From: Leptogranulimonas caecicola
Lineage (GTDB): Bacteria > Actinomycetota > Coriobacteriia > Coriobacteriales > Atopobiaceae
Assembly: GCF_023168405.1 (NCBI RefSeq)
Contig: NZ_AP025285.1
Coordinates: 1,114,001 to 1,178,000 of the forward strand
Direction of reading: 5' to 3'
Length of the DNA stretch: 64,000 nucleotides
Shown here: in pieces, positions 1 through 64,000 of the stretch
How positions within the stretch are numbered: the first letter of the stretch is position 1
Layout: every line of letters begins with the position of its first letter
Notes under the pieces: model-generated
Database searches by the model: none
What the model saw: only the letters and a program-made list of their open reading frames with translations
What the model was told of the DNA's origin: nothing
Program-made: the position numbers and the translations under genes

Positions 1-316
1 GAACCTATCGTTTTCGTAGAGGAAGCAAGAGCGCTTGATGAAGCTTATCCGGCGCTAGAGGATCTTACACCTGTTGTAGTAGCGATAATTCGTGCCATGA
101 AAGATTTGGCCGCCGGACGCGTGTCAAGTTCTTCCCTCTCTCTCAAGCTTGAGGGTGCGCGATCCTATCATTTTCAAAAAAAACCGTTCGCAAGGTGAAA
201 AGACAGAACTAAGAATTGTTTATCGCATCTTAGATAATGGTGCTCTATACATCTTGGCTTTTGGCAATCGTTGGAGACCCGAAGCCATTTACAGAAGAGC
301 TGCAAAACACATGTAA
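1..316 (+). pseudogene. frameshifted toxin-like gene fragment (5' end outside window)
   Basis: Reading frame 1 runs from the window edge to a TGA at 196-198 and encodes an acidic then basic segment ending SYHFQKKPFAR. From the run of eight A at 176-183, the +2 frame continues sensibly as KNRSQGEKTELRIVYRIL, then an aromatic/Arg-rich tail, to TAA at 314-316. The joined product resembles small RelE/ParE-like toxins, whose C-terminal half typically has an R-x-V/I-Y-R strand. The A8 tract is an obvious slip site, so this is a real frameshift, a phase-variable tract or a sequencing indel. Family assignment is tentative. It ends head-on against the decayed toxin gene on the other strand. Confidence 0.45.
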
Positions 317-513
317 TGAAAAAGTCGTTTAAGCTCCAGTGGATAATTGAGAGGATGCACCACGAGGAATTCACTTAATTTGTTGAAGATCGAAGACCAT
401 CGGTCAAGAAAGGATCTCGCAGAAGCCGTACTCCCTGCCCTCGCCACAATAAACACCAGAATATAATCTATATCTTGATATGCAGATTCAGTTATAACGA
501 CTTTATAGTTCAT
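289..513 (-). pseudogene. truncated RelE/ParE-type toxin
   Basis: The 74-residue product starts MNYKVVITESAYQDIDYIL and has a long helical stretch (SFLDRWSSIFNKLSEF), the usual N-terminal fold of RelE/ParE toxins, then VHPL. The C-terminal strands that carry the catalytic or binding residues in this family are missing. The frame instead runs into the complement of the neighbouring fragment and stops. Its ATG at 513 overlaps the end of the antitoxin frame at 503-505, the classical antitoxin-then-toxin order. It is probably non-functional. Confidence 0.5.
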
Positions 514-773
514 ATTTCTCCCGAAGCTGATTCACAGCAGCGCCTGCTTCGGAATACGAGCCTTCTGCGACCTCTTTCTCCCCCGTCACTTCACGTGCAA
601 GAAGATTGGCCCTTGCAAGCTGGGGCTGTAGGCTTTCCCAGTACTTTGTTGACATAGACCACCAATGCACCTGCCCTATTGTGCGTTACCGTGACAGGTC
701 CGTCTTTTGACCTCACTAACTCGGTAGACTTCACTGTATTATTCATGTCATGCATCGAAACGCACTTTGGCAT
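503..773 (-). pseudogene. frameshifted Phd/YefM-type antitoxin
   Basis: The ATG at 773 begins MPKCVSMHDMNNTVKSTELV. It continues through PVTVTHNRAGALVV, which matches the Phd/YefM pattern of a helix followed by the strand preceding a conserved M-S. One extra base near 653 throws the frame off to an early TGA. The other frame picks up exactly where expected as MSTKYWESLQPQLARANLLA and runs to a TAA at 503-505 that overlaps the toxin start. The full antitoxin would be about 90 residues. Together with the truncated toxin this is a dead type II toxin-antitoxin module. Confidence 0.6.
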
Positions 774-822
774 TATTACCTTCTTAGTGGTCAAATCGCA
801 GTATATAAAGGCAAAGTTCGAT

Positions 823-2100
823 TTAGTTATCAGAGGCCAAATCCCAGAGCGACCCATAGACTTCATTGCCCAAAAGCCAGCCCTGCTGAGTGGGCACGTA
901 GGCGCCAGAAGCCACTTGCTCTATCAATCCACGCTCGCACAGATCATCAATCGTTGCATCCACTGCCTCTTGGCCAATGGCTTTATAGGCACGTTCCTGC
1001 AGTTCGCGCCCAATGCCATAAGTAGTACGAGCCGCAAGCATCAGATCTTCTGCCGCGGCCTCACGAGCAGTCAGCGATTCTACTTCAAACTGCAGCGCTT
1101 GCAAATTGCCACAAGCCTCAGCGATTTCTGCTGCAGTAGAAGTGCATCTAAGACGCAGGCGCGCTGCGGCGGAGGCGTTTCTCGGCAGCTGAGGCATGAG
1201 CTGACGCAGCTTCTCATAGCCCGCAGCATCAACCATGGAAGCCGCAGCCACACCAAATCCCAGGTAGGGAGTGCCGTTCCAGTAAGCCAAGTTGTGCAGG
1301 CACACCTCACCGGGCCAAGAATAACTAGCCACCTCATAGCGTGAGAACCCCTGAGCCGTGAGGATGCGCTGGGCGGCGAGCATGGCGTCAGCCTCGGAGT
1401 CTTCTGAGGGTTGGGCCATCTCACCCGATTCCACCGCAGCATAGAAGGGCGTTCCTTCCTCGATGATGAGGGGGTAGATACTCAAGTGACCCACGCCCAG
1501 CCGTATCGCCTGCTCGATGGAATAGGCGAAACTTTGAGGGGTTAGGTAAGGTATCGCACCCATGAGATCGCAGGATACCCGCAGCCCAGATGCCACTGCA
1601 GCCTGCAGCGCCTCGCGGGCTTTCTGTGCCGTGTGTACACGGCCAAGCGCGCAAAGCTCCTCGTCGATGAACGATTGGACGCCTAAAGAGATTCGTGTGG
1701 CTCCCCCATCGCGCAGCGCGGCGAGGTGGTCAGGAGTGAGCGACTCTGGGTTGGCCTCGCAGCTGAGCTCCTGAATAGAACCGTAGCTGCAGATCGTTGT
1801 AGCTAAATTCCCAAGTTCATCGGGTGCAAGCATGGTAGGCGTGCCACCGCCAATGTAGGCAGTGGCAAGGCTGTCAAGCAGGCCAGACTCCCCCACCTGA
1901 CGCACCATCGCTTGCAGGCTCCGAGCATAGCCGTGCATAAGCGGCGCCCGATGAGGCGTGGCGCAAGAGGCAAAGTCGCAATAGGCGCACTTGCGCAAGC
2001 AAAAGGGAATGTGCAGGTAGAGAGCACCCACGGGGCCAGGAGTCCAAGTGCGCCAGAACTTCTGGGCGTCTGCGGGACCTAGGTAGTGGGTGCTAGGCAT
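823..2100 (-). CDS. hemW: HemW-like radical SAM heme chaperone
   Basis: This is a radical SAM protein of about 425 residues. A CxxxCxxC cluster motif (CLRKCAYC, Cys34/38/41) follows ALYLHIPF, and a GGGTPT motif lies near residue 90. That arrangement is typical of HemW, the heme-inserting relative of oxygen-independent coproporphyrinogen oxidase. HemW binds an iron-sulfur cluster, SAM and heme rather than oxidising coproporphyrinogen. The ATG at 2100 overlaps the stop of the upstream dihydrouridine synthase gene by 8 bases. A GTG at 2121 is an alternative start, and neither has a strong Shine-Dalgarno. It is the last gene of the lepA-dus-hemW group. Confidence 0.88.
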   Translation of the reverse strand: MPSTHYLGPADAQKFWRTWTPGPVGALYLHIPFCLRKCAYCDFASCATPHRAPLMHGYARSLQAMVRQVGESGLLDSLATAYIGGGTPTMLAPDELGNLATTICSYGSIQELSCEANPESLTPDHLAALRDGGATRISLGVQSFIDEELCALGRVHTAQKAREALQAAVASGLRVSCDLMGAIPYLTPQSFAYSIEQAIRLGVGHLSIYPLIIEEGTPFYAAVESGEMAQPSEDSEADAMLAAQRILTAQGFSRYEVASYSWPGEVCLHNLAYWNGTPYLGFGVAAASMVDAAGYEKLRQLMPQLPRNASAAARLRLRCTSTAAEIAEACGNLQALQFEVESLTAREAAAEDLMLAARTTYGIGRELQERAYKAIGQEAVDATIDDLCERGLIEQVASGAYVPTQQGWLLGNEVYGSLWDLASDN

Positions 2101-3301
2101 GGTGGGAGTGTTTCTCGGCACCTGGGGTAACGGACGTCTCCTGAGCGAGCTGGAGCGCCTCGCCTACCATCACAGACGCGGGATCCAGCGCGTTGGCTTG
2201 AGCAACCTGGGCGATGAGGTGCAGGTAGTCAGAGACTCCCACGCAATGCATGGCGCGTTCGCGCCAGGAGGCGGCCTCGGGCATGCCCTTGAGGTACCAG
2301 CCGGCCAAAGATCGGGCGCGAGCAATGTGGGCGCCCGTGGCAGACAACAGTTGCACGTGGAGGGCGAAGGCAGCCAAGCGCTGCGCGGTAGTGTGAGGTG
2401 CGGGAGTGCAGCCGGCGCCCAGGGAGCGAGCATCGGCGAAGATCCAGGGGTTACCGTAGGTGCCTCGGGCACAAAAGACCGCCGCGGCACCGGTGGACTC
2501 CTTGAGCTGCACTGCCTGAGCTGCGCTAAGGGCGTCGCCGGAAGCGATCACAGGAATACTCACCGCGCTTACCACCTGGGCGATGGCGTTGGCGTCAGAG
2601 GTACCCGTATAGAACTGGTTGGCAAAGCGTCCATGAACCGCTACAGAAGAGACCCCTGCGCGCTCCAACGCCTTCGCAAAGGCTGGCGCCACGTAATCGT
2701 GCTGCTTGCGCCCAATGCGAATTTTCGCAGTGACCGGCAGGCTGTAGTCTGAGCCCTCGCGCACCGAGCGCACGATGTCTGCAGCGCGAGCCGGGTCGTC
2801 CAGCAGCGCCGAGCCCTCCCCTTTGCGTACTACCTTGGGCACCGGGCAAGCCATATTGATATCGATGGCTACCAACTTTTGCAGCCATCCCCGCGACTCA
2901 TAGCGGTCGATGACGCGCTTGGCAGCCTCATAGAACTGCTCGGGGTCGCTGCCAAAGAGCTGCACGATGAGGTCGGGCTCTGCAGGATTGGGATCCACCA
3001 GCTGCCAGGTCTTCTCATTGGCGTAGTGGATGCCTGCCACGCTCACCATCTCGCTCACGGCGCAGGCAGCGCCTCCGGCCCTAGCCATAAGCCGATAGGC
3101 CTGGTCAGACACCCCCGCCATAGGCGCCATGAGGTAAGGGTTGGCAGCCAAGCGCTGCTCCCAGCTTCCATTTGCCGAGAAGGGCGCCAACGTCGCAGAA
3201 AGCCCTGCGGCGACTGCACCCTGGGCGAGGAGTTGCGAGGTGGAAGGCGCGTCCTGGGTGGGATGGAAGTGTTTCTCGGCAGTTTGAGCGTGCACAGCCA
3301 C
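2093..3301 (-). CDS. dusB: tRNA-dihydrouridine synthase (DusB-like)
   Basis: FMN-dependent reductase of specific tRNA uridines to dihydrouridine. The barrel opens at LMAPMAGVSDQAYR, the catalytic cysteine lies in INMACPVPKVVRKGEG, and the phosphate-binding region is VFCARGTYGNPW. The reading frame is open far upstream into lepA. The most likely start is GTG at 3301, which shares one base with the lepA stop and follows AAGGTGG. This gives about 402 residues with a roughly 50-residue N-terminal extension lacking family resemblance. Both the extension and the C-terminal tail encode an AEK-H tract from the repeated decamer. Confidence 0.88.
   Translation of the reverse strand: MAVHAQTAEKHFHPTQDAPSTSQLLAQGAVAAGLSATLAPFSANGSWEQRLAANPYLMAPMAGVSDQAYRLMARAGGAACAVSEMVSVAGIHYANEKTWQLVDPNPAEPDLIVQLFGSDPEQFYEAAKRVIDRYESRGWLQKLVAIDINMACPVPKVVRKGEGSALLDDPARAADIVRSVREGSDYSLPVTAKIRIGRKQHDYVAPAFAKALERAGVSSVAVHGRFANQFYTGTSDANAIAQVVSAVSIPVIASGDALSAAQAVQLKESTGAAAVFCARGTYGNPWIFADARSLGAGCTPAPHTTAQRLAAFALHVQLLSATGAHIARARSLAGWYLKGMPEAASWRERAMHCVGVSDYLHLIAQVAQANALDPASVMVGEALQLAQETSVTPGAEKHSHHA
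2111..2120 (+). repeat. TTTCTCGGCA decamer (copy 1)
   Basis: Exact copy of the over-represented decamer. It lies in the last codons of the dihydrouridine synthase gene, encoding an AEK tail (AEKHSHHA) of low conservation. Confidence 0.6.
3272..3281 (+). repeat. TTTCTCGGCA decamer (copy 2)
   Basis: Exact copy inside the non-conserved N-terminal extension of the dihydrouridine synthase gene, encoding AEK at residues 8-10. The flank GTG just before it matches copy 1. Confidence 0.6.
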
Positions 3302-5118
3302 TACTCGTCCACCTTGAGGATGGCCAAAAATGCCTCTTGGGGCACCTCGACGCGGCCGATGGACTTCATGCGCTTCTTGCCCTCTTTTTGCTTTTCCAGC
3401 AGCTTGCGCTTGCGGGAAATGTCGCCGCCATAGCACTTGGCCAGCACGTCTTTGCGGTGCGCCTTGACGGTGGAGCGGGCGATGATCTTGTTGCCGATGG
3501 CGCCCTGGATGGGCACCTCGAACTGTTGGCGCGGAATGATCTCTTTGAGCTTGTCGCAGAGGGCGCGGGCCATGGCGTAGGCCTTGTCGCGATGGACGAT
3601 GAACGAGAGGGCGTCCACGTCGTCGCCGGAGAGCAGGATGTCCAGTTTGACCAGGTCTGAGGGACGGTACTCGGAGAACTCGTAGTCGAGCGACGCATAG
3701 CCTTTGGTGCGGCTCTTGAGCTGGTCGAAGAAGTCTAGGATAAGCTCGGCCAGAGGGATCTCGAAGTGCATCTCCACGGACTTGTCGGTGAGGTAGACCA
3801 TATCGGCCATGATGCCGCGATGTTCCACCGCCAGCTGCATCACAGCGCCGGTGTATTCGGGCGGCACGATGACCTTGGCTTTGAGGTAGGGCTCTTCGAT
3901 GCGCTCAATGCGCGTGGCGTCAGGCAAGTCCTGAGGGCTGCGCACCTCGCGCATATCGCCGTCGGTAAGGTAGACGTGGTAGTCCACCGAAGGGCTCGTG
4001 GCAATAAGGTCCAGGTCGAACTCGCGCTCCAGGCGCTCCTTGATGACCTCCATGTGCAGCAGGCCCAAGAAGCCCACGCGAAAGCCAAAGCCCAGAGCCA
4101 CCGAGGTCTCCGGCTCCCAGGTGAGCGACGGATCGTTCACATGGAGCTTTTCCAACGCATCGCGCAGGTCCTCGTAGTCTTTGTTGTCTATGGGAAAGAT
4201 GCCGGTATAGACCATGGGCTTGGCCTCGCGATAGCCTGGCAGCTCCTCCCTACAGGGATTGTCACGGTAAGTGAGTGTGTCGCCTACGCGCACGGACTCT
4301 GGGTCTTTGAGGCCCGTGACCACAAAGCCCACCTCGCCCACGGTAAGCTCATCGAGCAGCACCTCAGAGGGACGCTTGACGCCCACGCCGTCTGCCAAAA
4401 AGTCCTGACCCGTCATCATCATGGTGAGTTCGTCGCCCTTTTTGATGGAGCCGTCAAAGACGCGCACCATGGCCACCACGCCGCGGTACTCGTCAAAGTA
4501 GGAGTCCAACACCAACGCCTTGAGCGGAGCGTTGGCATCCCCTTTTGGCGGCGGGACGAGAAACACGATGGCCTCCAGCAAGTCATGGATGCCCTCGCCG
4601 GTCTTTCCCGAGACGCACACCGCATCGTCTGCAGGGATTGCCAGCTCATCCTCGATTTCCTGCTTGACCTCCTCTGGATGAGCACTGGGCAGGTCGATCT
4701 TGTTGATAGCCGGCACGATCTCCAGGTTGGCGTTCATGGCTAGATTGGCGTTGGACACCGTCTGAGCCTCTACGCCTTGGGTGGCATCCACCACCAGCAC
4801 TGCGCCTTCGCAAGCAGCCAGCGAACGGGACACCTCGTAGGTGAAGTCCACGTGGCCCGGAGTATCAATAAGGTTGAACTGGTAGGTCTCGCCGTCGTCC
4901 GCGTCATACATCACGCGCACAGCGTTGGACTTGATGGTGATACCGCGCTCCCGCTCGATGTCCATGGAATCTAGGAGCTGCGACTCCATGTCGCGCTCTT
5001 CGACGGTGTTGGTCATCTCGAGGATGCGGTCTGAGATGGTGGACTTGCCATGGTCGATATGGGCGACAATGGAGAAGTTCCTGATGTGGGAAAGGTCTGT
5101 GGTATTCATAGCTGACAT
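3301..5118 (-). CDS. lepA: elongation factor 4 (LepA)
   Basis: Ribosome-associated GTPase of 605 residues, the normal family length. The P-loop is AHIDHGKST (residues about 19-27), followed by RGITIKS, DTPGH and NKID. The C-terminal domain is typical of EF4 and ends in a Lys/Arg-rich tail ([20 protein letters not shown]). The product back-translocates or remodels stalled ribosomes at the membrane or in the cytosol. ATG at 5118 is used, and an ATG three codons later is also possible. It is divergent from rpsT, a common arrangement because S20 and LepA are often neighbours. Confidence 0.97.
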
Positions 5119-5284
5119 TGTATAGCCTACAGGTGGGTTCTGTGGAATGTACGCCCTCCATGGAGAGATTTCTTCATAGCTGCAGCACGGTACCCTAGCA
5201 CGGGTTTCCTATGTTAGTATTTGGAAGTTGCCTCACCGTGTCTCACCGAAGAGGCCTCATAGATCGCATTGAAAGGAATTGCAC

Positions 5285-5548
5285 GTGGCTAACATCAAGT
5301 CGCAGAAGAAGCGCATTAAGACCGCCGAGAAGGCACGCATCCGCAACAAGGCCGTCCGCTCTGAGCTGAAGACGGCTGTCAAGCACGTTCGCGAGGCTGT
5401 TGAGGCCGGCGACGCCCAGCTCGCTCAGGAGAAGTGCAACAAGGCTTGCCGTCTTCTGGACAAGGCTGCCAGCAAGGGCATCATTCACAAGAACCAGGCT
5501 GCCGAGCGCAAGAGCGGCTGCCAGAAGCTGGTGAACACCCTTAGCTAA
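5285..5548 (+). CDS. rpsT: 30S ribosomal protein S20
   Basis: The 87-residue basic helical protein begins ANIKSQKKRIKTAEKAR after a GTG start at 5285, preceded by AAAGGA at good spacing. An upstream in-frame TTG at 5279 is less likely because S20 normally starts M-A-N-I. It binds 16S rRNA early in 30S assembly. It stands alone on the plus strand and ends at a strong intrinsic terminator. Confidence 0.95.
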   Translation: MANIKSQKKRIKTAEKARIRNKAVRSELKTAVKHVREAVEAGDAQLAQEKCNKACRLLDKAASKGIIHKNQAAERKSGCQKLVNTLS

Positions 5549-5631
5549 TTCGAGACAGTTACCTCTCTTTACGTGTGGCCTACGCTCCAGGCCTCATTCT
5601 AGGGAGTCTCTGTAATCCTTGAATCCTTGCT

Positions 5632-5667
5632 CCCCGTGGCGCCAATGGGTGCCACGGGGATTTTTTA
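5632..5667 (+). terminator. intrinsic terminator of rpsT
   Basis: The 9-bp GC-rich stem CCCCGTGGC / GCCACGGGG, with inner pairing, is followed by a run of six T. Confidence 0.85.
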
Positions 5668-5884
5668 TCGTGCTGCACCGCAGGGGTTGTCAGTTGAGGA
5701 GGGCAAGATCTTATCGGCTCGCTAGACCCTCCCCCATCCTTAGACCACGCTGCAAAAGGCGCATCCCTTCATAGGCTCGAGCGCCTAGAGAATCACCCTA
5801 CATTTTTATTGATAAATTATCGATGTATCTCCACATTTATATACTCGTAAGCGCAGCAATGGTTTAGTGCGTAAAGGAGCACGG
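5668..5884. other. AT-rich intergenic spacer upstream of lipoprotein pair
   Basis: No gene is visible. The second half becomes AT-rich and contains TTGATA at 5809-5814 and TATACT at 5840-5845. The gap between them is too long for a standard promoter, although either element could belong to one for the lipoprotein genes that follow. Confidence 0.3.
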
Positions 5885-6143
5885 ATGCAAAAAGAACCTT
5901 GATGACCCTGAGTTTTACTGTGGTTTTAGCGTTGGCCGGATGTAGCTCACTCTTGGTTGCGCCAGCGCAAAACTCCTCCGACCAGATGCAGAACACAAGC
6001 GCTCGGGCGCAGGAAACTATCTTGTTTCTGCCCTCGGGAAAGATGAGAGCACAGAGGATCTGAGCAATTGCCAAAAAGCCCTTGATGATGCTTTGGATGA
6101 TTATGCGCGCCGGAATAGCGCCGTTCAGACTGCACCGTACTGA
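5885..6143 (+). pseudogene. frameshifted lipoprotein gene, paralogue of the next gene
   Basis: GGAG precedes an ATG at 5885, but that frame stops after five codons. One base is missing near 5898. Restoring it gives a start parallel to the downstream gene, then LMTLSFTVVLALAGCSS, a lipoprotein signal with lipobox LAGC. A second frameshift lies near 5995-6010. Beyond it another frame reads AGNYLVSALGKDESTEDLSN, continues through KALDDALDDYARRNSA and stops at 6141-6143. The restored protein would be about 86 residues. Its start aligns with that of the intact lipoprotein 40 bases downstream, so this looks like a decayed tandem duplicate. Confidence 0.65.
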
Positions 6144-6185
6144 TAAATAATAAATGTACTATCGAGATACTCTTAAGGACCTCCC

Positions 6186-6800
6186 ATGAAAAAGAATACC
6201 GTCTTAACTGTCGCTTTCACTGTAATGCTCGTTTTGGGCGGCTGCTCGCTTCAGCCCACTGGTGCTTGGCAAGGCACCGACCTGAAGGATCAAGGCCAAT
6301 CTCAGCAAGATACAGCACCACAGGATCAAACCCCTGACCAGCAAGATCAGGACACCTCCCAGGATTCCTCCGGAAAGGAAGGTGCTACCAAGGACTATGG
6401 AGGCTATGACACCAATACCATCTCGACCAACGTCCAAAATATGTACAACACAAACCGGACGATGCTCAACCTGCTCCATGACTTTGCCTATGAAGGAGGA
6501 TCGAAAGAGGAAGTGCAAGCTCAGTTTCAGCAGTTAACCAATGAGCTTGACTCCTACGCGCAGACGATGCTCTCTGTCGATGTCACCAATGCGCCAAAGG
6601 GATTTATTGTCGCGCAGGGTTATTTAAAAGAATGCGCCGACAGCTATAAGCAGGCCGCCAGCGACCTTGCGACGGCCTTGGACCAGGAAGACTACCAAGA
6701 TCCCCTTGATAACTACGACACTCATCTAAGCGAAGCTGCCTACGCCTATTACCGCTGGTATGGCGCCACGGAAGCCACCATAGAATCCCTTAAGCAGTAA
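6186..6800 (+). CDS. lipoprotein of unknown function
   Basis: The 204-residue product has a type II signal peptide (MKKNTVLTVAFTVMLVLGGC, predicted lipidated Cys20). A Gln/Asp-rich linker of about 50 residues (QQDTAPQDQTPDQQDQD) follows. The C-terminal 130 residues are mostly helical with several Tyr-rich stretches (YAYYRWYGATEATIESL). It is presumably anchored to the outer face of the membrane. No enzyme motif is seen. A decayed paralogue lies directly upstream. Function unknown. Confidence 0.8.
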   Translation: MKKNTVLTVAFTVMLVLGGCSLQPTGAWQGTDLKDQGQSQQDTAPQDQTPDQQDQDTSQDSSGKEGATKDYGGYDTNTISTNVQNMYNTNRTMLNLLHDFAYEGGSKEEVQAQFQQLTNELDSYAQTMLSVDVTNAPKGFIVAQGYLKECADSYKQAASDLATALDQEDYQDPLDNYDTHLSEAAYAYYRWYGATEATIESLKQ

Positions 6801-6850
6801 GGAGGTTCGAGGACGCAGGAGTTCGCCTCTTAGGCAATTTCACGTTATTA

Positions 6851-6882
6851 TGTTCCACATTTGTTCCACACGTGTTCCACAT
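6851..6882 (+). repeat. three TGTTCCACA direct repeats, 11-bp period
   Basis: TGTTCCACA occurs at 6851, 6862 and 6873, exactly 11 bp apart, just beyond the 3' side of tRNA-Val and its terminator. Repeats phased by one helical turn usually bind several copies of one protein, for example a regulator or the arm sites of a tyrosine integrase. No integrase gene is nearby. Confidence 0.6.
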
Positions 6883-6885
6883 CAC

Positions 6886-6915
6886 AAAAAAAGGTAGGCG
6901 GCCAAGCCGTCTACC
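6886..6915 (-). terminator. intrinsic terminator of tRNA-Val
   Basis: On the minus strand, a 10-bp stem (GGTAGACGGC / GCCGCCTACC, one wobble) is followed by seven T. Confidence 0.75.
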
Positions 6916-6925
6916 TCGTGTTTTG

Positions 6926-7000
6926 TGGTGGGCGATGCTGGATTTGAACCAGCGACCCCATCCGTGTGAAGGATGTGCTCTACCCCTGAGCCAATCGCCC
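6926..7000 (-). tRNA. tRNA-Val (CAC)
   Basis: The cloverleaf can be read on the minus strand. The acceptor GGGCGAT pairs with ATCGCCC, the D arm includes GGCTCAGGGGTAGAGC, the anticodon stem is CATCC/GGATG around loop TTCACAC (anticodon CAC), the T arm is GCTGGTTCAAATCCAGC, and CCA is encoded. It decodes GUG. Confidence 0.95.
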
Positions 7001-7031
7001 GTAGGTGATTCTCTGCGAATCACAGGAATCC

Positions 7032-7059
7032 ATACTACCAGAGCCTGTCGTCATTGCAA
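7032..7059 (-). promoter_or_regulatory. candidate promoter for tRNA-Val
   Basis: On the minus strand, TTGCAA (7059-7054), a 16-bp spacer and TAGTAT (7037-7032) lie about 30 bases before the tRNA. The match is moderate. Confidence 0.4.
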
Positions 7060-7138
7060 GACCCCAATAGGAATTCATTTGCCATGCATGACTCATAATG
7101 CCATGCACAACTTCACAGAGGCTTCCTATTTAGGTCTC

Positions 7139-7558
7139 CTATTTCTTGGAAGCCTCAAAGACGCGCCGGCCAAGAATCCAGCCAGCGATGCAAACGATCA
7201 AGGGCACCACAGTAAGCACCAAACTGGGGATGTCGGAGCCTAGGGGGCGCCCACCAAAATCAGCCTGCACCACGATGGTGTAGATAAGCGAGATAAGCTC
7301 ATAGATGCCCAGGATGGCAGCTTGAATGTTGTAGGTGTTGGCGCGGGATGGCGCATTGGCGCCGCGAACACCGGCCATACCACAGCTGATGCCAAAGAAG
7401 CCCTGGAAGCTGTAGAGAGCTACCAACACGATGCCCTGCCACTGCCAGCCATTCTGGGCCACGACGGTGATGCAGATGGCGTCGTAGACAAAGATCAGTA
7501 GAGCCCAAAACAGAAGAATGATGCTCATGACTTTCATGAGCTTGCGATCTTGGGACAT
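7139..7558 (-). CDS. four-helix membrane protein of unknown function
   Basis: The 139-residue product has four hydrophobic segments at about 9-33, 42-66, 77-97 and 110-130, a short basic N-terminus and a basic tail (GRRVFEASKK). The start ATG is preceded by GGGGAG. No catalytic motif is visible. It is the last gene of a minus-strand group with three other membrane or anchored proteins, which suggests a shared envelope function, but nothing in the sequence defines it. Confidence 0.75.
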   Translation of the reverse strand: MSQDRKLMKVMSIILLFWALLIFVYDAICITVVAQNGWQWQGIVLVALYSFQGFFGISCGMAGVRGANAPSRANTYNIQAAILGIYELISLIYTIVVQADFGGRPLGSDIPSLVLTVVPLIVCIAGWILGRRVFEASKK

Positions 7559-7712
7559 GACACTCCCCTTTCAATCATTGCCAGGTGACAATGCATTCTT
7601 TGAATAGCAACGCTTCCTAAAAATGCGAGCACTCACATAACGTGCAAGATGGGATGATCTGGAAAGGAAAAGTCCCATCGGCAATTTACAGTTCTTATTA
7701 GTGTGCCACGTC

Positions 7713-7722
7713 TTTCTCGGCA
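7713..7722 (+). repeat. TTTCTCGGCA decamer (copy 3)
   Basis: Exact copy in the 271-bp spacer 7559-7829, outside any gene. It is therefore the clearest evidence that the word is not merely a codon-usage by-product. Nothing else is recognised in this spacer. Confidence 0.6.
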
Positions 7723-7829
7723 GAGTGGGCAGAGTTGCCACTTCTATGGATGTTGGATGACTCTCGCCCCCACTGTCACGCTAGTTGGGTGGGGTTTGCG
7801 ACAGATGTGCCCAGCGCACGGTGTTCGTT

Positions 7830-8882
7830 TTACTGGAGCTCGCTGGCGAGGCGCAGGACGCGCAGACGGCGATCAGTGCAGCTATAGACCGCCCCCAGAA
7901 GGCCACAGCTCAAGACGGAGCAAAAGACCTGCTCGACGCCATCGGGAGAGCCCATAAGAAGTCCGATGGAAACCAAAAGCAGCACCGAGACGCTAAGGAA
8001 GAGGCCAGCAATGCATAGGCCAACGCCAATGCGTCTACAGGATTGATCGGTGGCGCCCTTCACTGTGAGCACGGTGAGAAGAATGAAGAAGGCGCCCTGG
8101 ATGGCTAGCAGAGCCCCGGTAACGACGGCAGAACCCATGACGGTGACGAAGTTGGACATATGGGTGTCCATAGAGGTGATGCGCGCCAGATAGGTCATGG
8201 CCATGAGCAGCTCTAACGAGCCCCAGACAGCCATGAGCTGGCTGTATCCGGTGATACGACGTTGAAGCTGTACCCAACCGTCGCGGCTCAAAGAGACCGG
8301 CGCGTCTTCGTCGATGGTAGGCTCGATCACTGCATCGATGAACGCTTCGCCCATAGAGGCAAGATTATTCTCGGCATCGAGGGCATTGGCAACGGCAGTG
8401 TCCTCGAGATAGGCGTCGGGGGTAGTGCCATAGTGATCCACCACCCAGCGAAGGGCGAAGACCATGAGGGCAGAGAGCATAAAGACCAGAAGTACGACGG
8501 CATCGCCCTGGGAGAAGGCCCAGAGGATACCTGTGGTGGAGAGATAAAGAAGAGCAGTTGCTACTCGGCGAACGGCGGGGCGTCGGCGAGCTTTGGGACC
8601 ACGAAGCACCGCGATGCCAACCACATAACCGCCCGCGCCCACCGCAGCAGTGAGGAGACCTAGGAATACGAGGCCCGTCCAAAGAGGAATGGAAAAACCC
8701 AGCACAGGAATGGCCGCGTAGCCGTTGCCAGAAGTGCGGCTGGCGATGGCTGCACAGATGAGCACGTAGGTCATGAAGAGGCACATGACGGTGTTCCAGA
8801 TGATATAGGCCATGGCGCTCACTCGAACGGCACTGGTCTGGCGTGGACTGAGGGGCTCTTTGAGACGAGTGGGAAGATCCAT
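7830..8882 (-). CDS. polytopic membrane protein of unknown function
   Basis: The 350-residue product has about eight hydrophobic segments, four in residues 26-146 and four in 218-336. They are separated by a soluble acidic loop of about 70 residues (roughly 148-217). Arg-rich patches (GPKARRRPAVRR and the TDRRLRVLR tail) suggest a cytoplasmic N-terminus and loops. No transporter signature is recognised. It lies between two groups of small membrane or anchored proteins on the same strand. Confidence 0.72.
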   Translation of the reverse strand: MDLPTRLKEPLSPRQTSAVRVSAMAYIIWNTVMCLFMTYVLICAAIASRTSGNGYAAIPVLGFSIPLWTGLVFLGLLTAAVGAGGYVVGIAVLRGPKARRRPAVRRVATALLYLSTTGILWAFSQGDAVVLLVFMLSALMVFALRWVVDHYGTTPDAYLEDTAVANALDAENNLASMGEAFIDAVIEPTIDEDAPVSLSRDGWVQLQRRITGYSQLMAVWGSLELLMAMTYLARITSMDTHMSNFVTVMGSAVVTGALLAIQGAFFILLTVLTVKGATDQSCRRIGVGLCIAGLFLSVSVLLLVSIGLLMGSPDGVEQVFCSVLSCGLLGAVYSCTDRRLRVLRLASELQ

Positions 8883-9003
8883 AGAGTAGGAAGCCTTTCT
8901 AAGAAGTACAAGGTGTTTCTGCTAGGCAAGCTTAGGACCATTGCCATAAATACTGTCATCGATTCTGAGGGCATTTGGCCGATGGGCAATTGGACAAAAT
9001 AGA

Positions 9004-9618
9004 CTATTGGATCAAATAGGTGTTCTTTTTATACATGGTCACCGTGGCAGTAGGGCTGTTGCCCGCATATTGGACGGCCTCCACCGTGTGATAGCCAGAG
9101 GTGATCTGCGAGCCCGAGAGGGTGATGACGGTCTTGTCTTGGGGCTGCTGTGTAGCTACCACAGTGCTGCCGTCTACATAGATGTAGACGGCTCGCGAGG
9201 TCGAGAAATCCTGGGTAAGCACCGTGACATCATAGTAGCCAATGGAATCGCCTACCGCAATTTTGAGTGGGGTGCCTGCGGAAGAGATAGAGCTTTCAGT
9301 GCGCATAATGAGGACAGAGTCGCTGTCTGGCATGCGCCCATGAGTGACGCCGCCTAAAGTGACGTGGGATTTATCAGAGCCAAAGGCTGCAGGGCCACCA
9401 GTGGTTACCATCGCGATGCATACCATCACCGAGACCACAATAGCGGCGCAGGCCACCAAAATGGTGACAGCTTTGCGCGAAAGACGATGGGAGTCTGCCA
9501 AGGCTCGCTCGGCAGCGGAACTGGCTTTTGGAAAAACGTCTGCTTTTGGAGCTTCAGCATCCATCATGGGAGAACCAGACGATGGTGGTTGACGGCGTCT
9601 TTCATCGAGGTGTCCCAT
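9004..9618 (-). CDS. single-pass membrane protein with extracellular beta domain
   Basis: The 204-residue product has a cytoplasmic N-terminus of about 48 residues, one transmembrane helix at about 50-71 (AVTILVACAAIVVSVMVCIA), then an extracellular domain. That domain is rich in Thr, Val and Ser strands (YDVTVLTQDFSTSRAVYIYV). The start ATG follows AGGAGGGG. It lies 45 bp after the next membrane-anchored gene and shares its architecture (charged cytoplasmic tail, one helix, beta-rich exterior). Function unknown. Confidence 0.72.
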   Translation of the reverse strand: MGHLDERRRQPPSSGSPMMDAEAPKADVFPKASSAAERALADSHRLSRKAVTILVACAAIVVSVMVCIAMVTTGGPAAFGSDKSHVTLGGVTHGRMPDSDSVLIMRTESSISSAGTPLKIAVGDSIGYYDVTVLTQDFSTSRAVYIYVDGSTVVATQQPQDKTVITLSGSQITSGYHTVEAVQYAGNSPTATVTMYKKNTYLIQ

Positions 9619-9663
9619 ACTGCCCCTCCTTGGGTTTGAGGGGCGCTCAAGATGCCCCGTCTG

Positions 9664-10551
9664 CTACTGGTACTGGGCGAGGCAGCCGGAGAGCTTGAGA
9701 TACTGGCCTTGGGCCACGTCTACTTGCTGAGCAGCGGTGACATCCAAGGTGGCAATGGGCTGCGCGCCGGGAGCGTCGGAGTCGTAGACCGTGCACCTAC
9801 CCGAACTTTGGGTGGGGCTCACAAGGTAGGAGCCTTCAGGGGCGTCGACGCCTATTAAGTAGGTACCCCCATCCTTAAGATCAGTGACCAACTTCGATGT
9901 GATATCTGCGGCAGAAACAAAAGTCGCGCCGTCTACCGCCAATTGCTCCCCATCAGAGAGGGTGAGCCAGCAGGTTTGGGTAAACTGATCCACCACCTCG
10001 CCATTGACCTTGAGGACAGCAGGATTGGATGTGTCCTGGCGATCTTGGGTAGCCAAGAACTTATATTGGCCGGCATTGAGGTTGGTGCCTACCGCATACT
10101 CCCCGCCCTTGTAGACGAGCGTGGTGCCTTTGGCGGCGCGAGCAGGCACATCTTCGCTTTGAGCCACAAGGGTCTTGCCCAAGGGGCTTGTAGGAGAGCC
10201 CCAGGTAAGCTTGAAGACCACCGAACCCACAAACAAGACGGCCAGCACCACGATGAAGGCGACAGACTGCTTCCGCGTAGGCGTGGGAAAGAGCTTGCGG
10301 CCTCCCTGACGAGCGGCGATGCGACGCTGGCGGGCCTTCTCCTCTTTTTCTGCCTTCTGGCGGGCTTTGCGCTGGGCACGGGTCTCTTTTTTGGGCTTCT
10401 CGACTGATGGCGTGTCCTTGGCGGCCGCCTCTGCCTCGGTAGCCTGGGCGACGTTTTGGGAAGCGGTCTCCTGATGGGAAGGCACGGGTTTCTCGGCAGC
10501 AGAATCTGCGGCAACCTGTGGGTTGTCCTGCGAAGAAGAGGTAGCAGTCAA
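9664..10551 (-). CDS. membrane-anchored protein with two tandem extracellular beta repeats
   Basis: About 295 residues from a TTG at 10551 with AAAGGA upstream. An Ala/Glu-rich segment is followed by a dense Lys/Arg/Glu helix at about 51-86 (QRKARQKAEKEEKARQRR), a transmembrane helix at 97-113, and two similar extracellular units (about 145-212 and 213-295). Each unit has a pattern like GEYAVGTNLNAGQYKFLA or GTYLIGVDAPEGSYLVSP, then a strand-rich stretch, and the second ends GQYLKLSGC. Such G-x-Y-x-x-G-x-D-x-P-A-G-x-Y units occur in many Gram-positive surface or lipoproteins of unknown role. Only 19 bp separate it from the dxs stop. Confidence 0.72.
   Translation of the reverse strand: MTATSSSQDNPQVAADSAAEKPVPSHQETASQNVAQATEAEAAAKDTPSVEKPKKETRAQRKARQKAEKEEKARQRRIAARQGGRKLFPTPTRKQSVAFIVVLAVLFVGSVVFKLTWGSPTSPLGKTLVAQSEDVPARAAKGTTLVYKGGEYAVGTNLNAGQYKFLATQDRQDTSNPAVLKVNGEVVDQFTQTCWLTLSDGEQLAVDGATFVSAADITSKLVTDLKDGGTYLIGVDAPEGSYLVSPTQSSGRCTVYDSDAPGAQPIATLDVTAAQQVDVAQGQYLKLSGCLAQYQ
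10489..10498 (+). repeat. TTTCTCGGCA decamer (copy 4)
   Basis: Exact copy in the disordered N-terminal part of the membrane-anchored gene (encodes AEKPVPSH, residues 19-26). Confidence 0.6.
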
Positions 10552-10570
10552 GGAAGATCCTTTCGATGAG

Positions 10571-12286
10571 TTATGAGTGCAGGGCCTCAAGGGCGTCGGC
10601 TACAATTTGCGCGGCCGTGAGGCGTGCCTGCGAAATGCGGTCTTGGGGATCCATTCGGTCAGTATAGGTGGACTCGAAGGCGCGTACGAGCACCCGCGTA
10701 GGGGTAGCCGCCAGCGCACAGGCCACCTTGGCCCCATAGCCGCCGGCGATCATGCCGTCTTCGAGCGTCACAATCACCTTATGCGCCTTGAGCGTCTCTG
10801 CAAGCTGGGGCGACACGTCGGAGATCACTTGAGGGTTGATGAGCGACGCCTGGATGCCTTGAGCCTGTAGCGCCTGAGCGGCCTCTTTGGCTACCGAAAA
10901 GAACGTGCCCACGCCCACCAGCGCCACCTGGGCGCTTGGGACTACCTTGCTGGAGACATCTCCTTGATAGGGCTCGCCACCAGGAATTTTGATAGCCACA
11001 GGGCCTTGGGTGTAGTCCACCGCCCAATCCATCATGGACACGTACTCCTGAGGATTGGCAGGCGCCAGATAGAGCATGTTGGGCAGGTTGCCCAAGAGCG
11101 CCATGTCTTGAAGGCCCAGATGAGAGACGGGGCCAGACCCATAAACCGAGCCTTTGTCCACCAGAATCACCACAGGCAGCGAGTTTACGCAGAGCTCTTG
11201 GATAAGCTGGTCTGCCGCACGGGGCAAGAAGGTGGAGTAGATGCAGAGCACCGGCTTGGCGCCTCGCTGGGCGAGGCCTGCGCAAAAGGTGACGGCGGTT
11301 TGCTCGGCGATGCCCACGTCCACAAATTGACCAGCGGGGATGGCCTCGCGTTTGTCCTGAGTGAAGCCCAGGCCAGTAGGGGTAGCCGCACATACAGTGA
11401 CCACCTGGGGATCGTGCTCCATAAGTTCTGTGAGATGAGACACGGTGAGGTCGCTCCAGCTCATGGCCTGCGCATGCGGTTCGCCAGAAGCGGTGAGCCC
11501 GCGCACGTGGTGGTAGCGCTCGGGGTCCTTCTCGGCGGCCTCAAGACCCAAGCCCTTGGTGGTGTGGATATGCACCACCACTGGATGGGTGGCGTCTTTG
11601 ACCTGGTTAAAAGCCTCGATGAGCGGTGCGAGGGAGTTGCCCTCCTCCACGTAGCGATAGTCCAATCCCAAGCTTTTGAAGTAATTGTTGGCCGAGGCGC
11701 CTTGGGTCTTTCTGAGTTCTGCCAGGTTTTGGTAGAGGCCGCCGTGGTTGGGGGCGATGGACATCTCGTTGTCGTTCACCACTATGACGAGGTTGCCGCC
11801 AAGCTCGGCCGCCAGATCCAGGCCCTCGAAGGCCTCCCCGCCCGAGAGCGATCCGTCGCCGATAAACGCCACTACCCTACCTGTGCCCTGCGCCAGATCT
11901 CGGGCATGAGCGATACCTGCGGCCAACGACACCGAGGTGGAGGTATGTCCCACAATGAAAGGATCATGGACAGACTCAGCCGGGCTCGCAAAAGCCGACA
12001 CATCGTCATAGTGGGCCGGATCCAAGAAGGCCTCTTTGCGCCCGGTGAGCATCTTGTGGGCATAGGTTTGATGGGAGACGTCAAACACCAAGGTATCCCG
12101 AGGTGAATCAAACACGTAATGAAGCGCAATGGTAGCCTCTACCACGCCCAAATTGGCGCTTAGATGCTCGTCTTGCGTCTTAGCTCGAGAAATCAGCGCC
12201 TGGCGAATCTCTTGGGCCAGTGCCTCAAGCTCATCCAAAGACATCGCTTTGAGGTCTGCTGGAGAATCGATGGTCTCGATGTACAT
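10571..12286 (-). CDS. dxs: 1-deoxy-D-xylulose-5-phosphate synthase (short divergent form)
   Basis: Thiamine-diphosphate enzyme that condenses pyruvate with glyceraldehyde-3-phosphate, the first step of the MEP isoprenoid pathway. The 571 residues contain the ThDP/Mg motif GDGSLSGGEAFEGLD with a following VVNDN, DVSHQTYAHK, GHTSTS, and the transketolase pyrimidine domain (FVDVGIAEQ). Classical DXS is about 620 residues with GHSSTS, so this belongs to a shorter divergent group. Other MEP genes (dxr, ispG) lie 8-12 kb away in the same orientation. ATG follows AAGGAACG. Confidence 0.87.
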   Translation of the reverse strand: MYIETIDSPADLKAMSLDELEALAQEIRQALISRAKTQDEHLSANLGVVEATIALHYVFDSPRDTLVFDVSHQTYAHKMLTGRKEAFLDPAHYDDVSAFASPAESVHDPFIVGHTSTSVSLAAGIAHARDLAQGTGRVVAFIGDGSLSGGEAFEGLDLAAELGGNLVIVVNDNEMSIAPNHGGLYQNLAELRKTQGASANNYFKSLGLDYRYVEEGNSLAPLIEAFNQVKDATHPVVVHIHTTKGLGLEAAEKDPERYHHVRGLTASGEPHAQAMSWSDLTVSHLTELMEHDPQVVTVCAATPTGLGFTQDKREAIPAGQFVDVGIAEQTAVTFCAGLAQRGAKPVLCIYSTFLPRAADQLIQELCVNSLPVVILVDKGSVYGSGPVSHLGLQDMALLGNLPNMLYLAPANPQEYVSMMDWAVDYTQGPVAIKIPGGEPYQGDVSSKVVPSAQVALVGVGTFFSVAKEAAQALQAQGIQASLINPQVISDVSPQLAETLKAHKVIVTLEDGMIAGGYGAKVACALAATPTRVLVRAFESTYTDRMDPQDRISQARLTAAQIVADALEALHS

Positions 12287-12502
12287 GCGCCGTTCCTTAA
12301 AAGTTCAATAGAGTCTATGTGTGCAGCAGCCTCTAGGTTTGCTGCCGATAAGAACTACACCCTCACTCTCAAGGATATCCACCCTTGGGCCCTTTTGATC
12401 CATCAGCCCCACCCAGTGGCACATCCTCACTAAAAAAGGCGACTGCATGGAGAGCCTATGCCCAAGGCTTGAAGAGGGCCGGCGCCCCCGGACCTAGACA
12501 AT

Positions 12503-12532
12503 AAAAAAGGCGGCGGCTAAAAGCCGTCGCCT
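12503..12532 (-). terminator. intrinsic terminator of minus-strand tRNA-Ala
   Basis: On the minus strand, AGGCGACGGCT / AGCCGCCGCCT (one wobble, AAA-type loop) is followed by six T. The plus-strand tRNA-Ala has a closely similar terminator. Confidence 0.75.
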
Positions 12533-12540
12533 GCAATGGG

Positions 12541-12616
12541 TGGTGGAGATAAGGGGGATCGAACCCCTGACCTCATGACTGCCAGTCATGCGCTCTCCCA
12601 GCTGAGCTATATCCCC
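12541..12616 (-). tRNA. tRNA-Ala (GGC), copy 1
   Basis: Acceptor GGGGATA/TATCTCC, anticodon stem CATGA/TCATG around loop CTGGCAG (anticodon GGC), T arm AGGGGTTCGATCCCC and encoded CCA. All 76 bases are identical to the plus-strand copy at 15888-15963. A TATAGT at 12641-12636 on the minus strand is a likely -10 element. Confidence 0.96.
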
Positions 12617-12797
12617 GTGGGTTGGTGCGGAAATCACTATACCAAAGATTGGCTCGAATGCGCCAAAAACTTTGGCAACCTGCCAATTGCTCCCTTCTTT
12701 AGACGCTTCCTTCACAATTAGCCTGCGGCTTGAGCCGTTGGGAAGCCATGCCATAGGGGTGTCGCGACTTCAGAGGGCAACATGCGCCATCATAGAG

Positions 12798-12995
12798 TTA
12801 AGGCCGCTGAAACACCCCCTCCGCATGTTTTGCCAGGTCCTGACGGATAAGGTCTTTGATATACCCTGCTTTGTTGGGGTGCTGGTTAACCCAGGCCAGG
12901 ATTTTGGCGTCGGGAGGGTAAAACGCCACTACAACGCGTTTCGTCTTCTCCTTGGCATACTTGGCCTTCGCTCTTTTAGAAGCTTCCGATATCAT
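12798..12995 (-). CDS. small ribbon-helix-helix-like protein
   Basis: 65 residues with a Lys/Arg-rich N-terminus (SKRAKAKYAKEKTKRVVVAF) and a helix-turn-helix-like C-terminus (LAWVNQHPNKAGYIKDLIRQ). The layout of a beta strand, a loop with PPD, a helix, then NKxGYIKxLIRxD matches small RHH-type DNA-binding proteins and antitoxins that are common in mobile elements. AAAGG lies upstream of ATG 12995. No toxin partner is seen. It sits inside the interval bracketed by the two tRNA-Ala genes. Confidence 0.65.
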   Translation of the reverse strand: MISEASKRAKAKYAKEKTKRVVVAFYPPDAKILAWVNQHPNKAGYIKDLIRQDLAKHAEGVFQRP

Positions 12996-13346
12996 GATTG
13001 CGACCTTTACAAATCGATATGATTAAATACCAGCGTATACCGCAGAATTACCCACATTCAAAACAGAGGCCAGAACAATCTCTGCGTTCACATATACTCC
13101 TTTATTATCCAGACTCGTAGCCATTACCACCGCGTAGTTTCTTAATCTCTTACTCTATTTGTACATATATATCTTGCACTTTTCATGACAATAATAAATC
13201 ATCCAGAATCTGACTACCCCTAATTTTCATGCAGAGGATTCATTTTGGCCACCAGTGGCGTTTTAGTATCTGATTTATTGCCATCATGTCATTATGGTTC
13301 GCATTCCCGATTCCTCTGATGTCCCTCAGGTTCATAGGAAAGCGCC
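12996..13346. other. AT-rich gene-free gap
   Basis: About 350 bases, clearly more AT-rich than the flanking housekeeping DNA, with no credible reading frame on either strand. It separates the small RHH-like gene from the terminator of the surface-protein relic. The base composition supports foreign origin of this interval. Confidence 0.4.
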
Positions 13347-13359
13347 CCGAAGGGCGCTT
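13340..13359 (-). terminator. TTCG-loop terminator after surface-protein relic
   Basis: On the minus strand AAGCGCCC-TTCG-GGGCGCTT is a perfect 8-bp stem with a UUCG tetraloop, flanked by an outer CCTCAGG/CCTGAGG inverted repeat (13323-13374). Only a short T run follows. Confidence 0.55.
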
Positions 13360-13442
13360 ATCGCAAGCCTGAGGAGTCTCAGGGAGGCGACCTTGGGCCT
13401 GCCGCCCTGCGTCTCACGAATCAGGCCACCTGAAGCATCCCT

Positions 13443-15642
13443 CTATTGATCGCTATGGCATTTCTTGAGGATTCCCGCCGTGGCACCCAAGGTCATGCCT
13501 AATGCAAGCAGCAGGACAGCCAACGGCTGTAGGGTGCCATCGTCGCCAATCTCCGGCAAGACGATCTTGTTGGTGGCTGCAGCCGCAGCGCCAACCGCAT
13601 ACCTGTCATCCACATTATCATGGCCAGCCTCTTGGGCCGCGACGCTCTCATGCGGGACTTCTTTTATATCCTCCTTGTCGTCGGTGACCTTGTCGTCCGC
13701 CTGACCATGGTCGCCAGCCGACGCGCGAAGCACCTGCACGCTTATTATGACTTCGAGAGGCATATTGTCTGGGTTGGCGACTTCCTCAGGCAGGGATACG
13801 GTGCCCCTCACCTTAAATGTCTGCTCTGCCGGGCTTGCAGGGTCATAAGTGCCCGCTGCCAGCTCGTCCAAGTCCCACGTGACTGCAGGACGCTTGCCCT
13901 GCGCCTCGGTGGCAATGTCGACGGTGGAAGGGAGCCCGAGTGCCGCGGCGGTCTTTTCTGTACCGCTTGCCACGCCAACAATATCCTCAGGCGTTGCGAC
14001 GCCAAGGAGCTTTGCCCGATGGGTGCAGTAGAGGCTTTCAACCCTCATGGCGCCGTCGGCATCGAGCACTCCTCTTTTCTGCACCTTCGTTGTTTACCGA
14101 TACCTTTGTAGAAACGGTCAGGATGTATCCTTCCTTAGGAACCATCGTCATATGCGCCTTGTAACGCCAGGGGTAATAGCGGGCATCCCCACTGACTGGA
14201 TTGTCCTCGCTGTCGGTCCAATAGAGCCTGACGCCCTCGACGCCCTCGGTTTCGCAGGCAGCCTTCGTGTCAAAGGGCAGCCCGCCAAAAGGCAAGGTTA
14301 TCGTGACATCCACCTTGTCTATGGGAATGGCGCCAGCAGCCGTAATGGTGATGGCCCCGGTAACCGCGGCCTTGTGGATCGTAAGCGTGCCCGTCACTGG
14401 ATCATAGGAATAGGTGCTGTCTCCAGCCGCAAGCGTCTTGCCTCCCACAGAGACGGCGATTTTTTTGCGGCAGCAGGCGGCCGTTGGTCGCAGTCAGCCT
14501 AGTGGAATACTCCGTGCCTTGCGTGATGTAGCCAACCCCATTGTCGGCCGTGAGGTAGCTGAGATTTTTGGTGACCTTGCAGTGGATGGCACCGTTATCG
14601 GCGACAACGCCATCGTTCACGACAATGCCGTTGTCGTACATGGTGCCGTTGTTGGTCAGGGTCACACCTTCTGCCACAGTGAGGCGCGTGTTTTCTGGGA
14701 TGGTCAGGGTCTTTCCACTCTCGACTGTAAGATTCTTCGTCAGAACTTGGTCTTTGTAGACGGTACCGGAAGCGCCCAAGAAGATGATGCCGCTCCACTG
14801 GTTCCTCTTCGACTGGTCCCTGATGGCGCCGACAAAGATGACGGCACTCCCATCCTCTCCTGTGGAGAAGCTGCCATGATTGTATGAGGTGCCACCGGCA
14901 CCGATGGACGGGGCGCTTCCGCCTCCGGTTGCGGTCACGGTGCCGCCACAGATGAGGTTATCGGCACCGTTGCCGCCATAGGGTCATCTGTTATAGCTTT
15001 GGTCCCAACCGCCACCGCCTATGCCAGTCCAATTCTCTCGCCCTCCAACGGCGGTAACTGTCCCGCCATAGATCTTGACGATACCCCCATGGCTGCAAGA
15101 GGCACTGCCGCCGATCCCTGCGCCTTCCTTTCCGCCCTGGGCGTAAACGGTCCCTCCATAGATATTGATGGTTCCACCGTTCTTGTAGCGCTCCGCACCG
15201 ATGCCAGGCGCAACATTGCCTGATGACCTTGCGGGAGTGAGCCGGTTCCTGCGCTTTGGCAGTAAACCGAGAAGGCGTTGCCCTCGTTCACGCAAATGTT
15301 CCTGGTGGTCAACTGCGCCCCGTCACATAGGATGAGCTTCACATCGCCCTCTACGGTTACCGTATCGGTGATGTTGACTGGGCCTTCCACCACATACCAG
15401 CCATCCTTCCAGGTGGAGGCCGCTGTCGTGTCGCCGACAACCGTATAAGGTTCCGTCAAGAAGGCCTGCTCATGGTTCTCATCGATATAGGAAGCACTCG
15501 CCTGGGCCGACAGCGCGACCTTCTGATACGAGGCGCTGTTGCCGTTGACACTCTCCACCAAAGCCTGCGCGCCAGTCCCCATTAGCACGATCCCTAGACA
15601 CAGGACGGAACAGGCAAGAGAGCACAGCTGTCTTCTTCTCAT
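13443..15642 (-). pseudogene. decayed cell-wall surface protein (beta-helix repeats, sortase signal)
   Basis: The pieces lie in order on one strand. First is a signal peptide (CSLACSVLCLGIVLMGTGAQA), then a strand-rich domain, then GGT-x-x-I-x-GGTV and GxGIGG repeats typical of right-handed beta-helix or carbohydrate-binding surface proteins. Ig-like strands follow, then LPEIGDD, a hydrophobic helix and a KKCHSDQ tail, i.e. a sortase-type anchor with I in place of T of LPxTG. At least four lesions interrupt it. These are a frameshift near 15225, an in-frame TGA at 14986-14984, an indel at the seven-T run 14460-14466, and an indel near 14070-14080. The intact product would be about 730 residues. 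Confidence 0.75.
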
Positions 15643-15839
15643 AGAAGCCCCCGTATATCAACGTTCTTTCATTTTTTTATAGCACCTTAGTTTTCCTAGA
15701 TTGACAGTCGCGAGGCCGCCTCTTGACTGTGCGGCCATGCACACACCTATCGCGTCTCATCCTCCCGGGCAGCCTGGTATCAAGGAGACGGGCGAGCGAG
15801 AAGTTCTTATCCTCGATCTAAACAAATGCAGATTCGGGT

Positions 15840-15868
15840 TTGCATGGGCGCGCGCTTCTTGCTAACAT
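15840..15868 (+). promoter_or_regulatory. candidate promoter for plus-strand tRNA-Ala/tRNA-Ile2
   Basis: TTGCAT (15840-15845), a 17-bp spacer and TAACAT (15863-15868) end 20 bases before the tRNA. Confidence 0.45.
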
Positions 15869-15887
15869 AGCTTTCGCACCAACCCAC

Positions 15888-15963
15888 GGGGATATAGCTC
15901 AGCTGGGAGAGCGCATGACTGGCAGTCATGAGGTCAGGGGTTCGATCCCCCTTATCTCCACCA
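15888..15963 (+). tRNA. tRNA-Ala (GGC), copy 2
   Basis: Identical over 76 bases including CCA to the minus-strand copy at 12541-12616. The identity extends about 13 bases upstream (CGCACCAACCCAC). It forms an inverted repeat with copy 1 and decodes GCC/GCU. Confidence 0.96.
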
Positions 15964-15971
15964 CACGTTAC

Positions 15972-15999
15972 AAGGCGGCGGTTTGACCGTCGCCTTTTT
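15972..15999 (+). terminator. intrinsic terminator after tRNA-Ala
   Basis: GGCGGCGGT / ACCGTCGCC stem (one wobble) followed by five T. It lies only 9 bases before tRNA-Ile2, so that tRNA must come from read-through or its own promoter. Confidence 0.7.
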
Positions 16000-16007
16000 C
16001 GTATAAA

Positions 16008-16083
16008 GGGCCTATAGCACAGCGGTCAGTGCAGAGGACTCATAATCCTTTGGTCGTAGGTTCGAATCCTACTGGGCCCACCA
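16008..16083 (+). tRNA. tRNA-Ile2 (CAT, lysidine-type)
   Basis: Acceptor GGGCCTA/TGGGCCC, anticodon loop CTCATAA (anticodon CAT), T arm GTAGGTTCGAATCCTAC and encoded CCA. The arm CTCATAATCC-TTGGTCG resembles the AUA-reading isoleucine tRNA modified by TilS rather than elongator or initiator Met, but a Met identity cannot be excluded from sequence alone. Confidence 0.85.
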
Positions 16084-16093
16084 CAAAAAAGAT

Positions 16094-16129
16094 GCCCCTA
16101 GCTGCGCTCATAGCAGCTAGGGGCTTTTT
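16094..16129 (+). terminator. strong intrinsic terminator after tRNA-Ile2
   Basis: Perfect 12-bp stem GCCCCTAGCTGC / GCAGCTAGGGGC with a 7-base loop and five T. Confidence 0.85.
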
Positions 16130-16208
16130 CTCCAACAAGATCCCGTTTCTTGGTTCGGGGTCTCACTCCTCACATCGGGCTTACAGGACAAAAAGCATGC
16201 TGTGAATT

Positions 16209-16240
16209 GGGGCGTTGACGCAGGTCGACGTCCCTTTTTT
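16209..16240 (+). terminator. second hairpin with T-run (GTTGACGCAGGTC family)
   Basis: The CGTTGAC-GCAG-GTCGACG stem, extended by G/C pairs, is followed by six T. No gene lies between it and the previous terminator. The apical part recurs at 16778-16804, so the pair may be a small repeated element. Confidence 0.5.
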
Positions 16241-16366
16241 GGGTGCTTAAATCCAGAAGGCTCATTTACACACGGGGCCCGGACAGAGGGCGTGCTATCC
16301 GAGGCCCTATAACCCCGGCCAAAGGCTGCAGAATCGAGTCGTTACATCCAGGATTTGCAGGGCTCG

Positions 16367-16435
16367 ATGAAAAGGGCGGTCTGCGGGACCTGCGGGGCCA
16401 AGATGCAGAAGAGCGACAACACTCGCGCCTACTAA
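16367..16435 (+). pseudogene. truncated zinc-ribbon peptide, possible transposase remnant
   Basis: A 22-codon frame (MKRAVCGTCGAKMQKSDNTR-A-Y) with a CxxC pair like the N-terminal zinc ribbon of some IS transposases (for example IS1249-type proteins), cut off where the 13-bp repeat begins. Its last codons and stop are made by the repeat itself. The similarity is short and the assignment weak. Confidence 0.3.
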
Positions 16436-16591
16436 GTACATTTCCTCCGGCATGTGCCTACTAAGTACAATTGAATATGAAACCAAATCTGTGAGCTTGG
16501 GTGATGTAATACTAAAATATAATATGACGCAGATTTTGGACAAAATCGGCCTACTAAGTACTTAGTAGGCGCGAAATGGTACTTAGTAGGC
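16427..16591. repeat. GCCTACTAAGTAC inverted-repeat array around AT-rich core
   Basis: Five exact copies of the 13-mer are present: forward at 16427-16439, 16456-16468 and 16549-16561, reverse at 16558-16570 and 16579-16591. The third and fourth overlap to form a 22-bp perfect palindrome (16549-16570). Between the second and third copies lies an 80-bp AT-rich core with TATAAT at 16518-16523. The outer copies also form terminal inverted repeats of a 165-bp unit. The array could be an operator cluster or a miniature mobile element. No gene is attached. Confidence 0.7.
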
Positions 16592-16684
16592 ATGGAGCGG
16601 CGCCCAGCCTCAGCCCCATCCGCCCTGTGCCCCCATCTTGCAGGCAGGCCTGCTTTTGACCTTCCAGAATTTACCCGGGGTTTT

Positions 16685-16716
16685 GCGGTTTGAAAACAGT
16701 CCTGCTTTCAAACCGC
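16685..16716. repeat. perfect 11-bp hairpin in gene-free patch
   Basis: GCGGTTTGAAA / TTTCAAACCGC around a 10-base loop. On the minus strand it lies within a short open frame (16610-16810) ending in a basic peptide. I do not regard that frame as an established gene. It could be a terminator or a palindromic intergenic repeat. Confidence 0.45.
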
Positions 16717-16777
16717 CCCCCTTCTGAGTGCAAAGAGCACTTGTAAACAATGAAGGTGAATTTGGCCTACAGATTAA

Positions 16778-16807
16778 GGGGTGTTGACGCAGGTCAACCC
16801 CCCTTAT
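16778..16807. terminator. hairpin of the GTTGACGCAGGTC family, near proS end
   Basis: GTTGAC-GCAG-GTCAAC flanked by GGGG/CCCC gives a strong stem. It shares its core with the hairpin at 16209-16240, 570 bases away. It is possibly the terminator for the minus-strand proS operon, although the T-run is weak in both directions. Confidence 0.45.
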
Positions 16808-16932
16808 CACAGCACGCTGTCTGTTCTAAAAGCCTCATAGCGCGATCGAGAAGCCCCTACCCTTGGCAGCAGGAGTTTCTCGGTAGCAAGATAGTTAAAA
16901 GGCTGCGCCGGCAGGCCTGCTATCTCGAAGGT

Positions 16933-18654
16933 TTAGGCGCGCTGAGGGATGACCAGCGATGCCACGTGGGCGGCGACGTCGGCGATGGGAAGCTCAGTGC
17001 GCTCGCCAGTGGCGCGATCCTTGAGCTCGCAGACGCCGTTGGCCACCGCGCGCTTGCCAAAGATGATCTGGTAAGGCAGGCCCAGAAGGTCGGCATCGTT
17101 GAACTTGACGCCCGGACGCTCCTTGCGGTCGTCCAGCAGGGTTTGGATGCCGGCGTCGACCAGCTGGTCGCACACGCCCATGGCGGCGGGCCACACCACA
17201 TCGTCGTTGATGTCGAGCGCGAGCACCTCCACCTCGAAGGGCGCCACCGATACCGGCCATGCAATTCCAGAGTCGTCATGATGCTGTTCAACGATGGCAG
17301 CCAGCGTGCGGCTCACGCCAATGCCGTAGCACCCCATCTGGAAGTACTGCTCTTTGCCGTCCTTGTCCAGGAAGGTGGCGTTGAGGGCGCGGCTGTATTT
17401 GTCGCCCAATTGGAAGATCTGGCCCATCTCGATACCACGGGCTGCCGATAAGGGCTTCCCGCATACCGGGCAGCCATCGCCGGCTTGGGCGCTCGCCAAG
17501 TCCTCCCAGGCATCGGGAGTGAAGTCGCGCTCAGGACGGGCGCCAAGATAGTGGGACTCGGGCTTATTGGCGCCCACCACCCAGTTAAGGGATTCCTTGA
17601 GGGCAATGTCGCAGATGCAGCGAATGCCCTCAGGCAGCCCCACGGGGCCAATGCAACCCTTGTAAAGACCAAAACTCTCCAGCTCCTCGTCGGTCATGAG
17701 GTGATATGAGCCAAAGGCGTGCTCAGCCTTGATCTCGTTGAGCTCATGATCTCCGGGAATGATGCACACCACAGGATCGCCCTCGCCATCTACCAGCGCG
17801 ATGGCCTTGCGGGTGCTCGAAGCCGGGACATCGAGGAATGCTGCCAGCTCGTCAATGGTGTGGACGTTGGGGGTATCCAAGAGCTCCAGCTCATGATTGT
17901 GGGTCTCCGGGCCGTCGGTGACGGTGATGAGCGCGGTGGCCGCTTCCTCATCGGCAGCGTAGCCGCATTCGCAGTAGACCAGCGACGCCTCGCCAGACTC
18001 AGAAAGGGCCATGAACTCGATGGAACCCGAGCCGCCGATCTGGCCGGAATCCGCATCCACGGGCACTGCCTGGATGCGGCAGCGGTCGCACACGCCGGAG
18101 TAGGCGTCATACATCTGGTCGTAGGTGCGCTTCATGCCTTCGACGTCTGCGTCGAAGGAGTAGGCATCCTTCATGATGAACTCGCGGCCACGCATAAGGC
18201 CAAAGCGAGGACGAAGCTCGTCGCGGAACTTGTCCTGGATTTGATAGAGGTTCACCGGCAGCTGTTTGTAGCTGCGAAGCTCCCCCTTTACCAGATCGGT
18301 GATGGTCTCCTCGTGGGTAGGACCTAAGGCAAAGGCGCGCTCATGGCGATCGGAAATGCGCATAAGCTCGGGACCGTACACATCCCAACGCCCCGACTCT
18401 TCCCAAAGCTCTGCGGGAGTGAGGATAGGCATGAGCAGTTCTTGAGCGCCGTGGGTGTCCATCTCGTCGCGCACAATGGCCTCGATCTTTTGCAGTGAGC
18501 GCCAGGCCAACGGCAGATAACTGTAGAGTCCAGCTGCCGTTTTGCGTATCATGCCTGCGCGCAGCAGCAACCTGTGGCTCGCCAAGTCTGCATCCGCAGG
18601 ATCCTCTTTTAAAGTGGGCGCATAGAGGGCGCTCATTCGCTGAAAGGTGTTCAC
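16933..18654 (-). CDS. proS: prolyl-tRNA synthetase (bacterial type)
   Basis: Class II synthetase, 573 residues, the bacterial form with an editing insertion. Motif 2 is around FRDELRPRFGLMRGREFIMKD and motif 3 is YGIGVSRTLAAIVEQ. Between them, at about residues 220-400, lies the YbaK-like domain that removes mischarged alanine. The start is a GTG at 18654 with GGAGAAAG upstream, and an ATG six codons later is an alternative. It is the promoter-distal gene of the frr-to-proS operon, as in many Coriobacteriia-like gene orders. Confidence 0.97.
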   Translation of the reverse strand: MNTFQRMSALYAPTLKEDPADADLASHRLLLRAGMIRKTAAGLYSYLPLAWRSLQKIEAIVRDEMDTHGAQELLMPILTPAELWEESGRWDVYGPELMRISDRHERAFALGPTHEETITDLVKGELRSYKQLPVNLYQIQDKFRDELRPRFGLMRGREFIMKDAYSFDADVEGMKRTYDQMYDAYSGVCDRCRIQAVPVDADSGQIGGSGSIEFMALSESGEASLVYCECGYAADEEAATALITVTDGPETHNHELELLDTPNVHTIDELAAFLDVPASSTRKAIALVDGEGDPVVCIIPGDHELNEIKAEHAFGSYHLMTDEELESFGLYKGCIGPVGLPEGIRCICDIALKESLNWVVGANKPESHYLGARPERDFTPDAWEDLASAQAGDGCPVCGKPLSAARGIEMGQIFQLGDKYSRALNATFLDKDGKEQYFQMGCYGIGVSRTLAAIVEQHHDDSGIAWPVSVAPFEVEVLALDINDDVVWPAAMGVCDQLVDAGIQTLLDDRKERPGVKFNDADLLGLPYQIIFGKRAVANGVCELKDRATGERTELPIADVAAHVASLVIPQRA

Positions 18655-18735
18655 AGCTTTCTCCTATCGCGCATGACTTGCGCATCCATCGGCTGAAGTC
18701 TATCTCCAACCGGCACTTATCCTACCCGGTAGAGC

Positions 18736-19920
18736 CTAGGATTGATCGTTGGCAGAAAAACGCGTCTCGATCTCTTCCATCAGGGCATCCACGATGCGAT
18801 CTTCTGGCACCTTGCCCACCACCTCGCCTCCGGCGATGAGCAAGCCTTGGCCTCGACCTCCTGCAATGCCTATATCGGCTGCTTTTGCCTCGCCAGGCCC
18901 GTTGACCACGCAGCCCATGACTGCCACCGATATGGGAGCTTTCACACTCTTGAGACGCTCCTCTACCTCAGAGGCCAAGCCGATAAGATCGATCTGGCAA
19001 CGCCCGCAGGTAGGGCAGCTCACGATCTCTGGCGACCGGCGCCTAAGGCCCAACACCTGAAGGATGGACCAGGCGACACCGATCTCTTCCAGCGGGTCTG
19101 CAGTGAGCGAAACGCGAATGGTATCCCCGATGCCCTCTGCCAAAAGCATTGACAGAGCGCTGGTGTTTTTGATGGTGCCCGCTTGCAGCGTGCCTGCCTC
19201 GGTAACGCCTAGGTGCAAAGGGACATGAGGCAGCACTCGAGCCAATTCGCGGTTGGCTTTGATGGTGGAGGGCACCGAGTGGGTCTTGGCCGAAAGAACG
19301 ATGGAGGTAAACCCACGCTCTTCAAAGTGGCGGACAAAGGACACCGCACTTTGAGTGAGCTTTTGGGGTTGAGTGAGATCTTCGCGGGCATCGATGGCAG
19401 GGTCGAGCGAGCCGGCATTCACACCTATACGAATGGGCACAGAAGCGTTGCCGGCCGCATCGATTACCGCATCCACTTTGTCCCAGGAGCCAATGTTTCC
19501 GGGATTGATGCGAATGGCAGAAGCGCCACGGGCAATGGCTTCAATAGCCAAGCGGTGGTCAAAATGGATGTCTGCCACTACCGGCAGCGGACTCTGAGTA
19601 CAGATCTCGCCAAAGCCGTCCAGGGCATCTTTGGTAGGCACTGCCACGCGGACAATCTCACAGCCTGCCTCTGCCAGCGCATGAATTTGCGCCAGCGTAG
19701 CCTGAGGATCCTGGGTTTTGGTGTTGGTCATGGACTGCACCGCCACCGGTGCCCCTCCCCCTACCTGCACCCCACCCACAAATACCGGGCGCGTGAGGTC
19801 ACGGCAGAAGGGCGCCTCTGCCGCTGAATGAGATGCAGGAGGCTGAGGAGAGGATTTCTCGGCAAGGGCAGGATGGGCGATGATCGCTGCCTGAGCAGGT
19901 GTGGGACGAAGGTCTTCCAC
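18736..19920 (-). CDS. ispG: 4-hydroxy-3-methylbut-2-enyl diphosphate synthase
   Basis: Iron-sulfur enzyme of the MEP pathway. The 4Fe-4S cysteines lie in CPTCGRC and in VMGCVVNGPGEAK near the C-terminus. The N-terminal barrel contains VQSMTNTKTQD and ADIHFDH. The start is a GTG at 19920 one base after the rseP stop, with GGAGG at 5-6 bases. The first 45 residues (AEKSSPQPPASHSAAEAP) are not part of the conserved protein and contain the repeated decamer. Products feed UppS and undecaprenyl carrier synthesis in the same operon. Confidence 0.96.
   Translation of the reverse strand: MEDLRPTPAQAAIIAHPALAEKSSPQPPASHSAAEAPFCRDLTRPVFVGGVQVGGGAPVAVQSMTNTKTQDPQATLAQIHALAEAGCEIVRVAVPTKDALDGFGEICTQSPLPVVADIHFDHRLAIEAIARGASAIRINPGNIGSWDKVDAVIDAAGNASVPIRIGVNAGSLDPAIDAREDLTQPQKLTQSAVSFVRHFEERGFTSIVLSAKTHSVPSTIKANRELARVLPHVPLHLGVTEAGTLQAGTIKNTSALSMLLAEGIGDTIRVSLTADPLEEIGVAWSILQVLGLRRRSPEIVSCPTCGRCQIDLIGLASEVEERLKSVKAPISVAVMGCVVNGPGEAKAADIGIAGGRGQGLLIAGGEVVGKVPEDRIVDALMEEIETRFSANDQS
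19855..19864 (+). repeat. TTTCTCGGCA decamer (copy 5)
   Basis: Exact copy in the non-conserved N-terminal extension of ispG, encoding AEK at residues 20-22. Confidence 0.6.
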
Positions 19921-19921
19921 G

Positions 19922-21331
19922 TTAGCCTCCAAAGACAAATCGGATGATGTCTTGGCGCAAGAGCACGAAGAACAGCAGCATGAAGAGGGCGATACCCACC
20001 ATAGAGACGGTGCTTTGGAGCTTGAGAGACACCGGTTTCTTGCGGATGGCCTGGATAGCCTCGATGACGATCTTGCCTCCGTCCAAGGGAGGGATGGGCA
20101 AAAGGTTCATGAAGCCCAGGCTCAGAGAGACGGCAGCGGCCAAAATGGCGAAGGAAGCCAATCCTTGGCTCGCCGCTTGGCTGGCCATGACCGAGATGCC
20201 CACCACCGAGGAAGAATTCTCGATGACCTGGGAGAAGTGTGCCGGTTGGAAGAGCTGGGAGATGTAGATCGCGGTAGTGGCCACATAGTTGGCAGCGTAA
20301 GAGAGTGCCTCGCCAAGACCTAGACGCACTTGCTGAGTTTGCGCCTGGACGCCAATACACTGGGTCTCAGGGTCTGCCATCACTGTCACAGAGCGCTGCT
20401 GGCCATCGTGCTCATAGGAGATGTCCATGGAGCTTCCCTGATCGATGGCCTCTTGCAGTTGGAGCGCAAAGGCTTCCCACGTGTCTGTAGGAGTGCCATT
20501 GACAGAGACCATGCGATCCCCTGCCACAAGCCCTGCCTGAGCCGCCGGCGACCCTTCTACAACTGCTCCCAGTACAGGCTCGTTGGTAGAGGTAGTCACA
20601 CCCCAAAGGGTAAGCACCAGTACCACCAGCAGCAGTCCGCATAAAATATTGATGGTTACACCGCTCACCAGCACAAAGGTGCGGCCCCAAAAGCCATGGG
20701 CCAGATAGGTATGTGCGCGCTCGTGAGCCAGAAAAGCCGCCGGATCATCGATGGGATGAGGCTCGCCTGCCTGGGTGGTGCCAGAGGCGTCAAAGTCATG
20801 GCCCTTGTCGTAGCAGGTGAGGAGCCGAGGATCGCGGGCCAGGGTTTGGAAGAAGTCCTTCTCGGCAGCAGTGGCATCGGGGTCTTCAGAGCTGGCAGAT
20901 GCTGGAAGCGTATCGTCCTGTTGAGGCTCGAAGGGCTCGATGGAACCCCAGTCTGTGAGGGTCATGAGGGCGTCGCCCGCCTCTGCGGGAGTGCAGCCCA
21001 CCTCGCGAGCTACCTGGGCTACCGAGACGCGCCCGTGCTTCATGACACGGGCCAGCGCCTGAGCCAGATAGGGGCTCTCTTCGCCCTCCATGCCACACAC
21101 CATGGTGTAGCCGCCCAGCAGAATGGGGGTTACGCCATAGACGGTGCCGTAGCGCCTGGAGGCTTTTGCCAGCCTAAAGCGACAGGGCATGCCCAAGAAG
21201 AACTCTTTGACGCGGATGCCCAGGATGCGCGCGGCCAGAAAATGGCCGCCTTCATGGACAAAGACCAGAACAGATAGCAGCAGCAGACCCCAGATGATCG
21301 CGGAGACCGCTCCCCCCAATCCCGCTAGCAT
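19922..21331 (-). CDS. rseP: site-2 intramembrane metalloprotease (RseP family)
   Basis: Zinc protease with HEGGH at residues 26-30 in the first transmembrane helix, a PDZ domain (GAVVEGSPAAQAGLVAGDRM) and LPIPPLDGGK for the second zinc site. It is 469 residues long, more than many Gram-positive members. Roughly residues 70-195 form an extra cytoplasmic segment with a helix-turn-helix-like stretch (VSVAQVAREVGCTPAEAGDA) and acidic linkers, ahead of AHGFWGRTFVLVSGV. Its substrate, usually an anti-sigma factor or signal-peptide remnant, is not evident here. It overlaps dxr by 7 bases. Confidence 0.93.
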   Translation of the reverse strand: MLAGLGGAVSAIIWGLLLLSVLVFVHEGGHFLAARILGIRVKEFFLGMPCRFRLAKASRRYGTVYGVTPILLGGYTMVCGMEGEESPYLAQALARVMKHGRVSVAQVAREVGCTPAEAGDALMTLTDWGSIEPFEPQQDDTLPASASSEDPDATAAEKDFFQTLARDPRLLTCYDKGHDFDASGTTQAGEPHPIDDPAAFLAHERAHTYLAHGFWGRTFVLVSGVTINILCGLLLVVLVLTLWGVTTSTNEPVLGAVVEGSPAAQAGLVAGDRMVSVNGTPTDTWEAFALQLQEAIDQGSSMDISYEHDGQQRSVTVMADPETQCIGVQAQTQQVRLGLGEALSYAANYVATTAIYISQLFQPAHFSQVIENSSSVVGISVMASQAASQGLASFAILAAAVSLSLGFMNLLPIPPLDGGKIVIEAIQAIRKKPVSLKLQSTVSMVGIALFMLLFFVLLRQDIIRFVFGG

Positions 21332-22521
21332 GAGAGACCTCCGATGACCTTGCGGGCTTGCTGGCGTGCAGCGGAGTCCACCTGTGAGATTTGCTCCAGC
21401 GAGACTACCGGCTCTACCTGGGTGGTGTCTATGACAGACTCCACTACCGAGGCGATGTCGGTAAAGCCAATGACGCCATTTCTAAATGCGCCATTAGCCA
21501 CTTCATTGGCCGCATTCATAGCACAAGGCAGCGTGCCCCCAGCCCGGCCTGCCTCGAGCGCCAAAGCCAAGCAGCGGAATACGCTAGTATCAGGCGAGCC
21601 AAAGGTAAGGGAGCCCGCGTCGCGCCAATCCACATCAGGGCACGGCGCCTCCCAGCGATCTGGATAGGAAAAGGCGTACTGAATGGCAATGCGCATGTCC
21701 GAGGGGCCCAACTGAGCGATGGTGGAGCCGTCGCAAAACTCCACCATAGAATGAACCTTTGATTGAGGATGGATAAGCACTTGAATGTCATCCACCGGCA
21801 CGTCAAAGAGATGATGGGCCTCGATGACCTCTAAGCCCTTGTTCATGAGAGTGGCCGAGTCAATGGTGATCTTTGGCCCCATGGACCAGGTGGGATGGGC
21901 CAGCGCCCTCTGAGCGGTGACCTCTGCGAGCTTTTGGGCGTCCCAGCCATAGAATGGACCACCCGAGCAGGTGAGCCAGATGCGCGCAAGCTCTTTAGAA
22001 TTAGCACCTTGGAGACACTGGAAGATGGCCGAGTGCTCAGAGTCTACCGGGATGAGCTTGCCGGGGGCAGCCATGGGCATGAGCAGGTCGCCGCCTGCCA
22101 CCAAGGACTCTTTGTTGGCCAAAGCCACGATTTTGTGTGCCGCCAGTGCTGCATAAGCCGCATAAATGCCGGCTTCGCCCACAACAGAGACGAGCACGCA
22201 ATCCACGTCGTCGCGCTGGCAGAGCTCGGTAACTCCGTCAGGCCCCGACAGCAGCTCGCAACCAGAGGGCAAGTTATCCAACGCGCCGTCTTGCGCATGG
22301 GCCTTGTCTGCCACCGCAACAACCCGGGGATGGAACTTACAAGCTTGATCTACCAGCTCTGCAGTGCGAGTGGCAGCGGCAAGGGCCACCACCTGCACTT
22401 TATCCGAATGCTGAGCACAGACATCCAGGGCCTGGGTTCCAATGGACCCGGTGCTTCCCAGGATGGCAACGCGCAGAGGCTTCTTACGTCTCACGAGTGC
22501 GCGGTCATCGATGATATTCAC
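21325..22521 (-). CDS. dxr: 1-deoxy-D-xylulose 5-phosphate reductoisomerase
   Basis: NADPH enzyme producing MEP, 398 residues. The Rossmann motif is AILGSTGSIGTQALDV, the metal/substrate region is VDSEHSAIFQCLQG, and WSMGPKITIDSATLMNKGLE is the family signature. It is translationally coupled with both neighbours (4-bp overlap with cdsA, 7-bp with rseP), so isoprenoid and phospholipid precursor genes are expressed together. Confidence 0.97.
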   Translation of the reverse strand: MNIIDDRALVRRKKPLRVAILGSTGSIGTQALDVCAQHSDKVQVVALAAATRTAELVDQACKFHPRVVAVADKAHAQDGALDNLPSGCELLSGPDGVTELCQRDDVDCVLVSVVGEAGIYAAYAALAAHKIVALANKESLVAGGDLLMPMAAPGKLIPVDSEHSAIFQCLQGANSKELARIWLTCSGGPFYGWDAQKLAEVTAQRALAHPTWSMGPKITIDSATLMNKGLEVIEAHHLFDVPVDDIQVLIHPQSKVHSMVEFCDGSTIAQLGPSDMRIAIQYAFSYPDRWEAPCPDVDWRDAGSLTFGSPDTSVFRCLALALEAGRAGGTLPCAMNAANEVANGAFRNGVIGFTDIASVVESVIDTTQVEPVVSLEQISQVDSAARQQARKVIGGLSC

Positions 22522-23504
22522 GCGAGGCCTCCCAAACGAAGAATGAAATAAGCAGTCATTACGCCAAAAAGAATGGAATCGGTGCGATCGAGCATGCCGC
22601 CATGGCCAGGGATGAAATTGCCTGAATCTTTGACGCCTGCCGAGCGCTTGAGCCTGGACTCAAAGAGGTCGCCGATGACACCGATGGTTCCTACACCCAC
22701 ACCCCCCAACAGGGCGATGGGAAGGCTCACTCCAGGCAAATGAATGGCATACATAAGCAGCCATACCCCAATGGACCCCACGATGCCGCCGGCAAAGCCC
22801 TCCCAAGTTTTATGAGGGCTGATCTTTGGAGCCATGCGATGGCTCCCCCAGCGAGATCCCACAAGGTAGGCCACCGCATCGTTCATCCAGATAGAGGCAA
22901 TGACCCCAAAGCAAAGCACTGCCTCGGCACTCACGCCAAAGTAGGTGGCGCTACCGTGCATGAGTCGAATGCTGGTGACAGCGCTCAGCAGATAGCCCGT
23001 GTAGATTGGAGCAAAGACGGTGACTGCAGCATCGGATACCGAAGCCCTCGCTGTCCACACGTACCACACGCCCGTGGCCAACACCAACACAGAAAAGATG
23101 GCGGTGAGCGTAAGCGGCGGGAACAGCGGCGAAAGCGCGAAGGCTACCGCAGCCGCCAGACCAATGAGTTCGTTGGGCATACGACCCATCATGCGAGACA
23201 TGCGGAAAAACTCCGAGCAGCAAAGCCAAGCCATTGCCGAGAAGAGCAAAGCCGTGGGAATGGCTCCCCAAAAGAGGCAGATAATCACCACGATGGAATA
23301 GAGAATGCCCGAGAGAGTACGGGTGAGCATCTTTTCTGAGAGCCTGCGGACCTTGCTGGAGCGGGTGGCACCCTCAAGTCTCAGAGTCTCCCGACGCTCG
23401 CGATTTTGCTCATAGTGATGAATGGCAGTATCGAGGCCTTCGGTCTTCTCGGCATCTGGAATATCCGGTTTTGGCTGAGAGCGGGAATCAGAGGGATCGA
23501 TCAC
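22518..23504 (-). CDS. cdsA: phosphatidate cytidylyltransferase
   Basis: Makes CDP-diacylglycerol from CTP and phosphatidate. It is 328 residues from a GTG start. A hydrophilic N-terminal region of about 75 residues is followed by about eight membrane segments and the family signature at the C-terminus (KRSAGVKDSGNFIPGHGGML, then DRTDS). The N-terminal extension includes AEK at residues 18-20 from a TTCTCGGCA 9-mer. The start overlaps the uppS stop by 4 bases. Confidence 0.95.
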   Translation of the reverse strand: MIDPSDSRSQPKPDIPDAEKTEGLDTAIHHYEQNRERRETLRLEGATRSSKVRRLSEKMLTRTLSGILYSIVVIICLFWGAIPTALLFSAMAWLCCSEFFRMSRMMGRMPNELIGLAAAVAFALSPLFPPLTLTAIFSVLVLATGVWYVWTARASVSDAAVTVFAPIYTGYLLSAVTSIRLMHGSATYFGVSAEAVLCFGVIASIWMNDAVAYLVGSRWGSHRMAPKISPHKTWEGFAGGIVGSIGVWLLMYAIHLPGVSLPIALLGGVGVGTIGVIGDLFESRLKRSAGVKDSGNFIPGHGGMLDRTDSILFGVMTAYFILRLGGLA

Positions 23505-24286
23505 GCCTCTTCCACTCCCCCGAAACGCCGGTCTCGACCCTGGAAAGATGCGATGGCGCGCAAGAGATCCCAGCGATCAAAGTCGGGCCAGAGCACGGGT
23601 GTGATATAAAACTCTGAATAGGCTAGTTGGAACAGCAGATAGTTGGAGAGCCGCAGCTCGCCGGAGGTGCGAATGAGCAGATCCGGGTCTGGAAGCCCTG
23701 CGGTGTAGAGATGAGAAGCAATAGCTTCTGGATCGATGGAGTTGGCATCGCGCTCGCCATTGACCACCTCTAAGGCAAGCTCGCGGGCAGCACGGGCAAT
23801 CTCTGCTCGCGAACCGTAGTTCACCGCCAAGGCCAGCACCATGCCTGTGTGGTCGCTAGTGTGGTCGAGTCCCTCTTGGAACACATCGCGAGTCTCTTGC
23901 GGCAGCGAGGTAAGGTCACCCAAAAAGACGAGCTTGACGTTCTCCTGGTCAAAGAGCGGCAACTCGTTGATGAGCGTGGTGGCAAAGAGGTGCATAAGCA
24001 TATCCACCTCTTCTTGAGGTCTATGCCAGTTCTCAGTGGAAAACGCATAGGCGCTCAGCACGTCGATGCCCAAACGCACGCAAGAGGTGATGATCTCACG
24101 CAACGCATCGACGCCTGCCATATGGCCAGCTGCGCGCTTGAGTCCTTGCTTGGTAGCCCAGCGCCCGTTGCCGTCCATGATGATAGAAATATGAGCTGGC
24201 AGATGATCGAGATCGATATCTGCCAGCGAAATGTCTTGGGGAGCCTCTGCGTAGTGAAGCTCCAGCTCTTCTGCCTTAGGCTGCAC
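23501..24286 (-). CDS. uppS: isoprenyl transferase (undecaprenyl diphosphate synthase)
   Basis: Cis-prenyltransferase that extends farnesyl diphosphate to the C55 lipid carrier. The signature IIMDGNGRWATKQGLKRAAGH carries the catalytic Asp at the N-terminal third, and the C-terminal LIRTSGELRLSNYLLFQLAYSE is diagnostic. 261 residues, GTG start two bases beyond the frr stop. It links the MEP genes to peptidoglycan carrier supply. Confidence 0.96.
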   Translation of the reverse strand: MQPKAEELELHYAEAPQDISLADIDLDHLPAHISIIMDGNGRWATKQGLKRAAGHMAGVDALREIITSCVRLGIDVLSAYAFSTENWHRPQEEVDMLMHLFATTLINELPLFDQENVKLVFLGDLTSLPQETRDVFQEGLDHTSDHTGMVLALAVNYGSRAEIARAARELALEVVNGERDANSIDPEAIASHLYTAGLPDPDLLIRTSGELRLSNYLLFQLAYSEFYITPVLWPDFDRWDLLRAIASFQGRDRRFGGVEEA

Positions 24287-24288
24287 CC

Positions 24289-24834
24289 TTAGATCTCCAT
24301 GACCTCGGCTTCTTTAGTCTTGAGCAACTCGTCGATCTTCTTGATGTAGGAATCGGTGAGCTTTTGGACGGCTGCCTGCTCGCGGCGCACACCATCCTCA
24401 GAGTTTTCCTCGTCGCGCTCGATCTTTGCATTGGCGTCGCGGCGCACATTGCGCACTGCCACACGAGCTTCCTCTGCGTAGCCCTTGCAGGCCTTGACCA
24501 GCTCGCGGCGGCGCTCCTCGGTGGGAGCCGGGAAGGGCAGGCGGATGGCCACACCGTCATTGCTGGGGTTGATGCCTAGGTCCGAATTACGAATGGCCTT
24601 CTCGATGGCATTGAGGACCGACTTGTCCCAGGGCTCCACCAAAAGCATGGTGGCCTCAGGCACCTTGACGCCAGCCAGCTGGGTCACAGGGGTCTCTACG
24701 CCATAGTAGTCCACCATGATGCTATCGAGCACATGGGGGTTGGCACGGCCCGTGCGCTCTTTGGCGAAGTTGGCCTTGAGGGCATCTAGGCACTTGTCCA
24801 TCTTGGACTCGGTCACAGACATAATGTCGCTCAT
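24289..24834 (-). CDS. frr: ribosome recycling factor
   Basis: Splits post-termination ribosomes with EF-G. 181 residues, typical length and sequence (MDKCLDALKANFAKERTGRA, then NPHVLDSIMVDYYG; C-terminal EVMEI). The ATG at 24834 overlaps the pyrH stop (TAATG). Confidence 0.97.
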   Translation of the reverse strand: MSDIMSVTESKMDKCLDALKANFAKERTGRANPHVLDSIMVDYYGVETPVTQLAGVKVPEATMLLVEPWDKSVLNAIEKAIRNSDLGINPSNDGVAIRLPFPAPTEERRRELVKACKGYAEEARVAVRNVRRDANAKIERDEENSEDGVRREQAAVQKLTDSYIKKIDELLKTKEAEVMEI

Positions 24835-25592
24835 TAGAGGGTCTCCTCCCCCACCACAGTGGTTCCAACCATCTCGCCCAACAGGGCCTTTTTGAAGACA
24901 TGCTCGTCATCAATGTTGAAGACAATGATAGGCATATCGTTGTCTTGGCTCAAAGCGGTTGCGGTGGCATCCATCACCTTAAGGTTTTTAGCAAGCACGT
25001 CCCTATAGCTAATCTCATCGAAGCGCACGGCATCCTGATGTTTCATAGGGTCTTTATCATAGATGCCGTCAACCTTGGTAGCCTTCATAAGGCAATCTGC
25101 GTCGATCTCGCAGGCGCGCAGGGCAGCTGCGGTATCGGTGGTGAAATAGGGATTGCCGGTACCGGCGGCAAATATCACCACGCGGCCCTTCTCTAGATGC
25201 CTGATGGCACGACGGCGAATATAGGTTTCTGCCACCTCATGCATCTCAATAGCGCTCATGACACGAGTGGTCATGCCCGCCTTCTCAAAGGCGTCCTGCA
25301 AGGCCAAAGCATTCATCACCGTGGCCAACATGCCCATATAGTCTGCCTGTGCGCGATCCATACCGGAGGCGGCACCGGCCATTCCGCGGAAGATATTGCC
25401 TCCGCCTACGACGATGCCAATTTGGATGCCATCGTCATAGATGGATTTGATCTCTTGAGCGAGGTGTTCAAGCATGGCTGAGTCGATGCCGTAGTCGCCT
25501 TGCCCCATAAGGGCCTCGCCAGAGAGTTTAAGAAGCACGCGATGATATTTGTAGCGATCGTCTTTTTGAGTCGAAAGAGCAGTGGTATCCAC
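24834..25592 (-). CDS. pyrH: uridylate kinase
   Basis: Hexameric UMP kinase of the amino-acid-kinase fold, 252 residues. It contains [23 protein letters not shown], and [28 protein letters not shown] at 25592 with GGGGAG six bases upstream is a better start than the upstream frame extension. It lies between tsf and frr as in most bacteria, but an intrinsic terminator separates it from tsf. Confidence 0.96.
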
Positions 25593-25651
25593 AAGTAGCT
25601 CCCCTAGGTATTGGGATAGGCACATTCCGCCCTATTCTAGCCCAGATGAGA

Positions 25652-25681
25652 AAGCGGGACCGACTGATGCCGGTCCCGCTT
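25652..25681. terminator. intrinsic terminator between tsf and pyrH
   Basis: Perfect 11-bp stem AAGCGGGACCG / CGGTCCCGCTT with an 8-base loop, T-flanked in both directions. It may cut rpsB-tsf expression from the pyrH operon. Confidence 0.75.
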
Positions 25682-25744
25682 GCTAAAACCATGGAATGAG
25701 ACCCTTGAATCCAAGAGCTCAATCTAAAAAGATGCCCTTAGGAG

Positions 25745-26617
25745 CTACTCACCAAAAGCAAAACGATCGAAGGCGACGATCTCAATGGTGTCGCCCACCT
25801 CTTTAGAGGTCTTCTCGGCATACTGGCGAATGCTCATGTCGCCATCCTTGATGAAGGCTTGCTCGGTGAGGACGTTCTCTTTGTAGTACTTATTGAGACG
25901 GCCCTCAGCCATGCGCTCCTGGATGGCCTCAGGCTTGCCGGACTCAGCAGCCTGCTTCTTATAGATGGACATCTCATGCTCGATGGTCTCGGCGGGGACG
26001 TCCTCGATGCGGGCAGCCACGGGCTGAGCGGCCGCCACCTGCATAGCTACGTCGTGAGCGAAGGTCTTGAAAGCCTGGGTATCGAAGGTGTCAGGCTTGG
26101 TGAAGGAGAACTCCACCAGGTCTGCCAGCTTGCCGCCGTGAACATAGCCAGCCAAAGCGCCGTCAGCAATCTCGCGACGAACGATGCGGGCGATCTTCAT
26201 GTTCTCGCCCATGGTGTGGATGAGCTCGGTGAGAGCGGCGTCCACCGTCTCGTTCTCATTCATGGGCAGAGCCTTGAGAGCCTCGACGTCTGCGGGGTTC
26301 TTCTCGGCAACGACCTGGGCCAGCTGTGCCGCGAAGCCGGTGAACTTGGGGTTAGAACCCACGAAGTCGGTCTCGCAAGAGACCTCGACCAGCGCGCCAG
26401 CGTGGCCATCGGGGGTGACATAGGCGCCCACGGTGCCCTCGTTGGTGTCGCGGCCAGCTTTCTTCACGGCCTTGGCGATACCCATGGTGCGCAGCACATC
26501 TACGGCCTTTTCCAGGTCGCCCTCAGCCTCAACCAGGGCCTTCTTGCACTCCATCATGGGCGAATCAGTCATCTCGCGCAGGGTCTTAACCATCTGAGCG
26601 GTGATCTTGGTTGCCAT
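25745..26617 (-). CDS. tsf: elongation factor Ts
   Basis: Nucleotide exchange factor for EF-Tu. 290 residues starting ATKITAQMVKTLREMTDSPM, with the EF-Ts core CETDFV and DVAMQVAA. Two TTCTCGGCA 9-mers fall in Ala-Glu-Lys codons here (25812 and 26301). Confidence 0.97.
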   Translation of the reverse strand: MATKITAQMVKTLREMTDSPMMECKKALVEAEGDLEKAVDVLRTMGIAKAVKKAGRDTNEGTVGAYVTPDGHAGALVEVSCETDFVGSNPKFTGFAAQLAQVVAEKNPADVEALKALPMNENETVDAALTELIHTMGENMKIARIVRREIADGALAGYVHGGKLADLVEFSFTKPDTFDTQAFKTFAHDVAMQVAAAQPVAARIEDVPAETIEHEMSIYKKQAAESGKPEAIQERMAEGRLNKYYKENVLTEQAFIKDGDMSIRQYAEKTSKEVGDTIEIVAFDRFAFGE

Positions 26618-26705
26618 AGGGCAGACCGCCTTTCTTTAGGTGATAGGAAGATGCCTTATAAAGTTCATCTTCTAGGGGACTAAAAGGATGCCGATGCATC
26701 CAAGA

Positions 26706-26757
26706 AGGGCTGCAGTCGCAGGAATCCTTGTTAAAAAGACCTACTGCAACTGCAGCC
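26706..26757 (-). promoter_or_regulatory. hairpin in rpsB-tsf spacer
   Basis: The 10-bp perfect stem GGGCTGCAGT / ACTGCAGCCC with a 32-base loop lies in the 177-bp spacer. No T-run follows, so it is more likely an mRNA processing, attenuation or stability element than a terminator. Confidence 0.4.
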
Positions 26758-26794
26758 CGCAAAGCCTGGTAGATCACCAAGCCACACTAACGGG

Positions 26795-27652
26795 TTAGTT
26801 GCCGGCAGGAGCCTCAGCAACGTCAGGGGTGGTTACAGACTCGATGGTCTGCCCCTCGACCTCAACGGGGGCTTTGTCAGCAGAGATCTCAGGTTGCACG
26901 TCGAGGATCTGGTTCTCTACGGCGCTGGTGACGGCAGGGGCGGCCATCTCCTCAGCGGTGATCTGCTCTTGGCCCTTGCCAGCCAAAATGGCGTCAGCGA
27001 TGAGCTCGCACATAAGGGAGACGGAGCGGATGGCATCGTCGTTGGCGGGGATGCCGTAATCCACCACGTCAGGATCGGAGTTGGTGTCCAGCAGGGCCAC
27101 TACGGGGATCTTCAGGCGACGAGCCTCGCGGATGGCGATCTCCTCGCGCTTGGTGTCCACCACAAAGAGGGCCTGGGGCAGAGCCTTCATGTCGCGCACG
27201 CCACCCAGGTTGCGCTGAAGCTTGTCCAGCTCCTTGTTGAGCAGAGCCTGCTCCTTCTTGGGGAGCAGAGCCATGCGGCCGTCCTCGATCATAGCCTCGA
27301 GCTCCATCATACGGTCGATACGGGAGCGCATGGTGACAAAGTTGGTGAGCACGCCGCCCAGCCAACGGTTGTTGATGTAGGGCATGCCGCAACGCTCAGC
27401 CTGAGTAGCCACGGGCTCCTGAGCCTGCTTCTTGGTTCCCACGAAAAGGACGTTGCCACCCTTGGACGCCAGGTTCTTGAGGAAGGTATAGGCCTGGTCA
27501 GCATCGATCACGGTCTGCTTGAGATCGAGGATATAGATGCCATTGCGCTCGCCAAAGATGTAGGGCTTCATCTTGGGGTTCCAGCGGCGGGTCTGGTGAC
27601 CGTAGTGGCAGCCGGCGTCGAGCAGGGTCTTAATGTTAATCTTGACAGCCAT
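26795..27652 (-). CDS. rpsB: 30S ribosomal protein S2
   Basis: 285 residues. The family core is [20 protein letters not shown] in slightly varied form ([20 protein letters not shown]), with [16 protein letters not shown] and [20 protein letters not shown]. An acidic C-terminal extension of about 40 residues goes beyond the minimal S2. ATG follows AAGGAG. The 5' leader carries a hairpin (27701-27726). Confidence 0.97.
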
Positions 27653-27700
27653 TGTTCTCCTTCGGTTGTTCCTCCGCGTGACGTCATCCCTGACCCACCA

Positions 27701-27726
27701 CTCACACCCTGGCTTAAAGGTGTGAG
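27701..27726 (-). promoter_or_regulatory. leader hairpin upstream of rpsB
   Basis: An 8-bp stem CTCACACC / GGTGTGAG with a 10-base loop sits about 50-75 bases before the rpsB start. S2 operons are often feedback-regulated through their leader, so this is a candidate, not a demonstrated, S2-binding structure. A TATACT lies upstream at about 27790 on the minus strand. Confidence 0.35.
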
Positions 27727-27947
27727 CACCGCGGCGGCCAAGTGATCACGCGTGTGATGTATCGCCGTACTTTTGCACAGCAAGACCACAGTATAAGCCA
27801 TCTCTTGCGCCAGTGGCTCAAAACTTTTAGACGGCCCACTTTTCGCAGACGCCCCACAACCATAAAGAAGCTTCTGGATGAGAAGGCTGTACTTCTCGGC
27901 ACGATGAGATTCGACGCACGAATTAGGCACCTTTAGAGAGACTGATG

Positions 27948-28952
27948 CTAGTCTGCCTTGCCTGACCGAGGGTTTGCCTGCTTTGCCGCCTCTTTTATGG
28001 CATCCATGGAAAGATGCGTATAGATCTGAGTGGTGGAGATTGATGCATGGCCTAAGAGCTCCTGGACGCTTCTGAGGTCTGCGCCGCCGTCAAGAAGCGA
28101 TGTGGCAAACCCGTGGCGAAGAGAGTGTGGAGTGAGCGTGGGTGAAAGACCGGCTGCTGCCACAGCGTCCTCCATGCGAAGGCGCAGGCTATCGGCGCTC
28201 ATGGGATTGCCTCGAGAAGACAGGAATAGTTGCGAACTGGATCTCTTTGCCTGCTCGGCCAGGAGAGGCCGGCCTCTATCCAGATAGGCTTCCAACGCCT
28301 GCAATGCCCGATCATGAAGAGGCACCAGACGTTCTTTGGACCCCTTTCCAAAGAGGCGCACCTGTCGCTGAGATCTATCTATATCTGTCACTTTAAGGGC
28401 AGCGACCTCGGCAATTCGAGCGCCACAGGCAAACATGAGCTCTATCTGAGCCGCATCGCGAAGCCCCTCTGGTGTCGAGGTGTCAATGGCCGCGAGCATG
28501 GCAACCACATCATCCACATTGGCTGCCACCGGCAGCTGCCTGTGAGTCTTGGCTCCAGCCACCGCATCCATGGCATCGGAGCAAGAGAGCTCTTCTCGGC
28601 GAAGCCACCCGTAAAACGTCCGAAGCGACGAGAGTTTGCGTGCACGGGTGCGCTCCGCATAGCGGGCTTGCCTAAGGTTGGCCAAATAAGCCCTTGCTTG
28701 TCTGTGATCAAGGACGGCAGGATCCACCTCTTCATGCTCACACCAACGGGAGAAGGCTTCCACATCGCTCCTATAAGCCTTCACCGTTTGAGGTGACAGG
28801 TTTCTCACCAGGGAAAGATGGTGCAAGAAACCCTCGATCCAGGCGGAGGGAACCGCAAAAGGGCTTTCCTGAGCATCTGGTGCTTTCGATGCCGAGAAGC
28901 CCTTTCCTTTGGTCGGTGAACTTTCGTTGTGGGATGCGCGCTTGGGAACCAT
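27948..28952 (-). CDS. xerC: tyrosine recombinase XerC/XerD family
   Basis: 334 residues with a SAM-like N-terminal core-binding domain (FLHHLSLVRNLSPQTVKAYR). The catalytic domain has Arg in CGARIAEV, Lys in KGSKERLVP, HSLRHGF, GHASISTTQIYTH with the nucleophilic Tyr. Its place between trmFO and rpsB, as in Firmicutes and Coriobacteriia, marks it as the chromosomal dimer-resolving recombinase rather than an element integrase. About 35 N-terminal residues are non-conserved. Confidence 0.9.
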   Translation of the reverse strand: MVPKRASHNESSPTKGKGFSASKAPDAQESPFAVPSAWIEGFLHHLSLVRNLSPQTVKAYRSDVEAFSRWCEHEEVDPAVLDHRQARAYLANLRQARYAERTRARKLSSLRTFYGWLRREELSCSDAMDAVAGAKTHRQLPVAANVDDVVAMLAAIDTSTPEGLRDAAQIELMFACGARIAEVAALKVTDIDRSQRQVRLFGKGSKERLVPLHDRALQALEAYLDRGRPLLAEQAKRSSSQLFLSSRGNPMSADSLRLRMEDAVAAAGLSPTLTPHSLRHGFATSLLDGGADLRSVQELLGHASISTTQIYTHLSMDAIKEAAKQANPRSGKAD

Positions 28953-28966
28953 AAGACTGTGCGCGC

Positions 28967-30316
28967 CTAAAATAAGAGATCTGGACGCGATTGGATGTAG
29001 TTCTTCATATCTTTAAGCGCTCGGTCTGCGTAGGCTTGGTAGCGCTCCTTTTTCTTGAGCCGTGGACCCTCGAGCGGAGGCACCAGGCCAAAATTCACAT
29101 GCATAGGCTGGTAATCCACGGTATTTGGGTTGGTGGCATAGGCTACCAAAGAGCCCAGCGCGCCTGTAGCGGGAAGCTCTACTTTTGGTGCTCCGGTCAA
29201 GGCTGCATAGGTGTTGAGCGCCGCCAAAAGGCCTGAAGCAATGGCCTCCGTATAGCCTTCTGTGCCACAAATCTGACCTGCAAAACGCACCTGTGAGCGA
29301 GTTGGCACCGCAAAGGTTTCATCTAACGCTTTGGGAGAGTCGATAAAAGTGTTTCTATGCATCACTCCATAGCGGAAGAACTCCGCCTGAGCGAGCCCGG
29401 GAATCATCGAGAAGACTCGACGCTGCTCAGGCCAGGTAAGGTTGGTTTGAAAACCCACAAGATTGTAGGCAGTGCCCTCCCTATTCTCTGCCCGAAGCTG
29501 CACGGCAGCCCAAGGGCGCCGCCCTGTCCTAGGATCGGTAAGCCCCACTGGTTTCAGGGCGCCAAAGCGAAGGGAATCTAGGCCCGTACGAGCCACTTCT
29601 TCTACAGGCTGGCAGGCCCTAAAGAGATCTTTTTGTTCAAAGTCTTTTTGCACTACACGTTTGGCATTTACCAGCTCATGGATGAATGCTTCGTATTCCT
29701 CCTGATTCATAGGGCAATTGAGATAGTCACCTACTTCGGCTTCTCCATAGCGCGACTGTGTGAATACCACTTCTCGATCTATTGTGGACGCGTCCACAAT
29801 GGGCGCTGCCGCATCAAAGAAAGAGAGGGCCTCAGCGGCGCCAGACTCTGCCAACAGTGCTTGCACCGAAACAAAAAGGGCCTCAGAACAAAGTGGGCCA
29901 GCCGCGATCACCACGGGGCCTTGAGGGATTTCTGTCACCTCTTGGCGAACGAGCTCTATCAAGGTGCTTTCTTCTATAGCTTGGGTCACTGCCTGGGCAA
30001 AGGCTTCTCGATCTACCGCCAACGCACCGCCAGCAGGCACTGCTGAGGCCTTTGCCAATGGCAAGAGCTTCGAGCCCATCAGGTCGAGCTCTGCCTTGAG
30101 AAGCCCTGCCGCCGAATCTACCCGAGTCGATTTAAGCGAGTTGGAGCATACAAGCTCAGCCAAATCGCCTGTTTTATGAGCAGGAGAGGTGCGCACAGGT
30201 CGCATCTCTATGAGCTTTACAGGGACTCCCCTCGCCGCCAGTGACAATGCGCATTCGCTTCCAGCAAGACCACCACCTACTACAGTGACCTGCTCAAATG
30301 CCTGTTGCTGATCCAT
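28967..30316 (-). CDS. trmFO: folate/FAD-dependent tRNA (uracil-5-)-methyltransferase
   Basis: Forms ribothymidine 54 in tRNA using methylenetetrahydrofolate and FADH2. 449 residues: FAD motif VTVVGGGLAGSECALSLAARG, then VKLIEMRPVRTSPAHKT, ELVCSNSLKS, and YTEAIASGLLAALN near the C-terminus. It precedes xerC by 14 bases. Confidence 0.97.
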   Translation of the reverse strand: MDQQQAFEQVTVVGGGLAGSECALSLAARGVPVKLIEMRPVRTSPAHKTGDLAELVCSNSLKSTRVDSAAGLLKAELDLMGSKLLPLAKASAVPAGGALAVDREAFAQAVTQAIEESTLIELVRQEVTEIPQGPVVIAAGPLCSEALFVSVQALLAESGAAEALSFFDAAAPIVDASTIDREVVFTQSRYGEAEVGDYLNCPMNQEEYEAFIHELVNAKRVVQKDFEQKDLFRACQPVEEVARTGLDSLRFGALKPVGLTDPRTGRRPWAAVQLRAENREGTAYNLVGFQTNLTWPEQRRVFSMIPGLAQAEFFRYGVMHRNTFIDSPKALDETFAVPTRSQVRFAGQICGTEGYTEAIASGLLAALNTYAALTGAPKVELPATGALGSLVAYATNPNTVDYQPMHVNFGLVPPLEGPRLKKKERYQAYADRALKDMKNYIQSRPDLLF

Positions 30317-30407
30317 GGAGCCCCCAGTCCAAACTACCTCTTGAAGTCATCCCATTGTAGACCGGGGCTAAAGAAGGCCAAAGACTTCTGCGATCAAGCC
30401 ATAATCC

Positions 30408-31295
30408 CTAGGCAATCTTGGCAGTCTTCAACGTTTTCTCTGTAGGAGCATAGCAACCATCAGGCAATCGAGTCACATAACCCGCCAGCTCATAATCTCC
30501 CAAGGAAGACATGATGGCAAGCACTCGCTCCCCAAGCGAAGCCGCCAAGTCGTCGGGGCGCATAGGTTGAGCCACCAATGCCGATAAAATCCTCCCCCTA
30601 TCAGGCATTTCTTGAAAGATCGGATGTCTTAACTTGCCATAGCAGGTAGAAAAGATCTGCTCTAAATCCTCTTCGTCTTGGATGATCTCAGCACCGTTTG
30701 CAATCAAGTAATTCGTACCTTTAGAGTAAGGCGAAAAGATCGATCCTGGCGCGGCACAGATGGACTTCCCAAAAGCAGTGGCTGCATCTGCAGTGGAAAA
30801 AGTCCCCGAAGGTTTGCCGGCTTCTGCCACTACCAAAAGAGGAGACAGCGCCGCAATGAGGCGATTTCTTCTGGGAAACGCCCACTTGGCAGGGCCAGAA
30901 CCCCAAGGAGACAAAGATATCACGGCTCCCCCGCCCTCCATAGCCCTCTCAAAGACGTCTTTGCTCGTTGCAGGATAGGTACGATCAGCTCCAGTACCGG
31001 CACAGACAATGGTTTTACCTTTGGCATCCAAGCAAGCCCGTGCTGCTGCGGCATCAGCGCCCATGGCTCCGCCAGATACCACAGTGATGCCACTCTCTGC
31101 AGCCAAACGCCCGGCCATAGAGGCTACGGCAATGCCATAGGGAGTGCCTCTGCGGGCGCCAATGATAGAGACGCAAGGACTATTGAGAATCGCAGGATCC
31201 CCTAGCCCATAGATCTTGGTTATCTCACTGCCTTCGATTACCATCTCCGGCCAGCGGGGATCATCTGGAGTCAGCTCAAATCTTTGAACAGCCAT
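30408..31295 (-). CDS. dprA: DNA processing protein DprA
   Basis: Loads RecA on incoming single-stranded DNA during transformation. 295 residues: Rossmann core SIIGARRGTPYG, VVSGGAMGADAAAARACL, GAVISLSPWG, FPRRNRLIAALSPLLVVAEAG, and a winged-helix-like C-terminus. ATG 31295 with GGAGG upstream begins one base after the comM stop. Coupling to comM hints at competence, though both are widespread in non-competent species. Confidence 0.94.
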   Translation of the reverse strand: MAVQRFELTPDDPRWPEMVIEGSEITKIYGLGDPAILNSPCVSIIGARRGTPYGIAVASMAGRLAAESGITVVSGGAMGADAAAARACLDAKGKTIVCAGTGADRTYPATSKDVFERAMEGGGAVISLSPWGSGPAKWAFPRRNRLIAALSPLLVVAEAGKPSGTFSTADAATAFGKSICAAPGSIFSPYSKGTNYLIANGAEIIQDEEDLEQIFSTCYGKLRHPIFQEMPDRGRILSALVAQPMRPDDLAASLGERVLAIMSSLGDYELAGYVTRLPDGCYAPTEKTLKTAKIA

Positions 31296-31296
31296 T

Positions 31297-32799
31297 TCAC
31301 ACCTCCCGAGGACGATAGAGTGCAGCTTCGGCCACATCGCCTGCCTCTACCTGTTCGCGCTCTTCGAGATCTGCAAGCGTGCGCGCCACACGAGCAATAC
31401 GCACCACCGCACGACCACCCAATGCAAAGGTATGGGAGATATGCTCCAGCTGGCTTTGAGCCTCTTCATCAAAGTTCATGCCGGCCACCGCCCCCTTGGA
31501 GACAGCAGCATTAAGCGTTCGCTCGTCGGTGGATTGTGCCTGACGCCAACTGGCAAAGCTACGTGCCCTATTCACAAGCTGGCGCATTTCATAAGAACTC
31601 ATGCCTTCTTGACCTCGCACCATTGAGGAGGCGCTTGGACGTGCCACATCAACCACCAAGTCAATGCGATCCAAAAGAGGGCCGCCTATTTTACTCTGGT
31701 ATTTGCGAATCCTATCTGGCACGCAGGTGCACTCGTGACCGGGATCGCCCAAATGGCCACAGGGACAAGGATTTGCTGCAGCGACCAGCTGGAAGTGCGC
31801 AGGAAACCGGTAGGATCCATCAGCGCGCACCAAATTGACTTCGCCGTCTTCTATAGGCTGGCGAAGCGCCTGTAGCACTGGATTTTGAAACTCAGGAAGC
31901 TCATCTAAGAACAGCACGCCGTTATGCGCCAGAGAGACCTCGCCAGGAGTGACGGGTCTGCCTCCACCAATAAGGCCTGCCATAGAGACCGAATGATGGG
32001 GTGCCCTAAAAGGCCTTTGTCCAGCGAGAATACGAGAGGGGTCTAAACCTGCCACAGAATGCAGCACAGCAGATTCCACTCGCTCCTTTAAGTTCAACTC
32101 TGGCAAGATTCCTGCAAGCCTTCGGCTAAGCATGGTTTTACCGGCTCCTGGAGGGCCTATCATCAGCAACCCATGGCCTCCGGCTGCCGCGATCACGCAA
32201 GCGCGCTTGGGCATTTCCTGATCAACCACATCGCTAAAGTCTTCACTATCCCCCACATTCACTGGGGGCCTCTCTAGAATCGGCTGCCTTTGTGCGCTTG
32301 TGCCAAGACCGGCTTTGAGCTGCGCCAGCGAAGTGAGACATAGGGGTGGCTTTCCCAAGAAAAAATGGTTGTGTGCCCCGCAATAGCCAACCAAGGTAAG
32401 ACCTTGGTCTTTAGCCAAAGCCTCATAGGCCAACATGCCTCGCACGGGGTTTACCTCGCCAGACAGACCCAACTCTCCCACAAAGAGGTACCTGTCCAAC
32501 TCCATTAAAGAGATTTGGCCACTGGCTGCCAACAGGCCCACCGCAATGGGCAAGTCTAGGCCAGTCCCCGTCTTTCTTAGATCTGCAGGTGCCAGATTTA
32601 CGGTGGCTAAAAGCCGAGGAATAATGAATCCTGCTGCTCGAAATGCGCACCTTACACGAGCCCTGGCCTCAAGCACAGCCATATCAGGCATGCCTATGAT
32701 ATTGATGCCGGGTATTCCGCCAGAAAGCTCCACTTCCACCGATACCGGCAACGCCTCACAGCCATGGATCACCCCGGCTTGCACACGTACGGCTGTCAT
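31297..32799 (-). CDS. comM: ComM/YifB-family AAA ATPase (Mg-chelatase-like)
   Basis: 500 residues. An N-terminal ChlI-like domain (VSVEVELSGGIPGINIIGMPD) is followed by an AAA+ module with Walker A IGPPGAGKTMLSRRL, Walker B GVLFLDELPEF, and a zinc-type CPCGHLGDPGHECTC segment, then a C-terminal helical lid. ComM-type hexameric helicases aid branch migration of incoming DNA. The start overlaps the yraN stop. Confidence 0.95.
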   Translation of the reverse strand: MTAVRVQAGVIHGCEALPVSVEVELSGGIPGINIIGMPDMAVLEARARVRCAFRAAGFIIPRLLATVNLAPADLRKTGTGLDLPIAVGLLAASGQISLMELDRYLFVGELGLSGEVNPVRGMLAYEALAKDQGLTLVGYCGAHNHFFLGKPPLCLTSLAQLKAGLGTSAQRQPILERPPVNVGDSEDFSDVVDQEMPKRACVIAAAGGHGLLMIGPPGAGKTMLSRRLAGILPELNLKERVESAVLHSVAGLDPSRILAGQRPFRAPHHSVSMAGLIGGGRPVTPGEVSLAHNGVLFLDELPEFQNPVLQALRQPIEDGEVNLVRADGSYRFPAHFQLVAAANPCPCGHLGDPGHECTCVPDRIRKYQSKIGGPLLDRIDLVVDVARPSASSMVRGQEGMSSYEMRQLVNRARSFASWRQAQSTDERTLNAAVSKGAVAGMNFDEEAQSQLEHISHTFALGGRAVVRIARVARTLADLEEREQVEAGDVAEAALYRPREV

Positions 32800-33293
32800 C
32801 AGCCCTCATCCCAGCTAAAGGCACCCACCAGATGGCGCAAGCGTGCCATGCGCTCCTGGATGATCACGATGGCGATCACATCGAATCGCACTGAGCTAAA
32901 CTCTGGATGCTGTCCTAGGTAAGCCAGAGCGAGCTTGTGATAGCGGGCGCGCTTATCGGCATCTACTGCCAGCTCGGGCATCACAGGATCTTTTTCCCCT
33001 AGCGCCAATCGGGTCTTTACCTCGACCAATACGGCTTCTTGACCATCCTCGGTGGCAATGATGTCCGCCTCGCCGGACTTGATGCGCCAATTGGTTTCAC
33101 AAATATCGTAGCCGCGCCTCATAAGATAAACCTGTGCCAGGTGCTCACCCTCCTGACCCACTTCTTGGGTGGTGTATTGAGCCACTGACTTTTGAGGACG
33201 TGGAAATGTGTCCCAGGGAGGCACTGAGGCATCCTGGGCTTTCGTCTTTTGATCACCCTCTAAAAGGGCGGCGCCTTTCTGAGCTGGATTCAT
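32799..33293 (-). CDS. YraN/UPF0102 nuclease-like protein
   Basis: 164 residues. The conserved core is GEDLAARYL-like (GEHLAQVYLMRRGYDICETNWR), followed by GEADIIATEDGQEAVLVEVKTR with the D-ExK pattern of restriction-like nucleases. The first 45 residues are non-conserved. It sits upstream of comM, its usual neighbour. Cellular role unknown. Confidence 0.9.
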   Translation of the reverse strand: MNPAQKGAALLEGDQKTKAQDASVPPWDTFPRPQKSVAQYTTQEVGQEGEHLAQVYLMRRGYDICETNWRIKSGEADIIATEDGQEAVLVEVKTRLALGEKDPVMPELAVDADKRARYHKLALAYLGQHPEFSSVRFDVIAIVIIQERMARLRHLVGAFSWDEG

Positions 33294-33534
33294 AGTGTCT
33301 CCCCTAGTCGTGACCGCGGCGCCTCCTTAGCGCCGGGTTCTTAGAAGGGAGCATCTGTGAGGCGTCTGTCAGAAAACTGTCCAGGCTCTAACAGATTTCT
33401 GACCATGAGACCTCTTCTTGTCATCATCGAAGATAAAACTATCCAAAAAGCCTTGGTCCTGCTGGCAATTCCCATAAAGGACCGTATGAATACAGGATGG
33501 AGCCAGACAAGCCGCTGGTATACCCGATCAGATC

Positions 33535-34293
33535 TCACAAGAAACGACCACAAAAGGATCGGCGATGGAGAGGCGTGAGGCCCATCTGCCTAATGGCTGC
33601 CATGTGATCTGCCGACCCATACCCTTTGTTATGGGCAAACCCGTAACCGGGATACTGTTGGTCATAGGCCACCATTAGAGCATCGCGCTCGACCTTTGCC
33701 ACAATGGAGGCCGCTGCAATAGCAGCCACTCGCCCATCGCCCTTCACGATGGAAATCTCTTGTGGGTGCACATGAACCGGATTGCCATCGATAAGCACCG
33801 CTGCGGCCCTATCTCCAAAACCGGTAGCAGCGATTGCCTCTGCCATAGCATCCTTGAGCGCGCGGCCGATACCCACCTCATCGATTACTTGAGGCTCCTT
33901 ATAGATCACCGTCCAACTCAGGGCCACTTCTTTGATTTGGGCAGCAAGTTCTTCTCGGCAGGAAGGCGAAAGCTTTTTTGAGTCATCGAGCCCTAGGAGC
34001 TGCGGCTCTGGCGGAAGCACCACTGCACCCACGGCCAGAGGACCTGCAAGGGGGCCTCGACCCACCTCGTCTACGCCTATGGAAGGCTCTCCAAAAGATG
34101 CTTGATACCGATAAAGGGCCGCCACCCGCTCCCGCTCTTTCATATAAGCCTCGTAGCGTTTGATGGCCCGAGTCACAGCAGTCTGCACTGACTTTCGAGG
34201 GTCGGCTATGTGAATCTCGATAAGTTCTGGAAGTTGTTCGAGCGGAGCTTCCGCAAATGCCTTTGCGATGGACGTCGCTGTGGTCTGAGCCAT
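33535..34293 (-). CDS. rnhB: ribonuclease HII
   Basis: Removes ribonucleotides from DNA. 252 residues. Catalytic acidic residues are seen in GVDEVGRGPLAGPLAVGAVV (Asp, Glu) and further Asp in LIDGNPVHVH and VAKVERDA. An N-terminal helical domain of about 70 residues is typical of the longer Gram-positive form. ATG 34293 after GGGGAG is preferred over the TTG before it. The 241-bp spacer downstream (33294-33534) contains no recognised feature. Confidence 0.96.
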   Translation of the reverse strand: MAQTTATSIAKAFAEAPLEQLPELIEIHIADPRKSVQTAVTRAIKRYEAYMKERERVAALYRYQASFGEPSIGVDEVGRGPLAGPLAVGAVVLPPEPQLLGLDDSKKLSPSCREELAAQIKEVALSWTVIYKEPQVIDEVGIGRALKDAMAEAIAATGFGDRAAAVLIDGNPVHVHPQEISIVKGDGRVAAIAAASIVAKVERDALMVAYDQQYPGYGFAHNKGYGSADHMAAIRQMGLTPLHRRSFCGRFL

Positions 34294-34371
34294 CAAAACT
34301 CCCCATGAATCTAAAAGAAAACGGCACCCACCACTTGGCAGATGCCGTTTTTGGCTTCATAGGATAAAAGC

Positions 34372-34713
34372 TTAGCGCTTCTCGCGGATGCGAGCGGCCT
34401 TGCCCACGCGATCGCGCAGGTAATAGAGCTTGGCGCGACGCACGTCACCGTGACGCACAACCTCGAGCTTGGCGATCTTGGGGCTGTAGAGCGGGAAGGT
34501 ACGCTCGACGCCTACGCCAAAGGAGATCTTACGAACGGTGAAGGTCTCGCGGGCGCCCTCGCCGGACATACGGATGACGTCGCCCTGGAAGACCTGGATA
34601 CGCTCACGGTCGCCTTCCTTGATGCGATAGTGCACCTTGACGTTGTCACCAGGGATGACCGTGGGGATGTCCTCGCGGATCTGCTGACGCTCGATGGCAC
34701 GAATGTAGTCCAT
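34372..34713 (-). CDS. rplS: 50S ribosomal protein L19
   Basis: 113 residues: [41 protein letters not shown] and the C-terminal basic [20 protein letters not shown] 34713 has GAGGAACC upstream. L19 bridges the subunits. Confidence 0.97.
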
Positions 34714-34839
34714 GGTTCCTCTTCCTAGAGGTGCCGTCGCACTCCGCGAACGACACATAGCTTTACACACGATGGAATATAGTAACCCTGCACCTCACAT
34801 CCCACAAGGGCAAGCCCGCAATTCACGGGAGATGCAAAG

Positions 34840-34873
34840 AAGCGACCATTCCACTTTGGCAGAATGGTCGCTT
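34840..34873 (-). terminator. intrinsic terminator of ppdK
   Basis: Perfect 12-bp stem AAGCGACCATTC / GAATGGTCGCTT followed on the minus strand by CTTCTTTG, 35 bases after the ppdK stop. Confidence 0.7.
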
Positions 34874-34907
34874 GAAGTGTGAGAGTTCAGAGAAAGCTCA
34901 CCTGAGG

Positions 34908-37670
34908 CTACTTGTCCTGGTGACCCATGTTGCCCGCAGCCTTGATCTTGGCCTGTGCGGAGGTGAGGCGCGCAATGGGCACACGGTAGGGCGAGCAGGA
35001 GACGTAGTCGAGACCCAGGTCATAGTAGGTCATGATGGAGTCGGGATCGCCGCCGGTCTCGCCGCAGACGCCGCAGGTGATGTCGGCGTGGGCAGCGTGG
35101 CCACCGGCAACACCCATGCCCACGAGCTTGGCCACTGCGGGATCCAAGGTCTCGAAGGGGTTGGTAGGCAGCAGCTTCTTGCGCAGGTAGGTGGGGATGA
35201 AAGCGCTCTCCACGTCGTCACGAGAGAAGCCGAAGGTGGTCTGGGTGAGATCGTTGGTGCCAAAGGAGAAGAAGTCGGCGAACTGTCCGATCTCCTCGGC
35301 CTCGACGGCGGCACGAGGCAGCTCGATCATGGTGCCGATGGGGATCTCCAGAGACACGCCGGTCTCCTTCTCCACCTGAGCGATGGTGTTCTCCACCTGG
35401 TGGCGCACCACGGCCAGCTCGGCGGCAGTGGAAACCAGGGGGATCATGATCTCGGGCTGAGGATCGAGGCCCTTCTGCTTGAGCTCGGCAGTGGCAGTGG
35501 CGATGGCGTGCACCTGGAGCTCGTTGAGCTCGGGATACATGATGCCCAGACGGCAGCCGCGCAGGCCCAGCATGGGGTTGGCCTCAGCCATGGCGTCGAT
35601 GCGGGCGAGGAGGGCGGTCTTCTCGGCAATGAGGGCAGGATCGGCCTGAGCAGCCTCCAGCTTGGCGATCTCGACGGCCAGCTCGCGGGGGCTGTCCAAG
35701 AACTCGTGCAGAGGGGGATCCAGAAGACGGATGATCATGGGGTGGCCGCTCATGGTCTCGAGCATCTGGAGGAAGTCACCCTCCTGAGCCTCGGTCAGAG
35801 CCTTGACGGCGCGATCCTTGACATCCTTGTCCTCGGAGAGGATGTAGTCCTGGATGATCTGCTTGCGGTCGCCCAGGAACATGTGCTCGGTGCGGCAAAG
35901 GCCGATGCCCTCAGCGCCAAAGTCAAGGGACAGCTTGGCGTCGTCGGGGTTATCGGCATTGGCGCGCACACCCATGACACGACCGGTGGAGCCGTCGAGA
36001 CGGATCTCGTCAGCCCACTCGAGGATGGTCTCCAGGTCGCCGGCGAGCTCAGGTTTAACCAACTCCACAGCGCCCAGCACTACGCGGCCGGTGGTGCCGT
36101 CGATGGTGATGACGTCGCCCTCGTGGAGCACCACGTCGGTGCCGGAGATCTTGACCTCTTTGTTGGCGGCGTCGATCTTCAGGGCCTCAGCGCCGCAGAC
36201 GCAGGGGGCGCCCATGCCACGGGCGATAACAGCGGCGTGAGAGGTCTTGCCACCGTGAGAGGTGAGGATGCCCTCGGCGGCAACCATGCCCTTGAGGTCG
36301 TCGGGGTTGGTCTCCCAACGCACCAGGATGCAGGGACGGCCCTGCTCGGCGAAGTCCACAGCGTCGGCGCTGGAGAAGACGACCTCGCCCACCGCAGCGC
36401 CGGGGCTGGCGTTGAGACCGGTGGCCAGCACGTCCAGTTGGGCGTTGGGGTCGATCTGCGGGTGCAGGAGCTGATCGAGCTGCTGGGGATTCACGCGAGT
36501 GACAGCCTGCTCCTTGGTGATGTGGCCTTCCTTCTCCATCTCGATGGCGATGTGGAGGGCGGCCAGCGCGGTACGCTTACCCACGCGGGTCTGAAGCATC
36601 CAGAGCTTGCCGTTCTCGATGGTGAACTCGATGTCCATCATGTCGTGGTAGTGGTTCTCCAGAAGCTCGAAGATGTCGTCCAGCTGCTTGCCGGCCTCCT
36701 CGAGACCCTCCATCTCCTTGAGCTCGGCGATGGGCTGGGTATTGCGGATGCCCGCCACGACATCCTCGCCCTGGGCGTTTACCAAGAAGTCGCCGTAGTA
36801 CTCGCGGGTGCCGTCGGCAGGGTTGCGGGTGAAGGCGACGCCGGTGGCGGAGTCGTTGCCCTTGTTGCCGTAGGCCATGATCTGGACGTTGACGGCGGTG
36901 CCCAGGTCGTCGGGGATCTTGTTCTGCTGGCGATAGAGGATGGCGCGCTCGTTCATCCAAGAGCCAAAGACGGCCTCGATGGCAAGCTTGAGCTGCAGGT
37001 AGGGATCCTGGGGGAAGGTGGCGACGCCATCTACCACGATCTCGGGATGAGCTGCGGTATCCACGTTCTCAGAGAAGATCTTCTTGAACTGGGCCACCAG
37101 CTCCTGGAGATCCTCAGCAGTGAGGTCGGTGTCGCTCTTGACGCCCTTGGCCAGCTTGCGCTGAGTGATGGCGTTCTCGAAGAGATCGGCGTCGACGCCC
37201 ATAACCACGTTGGAGAACATCTGGATGAAACGACGATAGGAGTCCCAGCCAAAGCGGGGGTTGTTGGTCTGCTCAATGATGCCCTGGACAGACTCGTCAT
37301 TGAGGCCCAAGTTGAGCACGGTGTCCATCATGCCAGGCATGGAGAAGGGGGCGCCGGAGCGCACAGATACCAACAGGGGATCCTTGGGATCGCCCAGCTT
37401 CTTGCCCATGCGGTTCTCGAGGTCCTCGCGAGCCTCGTCGATCTCGGCATAGACGCCCTCAGGCCAGGTATTGTCATTGCCAGAATAGGCAACACAGGTC
37501 TGGCAGGTGATGGAGAATCCTGGAGGCACAGGCAGGCCAATCTTTGCCATCTCGGCCAAGTTGGCGCCCTTGCCGCCGACCACGTAATTCATTGAGGCGT
37601 CTGCCTCAGTGATGTCATTACCGTTGGCATCGATGCCCCAGCGGTAGACGTGCTTATTTGGATCAGCCAT
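34908..37670 (-). CDS. ppdK: pyruvate, phosphate dikinase
   Basis: Interconverts ATP + phosphate + pyruvate and AMP + PPi + PEP. 920 residues. The N-terminal ATP-grasp domain starts VVGGKGANLAEMAKIGLPVPPGFSI in shortened form, with ATP-binding Arg in SVRSGAPFSMPGMMDTVLNLG. The swivelling domain has phospho-His in LTSHGGKTSHAAVIARGMG. The C-terminal PEP-binding barrel has RTEHMFLGDR and GVCGETGGDP. It lies with its regulator ppsR upstream, consistent with phosphorylation control in a fermentative organism. Confidence 0.98.
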   Translation of the reverse strand: MADPNKHVYRWGIDANGNDITEADASMNYVVGGKGANLAEMAKIGLPVPPGFSITCQTCVAYSGNDNTWPEGVYAEIDEAREDLENRMGKKLGDPKDPLLVSVRSGAPFSMPGMMDTVLNLGLNDESVQGIIEQTNNPRFGWDSYRRFIQMFSNVVMGVDADLFENAITQRKLAKGVKSDTDLTAEDLQELVAQFKKIFSENVDTAAHPEIVVDGVATFPQDPYLQLKLAIEAVFGSWMNERAILYRQQNKIPDDLGTAVNVQIMAYGNKGNDSATGVAFTRNPADGTREYYGDFLVNAQGEDVVAGIRNTQPIAELKEMEGLEEAGKQLDDIFELLENHYHDMMDIEFTIENGKLWMLQTRVGKRTALAALHIAIEMEKEGHITKEQAVTRVNPQQLDQLLHPQIDPNAQLDVLATGLNASPGAAVGEVVFSSADAVDFAEQGRPCILVRWETNPDDLKGMVAAEGILTSHGGKTSHAAVIARGMGAPCVCGAEALKIDAANKEVKISGTDVVLHEGDVITIDGTTGRVVLGAVELVKPELAGDLETILEWADEIRLDGSTGRVMGVRANADNPDDAKLSLDFGAEGIGLCRTEHMFLGDRKQIIQDYILSEDKDVKDRAVKALTEAQEGDFLQMLETMSGHPMIIRLLDPPLHEFLDSPRELAVEIAKLEAAQADPALIAEKTALLARIDAMAEANPMLGLRGCRLGIMYPELNELQVHAIATATAELKQKGLDPQPEIMIPLVSTAAELAVVRHQVENTIAQVEKETGVSLEIPIGTMIELPRAAVEAEEIGQFADFFSFGTNDLTQTTFGFSRDDVESAFIPTYLRKKLLPTNPFETLDPAVAKLVGMGVAGGHAAHADITCGVCGETGGDPDSIMTYYDLGLDYVSCSPYRVPIARLTSAQAKIKAAGNMGHQDK

Positions 37671-38008
37671 AAGTCTCCTTCGATTCTTACGGACGCTTAT
37701 AGCGCCCCACGGCGGCCTTCAGATTGAAGGCAGTCAACTGAACACGTTCAATAAGGTAACACTGAAATGACAGTAATCACAGAGGGAAATTCAACTCAGA
37801 ATACATAGTTTTTTAACGGACACCTATCGACCTGCGGCGATATTGCTCGAGGTGGTCGATACTTTTAGTATTCAGAGGTCTTAAATGACTGTGAATGGGT
37901 CCAAAAACAGAATTGTCGGCCGTTTTCATGAGGAATCTACGGCTGGCCTTGCGGAGGGGACACAAAAGCGCTTTCGTCCCCTCCCTTTGCAAGATTTTAT
38001 TTCACTAG
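37671..38008. other. ppdK upstream region
   Basis: 338 bases without a gene. From the ppsR side it holds a GGAGGGGAC / GTCCCCTCC hairpin (37953-37984), which may end ppsR transcription. Next is ATACTTTTAGTAT at about 37859, then an inverted repeat TATCGACC / GGTCGATA around 37827-37860, then an AT-rich stretch before ppdK. This looks like an independently regulated ppdK promoter region, but no single promoter is convincing. Confidence 0.4.
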
Positions 38009-38914
38009 TTATTTGCCGGCAGCTTCACGGGCGGCATACTCGGCGCGAATGCGCTTGAGCTCTTCAATTTGATTAATGATATCATTAGCGGTTTCTTCCA
38101 CCGCTTTGCCGCTGGTGTTGATGATCATGCAGCCCAAGTGACGCATGAGCTTGCGAGCCTCTGCCTGCTCGGCCACCACTTCTGCGGGATCCGCATAGGA
38201 GGCGGCGTAATCTGAAGCGCCGTCTTTAGAGAGGCGGCGAGTGCGGATGGACACCAACGTATCGGTAGTGGACATAAGGCCAAAGATGCGGGAAGGATCC
38301 ACATTCTCCAGCTCAATGGGCGGCTCGACTCCCAACGCAAGAGGGACATTGGCCACTTTGTAACCCATGAACGCCAAGTACATGGAGAGCGGGGTTTTAG
38401 AGGTCCGGGATACGCCGATAAGAACGATGTCTGCCAGATCGAGCTCTTGAGGGTTACGGCCGTCGTCGTGCTCCACAAAGAATTCCATGGACTCGATCCG
38501 GCGGAAGTAGCGATCATCTGCCTCGTGATTGATGCCGGGCACGCCTGCAGGCTCCTTGCCGGTGAGCGAAGACAGGATAGCGATGCCCGGTCCCAGCAAA
38601 TCTACCGAGGGAATCTCCAGCCTATCGAGCTCGCGGCGCACTTCTCGGCGAAGAGAGGGATCGACAATGGTATGGAATACGGCAGTGGGATGGTTTTTGG
38701 CATCGTCGCTCAGGCTGTCAAAGTAATCGATCACTTGACGCACGTGGGTGAGCTTGGGCAGGCGCTTGATGTGCACATCGCCTAGGGGAAACTGCGCGGC
38801 CGCAGCGGTCACCACCGAAGAGGCGGTCTCACCCAAAGAATCTGAAATAACATGGATAACGGCACAATCGCAGGCGTAGTCGATGGACTCGCCCTCAAAG
38901 CTGTACTTAGGCAC
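38009..38914 (-). CDS. ppsR: PPDK regulatory kinase/pyrophosphorylase (DUF299 family)
   Basis: Bifunctional regulator that uses ADP to inactivate, and phosphate to reactivate, pyruvate phosphate dikinase at a Thr next to its active His. 301 residues from a GTG at 38914 with GGAGG four bases upstream. It contains IHVISDSLGETASSVVTAA and the P-loop-like GVSRTSKTPLSMYLAFMGYK. Location directly upstream of ppdK supports the role. Confidence 0.94.
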   Translation of the reverse strand: MPKYSFEGESIDYACDCAVIHVISDSLGETASSVVTAAAAQFPLGDVHIKRLPKLTHVRQVIDYFDSLSDDAKNHPTAVFHTIVDPSLRREVRRELDRLEIPSVDLLGPGIAILSSLTGKEPAGVPGINHEADDRYFRRIESMEFFVEHDDGRNPQELDLADIVLIGVSRTSKTPLSMYLAFMGYKVANVPLALGVEPPIELENVDPSRIFGLMSTTDTLVSIRTRRLSKDGASDYAASYADPAEVVAEQAEARKLMRHLGCMIINTSGKAVEETANDIINQIEELKRIRAEYAAREAAGK

Positions 38915-38973
38915 TGAGCCTCCTGAAAGGTCGGGGTTAGGTCCAAACCATTCATAGAGTCTACATTTACAAC

Positions 38974-39031
38974 AAGGCTCCCGACAACCTAAAGCTGTCA
39001 GGAGCCTTAAAAAGTTGAGTTGTCGGGAGCC
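38974..39031 (-). promoter_or_regulatory. mutually exclusive hairpins in ppsR leader
   Basis: GGCTCCCGACAAC (38976-38988 on plus) can pair perfectly with GTTGTCGGGAGCC at 39019-39031. It can also pair, with one wobble, with TGTCAGGAGCCTT at 38996-39008. Two alternative stems sharing one arm are the hallmark of an attenuator-like switch between glyS and ppsR. A T-run is lacking, so the mechanism is open. Confidence 0.45.
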
Positions 39032-39104
39032 CGCCTCTCGCAATAAAGCTCCAGGTGCTCCCTTCTTTTTGTTACCGAGAAACCCCCAGTTTCCCGAGTT
39101 GGGA

Positions 39105-41186
39105 CTAACGTTTGGCCAGCTCGGAGAAGTCTGCCACGTTGGTAAAGATGGCAGCAAAGGCATTGAGGAGCTTCAGGCGGTTAGCACGGATGGCAGGGTC
39201 ATCGTCCATGACCATGACGTCCTCGAAGAAGCCATCGATGGGCCCGCGCAGCGCACCCAAAGCAGAGAGGGCTGCCGGATAATCTCCGGCCGTCAATGCC
39301 TGAGAGACCTGCTCCTTGCCAGCGATGCAGGCATCCAGCAGGCGGCGCTCGGCGTCGCCCAGCATGGACTCATCCACCTCTTCGCCCAGCTCACGGTTGG
39401 CCAGGTTGGCAGCGCGGGCATAGGCGGTAGCCAGATCCTCGAAGAGCTCCGCTTCTTGAGAGCGGGCCTGCTCGAGAGCCTGGGTCCGAGAGAAGAACTC
39501 TGCAGGATCGATGATCGACACGGCAGAGACTGCAGCGACGGTATCGGGAGAGATTCCTTGCTCTTTGGCCATGACCGCCAGACGACCAAGGAAGAACCCG
39601 CGCACCGCTTGGGCCACCTGACCATGGTCAAAGTTAAGCCCCTGATTGGCATAGCCATCCAGAGCGGCGTCGATGAGGTCAGACAGGGAAACCTGGGGGA
39701 GGTCTTCGAGCATATGGATGATGCCAATGGCACTGCGGCGCTGGGCGAAGGGGTCGGAAGAACCGGTGGGCGGCTCGTCGATGGCGAACATACCGGCGAT
39801 GGTGTCGAGCTTATCGGCAATGGCTACAGAAGCGCCTATCAGCGAGGAAGGACCCTCATCTCCGGCAAAGCGAGGACGATAGTGCTCGGTGATGGCGGTG
39901 GCCACAGCCTCGGGCTCGCCGGCGGCAGAAGCGTAGTAGCCGCCCATGACCCCCTGCTGGCTGGTAAACTCCACCACTGCCTGAGTCACCAGGTCTGCCT
40001 TGGCCAGATGAGCAGCACGCTGGGCCCAGGCGATCTCGTCTGAAGTGCCGCCTGCCTCGGTAGCCACTACAGGCGCCAGAGCCTCCATACGCTCGACCTT
40101 TTGTCGCAAAGTGCCCAGCTTCTCCTGGAAGGTGACCTTCTCCAGCTGAGGCAAGTAGTAATCCAGCGGATGCTTGAGGTCCTCTTCATAGAAGAACTTG
40201 GCATCGTCCAGACGGGCACGCACCACGCGTTCGTTGCCGTCGATGATGGTCTCTGAGCATGCAGGGTCGCCATTGCCCACCACGATGAAGTCGCGAGTCA
40301 GATTGCCGTCCTTATCGTAGGTGGGGAAATAGCGCTGATGGGAGAGCATGGATTCGCAGATGATCTCGTGAGGAACGTCTAAGAACTCCTCGTCGAAGCG
40401 GCCCACCAAGACCGTGGGCCACTCGCAAAGGTTCACAACCTCGCTGAAGACCTTCTTGGGCGTGTCCACCTTAAGACCTAGCCGCTCCTCCTGCTGGGCG
40501 ATGCCCTGACGGATTGCTTCTTCACGCTCCTTTTGAGTGAGCACGTAGGCATCACGGAGCACATTGAGATAATCGCTGGGATGCGCCACCTCATGCTCGC
40601 CAGGCCCCAACACGCGGTGGCCGCGGGTGGTAGTGCCACTTGCCACGTCTGCATAGGAGACCTTTAGAGGCTCTTCGCCATAGAGGGCCAGGATCCAGCG
40701 CACCGGACGCCCATAGCGCTCATGGGTGGAACCCCAGCGCTGGGAGCGCGGCCAATCCAGCTCGCCAATGACCTTGGAGGAAAGCGCTTCCAAAAGGGGA
40801 TTGGCAGGTTTGGCGGGGATGTCTATCTGGGCAAAGACGTACTCTTTGCCGCCCTCTTCGCGTACCACCAGATCTTCTGGTGCGACGCCGGCGCCTCGAG
40901 CAAACCCCATGGCAGCCTTGGTGGGCTTGCCCTCTGCGTCAAAGGCGATGGAAGCTGCAGGACCGCGTTTGACAGTGGAGATGGCCTGGGTTTCTGAAGG
41001 CACATCGTGCACGATCACAGCCAGACGACGAGGAGTGGAATAGACCTCGGCCTCATGGGCGCCAAGGCCTGCTTGGGCCAGTCCGTCTGCAACCAATTGC
41101 CCCAGTTGCTTCTGAGCATGGTCGAGCGGGGCCGAAGGCAGCTCCTCTGAACCGATCTCAAGCAGGTAATCGCTCGTGTAAGGCAT
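39105..41186 (-). CDS. glyS: glycyl-tRNA synthetase beta subunit
   Basis: 693 residues, tRNA-binding subunit of the two-subunit GlyRS. It starts YLLEIGSEELPSAPL and contains the HD-like core and the C-terminal anticodon-binding helices (FFEDVMVMDDDPAIRANRL). It lies 3 bases after glyQ. This alpha2-beta2 type is typical of Firmicutes, Proteobacteria and Coriobacteriia, unlike most Actinobacteria. Confidence 0.97.
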   Translation of the reverse strand: MPYTSDYLLEIGSEELPSAPLDHAQKQLGQLVADGLAQAGLGAHEAEVYSTPRRLAVIVHDVPSETQAISTVKRGPAASIAFDAEGKPTKAAMGFARGAGVAPEDLVVREEGGKEYVFAQIDIPAKPANPLLEALSSKVIGELDWPRSQRWGSTHERYGRPVRWILALYGEEPLKVSYADVASGTTTRGHRVLGPGEHEVAHPSDYLNVLRDAYVLTQKEREEAIRQGIAQQEERLGLKVDTPKKVFSEVVNLCEWPTVLVGRFDEEFLDVPHEIICESMLSHQRYFPTYDKDGNLTRDFIVVGNGDPACSETIIDGNERVVRARLDDAKFFYEEDLKHPLDYYLPQLEKVTFQEKLGTLRQKVERMEALAPVVATEAGGTSDEIAWAQRAAHLAKADLVTQAVVEFTSQQGVMGGYYASAAGEPEAVATAITEHYRPRFAGDEGPSSLIGASVAIADKLDTIAGMFAIDEPPTGSSDPFAQRRSAIGIIHMLEDLPQVSLSDLIDAALDGYANQGLNFDHGQVAQAVRGFFLGRLAVMAKEQGISPDTVAAVSAVSIIDPAEFFSRTQALEQARSQEAELFEDLATAYARAANLANRELGEEVDESMLGDAERRLLDACIAGKEQVSQALTAGDYPAALSALGALRGPIDGFFEDVMVMDDDPAIRANRLKLLNAFAAIFTNVADFSELAKR

Positions 41187-41189
41187 AGG

Positions 41190-42077
41190 TTATGCCACCT
41201 CCTTGGAGGCTACGCAGGCCAGATAGCACTCGCAGGCAGCCTTGGCCAGGGTGCGGACGCGCAGGATGTAATTGGTGCGCTCGGTCGCCGAGAGGGCCCC
41301 GCGGCTGTCCAGCAGGTTGAACGCATGGCTGCACTTGAGCACGCAGTCGTAGCCCGGCAGCGGCAGGTTGGCCTCGAGACATGAACGGCACTCCCGCTCA
41401 TAGTCGTCGAACTTCTGACGCATCATCTCGACGTTGGCCACCTCAAAGTTATAGGCAGAGAACTCACGCTCGTTCTCCAGGAAGACGTCGCCATAGGTCA
41501 TGGCCGAGCCATCGGGCAGATAACTCCAGATGAGGTCGTAGACAGAGTCGACACCCTGGGCATACATAGCGATGCGCTCCAGACCATAAGTTATCTCCAC
41601 CGGCACAGGATCGCACTCGATGCCGCCCACTTGCTGGAAGTAGGTGAACTGAGTGACCTCCATGCCATTGAGCCATACCTCCCAGCCCAGACCCCAGGCG
41701 CCAAGGGTGGGGCTCTCCCAATCATCCTCTACAAAGCGCACGTCGTGCTTGGCAGGATCAAGGCCAATGGCCTCAAGGCTTCCCAAATAGAGCTCCTGGG
41801 CATTCACCGGACTGGGCTTGATAAGCACCTGGAATTGATAGTAGTGCTGCATGCGGTTGGGGTTCTCGCCATAGCGGCCGTCGGCAGGGCGGCGGCAAGG
41901 CTGTGGATAGCAGCATGCCCAAGGCTTTGGCCCTAAAGAGCGCAGCAGCGTGGCGGTATGAAACGTACCAGCGCCCACCTCTGAGTCGTAAGGCTGCATC
42001 ACCGTGCAACCCTGATCTGCCCAGTAATGCTCTAGGGCCAGGATCATATCCTGAAATGTTAATGCGTCACGATTCAT
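41190..42077 (-). CDS. glyQ: glycyl-tRNA synthetase alpha subunit
   Basis: Catalytic class II subunit, 295 residues: [38 protein letters not shown], and [20 protein letters not shown] with [12 protein letters not shown] 42077 with GGGGAGG upstream is preferred over upstream starts because GlyQ begins near LTFQD. Confidence 0.98.
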
Positions 42078-42173
42078 GAAGGGATTCCTCCCCTGCTCGT
42101 GCACCGACGAAGACGACAGGGTCGACCTCATCCAGCGCGCCGTCATAGATGAAATGCCTTAGTTAGTCTACGC

Positions 42174-42773
42174 TCACGAAGCCCTGCCGGGAGCGTCGGC
42201 CAACGTTCCAATATCGTTAAGAGGCCAAAAGATGAACCAGCCCCTAGAGGTGATGGATTGACGTTTGATAGGACCAAAATAGCGAGAATCCAGCGAGTTG
42301 GTGCGGTTGTCCCCCATCATCCAGTACTCGTCTTGTCCCAGAGTGTAGGGATAGATGATGTCTGAGGACAGAAAGTCTGCATGACGCTCGATAGGATTAG
42401 TGGGTTTTCCCTGGGTATAGGGCTCGTCGAGCTTGGTGCCGTCCACGTAGACCTCGCCGTCTTTGACATCGATGGTCTGCCCAGGCGTTGCAATAATTCG
42501 CTTGATAAGGGTGGTAGAAGGATTCTCTGGATCCGAGAAGGTCACCACATCGCCCGCCTGAGGGTCGTGAGCCAGGTAGCTAATCTTTTCTCCCAGAAGC
42601 CGATCTCCCACCTGAATAGTGGAGATCATCGACTCGGTAGGCACCTCGAAGGGCTCGACGACAAACGCCCTTACCGCCATGGCGCAGGCTACTGCCAGCA
42701 CCACGATAAAGACCCATTCCAACACCGAGCGCCATGGGCGATTTTGCGGGGTGTCTTTTGTAGGTTCAGGCAT
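42174..42773 (-). CDS. lepB: signal peptidase I
   Basis: Membrane serine protease, 199 residues from ATG 42773 (AAGGAG upstream). One transmembrane helix (VFIVVLAVACAMAVRAFVV) is followed by the catalytic Ser in VPTESMIST, the catalytic Lys in TLIKRIIATPGQ, and GDNRTNSLDSRYFGPI. It cleaves signal peptides of exported proteins. It sits between trmD and glyQ. Confidence 0.96.
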   Translation of the reverse strand: MPEPTKDTPQNRPWRSVLEWVFIVVLAVACAMAVRAFVVEPFEVPTESMISTIQVGDRLLGEKISYLAHDPQAGDVVTFSDPENPSTTLIKRIIATPGQTIDVKDGEVYVDGTKLDEPYTQGKPTNPIERHADFLSSDIIYPYTLGQDEYWMMGDNRTNSLDSRYFGPIKRQSITSRGWFIFWPLNDIGTLADAPGRAS

Positions 42774-42786
42774 AAAAGACTCCTTG

Positions 42787-43530
42787 CTACAGGTCCTGAG
42801 CAGAGTGGGCTTTGAGCTCCTGTACAAATTCCTGCTCGTCAGGGCTTAAGGCTGCGGCATCCAAAAGGTCAGGGCGCAGCAGAAACGTTCGCTCGATGGC
42901 ATTGCGACGACGCCATTGATCTACTTTAGCGTGATCGCCTGAAAGTAGCACGGAGGGCACTTCTCGGCCTTCAAAAGAGGCGGGCCTGGTGTATTGGGCG
43001 TATTCCAAAAGACCGTCCGAGAAGGACTCGGACACCGATGAGGCATCATCGCCCAAAGCTCCAGGCAATAGGCGCACCACAGCATCGGTCACCGCCATCG
43101 CAGCCACTTCCCCACCTGTAAGCACATAGTCGCCCAAGGAAATGCACTCGTCTGCCAGCTCATAGACGCGGTCGTCCATGCCCTCGTAGCGGCCACACAC
43201 CATAAGCAGGCGATCGTAGGTGGCCAGGCGCGCTGCAGTGGCCTGAGTAAAGGGGGCGCCTGTGGGTGTGAAGAAGATGCAGCGAGCATGGACCGGCTCT
43301 TGGGCCTGTACCGCGCGCACAGCCTCAAAAAGCGGTTCAGGCTTCATAAGCATGCCAGGACCGCCCCCAAAGGGGGCATCGTCTACGGTTCTATGGCGGT
43401 CGTGAGTCCAGTCACGCAGATCATGGGCACGAAACTCAAAAATTTGACGAGCCTGGGCACGCCCCAAGATGGAAGCCTCCATATAGGGGCCAAAGACCTC
43501 AGGGATGACTGAGATGGCCTCGATGATCAT
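42787..43530 (-). CDS. trmD: tRNA (guanine-N1)-methyltransferase
   Basis: SPOUT enzyme methylating G37. 247 residues, with the DDAPFGGGPGMLMKPEPLF loop, the trefoil-knot segment CGRYEGMDDRV and YVLTGGEVAAMAVTDAVVRL. The start overlaps the rimM stop by 4 bases. Confidence 0.97.
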   Translation of the reverse strand: MIIEAISVIPEVFGPYMEASILGRAQARQIFEFRAHDLRDWTHDRHRTVDDAPFGGGPGMLMKPEPLFEAVRAVQAQEPVHARCIFFTPTGAPFTQATAARLATYDRLLMVCGRYEGMDDRVYELADECISLGDYVLTGGEVAAMAVTDAVVRLLPGALGDDASSVSESFSDGLLEYAQYTRPASFEGREVPSVLLSGDHAKVDQWRRRNAIERTFLLRPDLLDAAALSPDEQEFVQELKAHSAQDL

Positions 43531-44039
43531 CTGGAAGCCTCCACCAAACCCGAGGGCAGATCCATGGTGATAAGGTCGTCGTCTGCCTGCACCAAAAACT
43601 CCGACACCGCAGGCACCAATACCGTGCCATAGGGCCCTTGGATCTCCCAGACATCTTGAGCAGGGCCGCTCATCACCGCGCTGATGGAGCCAAGATCCCC
43701 TAGAGTCGCATCTACTACCTTGAGCCCCACCAAAGCCTGGGGATCATGAAGCAGCAGGTCGCCAGGAAGATCTGCTTCGCGGGCTAACAGGTAGCGGCCG
43801 GCGATCTTCTCGGCAGCGGATAGGTCGTCAATTCCAGAGAGGCGCACTTGCTGGCCACGGGGGCCGTCCTTGGTAGAGCGCACTTCTACTTGGCGGGGCC
43901 CGCGAAGGGTAGGCGGCACGATCCAGAGGGCCATACCGGGTTGTAAAAGAAGGGGAAGGCCGTCCACCGGACAGCAGACGACCCCCCCTTTGGCTCCGCG
44001 GGGCTTATCCACGGAGGCTATGATGCGATAGCGATCCAT
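43527..44039 (-). CDS. rimM: 16S rRNA processing protein RimM
   Basis: 170 residues, 30S maturation factor binding S19. It has an RimM N-domain and a PRC-barrel C-domain (LVGLKVVDATLGDLGSI, then VPAVSEFLVQADDDLITMDLP). Sequence in the N-domain is divergent, but the rpsP-khpA-rimM-trmD context is decisive. Confidence 0.93.
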   Translation of the reverse strand: MDRYRIIASVDKPRGAKGGVVCCPVDGLPLLLQPGMALWIVPPTLRGPRQVEVRSTKDGPRGQQVRLSGIDDLSAAEKIAGRYLLAREADLPGDLLLHDPQALVGLKVVDATLGDLGSISAVMSGPAQDVWEIQGPYGTVLVPAVSEFLVQADDDLITMDLPSGLVEASR

Positions 44040-44041
44040 GC

Positions 44042-44329
44042 CTAACCTAGCACGTCAACCTCGACAGAGGTGCCCAGGCGCGAGCCCAAGGCACGAGCCA
44101 AGGTGCGAATGGCTTTAATGGTGCGACCACGCCTGCCTATGATCTTGCCGGCGTCTTCTTGGGCACAGCTCACCTCTATAAGGGTGCCGTCCATGGAGTC
44201 CGTGACGTCCAAGGACACGGCGTCGATGTCATCCACCAGGCCACAGACGATGAGCTCTACCAGATCGCAGACCTGATCAGAAGGCAGTTCCTGAGGAATG
44301 GCCTCCACCTGAGAGGTCTCCTGAGCCAT
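44042..44329 (-). CDS. khpA: KH-domain RNA-binding protein (KhpA-like)
   Basis: About 95 residues with a single KH domain: VSCAQEDAGKIIGRRGRTIK with the GxxG loop GRRG, then AIRTLARALGSRLGTSVEVDV. In Gram-positives it pairs with KhpB/Jag and affects cell-size control and sRNA binding. ATG 44329 is chosen; an ATG four codons upstream overlaps rpsP by 11 bases. Confidence 0.92.
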   Translation of the reverse strand: MAQETSQVEAIPQELPSDQVCDLVELIVCGLVDDIDAVSLDVTDSMDGTLIEVSCAQEDAGKIIGRRGRTIKAIRTLARALGSRLGTSVEVDVLG

Positions 44330-44330
44330 G

Positions 44331-44678
44331 TTACTCGGCATCCTCAGCAGCGGCGGCAGCGGCTTCCTCAGCAGCCACGCGATCCTTCTCCTGCTGCTTC
44401 TTGGACTTCTTCTGAGGCTTCACGGGAGCAGGCTTGTCGCCCTCGCGAGCGATGTCGATGAGGTGAGACACCGAGTCGCTGGGCTTGGCGCCCTTGGCCA
44501 TCCAAGCGTCGATCTTCTCGAGGTCGAGATCGATCACGTGGGGATGGGTGAGGGGGTTGTAGACGCCCACCTGCTCGATGAAGCGGCCATCACGAGGCAT
44601 GCGCTCATCAGCGACAACTACACGGTAGAACGGACGCTTCTTGGCGCCGTGACGGGCCAGACGAATCTTGACTGCCAA
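44331..44678 (-). CDS. rpsP: 30S ribosomal protein S16
   Basis: 115 residues: [33 protein letters not shown] and an Ala/Glu/Lys-rich C-terminal extension. TTG start at 44678 with GGAGGAG six bases upstream. It is the first gene of the long minus-strand operon. Confidence 0.96.
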
Positions 44679-45087
44679 TGGAAACTCCTCCAGACGAATG
44701 CACCCCAAGACCTTCCTTGAGGCGCAGACAACACACAAGCATGGTCAATCATAGCGCACTGAAGGCACCTAAGCCACGAAAGGGCAGCAAAGGCACAGAG
44801 AGAGCGCCATAACTCTCACACTATAAGCCACTCACCTTACTCTGAGAAGCCAAGAGTTTCATACCCAAGGACCCTCCACAGGTTGCAGTCCTGAAGATTT
44901 AGCCCCCGGCTGCCCAAGAGGTCTTCTGCCACCAAAAAGAGCGCACTTACCGACCTTTTTATGGTATTTGAAAAAAATCTCCTTTGAGATTGTCTTGATT
45001 TCAGATTTCGGGTACATCCTTGAAACCACAAGACAGTACCCACGTCTGTCTTCGCGCCTGTGCGCGTCTTGCCAAAAAGGAGGATCT
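44679..45087. other. divergent intergenic region between rpsP and response regulator
   Basis: 409 bases without a gene. It contains the candidate rpsP promoter (44820-44848). Closer to the response regulator there is an AT-rich stretch with a small AATCTC-CTTT-GAGATT hairpin at about 44979-44994. The regulator's promoter is presumably here but is not clear. Confidence 0.4.
44820..44848 (-). promoter_or_regulatory. candidate promoter of the rpsP operon
   Basis: On the minus strand, TTCTCA (44848-44843), a 17-bp spacer and TATAGT (44825-44820) lie about 140 bases before rpsP. Confidence 0.4.
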
Positions 45088-45762
45088 ATGAACATCTTGG
45101 TTGTGGAAGACGAGAAAAACCTCAACGACGCCATGTGCCACATTTTGAATGAGGACGGCTATCACACCAAGGCCGCCTACGATGGCAAAACCGGTTACGA
45201 GCTGGCTCGCACCGATGAGTACGACGTCATCATCTTAGACGTCATGCTGCCTGCCATGGACGGTTTTGAGGTAGTCCACCAGCTGCGCCGCGACGGCAAC
45301 GCCACCCCGGTGATCATCGTCACCGCCAAGACCTCGACCACCGATAAGATCGAGGGCCTAGACTGCGGCGCCGACGACTATATGACCAAACCCATTGACA
45401 CCGATGAGCTTCTGGCTCGCATCCGTGCCATCTCCCGCCGCAAGGGCGAGGTGCCCATCGACGAGATGAAGTTTGGCGACCTCACCTTGGACCTGCACAC
45501 CCATGACCTTTGCTGCAGTGGCCGAGAAGTGCATCTCTCCCAAAAGGAGTACGAGGTCATGCGCATGCTTATGAGCTCCACCGGCCGCGTGATCTCCAAA
45601 CATGACCTTTTAACCTCCATCTGGGGCACCGAGGGCGACACCTCCGAGAACTCGGCCGAGGCCTACATCTCGTTCCTGCGCAAGAAGCTCTCTCACCTGA
45701 ACTCCGAGGTCCAGATCACCACGCTTCGCATGCTTGGCTATCGCTTGGAGGAGTTGGGCTGA
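45088..45762 (+). CDS. OmpR-family response regulator
   Basis: 224 residues. The receiver domain has acidic pocket EDE at 7-9, phospho-Asp51 in VIILDVMLP, Thr in VTAKT and Lys101 in YMTKP. The winged-helix domain (LTLDLHTHDLCCSGREVHLS, then ENSAEAYISFLRKKL) binds DNA. AAGGAGG precedes the ATG. Its kinase follows, but an intrinsic terminator lies in the 137-bp spacer. Target genes unknown. Confidence 0.95.
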   Translation: MNILVVEDEKNLNDAMCHILNEDGYHTKAAYDGKTGYELARTDEYDVIILDVMLPAMDGFEVVHQLRRDGNATPVIIVTAKTSTTDKIEGLDCGADDYMTKPIDTDELLARIRAISRRKGEVPIDEMKFGDLTLDLHTHDLCCSGREVHLSQKEYEVMRMLMSSTGRVISKHDLLTSIWGTEGDTSENSAEAYISFLRKKLSHLNSEVQITTLRMLGYRLEELG

Positions 45763-45800
45763 GAGCCCCTTAGGCAACCTTTAGCAGCAATAGATGAACC

Positions 45801-45835
45801 ACGTCGCTCAGGACTTTCCTGGGCGACGTTTTTTT
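45801..45835 (+). terminator. intrinsic terminator between regulator and kinase genes
   Basis: 12-bp stem ACGTCGCTCAGG / CCTGGGCGACGT (one wobble), 5-base loop and seven T. It would reduce kinase expression relative to the regulator unless read through. Confidence 0.8.
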
Positions 45836-45899
45836 AGCCCGCCTTGAGCTAAGTGAGATGCTGCTGAGCGTTACCATAAGAACGACAGGAAAGGAGTGG

Positions 45900-47165
45900 A
45901 TGCCGCCCATGCTCAAATCGCTACAGCGCAACTTCCTCATTCTTACTATGACGCTTTTGGCCATTGTGCTTTTTGGCGCTTACGCCTTTAGCTACACCAT
46001 GACGCAGCAGCAGCTCAATCGCTTTGTGACCGCCTCGCTCGACCGCGTGCTCGACACCACTACCCCAACCCGGCCCTACATTGGCGTGCTCCCCGCTTCT
46101 TCTGACGGCTCCGACCAGCACTCTTATGGTCAGATGGCCGTATTTTGGGTGGATATCGATAGGTCCGGCAAATACTCCAGCAACGATACCGCTGCCATCA
46201 TTGGCCACCGCGCGCTCTCAGCCGTGCTCAACGTGGCCCAAGACTCCACTGAGGACATGGGGTATCTGCCCGATTACGACATCGTGTGGAAGCGAGGGGC
46301 ACTCCCCCATGGCACCCGCATTGCCATCGCCAACACCACAGGCATTGGCGCCGCCTCCTCCGCCCAGCTCAACGTCAACATTATGGTAGGCCTAGGAGCT
46401 TTGGGGGTGCTTGCGGTGATCATGTGGCGCATCTCCTGTTGGATCGTGCGACCGGTGCAGCTTTCCTGGCAAGCCCAGCGCCAGTTCACGGCTGACGCAT
46501 CTCATGAGCTCAAGACCCCTCTCGCGGTCATTTTGGCCAACAGCCGCATTCTCAAAAGCGACCTTCCCAAGATCCCCGAAGAAGATCATCGCTGGATCCT
46601 CTCCACAAACACCGAGGCTGAGCGCATGCGTGGTTTGGTCACCAACCTCCTTGAACTGTCCCGCGCCGACGAGAACCACTTCACCGGCGGTTCCATCTAC
46701 AGGCATGAGGATATGGATCTTTCTGAATTGGTAGAGGGCATGACCATGCAGTTTGACGTAGTAGCTTTCGAGTCGGGCTGTATGATCGATGAGCATATAG
46801 AGTCCAATATCCACGTGACTGGCGACGCCCAAGAGACAGAGAAGGTCGTCAAGATCCTGCTAGACAATGCGGTGAAGTACTCCCACAAAGGTAACTCAGT
46901 AGATGTGACAGTGGCAAAGGATGGCTCGCGAAACCGCGCTCGGGTCTCGGTGCGCAACTTTGGTGAAGTGCTCGACCCCAACGACGTTGTCCACATCTTT
47001 GACCGCTTCTACCGTACCGACAAAGCCCGCAGCCGCTCCACCGGCGGGTATGGGCTAGGTCTCCCCATCGCCAAGGCCATCATAGAAGGCCAGGGTGGAA
47101 CCATCAAATGCGAAAGTTCAGCCGAGGGGGGCACGGTCTTCTCGTTTACCCTACCTCTCGCTTAG
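45900..47165 (+). CDS. membrane sensor histidine kinase
   Basis: 421 residues from ATG 45900 (AAAGGAG upstream). TM1 is at about 11-34, followed by an extracellular sensor domain of about 120 residues and TM2 at about 161-183. The dimerisation domain has His202 in ADASHELKTPLAVI. The ATPase domain has ILLDNAVKYSHKG (N box), DRFYRTDKARS (F box) and GGYGLGLPIAKAII (G2). It partners the upstream OmpR-type regulator. The input signal cannot be told from sequence. Confidence 0.93.
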   Translation: MPPMLKSLQRNFLILTMTLLAIVLFGAYAFSYTMTQQQLNRFVTASLDRVLDTTTPTRPYIGVLPASSDGSDQHSYGQMAVFWVDIDRSGKYSSNDTAAIIGHRALSAVLNVAQDSTEDMGYLPDYDIVWKRGALPHGTRIAIANTTGIGAASSAQLNVNIMVGLGALGVLAVIMWRISCWIVRPVQLSWQAQRQFTADASHELKTPLAVILANSRILKSDLPKIPEEDHRWILSTNTEAERMRGLVTNLLELSRADENHFTGGSIYRHEDMDLSELVEGMTMQFDVVAFESGCMIDEHIESNIHVTGDAQETEKVVKILLDNAVKYSHKGNSVDVTVAKDGSRNRARVSVRNFGEVLDPNDVVHIFDRFYRTDKARSRSTGGYGLGLPIAKAIIEGQGGTIKCESSAEGGTVFSFTLPLA

Positions 47166-47178
47166 GAAGGAGGCGCCC

Positions 47179-48576
47179 GTGGTCTTTGACAAGTGCCCAG
47201 GCTCTGCCTTTGACCGAGATTTCGCCTCCCTTACCCCCTCCTGGGAGCTGCCTCAGTTCACCTGGCAGGGACCTGCCATTGGCTTGTTGGACTTGGACGC
47301 CTTTTTTGCCTCGGTGGAGCAGCTGGACCATCCTCAATGGCGGGGCAAGCCGGTCATTGTGGGCGGCGATTCCCACAGGCGTGGCGTGGTGTCCACCGCC
47401 AGCTATGAGGCACGTGCCTTTGGCGTGCACTCGGCCATGGCCAGTGCGCAAGCTGAGCGCCTATGCCCCCAGGCTATATGGACGCCGGGACGCCACGAGC
47501 GCTACCGGGAAGTGAGCCGTCAGGTGATGGCCCTCATCGAAGCCGAGACTCCCCTGGTAGAGCAGGTCTCCGTAGACGAGGCTTTCTTTGACATCACCCC
47601 TGGCCGCTATTCCAACGAGCATCCGGTGGCCATCGCTCGGCGCATCCAGGAAGCGGTGGCAGCCCTGGGCGTCACCTGCTCCATTGGCCTGGGAACCACC
47701 AAATCGGTAGCCAAGATCGCCTCGGAGCGCGAGAAGCCCCGAGGCCTCACCTGCGTGCCTCCGGGCACCGAGCATCTCTTTTTGGACCCCCTTCCCGTGC
47801 GCGCACTCTCTGGCGTAGGCACTGCCACCGAGAAAACCCTCCATTCCGAGGGGATCTTCACCTTAGGGCAGCTCGCCCGTGCCAATGCAGAAATGCTGCG
47901 CCGCCTTTTGGGGGTCCAAGGGCCCATGCTACAAGCACGGGCTCAAGGCACCGAGGCGAGCCCCGTAGTGCCTCCAGATCTTCAGGAGCCCGCCAAATCG
48001 GTGAGCAACGAGCGCACCTTTGCCACAGACCTCCATAGCGCAAAGGACGTAGAAGCTGCAGTGCGCTCGGTGGCCTCCATGGTGGGCAGCCGACTTCGCA
48101 AGGCACATCTGACAGGGTCTGAGGTCACCCTTAAGCTCAAGTTTGATTTTGGCCAGGGACGCACTGCCCAAAAACGACTGGCCTGCTGCACCGATGACGA
48201 GGCGGTCTTTGGCGCAGCCGCCATCGAACTGCTTCACGATGTCTGGCATCCCGGCATCGCGGTGCGGCTGGTGGGGGTGGGCGTTTCTCGGTTTGGAGAG
48301 ATCCCCGCAACCGAGGCCCAACCGTGCCTCTTCGATGTGGCGAGTCTGGAAGGCGCGTCCTTATCGGCAGCTCAGAGACCAGAAGCTGCATCCAAGTTAG
48401 AGGCCGCAGGAGCCCGGGCCCAAGACGCAGAGGCACAGCGAAAGCTCCATGTGGCCGCAGATTCCATTAGACAGCGCTTTGGGAGCGACGCCATTGCCTA
48501 TGGACGCGACCTGCGCCTTAGGGAGCAGACGGTCAAAGGAACAGACCCCCGTCCCCAGGACGAAGGTCTGCAATAG
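47179..48576 (+). CDS. dinB: DNA polymerase IV (Y family)
   Basis: Translesion polymerase, 465 residues from GTG 47179 with AAGGAGG upstream, 13 bases after the kinase. The palm acidic residues lie in GLLDLDAFFASVEQ and VSVDEAFFDITPG. Helix-hairpin-helix (RALSGVGTATEKTLHSEGIF) and little-finger domains follow. A 70-residue Ala/Glu-rich tail is unusual and includes PCLFD, which resembles a beta-clamp-binding motif (Q-x-x-L-F type) preceded by AQ. Confidence 0.93.
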   Translation: MVFDKCPGSAFDRDFASLTPSWELPQFTWQGPAIGLLDLDAFFASVEQLDHPQWRGKPVIVGGDSHRRGVVSTASYEARAFGVHSAMASAQAERLCPQAIWTPGRHERYREVSRQVMALIEAETPLVEQVSVDEAFFDITPGRYSNEHPVAIARRIQEAVAALGVTCSIGLGTTKSVAKIASEREKPRGLTCVPPGTEHLFLDPLPVRALSGVGTATEKTLHSEGIFTLGQLARANAEMLRRLLGVQGPMLQARAQGTEASPVVPPDLQEPAKSVSNERTFATDLHSAKDVEAAVRSVASMVGSRLRKAHLTGSEVTLKLKFDFGQGRTAQKRLACCTDDEAVFGAAAIELLHDVWHPGIAVRLVGVGVSRFGEIPATEAQPCLFDVASLEGASLSAAQRPEAASKLEAAGARAQDAEAQRKLHVAADSIRQRFGSDAIAYGRDLRLREQTVKGTDPRPQDEGLQ

Positions 48577-48666
48577 TTTATTATATTGATATTTAGACTT
48601 CCCCGGCAAAAGGCTCATCGAGACTGGTTCCTCAGAGGCCGGAGCGCATAGGGTTGTGTATCGTCT

Positions 48667-49065
48667 CTAGAACTGGACCTGAGGCGCGTCGCCCCAAAGC
48701 TTTTCCAAGCGATAGTAGTCGCGCAGGTCCTGCTGGAAGATGTGGACAATGACCGCCCCGTAATCCAACAAGATCCAGTGGCCCGACTCGCGTCCCTCGA
48801 TGGAGAAGGGTTTCTCGGAGAGCTGGGCCGACACTTGGTCTTTGACCTCCTCGAGCACCGCCTGGGTTTGCGGGTTGGAAGTGGTGGTGCATATGACCAG
48901 ATAATCGCTCATGTCTGAGAGCTCGGTGACATCTAAGACCACTATGTCTTGGGCCTTCTTGCTGTCGGCAGCGCAGGCGGCCACCTGAGCCACCGAGAGC
49001 GCCTCGACCGCTCCGCCATAGGCTGCCTCGAAACGAGGGGTCTGATCATTGGAAGAATCGCTCAT
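48667..49065 (-). CDS. rsfS: ribosome silencing factor RsfS
   Basis: 132 residues: DIVVLDVTELSDMSDYLVIC and SGHWILLDYGAVIVHIFQQD, then YYRLEKLWGDAP. It binds L14 and blocks subunit joining in starvation. It follows yqeK with a 4-base overlap, the standard nadD-yqeK-rsfS order. Confidence 0.96.
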   Translation of the reverse strand: MSDSSNDQTPRFEAAYGGAVEALSVAQVAACAADSKKAQDIVVLDVTELSDMSDYLVICTTTSNPQTQAVLEEVKDQVSAQLSEKPFSIEGRESGHWILLDYGAVIVHIFQQDLRDYYRLEKLWGDAPQVQF

Positions 49066-49751
49066 TTAGACTCCTTCGACGCCTGGATGAGGGCGTTGTA
49101 GATATCCACGGTACCCGGCCAGAGATAGCGCCGAGTAGCAATAACGTAAACCATGCCGTCGCAAAAGCTGGTGAGATAGAGCTCTGACAAGCTTGCCTTT
49201 CCCACCAGGCAACGCTGGGCGTCCAGCGGGCCCTTGGAGCCCCTGAGAGGCTCGATGCCGTCGGCCACGAAGAGCACTTGAGAAAGAGGGCCGGGATCTT
49301 TGACTCCTGTGGTATGGCACGCAATGGCATCAAGGGTCTCCTGATCGAGCCAGGGGTAGCGATCCGGAAGACGCTGAGCCGCCAGCACTCCATGAATCAT
49401 AGGTTTTACCTTATAAAGGTCTACCCCAAAGTCGATCTGGGCCTCTTGGGCCTCCTCTACCAACGTGTCGTCTGGCAGGACCTTCTCCCAGTCATGAAGT
49501 ATGCCAGCCACCCGCGCCTTGTAGGGATCTGCTCCATAGAGTTGCGCCAGCGCCTCTGCCGTATGCCCCACAGAAAGCGAATGAGCCAGGCGCCTGGGCT
49601 TTGAGGCCATATGCTCCGCCAAGTCTGCCTCTAGCTGGGCCACCTGGGCCTGTTGGGCCTCATCAAGCCGAGAAGGAGCTGCTACCAGCGCTTGGAAGTA
49701 ATCCAGCGTCCCCGGCTCTTCGCAAGTCTCTTTGGAATGATTCGCGGTCAA
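49062..49751 (-). CDS. yqeK: HD-domain hydrolase YqeK (Ap4A hydrolase type)
   Basis: 229 residues with an HD phosphohydrolase core: RLAHSLSVGHTAEALAQLYG, AGILHDWEK, IHGVLAAQ and AIACHTTG. The Gram-positive family hydrolyses diadenosine tetraphosphate symmetrically. Overlaps of 4 bases on both sides indicate one operon with nadD and rsfS. Confidence 0.92.
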   Translation of the reverse strand: MTANHSKETCEEPGTLDYFQALVAAPSRLDEAQQAQVAQLEADLAEHMASKPRRLAHSLSVGHTAEALAQLYGADPYKARVAGILHDWEKVLPDDTLVEEAQEAQIDFGVDLYKVKPMIHGVLAAQRLPDRYPWLDQETLDAIACHTTGVKDPGPLSQVLFVADGIEPLRGSKGPLDAQRCLVGKASLSELYLTSFCDGMVYVIATRRYLWPGTVDIYNALIQASKESK

Positions 49752-50596
49752 TGGAGCTCCTTACCTGTCTCCCGAGCAGAAGGGCTTTCCGGCGAGACGG
49801 GAGGATCTAGAGGGGACTGAGGCAAGATGGCTGAGATCTTCTGGCTTGGCATGGTCTCGCCGGTGACCTGTTCCCAGCCATAGAGATGGTGCTTGCGAAT
49901 GTAGCCGCATACGGTGTCGGGGGTCAGATAGCGAAGCGACTGGCCTGCAGCACAACGGCGGCGCAGGTAAGAGGAGCTTATGGCGAGAGCCGGCACTTCT
50001 AGATAGATCACCTGAAAGTCGATGGGTGACTCGTTGATGGCCTGCCGCGCACGCTCTAGGTCGTAGCCGGGCCGAGTGGCGCCCACTAACGTGGCCAGCG
50101 AGGCAATGCGCGCCGCGTCGTGCCAGTGGACGATGTCCACCACGGCATCGGCACCGGTGATAAAAAAGAGCTCCACCGAGGAAGGATAGGCCACAGCGAT
50201 TTGGGCCAGCGTATCTGCGGTATAGGTGATGCCTGGACGCTCGATCTCCAAGCGAGAGGCCACAAAACGGGGGTTGTCCGCAGTTGCCAGAAGGGTCATG
50301 GCAAAGCGATCCTCAGAACTCGAGACCCTCCGGTCTTGCTTGAAGGCAGGAGATCCCGCCGCCATGAAGATCACTACGTCGAGCTCCAGGTCTTCTGCCG
50401 CCTGCTCTGCGGCCACCAGGTGCCCGTAGTGGATAGGGTCAAAGGTGCCTCCCATGATGCCCACACGACAGGGATCCCCCTCTTTATAAGGCAGTGCAGG
50501 GAGATCGATGCCGTTGAGATGCAGCAGCCCTGAAGCGCCGGCAGCCTGCTGGGCAGAAGCTACCAGATAGGCGGGGGTAGAAGAAGGTGCGGTCAT
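49748..50596 (-). CDS. nadD: nicotinate-nucleotide adenylyltransferase
   Basis: NAD synthesis enzyme, 282 residues from ATG 50596, overlapping the proA stop (ATGA). The nucleotidyl-transferase motif is GIMGGTFDPIHYGHLVAAEQ, and the C-terminal ISSSYLRRRCAAGQSLRYL is the ISSTxIR equivalent. There are extra residues at both ends: about 40 before the core and a Pro/Ser-rich tail of about 40. Confidence 0.94.
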   Translation of the reverse strand: MTAPSSTPAYLVASAQQAAGASGLLHLNGIDLPALPYKEGDPCRVGIMGGTFDPIHYGHLVAAEQAAEDLELDVVIFMAAGSPAFKQDRRVSSSEDRFAMTLLATADNPRFVASRLEIERPGITYTADTLAQIAVAYPSSVELFFITGADAVVDIVHWHDAARIASLATLVGATRPGYDLERARQAINESPIDFQVIYLEVPALAISSSYLRRRCAAGQSLRYLTPDTVCGYIRKHHLYGWEQVTGETMPSQKISAILPQSPLDPPVSPESPSARETGKELH

Positions 50597-51891
50597 AGGC
50601 GCACCTGACCCGTGCCTCGCAACAGGTACTTGGTGGTGGTGAGTGCCGAGGCGCCCATAGGTCCTCTCACACCGATCTTTTGGGTGGAGATACCGATCTC
50701 TGTGCCTAGCCCAAACATGCCGCCGTCGGTGAAGCGCGTAGAGGCGTTTACATACACGCACGCTGCATCCACCTGGGTCAAGAAAACCTGTGAAGCCTCG
50801 TAATCGTTGGTGACAATGCACTCGGAGTGCCCAGTGCCGTAGCGATTGATATGAGCGACGGCTTCTGAGACGCCCTGCACCACCTTGACCGACATCTTAA
50901 GGTCCAGATACTCGGTGCCCCAGTCGTCGGCAGTGGCAGCTTCCATGGGTATACCGGAAGCCTCTGCCACCGCACAGGCTCGAGCGTCGCCCACAAGCTC
51001 GACTCCTTGCTCATGAAGGACTGCCAGCACGGGAGGCAACAGCAGCGTAGCGGCCTCGCGATCTACCAGAAGACTCTCGGCCGTATTGCACACACCGGGG
51101 CGACTGCACTTGGCATTGAGCACGATGGAGGTGGCCATGGAGACCGAGGCTGTGCGTTCCAAGTAGATATGGCAATTGCCGGTGCCGGTCTCGATGGTGG
51201 GCACCATGGACTCCTGCACGCAAGTGTGGATAAGAGAGGCCCCGCCGCGGGGAATCAAAAGATCAACAAGGCCGGCAGCATGCATGAGATCCACCGAGCT
51301 CTGGCGATCACCGGAATCCACAAACTGAATCACATTGGGATCTACCTTGACATTCTCGAGTCCTTGGCGCGCAGCCTCTACAATGGCCCGGCAGGTATTG
51401 ATGGCAGCCGACCCCGACCGCAGCACACAGGCGTTGCCGGAACGCAGGCAGAGAGCAATGGCATCGCCAGTGACGTTGGGGCGGGCTTCATAGATCATGG
51501 CTACGACTCCCAAAGGCACCGTAACCTGTTCCATCGCCACTCCGCTGGGAAGCCTGCGACCTCCCACCACTTGATCGAGAGGGTCATCAGCTGCTGCCAC
51601 CTCTTCCATAGAGGCGCACAGTGCCTGGATGCGATCTGCGCCCAAACGCAGCCTGTCTTGCAGGGGCAGCGCCATGAAAGCCGCTTGGGCCGCTTTCATG
51701 TCTTGCTCGTTAGCAGCAGAGATGGCATCTTGGGCCCGGCGAATAGCCTCAGCACAGGCTTGGATGGCCCGTGAGCGGCCAGCGGCCCCAAGAGCTACCA
51801 GCACATCCTTGGCCTCCCGAGCACGGGTGGCGCACAGGATGGCAGCCGAGGGTTTCTCGGCAGTGGAAGCGGTACTGTCATCGAAGACCAT
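50593..51891 (-). CDS. proA: glutamate-5-semialdehyde dehydrogenase
   Basis: Gamma-glutamyl phosphate reductase of proline synthesis, 432 residues. Signature YEARPNVTGDAIALCLRSGNA and catalytic Cys in CSRPGVCNTAESLLVD. The first residues (TASTAEKPSA) are non-conserved and carry the repeated decamer. ATG with GGGAGG upstream. It follows proB. Confidence 0.96.
   Translation of the reverse strand: MVFDDSTASTAEKPSAAILCATRAREAKDVLVALGAAGRSRAIQACAEAIRRAQDAISAANEQDMKAAQAAFMALPLQDRLRLGADRIQALCASMEEVAAADDPLDQVVGGRRLPSGVAMEQVTVPLGVVAMIYEARPNVTGDAIALCLRSGNACVLRSGSAAINTCRAIVEAARQGLENVKVDPNVIQFVDSGDRQSSVDLMHAAGLVDLLIPRGGASLIHTCVQESMVPTIETGTGNCHIYLERTASVSMATSIVLNAKCSRPGVCNTAESLLVDREAATLLLPPVLAVLHEQGVELVGDARACAVAEASGIPMEAATADDWGTEYLDLKMSVKVVQGVSEAVAHINRYGTGHSECIVTNDYEASQVFLTQVDAACVYVNASTRFTDGGMFGLGTEIGISTQKIGVRGPMGASALTTTKYLLRGTGQVRL
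51853..51862 (+). repeat. TTTCTCGGCA decamer (copy 6)
   Basis: Exact copy in the non-conserved start of proA (AEK at residues 11-13). Confidence 0.6.
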
Positions 51892-51925
51892 AGGGCCTCC
51901 CTTCGAGTAGGCAGCAAAGGCGCTG

Positions 51926-53046
51926 CTAGAAGACTAAAAGCTCGTCTCTGTGAATGGCGGGCTGGTCTGACATTTGAGGCAGGAAGCGGGCGATGACGTC
52001 CAAGGTGAGACCTCGGCAACGGCCCAGATCCTCGGCACTGTAGCGAGTGATGCCGCGCGCTACCAGCGAACCCTCAGGACCCACCACGCTTACTACATCG
52101 CCGGGCTCAAAGGTGCCTTCCACCGCCACAACGCCCACAGGCAACAGGGAGGCCCCCTCGTCGCGCAAAGCCCTCACGCAACCTTCATCTACCTCCACTG
52201 TACCAGCTGCCCTGTTGGCAACGCCAATCCATAGCTTGCGCGCCTGCTCACGAGGAGCGCCAGGGGTACCAAACTCGGTACGCCTGCCGCAGCCGAGAAC
52301 CGCATCCACCAGCGAATGGGGCCGCTTTCCTTCAGTGATGGTCATGGGGATGCCAGCCGCCAACAGCGCACGGGCTGCCCGAAGCTTGGTGACCATTCCG
52401 CCGGTGCCCACCTGCGACCCGGCGCCTCCGGCAGTGGCCATGAGCTCTGGGGTGATAACATCCACCTTTTCTACCAGCCTCGCCTCTGGGTGGGTCTGAG
52501 GATTGGCATCGTAGAGCCCATCGATATCTGAGAGGATCACATAGCGCTCTGCGTTTACCAGCGACGCCACGATGGCTCCCAACATGTCGTTGTCGCCAAA
52601 GACAAACTCGTAGGCTGCCACGGTGTCGTTCTCGTTTACCACGGGAATGGCGCCCAAAGTAAGCAAATAATCAAAGGTGTTGCGAGCATTGAGATACCCG
52701 CGGCGATCGGTCACATCGCGCCGAGTAAGCAGCACCTGCCCGCAGGGGATGCCCTGTTGTGCAAGCTTTTCTGCATAAACCTCGGTAAGCGCTGCCTGGC
52801 CCGCAGAAGCGCAGGCTTGAAGAGCCGGGATCTCTTGCGGCCGAGAAGCGATGCCCAAGCGCTCCATGCCTACGGCCACAGCTCCGGAGCTTACAAGCAC
52901 CGGCCGATACCCCAGCCGCGCAAGCTCTGCCAGCTGGTCCACTAGGTTAGAGAGATACTCTTGGTCTATGGCGCCCTGACCATTTACCAAGGTAGAGGAG
53001 CCTACCTTGGCCACTATGACATGATCGAGCTGGTCGGGAGCCTTCA

Positions 53047-53047
<1 letters not shown>
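51926..53047 (-). CDS. proB: glutamate 5-kinase
   Basis: First enzyme of proline synthesis. 373 residues: amino-acid-kinase domain (VIVAKVGSSTLVNGQG, VNENDTVA, SDIDGLYDANP) plus a C-terminal PUA domain (GCVRALRDEGASLLPVGVVA). The start overlaps the obgE stop (TAATG). Feedback by proline is expected from the family. Confidence 0.96.
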
Positions 53048-54477
<1,430 letters not shown>

Positions 54478-54525
54478 CTACCCGCTCTAGCCATCCTCAA
54501 GCGGCGAGCCTGAACAGAGATAAAA

Positions 54526-54551
54526 AAGGACCTCCGTGCGTGCGGAGGTCC
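54526..54551 (-). terminator. intrinsic terminator after rpmA
   Basis: GGACCTCCG / CGGAGGTCC stem followed by six T on the minus strand. It separates rplU-rpmA from obgE. Confidence 0.8.
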
Positions 54552-54582
54552 CGGATGCGTGCTGGATTGAAGATCCGAGGCC

Positions 54583-54837
54583 TTAGGCCTCGACGGGGCG
54601 CACGTGCACCTTGTGCTTGTCGCCCTGGGTGAACTCTACCACGCCGTCTTTGAGAGCGAAGAGAGTGTCGTCGCGGCCAATGCCCACGTTCTCACCGGGG
54701 TGGATGTGGGTGCCACGCTGACGAACGATAATCTGACCGGTCTTGATGGACTGGCCGCCAAAGATCTTGGTGCCCAGACGCTGGGCGTTGGAGTCACGGC
54801 CGTTACGAGAAGAACCGAGACCTTTCTTATGTGCCAT
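54583..54837 (-). CDS. rpmA: 50S ribosomal protein L27
   Basis: 84 residues: [41 protein letters not shown]. It starts directly with the mature-type AHKKG sequence, without the cleavable N-terminal extension found in many Firmicutes. Confidence 0.97.
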
Positions 54838-54872
54838 GGTGCTACCTGCCTATCTGGTGAGGGTTCTCAAAG

Positions 54873-55217
54873 TTACTCTGCGGTGGAGGCGGAAACCGGA
54901 GCCTCAACGTCACCGGGGACCTCGACGATCTCGAGGGTGGTGAGCTGCTGACGATGACCGCGAGTGCGCTGGTAGCGCTTACGCTTGTGGAACTTAAACA
55001 CAGTGACCTTGGGGGCCTTGTGCTGGTCTACCACCTTGGCAACGACCTTCTCAGAGGCCAGGGCCTCAGGATCAGAGGTGGTGGTGGAGCCATCAGCGAG
55101 CAGGAGGACGTCCAGGGAGACCTGATCGCCAGGCTGCGCGTCGAGCTTCTCGACGTCGATGACGTCGCCCTTGGCAACCTTATACTGCTTGCCGCCAGTG
55201 GAAACGATTGCGTACAT
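54873..55217 (-). CDS. rplU: 50S ribosomal protein L21
   Basis: 114 residues starting MYAIVSTGGKQYKVAKGDVI, with FKFHKRKRYQRTRGHRQQLT near the end and a short acidic tail. ATG 55217 is chosen from family alignment. Confidence 0.96.
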   Translation of the reverse strand: MYAIVSTGGKQYKVAKGDVIDVEKLDAQPGDQVSLDVLLLADGSTTTSDPEALASEKVVAKVVDQHKAPKVTVFKFHKRKRYQRTRGHRQQLTTLEIVEVPGDVEAPVSASTAE

Positions 55218-55382
55218 GTGATCGAACCCTTCATTGCGAGGTGAGTGCAACAGTTGACCATAATAGGACCGAACGGGGGCACAGTCAATGAAACCGGCAA
55301 GGAATACTCCGGTTTCACAGGACTTTCCCACAGGCAGTCTCCTACTTGTCTATCCGGACTATTCTAGCCCGGAATCTGGCTC

Positions 55383-56084
55383 TCACAGAGCTTTCACAAG
55401 GCTGCCGTCTTTTTCTTCGTGCCATTGGCCTAAACGCTCTACATGACAGGCTTCGAGAGTCTCGCCGGCCAACGCCGCATCATCGAAGGCAGCCCTCACC
55501 AGCACCTCAGGACGCAGCGCCCCTTCATTGGAGGAGCGGGTGTCTACCACCACTCTCAGCCAACCAGGCTGCCGAGGCTCTACCGTCCAGCCTACCAGGG
55601 TAGACGTCAGGTCAACTTTCTTCTCCTTGCGGCCTCGCAGGTAGGTAAGCTGGCCCTTCTCGGCCAGTGCAGTCAGGGCCTCTGCAAGGGCGTGGGCAGA
55701 AGCCTGGGTAGCCAGATCCAGCTGCCACCGACTGCGATCGAGCCAGGCGCCCAGCGCTGGGGAGTGGGGGTCCACGTAGGCAGCCGCGATGGGAGCCAGG
55801 TCTTGGGGAGTGGAGCGCTGAAGCCTGGCAAGGGCCTCCTCCGGCTCCAGGTAGCTGGAGAGGGAAAGGTCGAAATACTCATGCTCCGAAGCCGCCCCTA
55901 CCGGCAGCGCCGCCGAATAAGCACACTTCATGCGAGGCGAATAGCCCTGAGTAAGGCAGAACGGCAGCGACGCCCGGCGAATGGAGCGCTCCTGTGCCCT
56001 CAAGAGATCTAGGTGGCCCAGATGGCGCAGGCGACCGGTCTTTTTATAGTTGACGCGCAGGACAAAACGAGTGGGCTCTTCCAT
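55383..56084 (-). CDS. DUF2344 protein (TIGR03936 type)
   Basis: 233 residues: RFVLRVNYKKTGRLRHLGHL, DLLRAQERSIRRASLPFCLT and QGYSPRMKCAYSAALPVG. In many bacteria this domain is fused to, or follows, the radical SAM protein encoded upstream. Here the genes overlap by one base (TGATG). The pair precedes rplU-rpmA. Probably a tRNA- or ribosome-linked modification partner, but the function is not established. Confidence 0.87.
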   Translation of the reverse strand: MEEPTRFVLRVNYKKTGRLRHLGHLDLLRAQERSIRRASLPFCLTQGYSPRMKCAYSAALPVGAASEHEYFDLSLSSYLEPEEALARLQRSTPQDLAPIAAAYVDPHSPALGAWLDRSRWQLDLATQASAHALAEALTALAEKGQLTYLRGRKEKKVDLTSTLVGWTVEPRQPGWLRVVVDTRSSNEGALRPEVLVRAAFDDAALAGETLEACHVERLGQWHEEKDGSLVKAL

Positions 56085-57958
56085 CAGCGCTCCTGTGCCA
56101 GTAAGTTGTCTACCTTCAAAGTGGGACACACGCCGCACCCAGCGCAGCTGTCGCGAGTGCAGTCCTGGGTGGTTTTTCCCTCCAGCGCCCGACGCCATTC
56201 GCGCTTGAGGAAGCCCTTGGACTCGCCAGGGCTGGTGTGGTCCCAAGGCAGCCGCGCATCTAAAGAAAGCTCGGTCTGTGCGATCTCATCCAGGTCAAAG
56301 CCGCAGGCAGAAGCCGCCGCGCACCAGGCTTCAAAGTCAAACTGGTCGCTCCAGGCGTCGAAGCGGCAGCCCCTCTTCCAAGCGTTGTAGATAAGATCGA
56401 AGCCCTCGCGGCCCATCTTTGAGAGGGCCGACTCCAACACCGCCGCATCCGAGTCGAAGGTATTGACTTTGATGGCACGGTCATGAACCGAGGAGAGCAA
56501 CAACTGCTGGCGCCTTTTGACCTCGGCCTGAGAGAGCTGACCCACCCACTGGAAGGGTGTGTGGGCTTTGGGCACGAAGACGCCTACCGAGATGGTGACG
56601 CCCAAGCCACCGCGCCTTCCCTTGGGAAGGATCTCGCGGCCAATGTCTATCACCCTTTGGGCCAGCTGAGCGATGGCCACGATATCCTCGTCGGTCTCGC
56701 CGGGAAGGCCCATCATGAAGTAGAGCTTCATGCGCTGCCAGCCATTCTCAAAGGCGTTGGTGGCAGCCCGCTCCAAGTCTTCTTGGGTGACGTTCTTATT
56801 GATTATGTCGCGGAGTCGCTGACTTCCGGCCTCCGGAGCAAAGGTGAGCCCGCCGCGCTTGGCGCCGGCCACCTCCAAGGCCATCTCCACGCCAAAGGAA
56901 TCCAAACGCTGAGAAGGAATAGAGACACGCACGCCCTCGCCAGCAAGCCGCTGATTCAAGCGGTGGAGAATCTGGGCGCACTGGGAATGGTCGGTAGTCG
57001 AGAGGCTCATGAGTGAAACCTCTTCATACCCGGTCTTTTGAAGTCCCTCTACGCAAGCCGCCACGACGCTGTCTGCCGAGCGCTCCCTCACCGGCCTATA
57101 GGTGATGCCTGCCTGGCAAAAGCGACAGCCACGAGCACAGCCTCGCAGCACCTCAACCGAGAGCTTGTCTTGCACCGTCTCCATTGCCGGCACAATGGCC
57201 CCACAGGTAGCGTCACTGGCCGTAAAATCATTGGCCACACGCTTATTGACCACCTCAGGGGCGCCAGAGCCCTCTTTGGGAACCGCGTAGCCAAACCTGG
57301 TACCCGCCTCGTCATAACGATAGTCATAGAGCGAAGGTACATAGGTGCCTGGCACGTCTTTCAAGCTTGCAATGATTTCTTGCCGAGAAAGACCAGCCTC
57401 GCGACCAGCCTTTACCTTCTGGGTCACCTCGACGATAGACTCCTCGCCCTCTCCTAGGAGGAAAGCGTCGATCATAGGCACCAGAGGCTCGGCATTCCAG
57501 ATGCCGGGGCCACCCGCAATGATGATGGGGTCATCCTGCGCTCGATCAGAGGCCAAAACAGGAATTTGGGCTAGGTCCAGGGCTTCCATCACGTTGGTGC
57601 CTGCCAGTTCATGGGCGATGGAGAAGCCCACCACGTCGAAGGAGGCCACCGGGTAGGCGTTCTCCAAGGACATAAGGGGCACGTCGTGTCCGCGCATGAG
57701 GTCTGCCATGTCAGGCCAAGGCAGGTAGCAGCGCTCGCAGGCGAGGCCGGGAACCGAGTTCACCGCCCTATAGAGAATGGCCACGCCAAGATTTGGCAAG
57801 CCGATCTCGTAGACGTCGGGAAACACCATGCACAGAGAGAAGGCCTCTGGCTCTATCTCTTCGAGACCCCATTCGTGGCCAAGGTAGCGAGCAGGCTTGC
57901 TCACATGCTCTAGCAAAGGCTCGATTTGGGCGAAGCTATTGGTTTTGGGGAGACGCAT
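56084..57958 (-). CDS. B12-binding-type radical SAM protein (TIGR03960 type)
   Basis: 624 residues. An N-terminal B12-binding-like domain of about 200 residues (EPEAFSLCMVFPDVYEIGLP) is followed by a radical SAM domain with CxxxCxxC in RGCARGCRFCQAG. The C-terminal region ends with a Cys-rich CTRDSCAGCGVC that could bind a second cluster. Product unknown. It acts with the coupled DUF2344 protein. Confidence 0.9.
   Translation of the reverse strand: MRLPKTNSFAQIEPLLEHVSKPARYLGHEWGLEEIEPEAFSLCMVFPDVYEIGLPNLGVAILYRAVNSVPGLACERCYLPWPDMADLMRGHDVPLMSLENAYPVASFDVVGFSIAHELAGTNVMEALDLAQIPVLASDRAQDDPIIIAGGPGIWNAEPLVPMIDAFLLGEGEESIVEVTQKVKAGREAGLSRQEIIASLKDVPGTYVPSLYDYRYDEAGTRFGYAVPKEGSGAPEVVNKRVANDFTASDATCGAIVPAMETVQDKLSVEVLRGCARGCRFCQAGITYRPVRERSADSVVAACVEGLQKTGYEEVSLMSLSTTDHSQCAQILHRLNQRLAGEGVRVSIPSQRLDSFGVEMALEVAGAKRGGLTFAPEAGSQRLRDIINKNVTQEDLERAATNAFENGWQRMKLYFMMGLPGETDEDIVAIAQLAQRVIDIGREILPKGRRGGLGVTISVGVFVPKAHTPFQWVGQLSQAEVKRRQQLLLSSVHDRAIKVNTFDSDAAVLESALSKMGREGFDLIYNAWKRGCRFDAWSDQFDFEAWCAAASACGFDLDEIAQTELSLDARLPWDHTSPGESKGFLKREWRRALEGKTTQDCTRDSCAGCGVCPTLKVDNLLAQER
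57381..57390 (-). repeat. TTTCTCGGCA decamer (copy 7, opposite orientation)
   Basis: Exact copy on the minus strand, inside the radical SAM gene. It is read in a frame giving Leu-Ser-Arg-Gln rather than Ala-Glu-Lys, so protein sequence does not explain it. Confidence 0.6.
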
Positions 57959-59010
57959 TAGGCGTTGCCTTCCTGTCCAATCTCAAACCATTGGGTTGGC
58001 TCGGGAGCCACCACCACATCGATCACATCTGCAATGCGGGCCAAAGAAGACCCCTGTGACCCGTCAGAATAAAGGGCGCCAGGCTCGACTTCCACCAGCG
58101 AACCGGTAAGAGTGCGCGCACGCTGGCCCATCTCATGGGCCACCTCTTTAAGGCGCTCCAAACCCCAGGCCAGCTTCTCGTCAAAAGCTTCACCTGCCTC
58201 ATAGCGCGCCAAAAGCAGCTGGCCCGTGAGGTAGGTGCCTCCCCAACCAATAAAGCCTTTGAGAATCCAGGAGATCTTGGGGAAGCTATGGGTGGCAGCG
58301 CGTGCCACCGAACGCATGAGCAGGCCTCCTGCCACCACGCAGGCGATCTCCGGGGTGCGCGCGGGGCCAGGGGCATAGCCGTAAAGCGCAGCGATACGCA
58401 GCGCCATCGAAGACTCAGTGGCACACATTACCGGAAAGTCCGCACCCTTGATAAAATCCACCGCGCCTACTCCTGCATTGGCAGCGGCGCAGGAGAGGAT
58501 GTCAGAGTTTGCCTGGGCTTTTCTACAAAAGAGAAATGCCATGGCCAGAGAGGGGCCCTTCTCGGTAGCTCTTACCATCCATTGAGACAGCAGGGCCAGC
58601 GCGCGGTTGGGATCTGTGGCGACAGCACAGGCAGGCTCAACGCCCGCAGAAATGCCGGTCTCTGGAACGTCCAGCGAGCTCTCCGCCAGAAGGCACACAG
58701 GAACGCCCGCCTTGGCCCAGCCCCTAGCGCAGGCCCGGGTGAGGGAGGTTTCAGAGCCGCAGAGGATGATGCAGAGATCCGCCTCGGGGTTTACCAGGAT
58801 GGGCTCGTTCGAAGCCAGCGCGCCTACATGGATCATGGCCTGAGCCGTCTGGGGAACTAGCGCGTCTTTCAGGGCAAAGACCAACGAATCAGGAGCGCCG
58901 GGCGAGAGCTCCACGGCGATGCGCACGGCTTCCTTGCGGGCTGCCTCAGCCTGCTTGCCGGCATCAAACACCTCTTTAATCCTGTCAAACGACATGCCAC
59001 GAGAGGCCAT
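57958..59010 (-). CDS. DUF697-like conserved protein of unknown function
   Basis: 350 residues from ATG 59010 (AGGAG upstream). The first half resembles a nucleotide-binding-like fold without a P-loop (NPEADLCIILCGSETSLTRA). The second half has Pro/Met-rich amphipathic helices (ALRIAALYGYAPGPARTPEI, then a hydrophobic GFIGWGGTYLTGQLL) like DUF697 membrane-associated proteins. It lies between rodA and the radical SAM gene, sharing one base with the latter. An envelope role is possible but unproven. Confidence 0.7.
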   Translation of the reverse strand: MASRGMSFDRIKEVFDAGKQAEAARKEAVRIAVELSPGAPDSLVFALKDALVPQTAQAMIHVGALASNEPILVNPEADLCIILCGSETSLTRACARGWAKAGVPVCLLAESSLDVPETGISAGVEPACAVATDPNRALALLSQWMVRATEKGPSLAMAFLFCRKAQANSDILSCAAANAGVGAVDFIKGADFPVMCATESSMALRIAALYGYAPGPARTPEIACVVAGGLLMRSVARAATHSFPKISWILKGFIGWGGTYLTGQLLLARYEAGEAFDEKLAWGLERLKEVAHEMGQRARTLTGSLVEVEPGALYSDGSQGSSLARIADVIDVVVAPEPTQWFEIGQEGNA

Positions 59011-59092
59011 AGACAACTCCTTTAGACGTCAATCGTCCTAGAAAACGGGCCTGAATCTATGAATCATAGCGCAGCCGGTTGCCGATACCCAC

Positions 59093-60349
59093 CTAGGCTG
59101 CCTTGGTGCGGTGGCGATAGACTGACTGCACCATCCCTACTGCTGAGAGTTGCACCACCATAGAAGAGGCACCGTAGCTGATAAAGGGCAAAGGGATGCC
59201 GGTGATAGGCATGATTCCTAGGCACATACCCACGTTTTCCAGCAGCTGGAAAGCCCACATGGCCACCACGCCCACCAACACGAGCTTGCCAAAGGGCAGC
59301 TCGATGGTTTGGGCCAGGCGCACTACCGAGAACATGAGCCAGCCAAAGAGCGCCAACAGCACCATGGCGCCCACAAAACCAAACTCCTCTGCCAGAAGGG
59401 CAAAGACAAAATCTGTATGGGCCTCAGGCAAGAATCCCTGTCCGGCCTGAGAAGCGTGGCCTATGCCTTTTCCCAGAAAACCACCGGATCCTACGGCGAT
59501 CTTTGCTTGCTGAAGGTTGTAACCGTCGCCTGAAGGGTCCACTGAAGGATCCACAAAGACGATGAGGCGCTTGAGCTGATACTCCTTGAGGATGTTTGGG
59601 AGCCCCGGGGTAAGCGAGCAAAAGATCACCAGTGCCGCCACCACCACAATAAGGATGACAGTAGGAATAACCCATTCCTTTTTGGCCCCTGCGCAGATGA
59701 TGATGGAGGCCCCTGCCACCAACACGATAAGGGAAGTGCCCAAATCTTGAGTGAGCAGCAAGAGAAAGGGAATAAGCAGGGTGCCGCAGAGCTTGCAATA
59801 ATCAGAGAACGCTTTGATCTTGCCGTTGTACTGGGCCGCCACAGAAGCTATGAGAAAGATGGTGACAAGTTTCATGAGCTCTGAGGGCTGAAAGCGCAGG
59901 CCAATACCGGGTATTTGGATCCACCCGGCCATGCCTTTGGCCGAGTAGCTCAAGCCAGGGATCATGGGCAATATAAATAAAATGATGTCCGCGATGAGCA
60001 GCGCAGTGGTGTAATTTGCCAGATTGCGATAATCGTAGTGCCAGATGACAACAGCTGCCACAAGACCCAGAGCGAAACCCACCAGCTGACGTGGCAAAGA
60101 CGCCTCTGCAATGGTAAGGGAGGCAGACCATACCACCAACAGGCCATAGGCCACTAGCGCCAGAGAGCTAAAGAGCACTGGGCGATAAATTTCTGAAAGA
60201 ATTCCCTTAGCTCGAGGCATGCGAGCCTTGGCGCCTCCCGGACGCTTTCCCGCCTCGCCTCCAAAGAGGCTGGAGACCATCTCTGAGAATCCAGGGTCTT
60301 GAACGCCAGTCCCGTGACGTGGGGTCTTTCTTTGCCGTACCGAAGCCAT
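59093..60349 (-). CDS. rodA: rod-shape peptidoglycan glycosyltransferase RodA
   Basis: SEDS polymerase, 418 residues with about ten membrane helices after a hydrophilic 55-residue N-terminus. Family motifs: GIGLRFQPSELMKL, GFLGKGIGHASQAGQGFLPE, HTDFVFALLAEEFGF and GIPLPFISYGASSM. It lies 13 bases after the cognate class B PBP gene, so it is RodA rather than FtsW. Confidence 0.95.
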   Translation of the reverse strand: MASVRQRKTPRHGTGVQDPGFSEMVSSLFGGEAGKRPGGAKARMPRAKGILSEIYRPVLFSSLALVAYGLLVVWSASLTIAEASLPRQLVGFALGLVAAVVIWHYDYRNLANYTTALLIADIILFILPMIPGLSYSAKGMAGWIQIPGIGLRFQPSELMKLVTIFLIASVAAQYNGKIKAFSDYCKLCGTLLIPFLLLLTQDLGTSLIVLVAGASIIICAGAKKEWVIPTVILIVVVAALVIFCSLTPGLPNILKEYQLKRLIVFVDPSVDPSGDGYNLQQAKIAVGSGGFLGKGIGHASQAGQGFLPEAHTDFVFALLAEEFGFVGAMVLLALFGWLMFSVVRLAQTIELPFGKLVLVGVVAMWAFQLLENVGMCLGIMPITGIPLPFISYGASSMVVQLSAVGMVQSVYRHRTKAA

Positions 60350-60362
60350 AAACTCGCCTCCC

Positions 60363-62390
60363 CTACCTCACGCTGGCCGACGAAGTGACCGTGGCATCGT
60401 CGGGGCTGTTATAGATGGCGCCCAGAGTATCGCGCACAGCATACATGGCACTCGTAGAGCCAAATCCGCCTTCTTCAATGACGGCACAGACGACGTATTT
60501 GGGATCGTCAGCTGGGGCATAGGCACAGAACCATGCGGTAGGGTCTTTGCCCGCTTTCTCGCCCGTGCCGGTCTTGCCTGCAACCTTTACCGGCAGATTG
60601 GTGAAGTGGGCGGTGACTGCTGGATCTTCTTCGTAGATCACGCCTTCCAGAGCACTTTGAACATAGGCCAAGTATTCTGCGTCTTCTTCTACTTCGCGGA
60701 GCTTGGAGGGCTGATAGTCCACCAACGTGCCACTGCCCTCTTTAGAGCCTACCGATTTGAGCACGTGGGGAGTCCACATGGTACCCCCATTCGCAATGCC
60801 CATGTACACACAGGCCATCTGAAGCGGGGTGACCAAGATGTCGCCTTGGCCGATAGCCAGGTTGGTGGTATCTCCACCTCGCCATGCCCGGTCATCGGCA
60901 GAGTAGTCTTTGAAATAGTCTTGCTTCCACTGAGCCGTAGGCACACGGCCTACCGCCTCGCCAGGCAGGTCGATGCCCGTGCCTTCTCCCAAGCCCCAGC
61001 GGCTGTAGGTCTTTTGGAGGCCCTCTTTGTCATCTGACTCGAAGAATGCCTTGCCTATTTCGTAGAACACCGTGTCGCAGGAGAAAACGATGCCGTTTCG
61101 CACGTCCATGATCCCATGGCCGTTGTGATCCCAGCAATACTGGCCGTAAGCTTCGCCAAAGCCAGTCCAAAAGCCGGTGCAGTTATAGGTGGAACCCTCC
61201 GTGGCCAGCCCTGCATTGAGCGCTGCGAGTGCGGAAAGAGGCTTGATGGTCGAAGCAGAGGCATAGGTACCGGTAACCGCGCGATCCATGAGAGGATAGC
61301 CAGACGCCTCGTCAGAGAGGGCCTGCCAGTCGTCATTGGAGATGCCACCCACAAAGATGGAAGGATCAAACTCTGGATAACTGGCCATAGCCAACACGTC
61401 GCCGTTGGTAGCATCGAGCACCACCACCGAACCTGCCGTAGCCTTATTGTTCAGAGCATGGGCCTTGTCGATGGCATGAAGCAACCCTTCCTCGGCTGCC
61501 TTTTGAATATTTATGTCGATAGTCAGCTCAACATCTGAGCCTGCAGTGGCAGGCACCGAGGTGGCATAACCGGTAACATCGCCATTGGCATCTACAAAGA
61601 CCTGCTGCTCACCGCGGATACCTTGCAACACAGACTCATATTGGTACTCAACACCTGCTTGGCCGGTGATATCGCCCGACTCATACTGGATGGTCCCCTC
61701 GCCCTCATTGGTGGCCTCCAGCTGATCTGGGCTCACAGTGCCGGTGTAGCCCAACACATGGGCCGCCACCGTGCCGTAAGGGTAATAGCGCTGCGTGCGC
61801 TGTTGCACGGTAACACCAGGAAACAGGTCAGGGTGAGCTTCCAGGTAAGCCACCACCCGGCGAGGCACGTCCACCGCCACCGTGCGTGCGCTTTGAGCAC
61901 CCTCAGTAGTGTCTTGGATCTTGCGCTTCACTGCCATGGCCGGCATGCCCAAAAGATCGCCCAATAATACGATTTCCCGCTCTTCGTCGGCCACATCCGC
62001 CTGAGCGACTACAGTGAGTGAGGGGCGATTGGTCACCAGCTCATTGCCATTGCGATCCAGAATACGGCCGCGAGGAGCAGAGGTGGTCACTGTGCGGGTG
62101 CGGTTATTCTCGGCCTGTTTGACGTACTCGTCGCCGCTCATGAGCTGCATGGCCCAGATACGCCCTGCCAACACGGCGAGCACGCCTCCAGCCGCTAAAC
62201 CCAATCCAGCGATGCGACCCTTGAAACCGGTTTCTGAGGAAGTGTCGCTACCGCCGGCAGCACGGGGGGTCTGACCACCAATGTCTACCTTGAAGCGGCC
62301 GTTTTTAGCAGACACCACCACCAGTACCGCCACGATGGCTGCCAGGGCGATGATTGCGATAATGACAATAGTGAGAGTACCGAGCTCCAT
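60363..62390 (-). CDS. mrdA: penicillin-binding protein 2 (elongasome transpeptidase)
   Basis: 675 residues. One N-terminal membrane helix, then a second hydrophobic stretch near residue 55-75, a pedestal domain (NRTRTVTTSAPRGRILDRNG), and a transpeptidase with active-site Ser in ASTIKPLSAL, SCDTVFYEIG, and KTGTGEK. It cross-links lateral wall peptidoglycan with RodA, MreC and MreD encoded alongside. Confidence 0.95.
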   Translation of the reverse strand: MELGTLTIVIIAIIALAAIVAVLVVVSAKNGRFKVDIGGQTPRAAGGSDTSSETGFKGRIAGLGLAAGGVLAVLAGRIWAMQLMSGDEYVKQAENNRTRTVTTSAPRGRILDRNGNELVTNRPSLTVVAQADVADEEREIVLLGDLLGMPAMAVKRKIQDTTEGAQSARTVAVDVPRRVVAYLEAHPDLFPGVTVQQRTQRYYPYGTVAAHVLGYTGTVSPDQLEATNEGEGTIQYESGDITGQAGVEYQYESVLQGIRGEQQVFVDANGDVTGYATSVPATAGSDVELTIDINIQKAAEEGLLHAIDKAHALNNKATAGSVVVLDATNGDVLAMASYPEFDPSIFVGGISNDDWQALSDEASGYPLMDRAVTGTYASASTIKPLSALAALNAGLATEGSTYNCTGFWTGFGEAYGQYCWDHNGHGIMDVRNGIVFSCDTVFYEIGKAFFESDDKEGLQKTYSRWGLGEGTGIDLPGEAVGRVPTAQWKQDYFKDYSADDRAWRGGDTTNLAIGQGDILVTPLQMACVYMGIANGGTMWTPHVLKSVGSKEGSGTLVDYQPSKLREVEEDAEYLAYVQSALEGVIYEEDPAVTAHFTNLPVKVAGKTGTGEKAGKDPTAWFCAYAPADDPKYVVCAVIEEGGFGSTSAMYAVRDTLGAIYNSPDDATVTSSASVR

Positions 62391-62425
62391 AAACCAATCC
62401 CTTGAGGGGTGCGGACTCTACGTCC

Positions 62426-62989
62426 CTAAAGACCCCGGGTAGAAATCTTGCTGCGCTTAAGGGCACCTGTCTTCTTTTTCCCGAGTTGAGGTGAGCGCGA
62501 GCCGGTGCGGGACAAGAACAGCAAAAAGGGCAGAAAGAAGACTATGTCGAGCACCGAGGCCGGAAGCCAGCGAAGACCAAGCGTATCCAAAAGCGTGCCT
62601 CCCTGCCCAATGGCCATGAGCACCAGCTGAGAGGCCAGTTCCACCGCAGGCGCCGCCAAGCAGAAGATGCGTAGGGCCTGAGGGGTGGCGTCAGCTATGA
62701 CGTTGCGGTCTTCTCGGCCAATGACGGCTGCCATCAGCGTGAACAAGAAAGCCATCAGGCCTACAGGACCCGAGCTCACAATGTCAAAGAAGAGTCCGGC
62801 TCCAAAGGAGGCTAGAATACCAAACGTGCCTCCGTAGCAAAGAGCCATGGAACCAGCAAAGATGAGCATGAAGTTGGGACGCCCATTGGCAAGAGGCAGG
62901 TTGGGGGCCAAGATCACTTGGCATGCCGCGCAGATGGCAAAAGAGATAAGCGCCACCTTGCGACGCGCATTGGTGTCATTGACGATCAT
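62426..62989 (-). CDS. mreD: rod shape-determining protein MreD
   Basis: 187 residues with five or six membrane helices and a basic C-terminal tail (GKKKTGALKRSKIS). Sequence is weakly conserved, so the call rests on topology and on position between mreC and mrdA. Confidence 0.88.
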   Translation of the reverse strand: MIVNDTNARRKVALISFAICAACQVILAPNLPLANGRPNFMLIFAGSMALCYGGTFGILASFGAGLFFDIVSSGPVGLMAFLFTLMAAVIGREDRNVIADATPQALRIFCLAAPAVELASQLVLMAIGQGGTLLDTLGLRWLPASVLDIVFFLPFLLFLSRTGSRSPQLGKKKTGALKRSKISTRGL

Positions 62990-62997
62990 GATCCCTC

Positions 62998-64000
62998 CTA
63001 ACCTTGGCTCTGCGATCCATCGGAGCTCGACTGAGCGTCGCCATTGCCTTCGCCGGCAGCTCCGCTTTGAGCTTGGGCTGCACTCTGAGCGCCCTCTCGA
63101 GAAGCCCCTGTAGAAGAGGCGGCGCCTCCAGTTGAGGCGGGCGCATTGCTTTGCGCGGGGGCTTTGCCGGCCTCTTGGGCGTCAGCAGCGGCCACATCGC
63201 TGGCAGAGGCTGTCTGGTCGTCAGTCAATGAAGTGATGACCAACACTTCCTCAAGATTGGACACCGAGGCCGCCGGTTTTACTAAAATGTTGTAGTACAG
63301 GGCGCCAGAAGGCTTGTCGGCAGAGGTGACGGTGCCTATAAGCAAGCCTTTGGGAAAGACCCCGTCAAGGCCGCTGGTGACCACCAGGTCGCCGACCGAC
63401 ACCGATTGGTCAGCGCGTACCAGATTGAGCTGGAGCATATCGGTCCCCTGGCCTTGCGCCTGCCCTTGAGCACGGCTCTCTTGCACCATGGCCGAAACCG
63501 AGGAGCGATCGTCGGTGATCAGGCGCACCTGCGAAGAGGTGGGGCTCACTGCCGACACTTGCCCTATGACGCCCATGGAGTCTGTCACAGGCATGCCCAC
63601 CGCGATACCTTGCAAAGACCCCTTGTCGATAGTGATGGTGGAGCTAAGGGAGTCAAGCGAGCCCGAGATAACCCTGGCCCCGGTGGATTTGAGGTTGTAG
63701 TTGTCCTGGAGCTCCAACAAGCCCTCGAGCCTGTTGGCTGCCTGTGCCGACTCTTTGAGCTGGGCGTTCTCTGCCAACAACTTCTCGTTTTGAGCTTTGA
63801 GCTCAGAGAGCGTCTCGGAGTCCGCCGTAAGGTTGGCGCCCAGGTTAGAGAGACCAGTGAAAGGAGAGCAAACCACTGCTCCCACATAGCGCAAGGGCGC
63901 GCATACCACTTGCACCGCTCCTTCAACTGTAGAGATAGGCCCAGTGCCGCCTTCTCGCACCGAAAGCGTGAAAAGCACCAGTGAGATACCGAGAAGAACA
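62998..64000 (-). CDS. mreC: rod shape-determining protein MreC (5' end outside window)
   Basis: The frame remains open at the window edge (VLLGISLVLFTLSV reads as the N-terminal membrane helix), so the true start lies beyond 64000. After the helix come a coiled coil (ETLSELKAQNEKLLAENAQL), the beta domain (GSLDSLSSTITIDKGSLQGI, GMPVTDSMGVIGQV, DLVVTSGLDGVFPKGLLIG), and a low-complexity Ala/Ser/Gln/Gly tail of about 85 residues that is unusually long. Confidence 0.94.
   Translation of the reverse strand, partial: VLLGISLVLFTLSVREGGTGPISTVEGAVQVVCAPLRYVGAVVCSPFTGLSNLGANLTADSETLSELKAQNEKLLAENAQLKESAQAANRLEGLLELQDNYNLKSTGARVISGSLDSLSSTITIDKGSLQGIAVGMPVTDSMGVIGQVSAVSPTSSQVRLITDDRSSVSAMVQESRAQGQAQGQGTDMLQLNLVRADQSVSVGDLVVTSGLDGVFPKGLLIGTVTSADKPSGALYYNILVKPAASVSNLEEVLVITSLTDDQTASASDVAAADAQEAGKAPAQSNAPASTGGAASSTGASREGAQSAAQAQSGAAGEGNGDAQSSSDGSQSQG

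Follow-up and report, generated by a model that had tools for sequence, protein, structure and literature searches.

The window, a 64,000-nucleotide stretch of the Leptogranulimonas caecicola genome, contains a compact repeat array in the intergenic region behind a tRNA-Met gene and its terminator-like hairpin (Table 1). Farther upstream, consecutive ORFs on the minus strand (13443-15661) lie in different frames, with a signal peptide at one end and a membrane anchor at the other, and look like a broken surface-protein gene. Two tRNA-Ala (ggc) genes, at 12541-12616 and 15888-15963, flank this broken gene on opposite strands, 3.3 kb apart.

A window scan finds five exact copies of the 13-mer GCCTACTAAGTAC. 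The initial annotation had described five copies within 16427-16591 with the orientations given in Table 1, a 22-bp palindrome, GCCTACTAAGTACTTAGTAGGC, formed where two of them overlap, spacings of 29 bp on the left and 21 bp on the right, and a 13-mer restricted to the array within the window. All of this agrees with the scan, which recovered the exact positions and no further exact copy in the window; the remaining window matches to GCCTACTAAGTAC have two to three mismatches and occur at chance frequency. Two readings had been offered for the array, namely a cooperative operator or a 165-bp miniature element with the 13-mers as its terminal inverted repeats (TIRs).

Table 1. Features of the array and of the element that carries it (window coordinates)
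Feature	Position	Strand	Remark
Terminator-like hairpin behind tRNA-Met gene (16008-16083), just upstream of insertion	16089..16129	+	
Complete type A miniature transposable element of 657 bp, without conserved ORF	16178..16834	+	Limits defined by homology: 10 copies in own genome, 9 in sister genome
Left terminal inverted repeat GGCTTACAGGACAAAAAGCATGCTGTGA	16178..16205	+	Pattern in 4/396 genomes
Left subterminal GTTGAC...GTCGAC palindromic repeat	16209..16236	+	Repeat family D2
13-mer copy 1	16427..16439	+	Identical in 14/19 element copies
13-mer copy 2	16456..16468	+	Identical in 19/19 element copies
AT-rich core	16469..16548	+	Also without 13-mers at G000:147915 and G001:C11:75587
22-bp palindrome: overlapping 13-mer copies 3 (+, from 16549) and 4 (-, from 16558)	16549..16570	.	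Mean column conservation 0.992
13-mer copy 5	16579..16591	-	Identical in 11/15 copies
ACCCGGGGTTTT, reverse complement of AAAACCCCGGGT; one base from double-hairpin linker AAAACCCCAGGT	16673..16684	-	
Second hairpin, formed by different arms, GCGGTTTGAAAACAG / CTGCTTTCAAACCGC	16685..16716	.	Inverted-repeat pair I4
Right subterminal GTTGAC...GTCAAC palindromic repeat	16778..16805	+	Repeat family D2
Right terminal inverted repeat, minus strand = GGCTTTTAGAACAGACAGCGTGCTGTGA	16807..16834	-	Pairs with left end

Comparison of the genome (G000, 2.0 Mb) with that of its nearest relative, a sister species in the Atopobiaceae (G001), places the array inside a much larger unit. An element-wide search of both genomes produced 19 substantial copies, about ten per genome, several of which match over the full length, 1-657. 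The array is retained in 18 of the 19, and the remaining copy (L038) is interrupted within it. The proposal of a mobile element was therefore right in kind, because many copies lie at unrelated loci, but wrong in its limits. Homology extends out to 16178 and 16834, so the 13-mers are internal rather than element ends, and a 165-bp element was rejected. The actual ends are 28-bp TIRs (GGCTTAYAGGACARAWAGCRTGCTGTGA) that begin with GGCTTAYAGGACA, with a GTTGAC/GTCAAC palindrome inside each end. No long ORF was found within the element.

Target duplications of 8 bp are perfect at two copies (CTGTTCTA at L033 and GAAGGTGC at L040) and imperfect at others, with 7/8 matching at L034 and a degenerate 5/8 at the window copy. 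The sister genome (G001:C4) has an empty, uninterrupted site corresponding to L034. Four insertions, including that in the window, are common to both species, and the other insertions are not. Dispersed copies, TIRs, 8-bp duplications and an empty site together identify a miniature transposable element, as these are the properties of a MITE, and its mobility is well supported. The TIR pattern is essentially confined to the two genomes of the genus: four of 396 genomes are positive, two of these with one weak match each. The TIR matches in G031 and G124 were discounted as single ends with no transposase recognised nearby. ISL3, the transposase family searched for a parent element, was likewise rejected as the source of the parent transposase, since a search of G000 found no ISL3 transposase gene and ISL3 TIRs in the family begin with GGCTCTTC, unlike the GGCTTAYAGGACA of the element. 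A phage, plasmid or viral origin was also rejected; DNA comparison gave no match, and no homologs of the nuclease described below were found in viral contigs or phages.

Terminator-like hairpins directly precede the left end of the element in L033, L034, L046 and L057, and that of a relic in L077, which suggests a possible target preference for sites behind such hairpins. Left-end relics that lack the array are present at G000:C1:498111-498167 and 150413-150473, the second near one of the 13-mer double hairpins described below. The AT-rich core of the array is also found without 13-mers, at G000:147915-148002 and G001:C11:75587-75676, where it has a palindrome of its own (GTAGTTTTGGGGC...GCCCCAAAACTAC). 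These loci are a possible ancestor of the array core.

The 13-mers are the most conserved sequence of the element, above the TIRs. In an alignment of the 19 copies, among which the window copy has a mean identity of 84% to the others, the palindrome is identical in 15 of 18 copies and 13-mer copy 2 is invariant. The palindrome is the top-conserved 22-bp stretch of the element (0.992), compared with about 0.89-0.91 for the TIRs and 0.85-0.89 for the flanks.

The initial annotation had left its readings to a search of the genome and its relatives, with absence of the 13-mer from every other locus counting against them. That search finds dispersed copies in both species, with 50 exact 12-mers in G000 and 47 in G001. 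The 12-mer clusters of G000 make up 16 loci, 15 of them by exact matches and one by near-matches (one mismatch allowed). Ten of these loci, including that in the window, are inside the ~657-bp element, and the other six (62.7k, 64.5k, 150.2k, 151.8k, 744k and 1568k) are double hairpins of ~115 bp; five such loci are present in G001. When one genome per species was scanned for about 85,000 species, the sole match to the exact 22-mer was in Olsenella sp. KGMB02461, and matches to a 300-bp query were confined to the two congeneric genomes among the 60 relatives compared.

Each double hairpin consists of a long-looped hairpin, the conserved linker AAAACCCCAGGT and a short hairpin, with the 13-mer or close variants as arms. 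Pairing is preserved in 91.5% of cells, and some of the changes affect both sides, but many arm positions are invariant in sequence. This invariance suggests that the sequence is conserved beyond the needs of folding, as would be expected for protein binding. The double hairpins apparently occupy corresponding sites in both species and so give no sign of mobility of their own, an observation that we count against the interpretation preferred below.

A Vsr/DUF559-like nuclease gene (G000:C1:63004-64158, equivalent to L031:3302-4459), 1.07 Mb from the window array, has the 62.7k hairpin on one side and the 64.5k hairpin on the other. The gene, an ORF of 336-385 aa, is conserved in G001, where the counterparts of the two hairpins enclose it likewise. 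With conservation above that of the TIRs and the same 13-mer on both sides of one Vsr-like nuclease gene, the 13-mers behave as binding sites might. The nuclease family has seven members in G000. Among 15 aligned members, the active-site-like residues D245, E256, H263 and R274 are invariant, within the pattern SPxE...D...EY...H...R. Among solved structures the closest match, a weak one (E=0.016), is 3r3p, whose deposited description is a mobile intron protein; this structure is the catalytic domain of I-Bth0305I, a Vsr-like homing endonuclease. DUF559 scores above the cut-off in the homolog from G150 and gives a weak match or none in the members from G000, and several G000 and G001 members have weak matches to the MTES_1575 restriction enzyme. 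A defence-system library gave weak single-member matches only. On the basis of the similarity to the catalytic domain and the conserved acidic and His residues, the product of the flanked gene is probably a nuclease.

Several other members of the family are flanked by repeats with different arms. When 140 genomes were searched with a covariance model for which the 13-mer double hairpins were the sole input, the model identified, within the genus, double hairpins with CTACGTGAATTCACGTAG arms (G000:85722 and 136273). The closest paralog of the bracketed nuclease (at 1621725, 54% identical) adjoins an array built of exactly these CTACGTGAATTCACGTAG arms. Another paralog (L190, gene 1807-2868) has seven copies of GCTCACTGA divided between its two sides. 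Flank arrays were not found at two of the seven G000 genes (L191 and L192), and only a weak one was found at L193. Two distant Collinsella homologs also gave no flank array. A 1.8-kb circular Collinsella record with a distant nuclease homolog was considered as an excised circle of the 657-bp element and rejected, because it lacks an array and contains an ORF resembling a transposase. In G001, two near-identical units, each containing the palindrome CGCTGGGGTTTTACAAAACCCCAGCG, enclose a nuclease paralog (L199, gene 1595-2623) and resemble the ends of a small element.

The association between arrays and nuclease genes is also observed statistically. A 9-mer repeated three or more times within 350-bp flanks occurs at five of the seven G000 nuclease genes versus two of 48 control genes from the window (p=0.0001), a control set that is small and includes coding flanks. 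Without the gene that prompted the analysis, p=0.0007. Dinucleotide shuffles agree for four of the nuclease genes and are marginal for a fifth.

Beyond the genus, the model finds AAGTACATCACAG arrays at several loci of G070 (genus g15), two of which bracket a homologous nuclease gene, and AATTACTCACAAC hairpins in G150 (genus g9), where a homologous nuclease gene adjoins. A third weak match, in G116, has no adjacent nuclease gene. The matches in other genera score weakly by themselves (E-values 1.9e-4 to 0.009); what supports them is the genes next to them, not the scores. At four of the G070 loci (L179, L180, L181 and L182), the AAGTACATCACAG arms are ordered as direct copies, a hairpin and reverse copies, as in the window array. 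In a G001 copy of the element, the counterpart of the second hairpin is also matched by the model (G001:C10:307639).

We favor, at a probability of roughly one-half, the interpretation that the window array is a cognate binding-site array of the Vsr/DUF559-like nuclease family, carried inside a ~657-bp non-autonomous TIR element. Each nuclease would recognise its own arm sequence, binding palindromes and spaced half-sites in dimeric or multimeric form, and the arm sequences would evolve along with their nuclease. Judging from these sequence patterns, the nuclease may bind, cut and mobilise the arrays. By analogy with what is proposed for the REPINs of RAYTs, dispersed arrays might be substrates or parasites of the nuclease. 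The TIR element would then carry one such array, which stays under constraint there. Counted against this interpretation is the fact that the terminal repeats of the element suffice for its spread, making the nuclease unnecessary.

The most serious competing explanation is that the element is an ordinary MITE whose interior holds a cluster of repeats, and that its 13-mer is shared with the nuclease-gene hairpins through hitch-hiking or pile-up in gene-poor spots and is functionally meaningless. TIRs, duplications and an empty site are enough to explain the spread, the elements occupy intergenic, terminator-rich places, and some nuclease genes lack arrays. Moreover, the BrickBuilt MITE of Porphyromonas gingivalis has an internal 23-bp tandem array (PMC4596501) and, like the element described here, is short, non-coding and intergenic, with inverted ends, about 10-20 copies and a narrow host range. 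In the element described here the array copies are spaced and form a palindrome instead of a tandem, and the motif recurs around a distant nuclease gene. Against the ordinary-MITE explanation, conservation of the array exceeds that of the TIRs, the arms differ between paralogs, the arm of one paralog was predicted by an independent hairpin search, and the flank test is significant. On balance, we regard the ordinary-MITE explanation as unlikely, while still deserving serious weight.

An operator array is considerably less probable. Here the 13-mers would be bound cooperatively by a regulator, host-encoded or mobile, that might be the nuclease acting as its own repressor, and transcription would be controlled in this way. 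The palindrome and the multiple spaced half-sites are compatible with this idea, and AbiEi-type antitoxins act comparably, binding several inverted repeats within the promoter of their own genes (PMC7319586). However, the repeats described here are dispersed and occur to either side of the gene, no AbiEi or toxin domain was detected in the nuclease-family proteins, and arrays occur both downstream and upstream of nuclease genes. The operator as originally put forward is unsupported, because every exact genomic copy lies in dispersed repeats, not upstream of one gene family, and because the TATAAT noted in the AT-rich core, although present in the window copy, is missing from the 18 other aligned copies; a promoter reading of this hexamer was rejected for the same reason. 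Very improbable is a role at the RNA or structural level, for instance in terminating transcription in both directions or in stabilising mRNA, with the arms conserved for pairing, given that the strong folding of the double hairpins and some compensatory changes are set against arms more invariant than pairing requires, conserved direct copies that do not pair, and an Rfam search at the gathering score that returned tRNAs only and no matching family.

The best-known bacterial REP-like palindromes are tied to one enzyme family, the RAYTs. A different repeat cluster can lie beside each of several single-copy RAYT genes in one genome (PMC3116915). The repeats described here resemble the REP/REPIN-RAYT arrangement in that dispersed palindromic doublets are accompanied by a separate cluster beside a cognate gene. 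Unlike in that arrangement, the gene beside the repeats encodes a Vsr/DUF559-like protein, not a Y1 (HUH) tyrosine transposase, the copy number is in the tens, the arms are 12-13 bp, and there are extra direct copies and a AAAACCCCAGGT linker. Because the enzyme differs, these repeats do not belong to the REPIN/RAYT class, though they may work like one. The nuclease resembles EDxHD/Vsr-like homing endonucleases such as I-Bth0305I, which binds a long target in dimeric form (PMC3943268), by its weak catalytic-region profile match to 3r3p. Unlike I-Bth0305I, the genes here are free-standing and chromosomal, with no intron or intein seen, and repeats flank them.

We found no description of this combination of nuclease and repeat in the open-access literature, which suggests, but does not prove, that the pairing is a previously undescribed, REP-like one. 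We tentatively propose a self-contained class of repeat systems in which Vsr-like nucleases, each with its own arms, would bind and mobilise dispersed hairpin arrays built of those same arms, or else be exploited by them. Such a class would parallel RAYTs and REPINs from a different enzyme; arm specificity would diverge with the protein, and capture by MITEs would spread the arrays. If this is true, gene-specific arrays beside Vsr-like nucleases would be a second, independent solution besides that of the RAYTs, and uncharacterised DUF559-type proteins would gain a testable DNA target, with the recognition sequence predicted from the flank of each gene.
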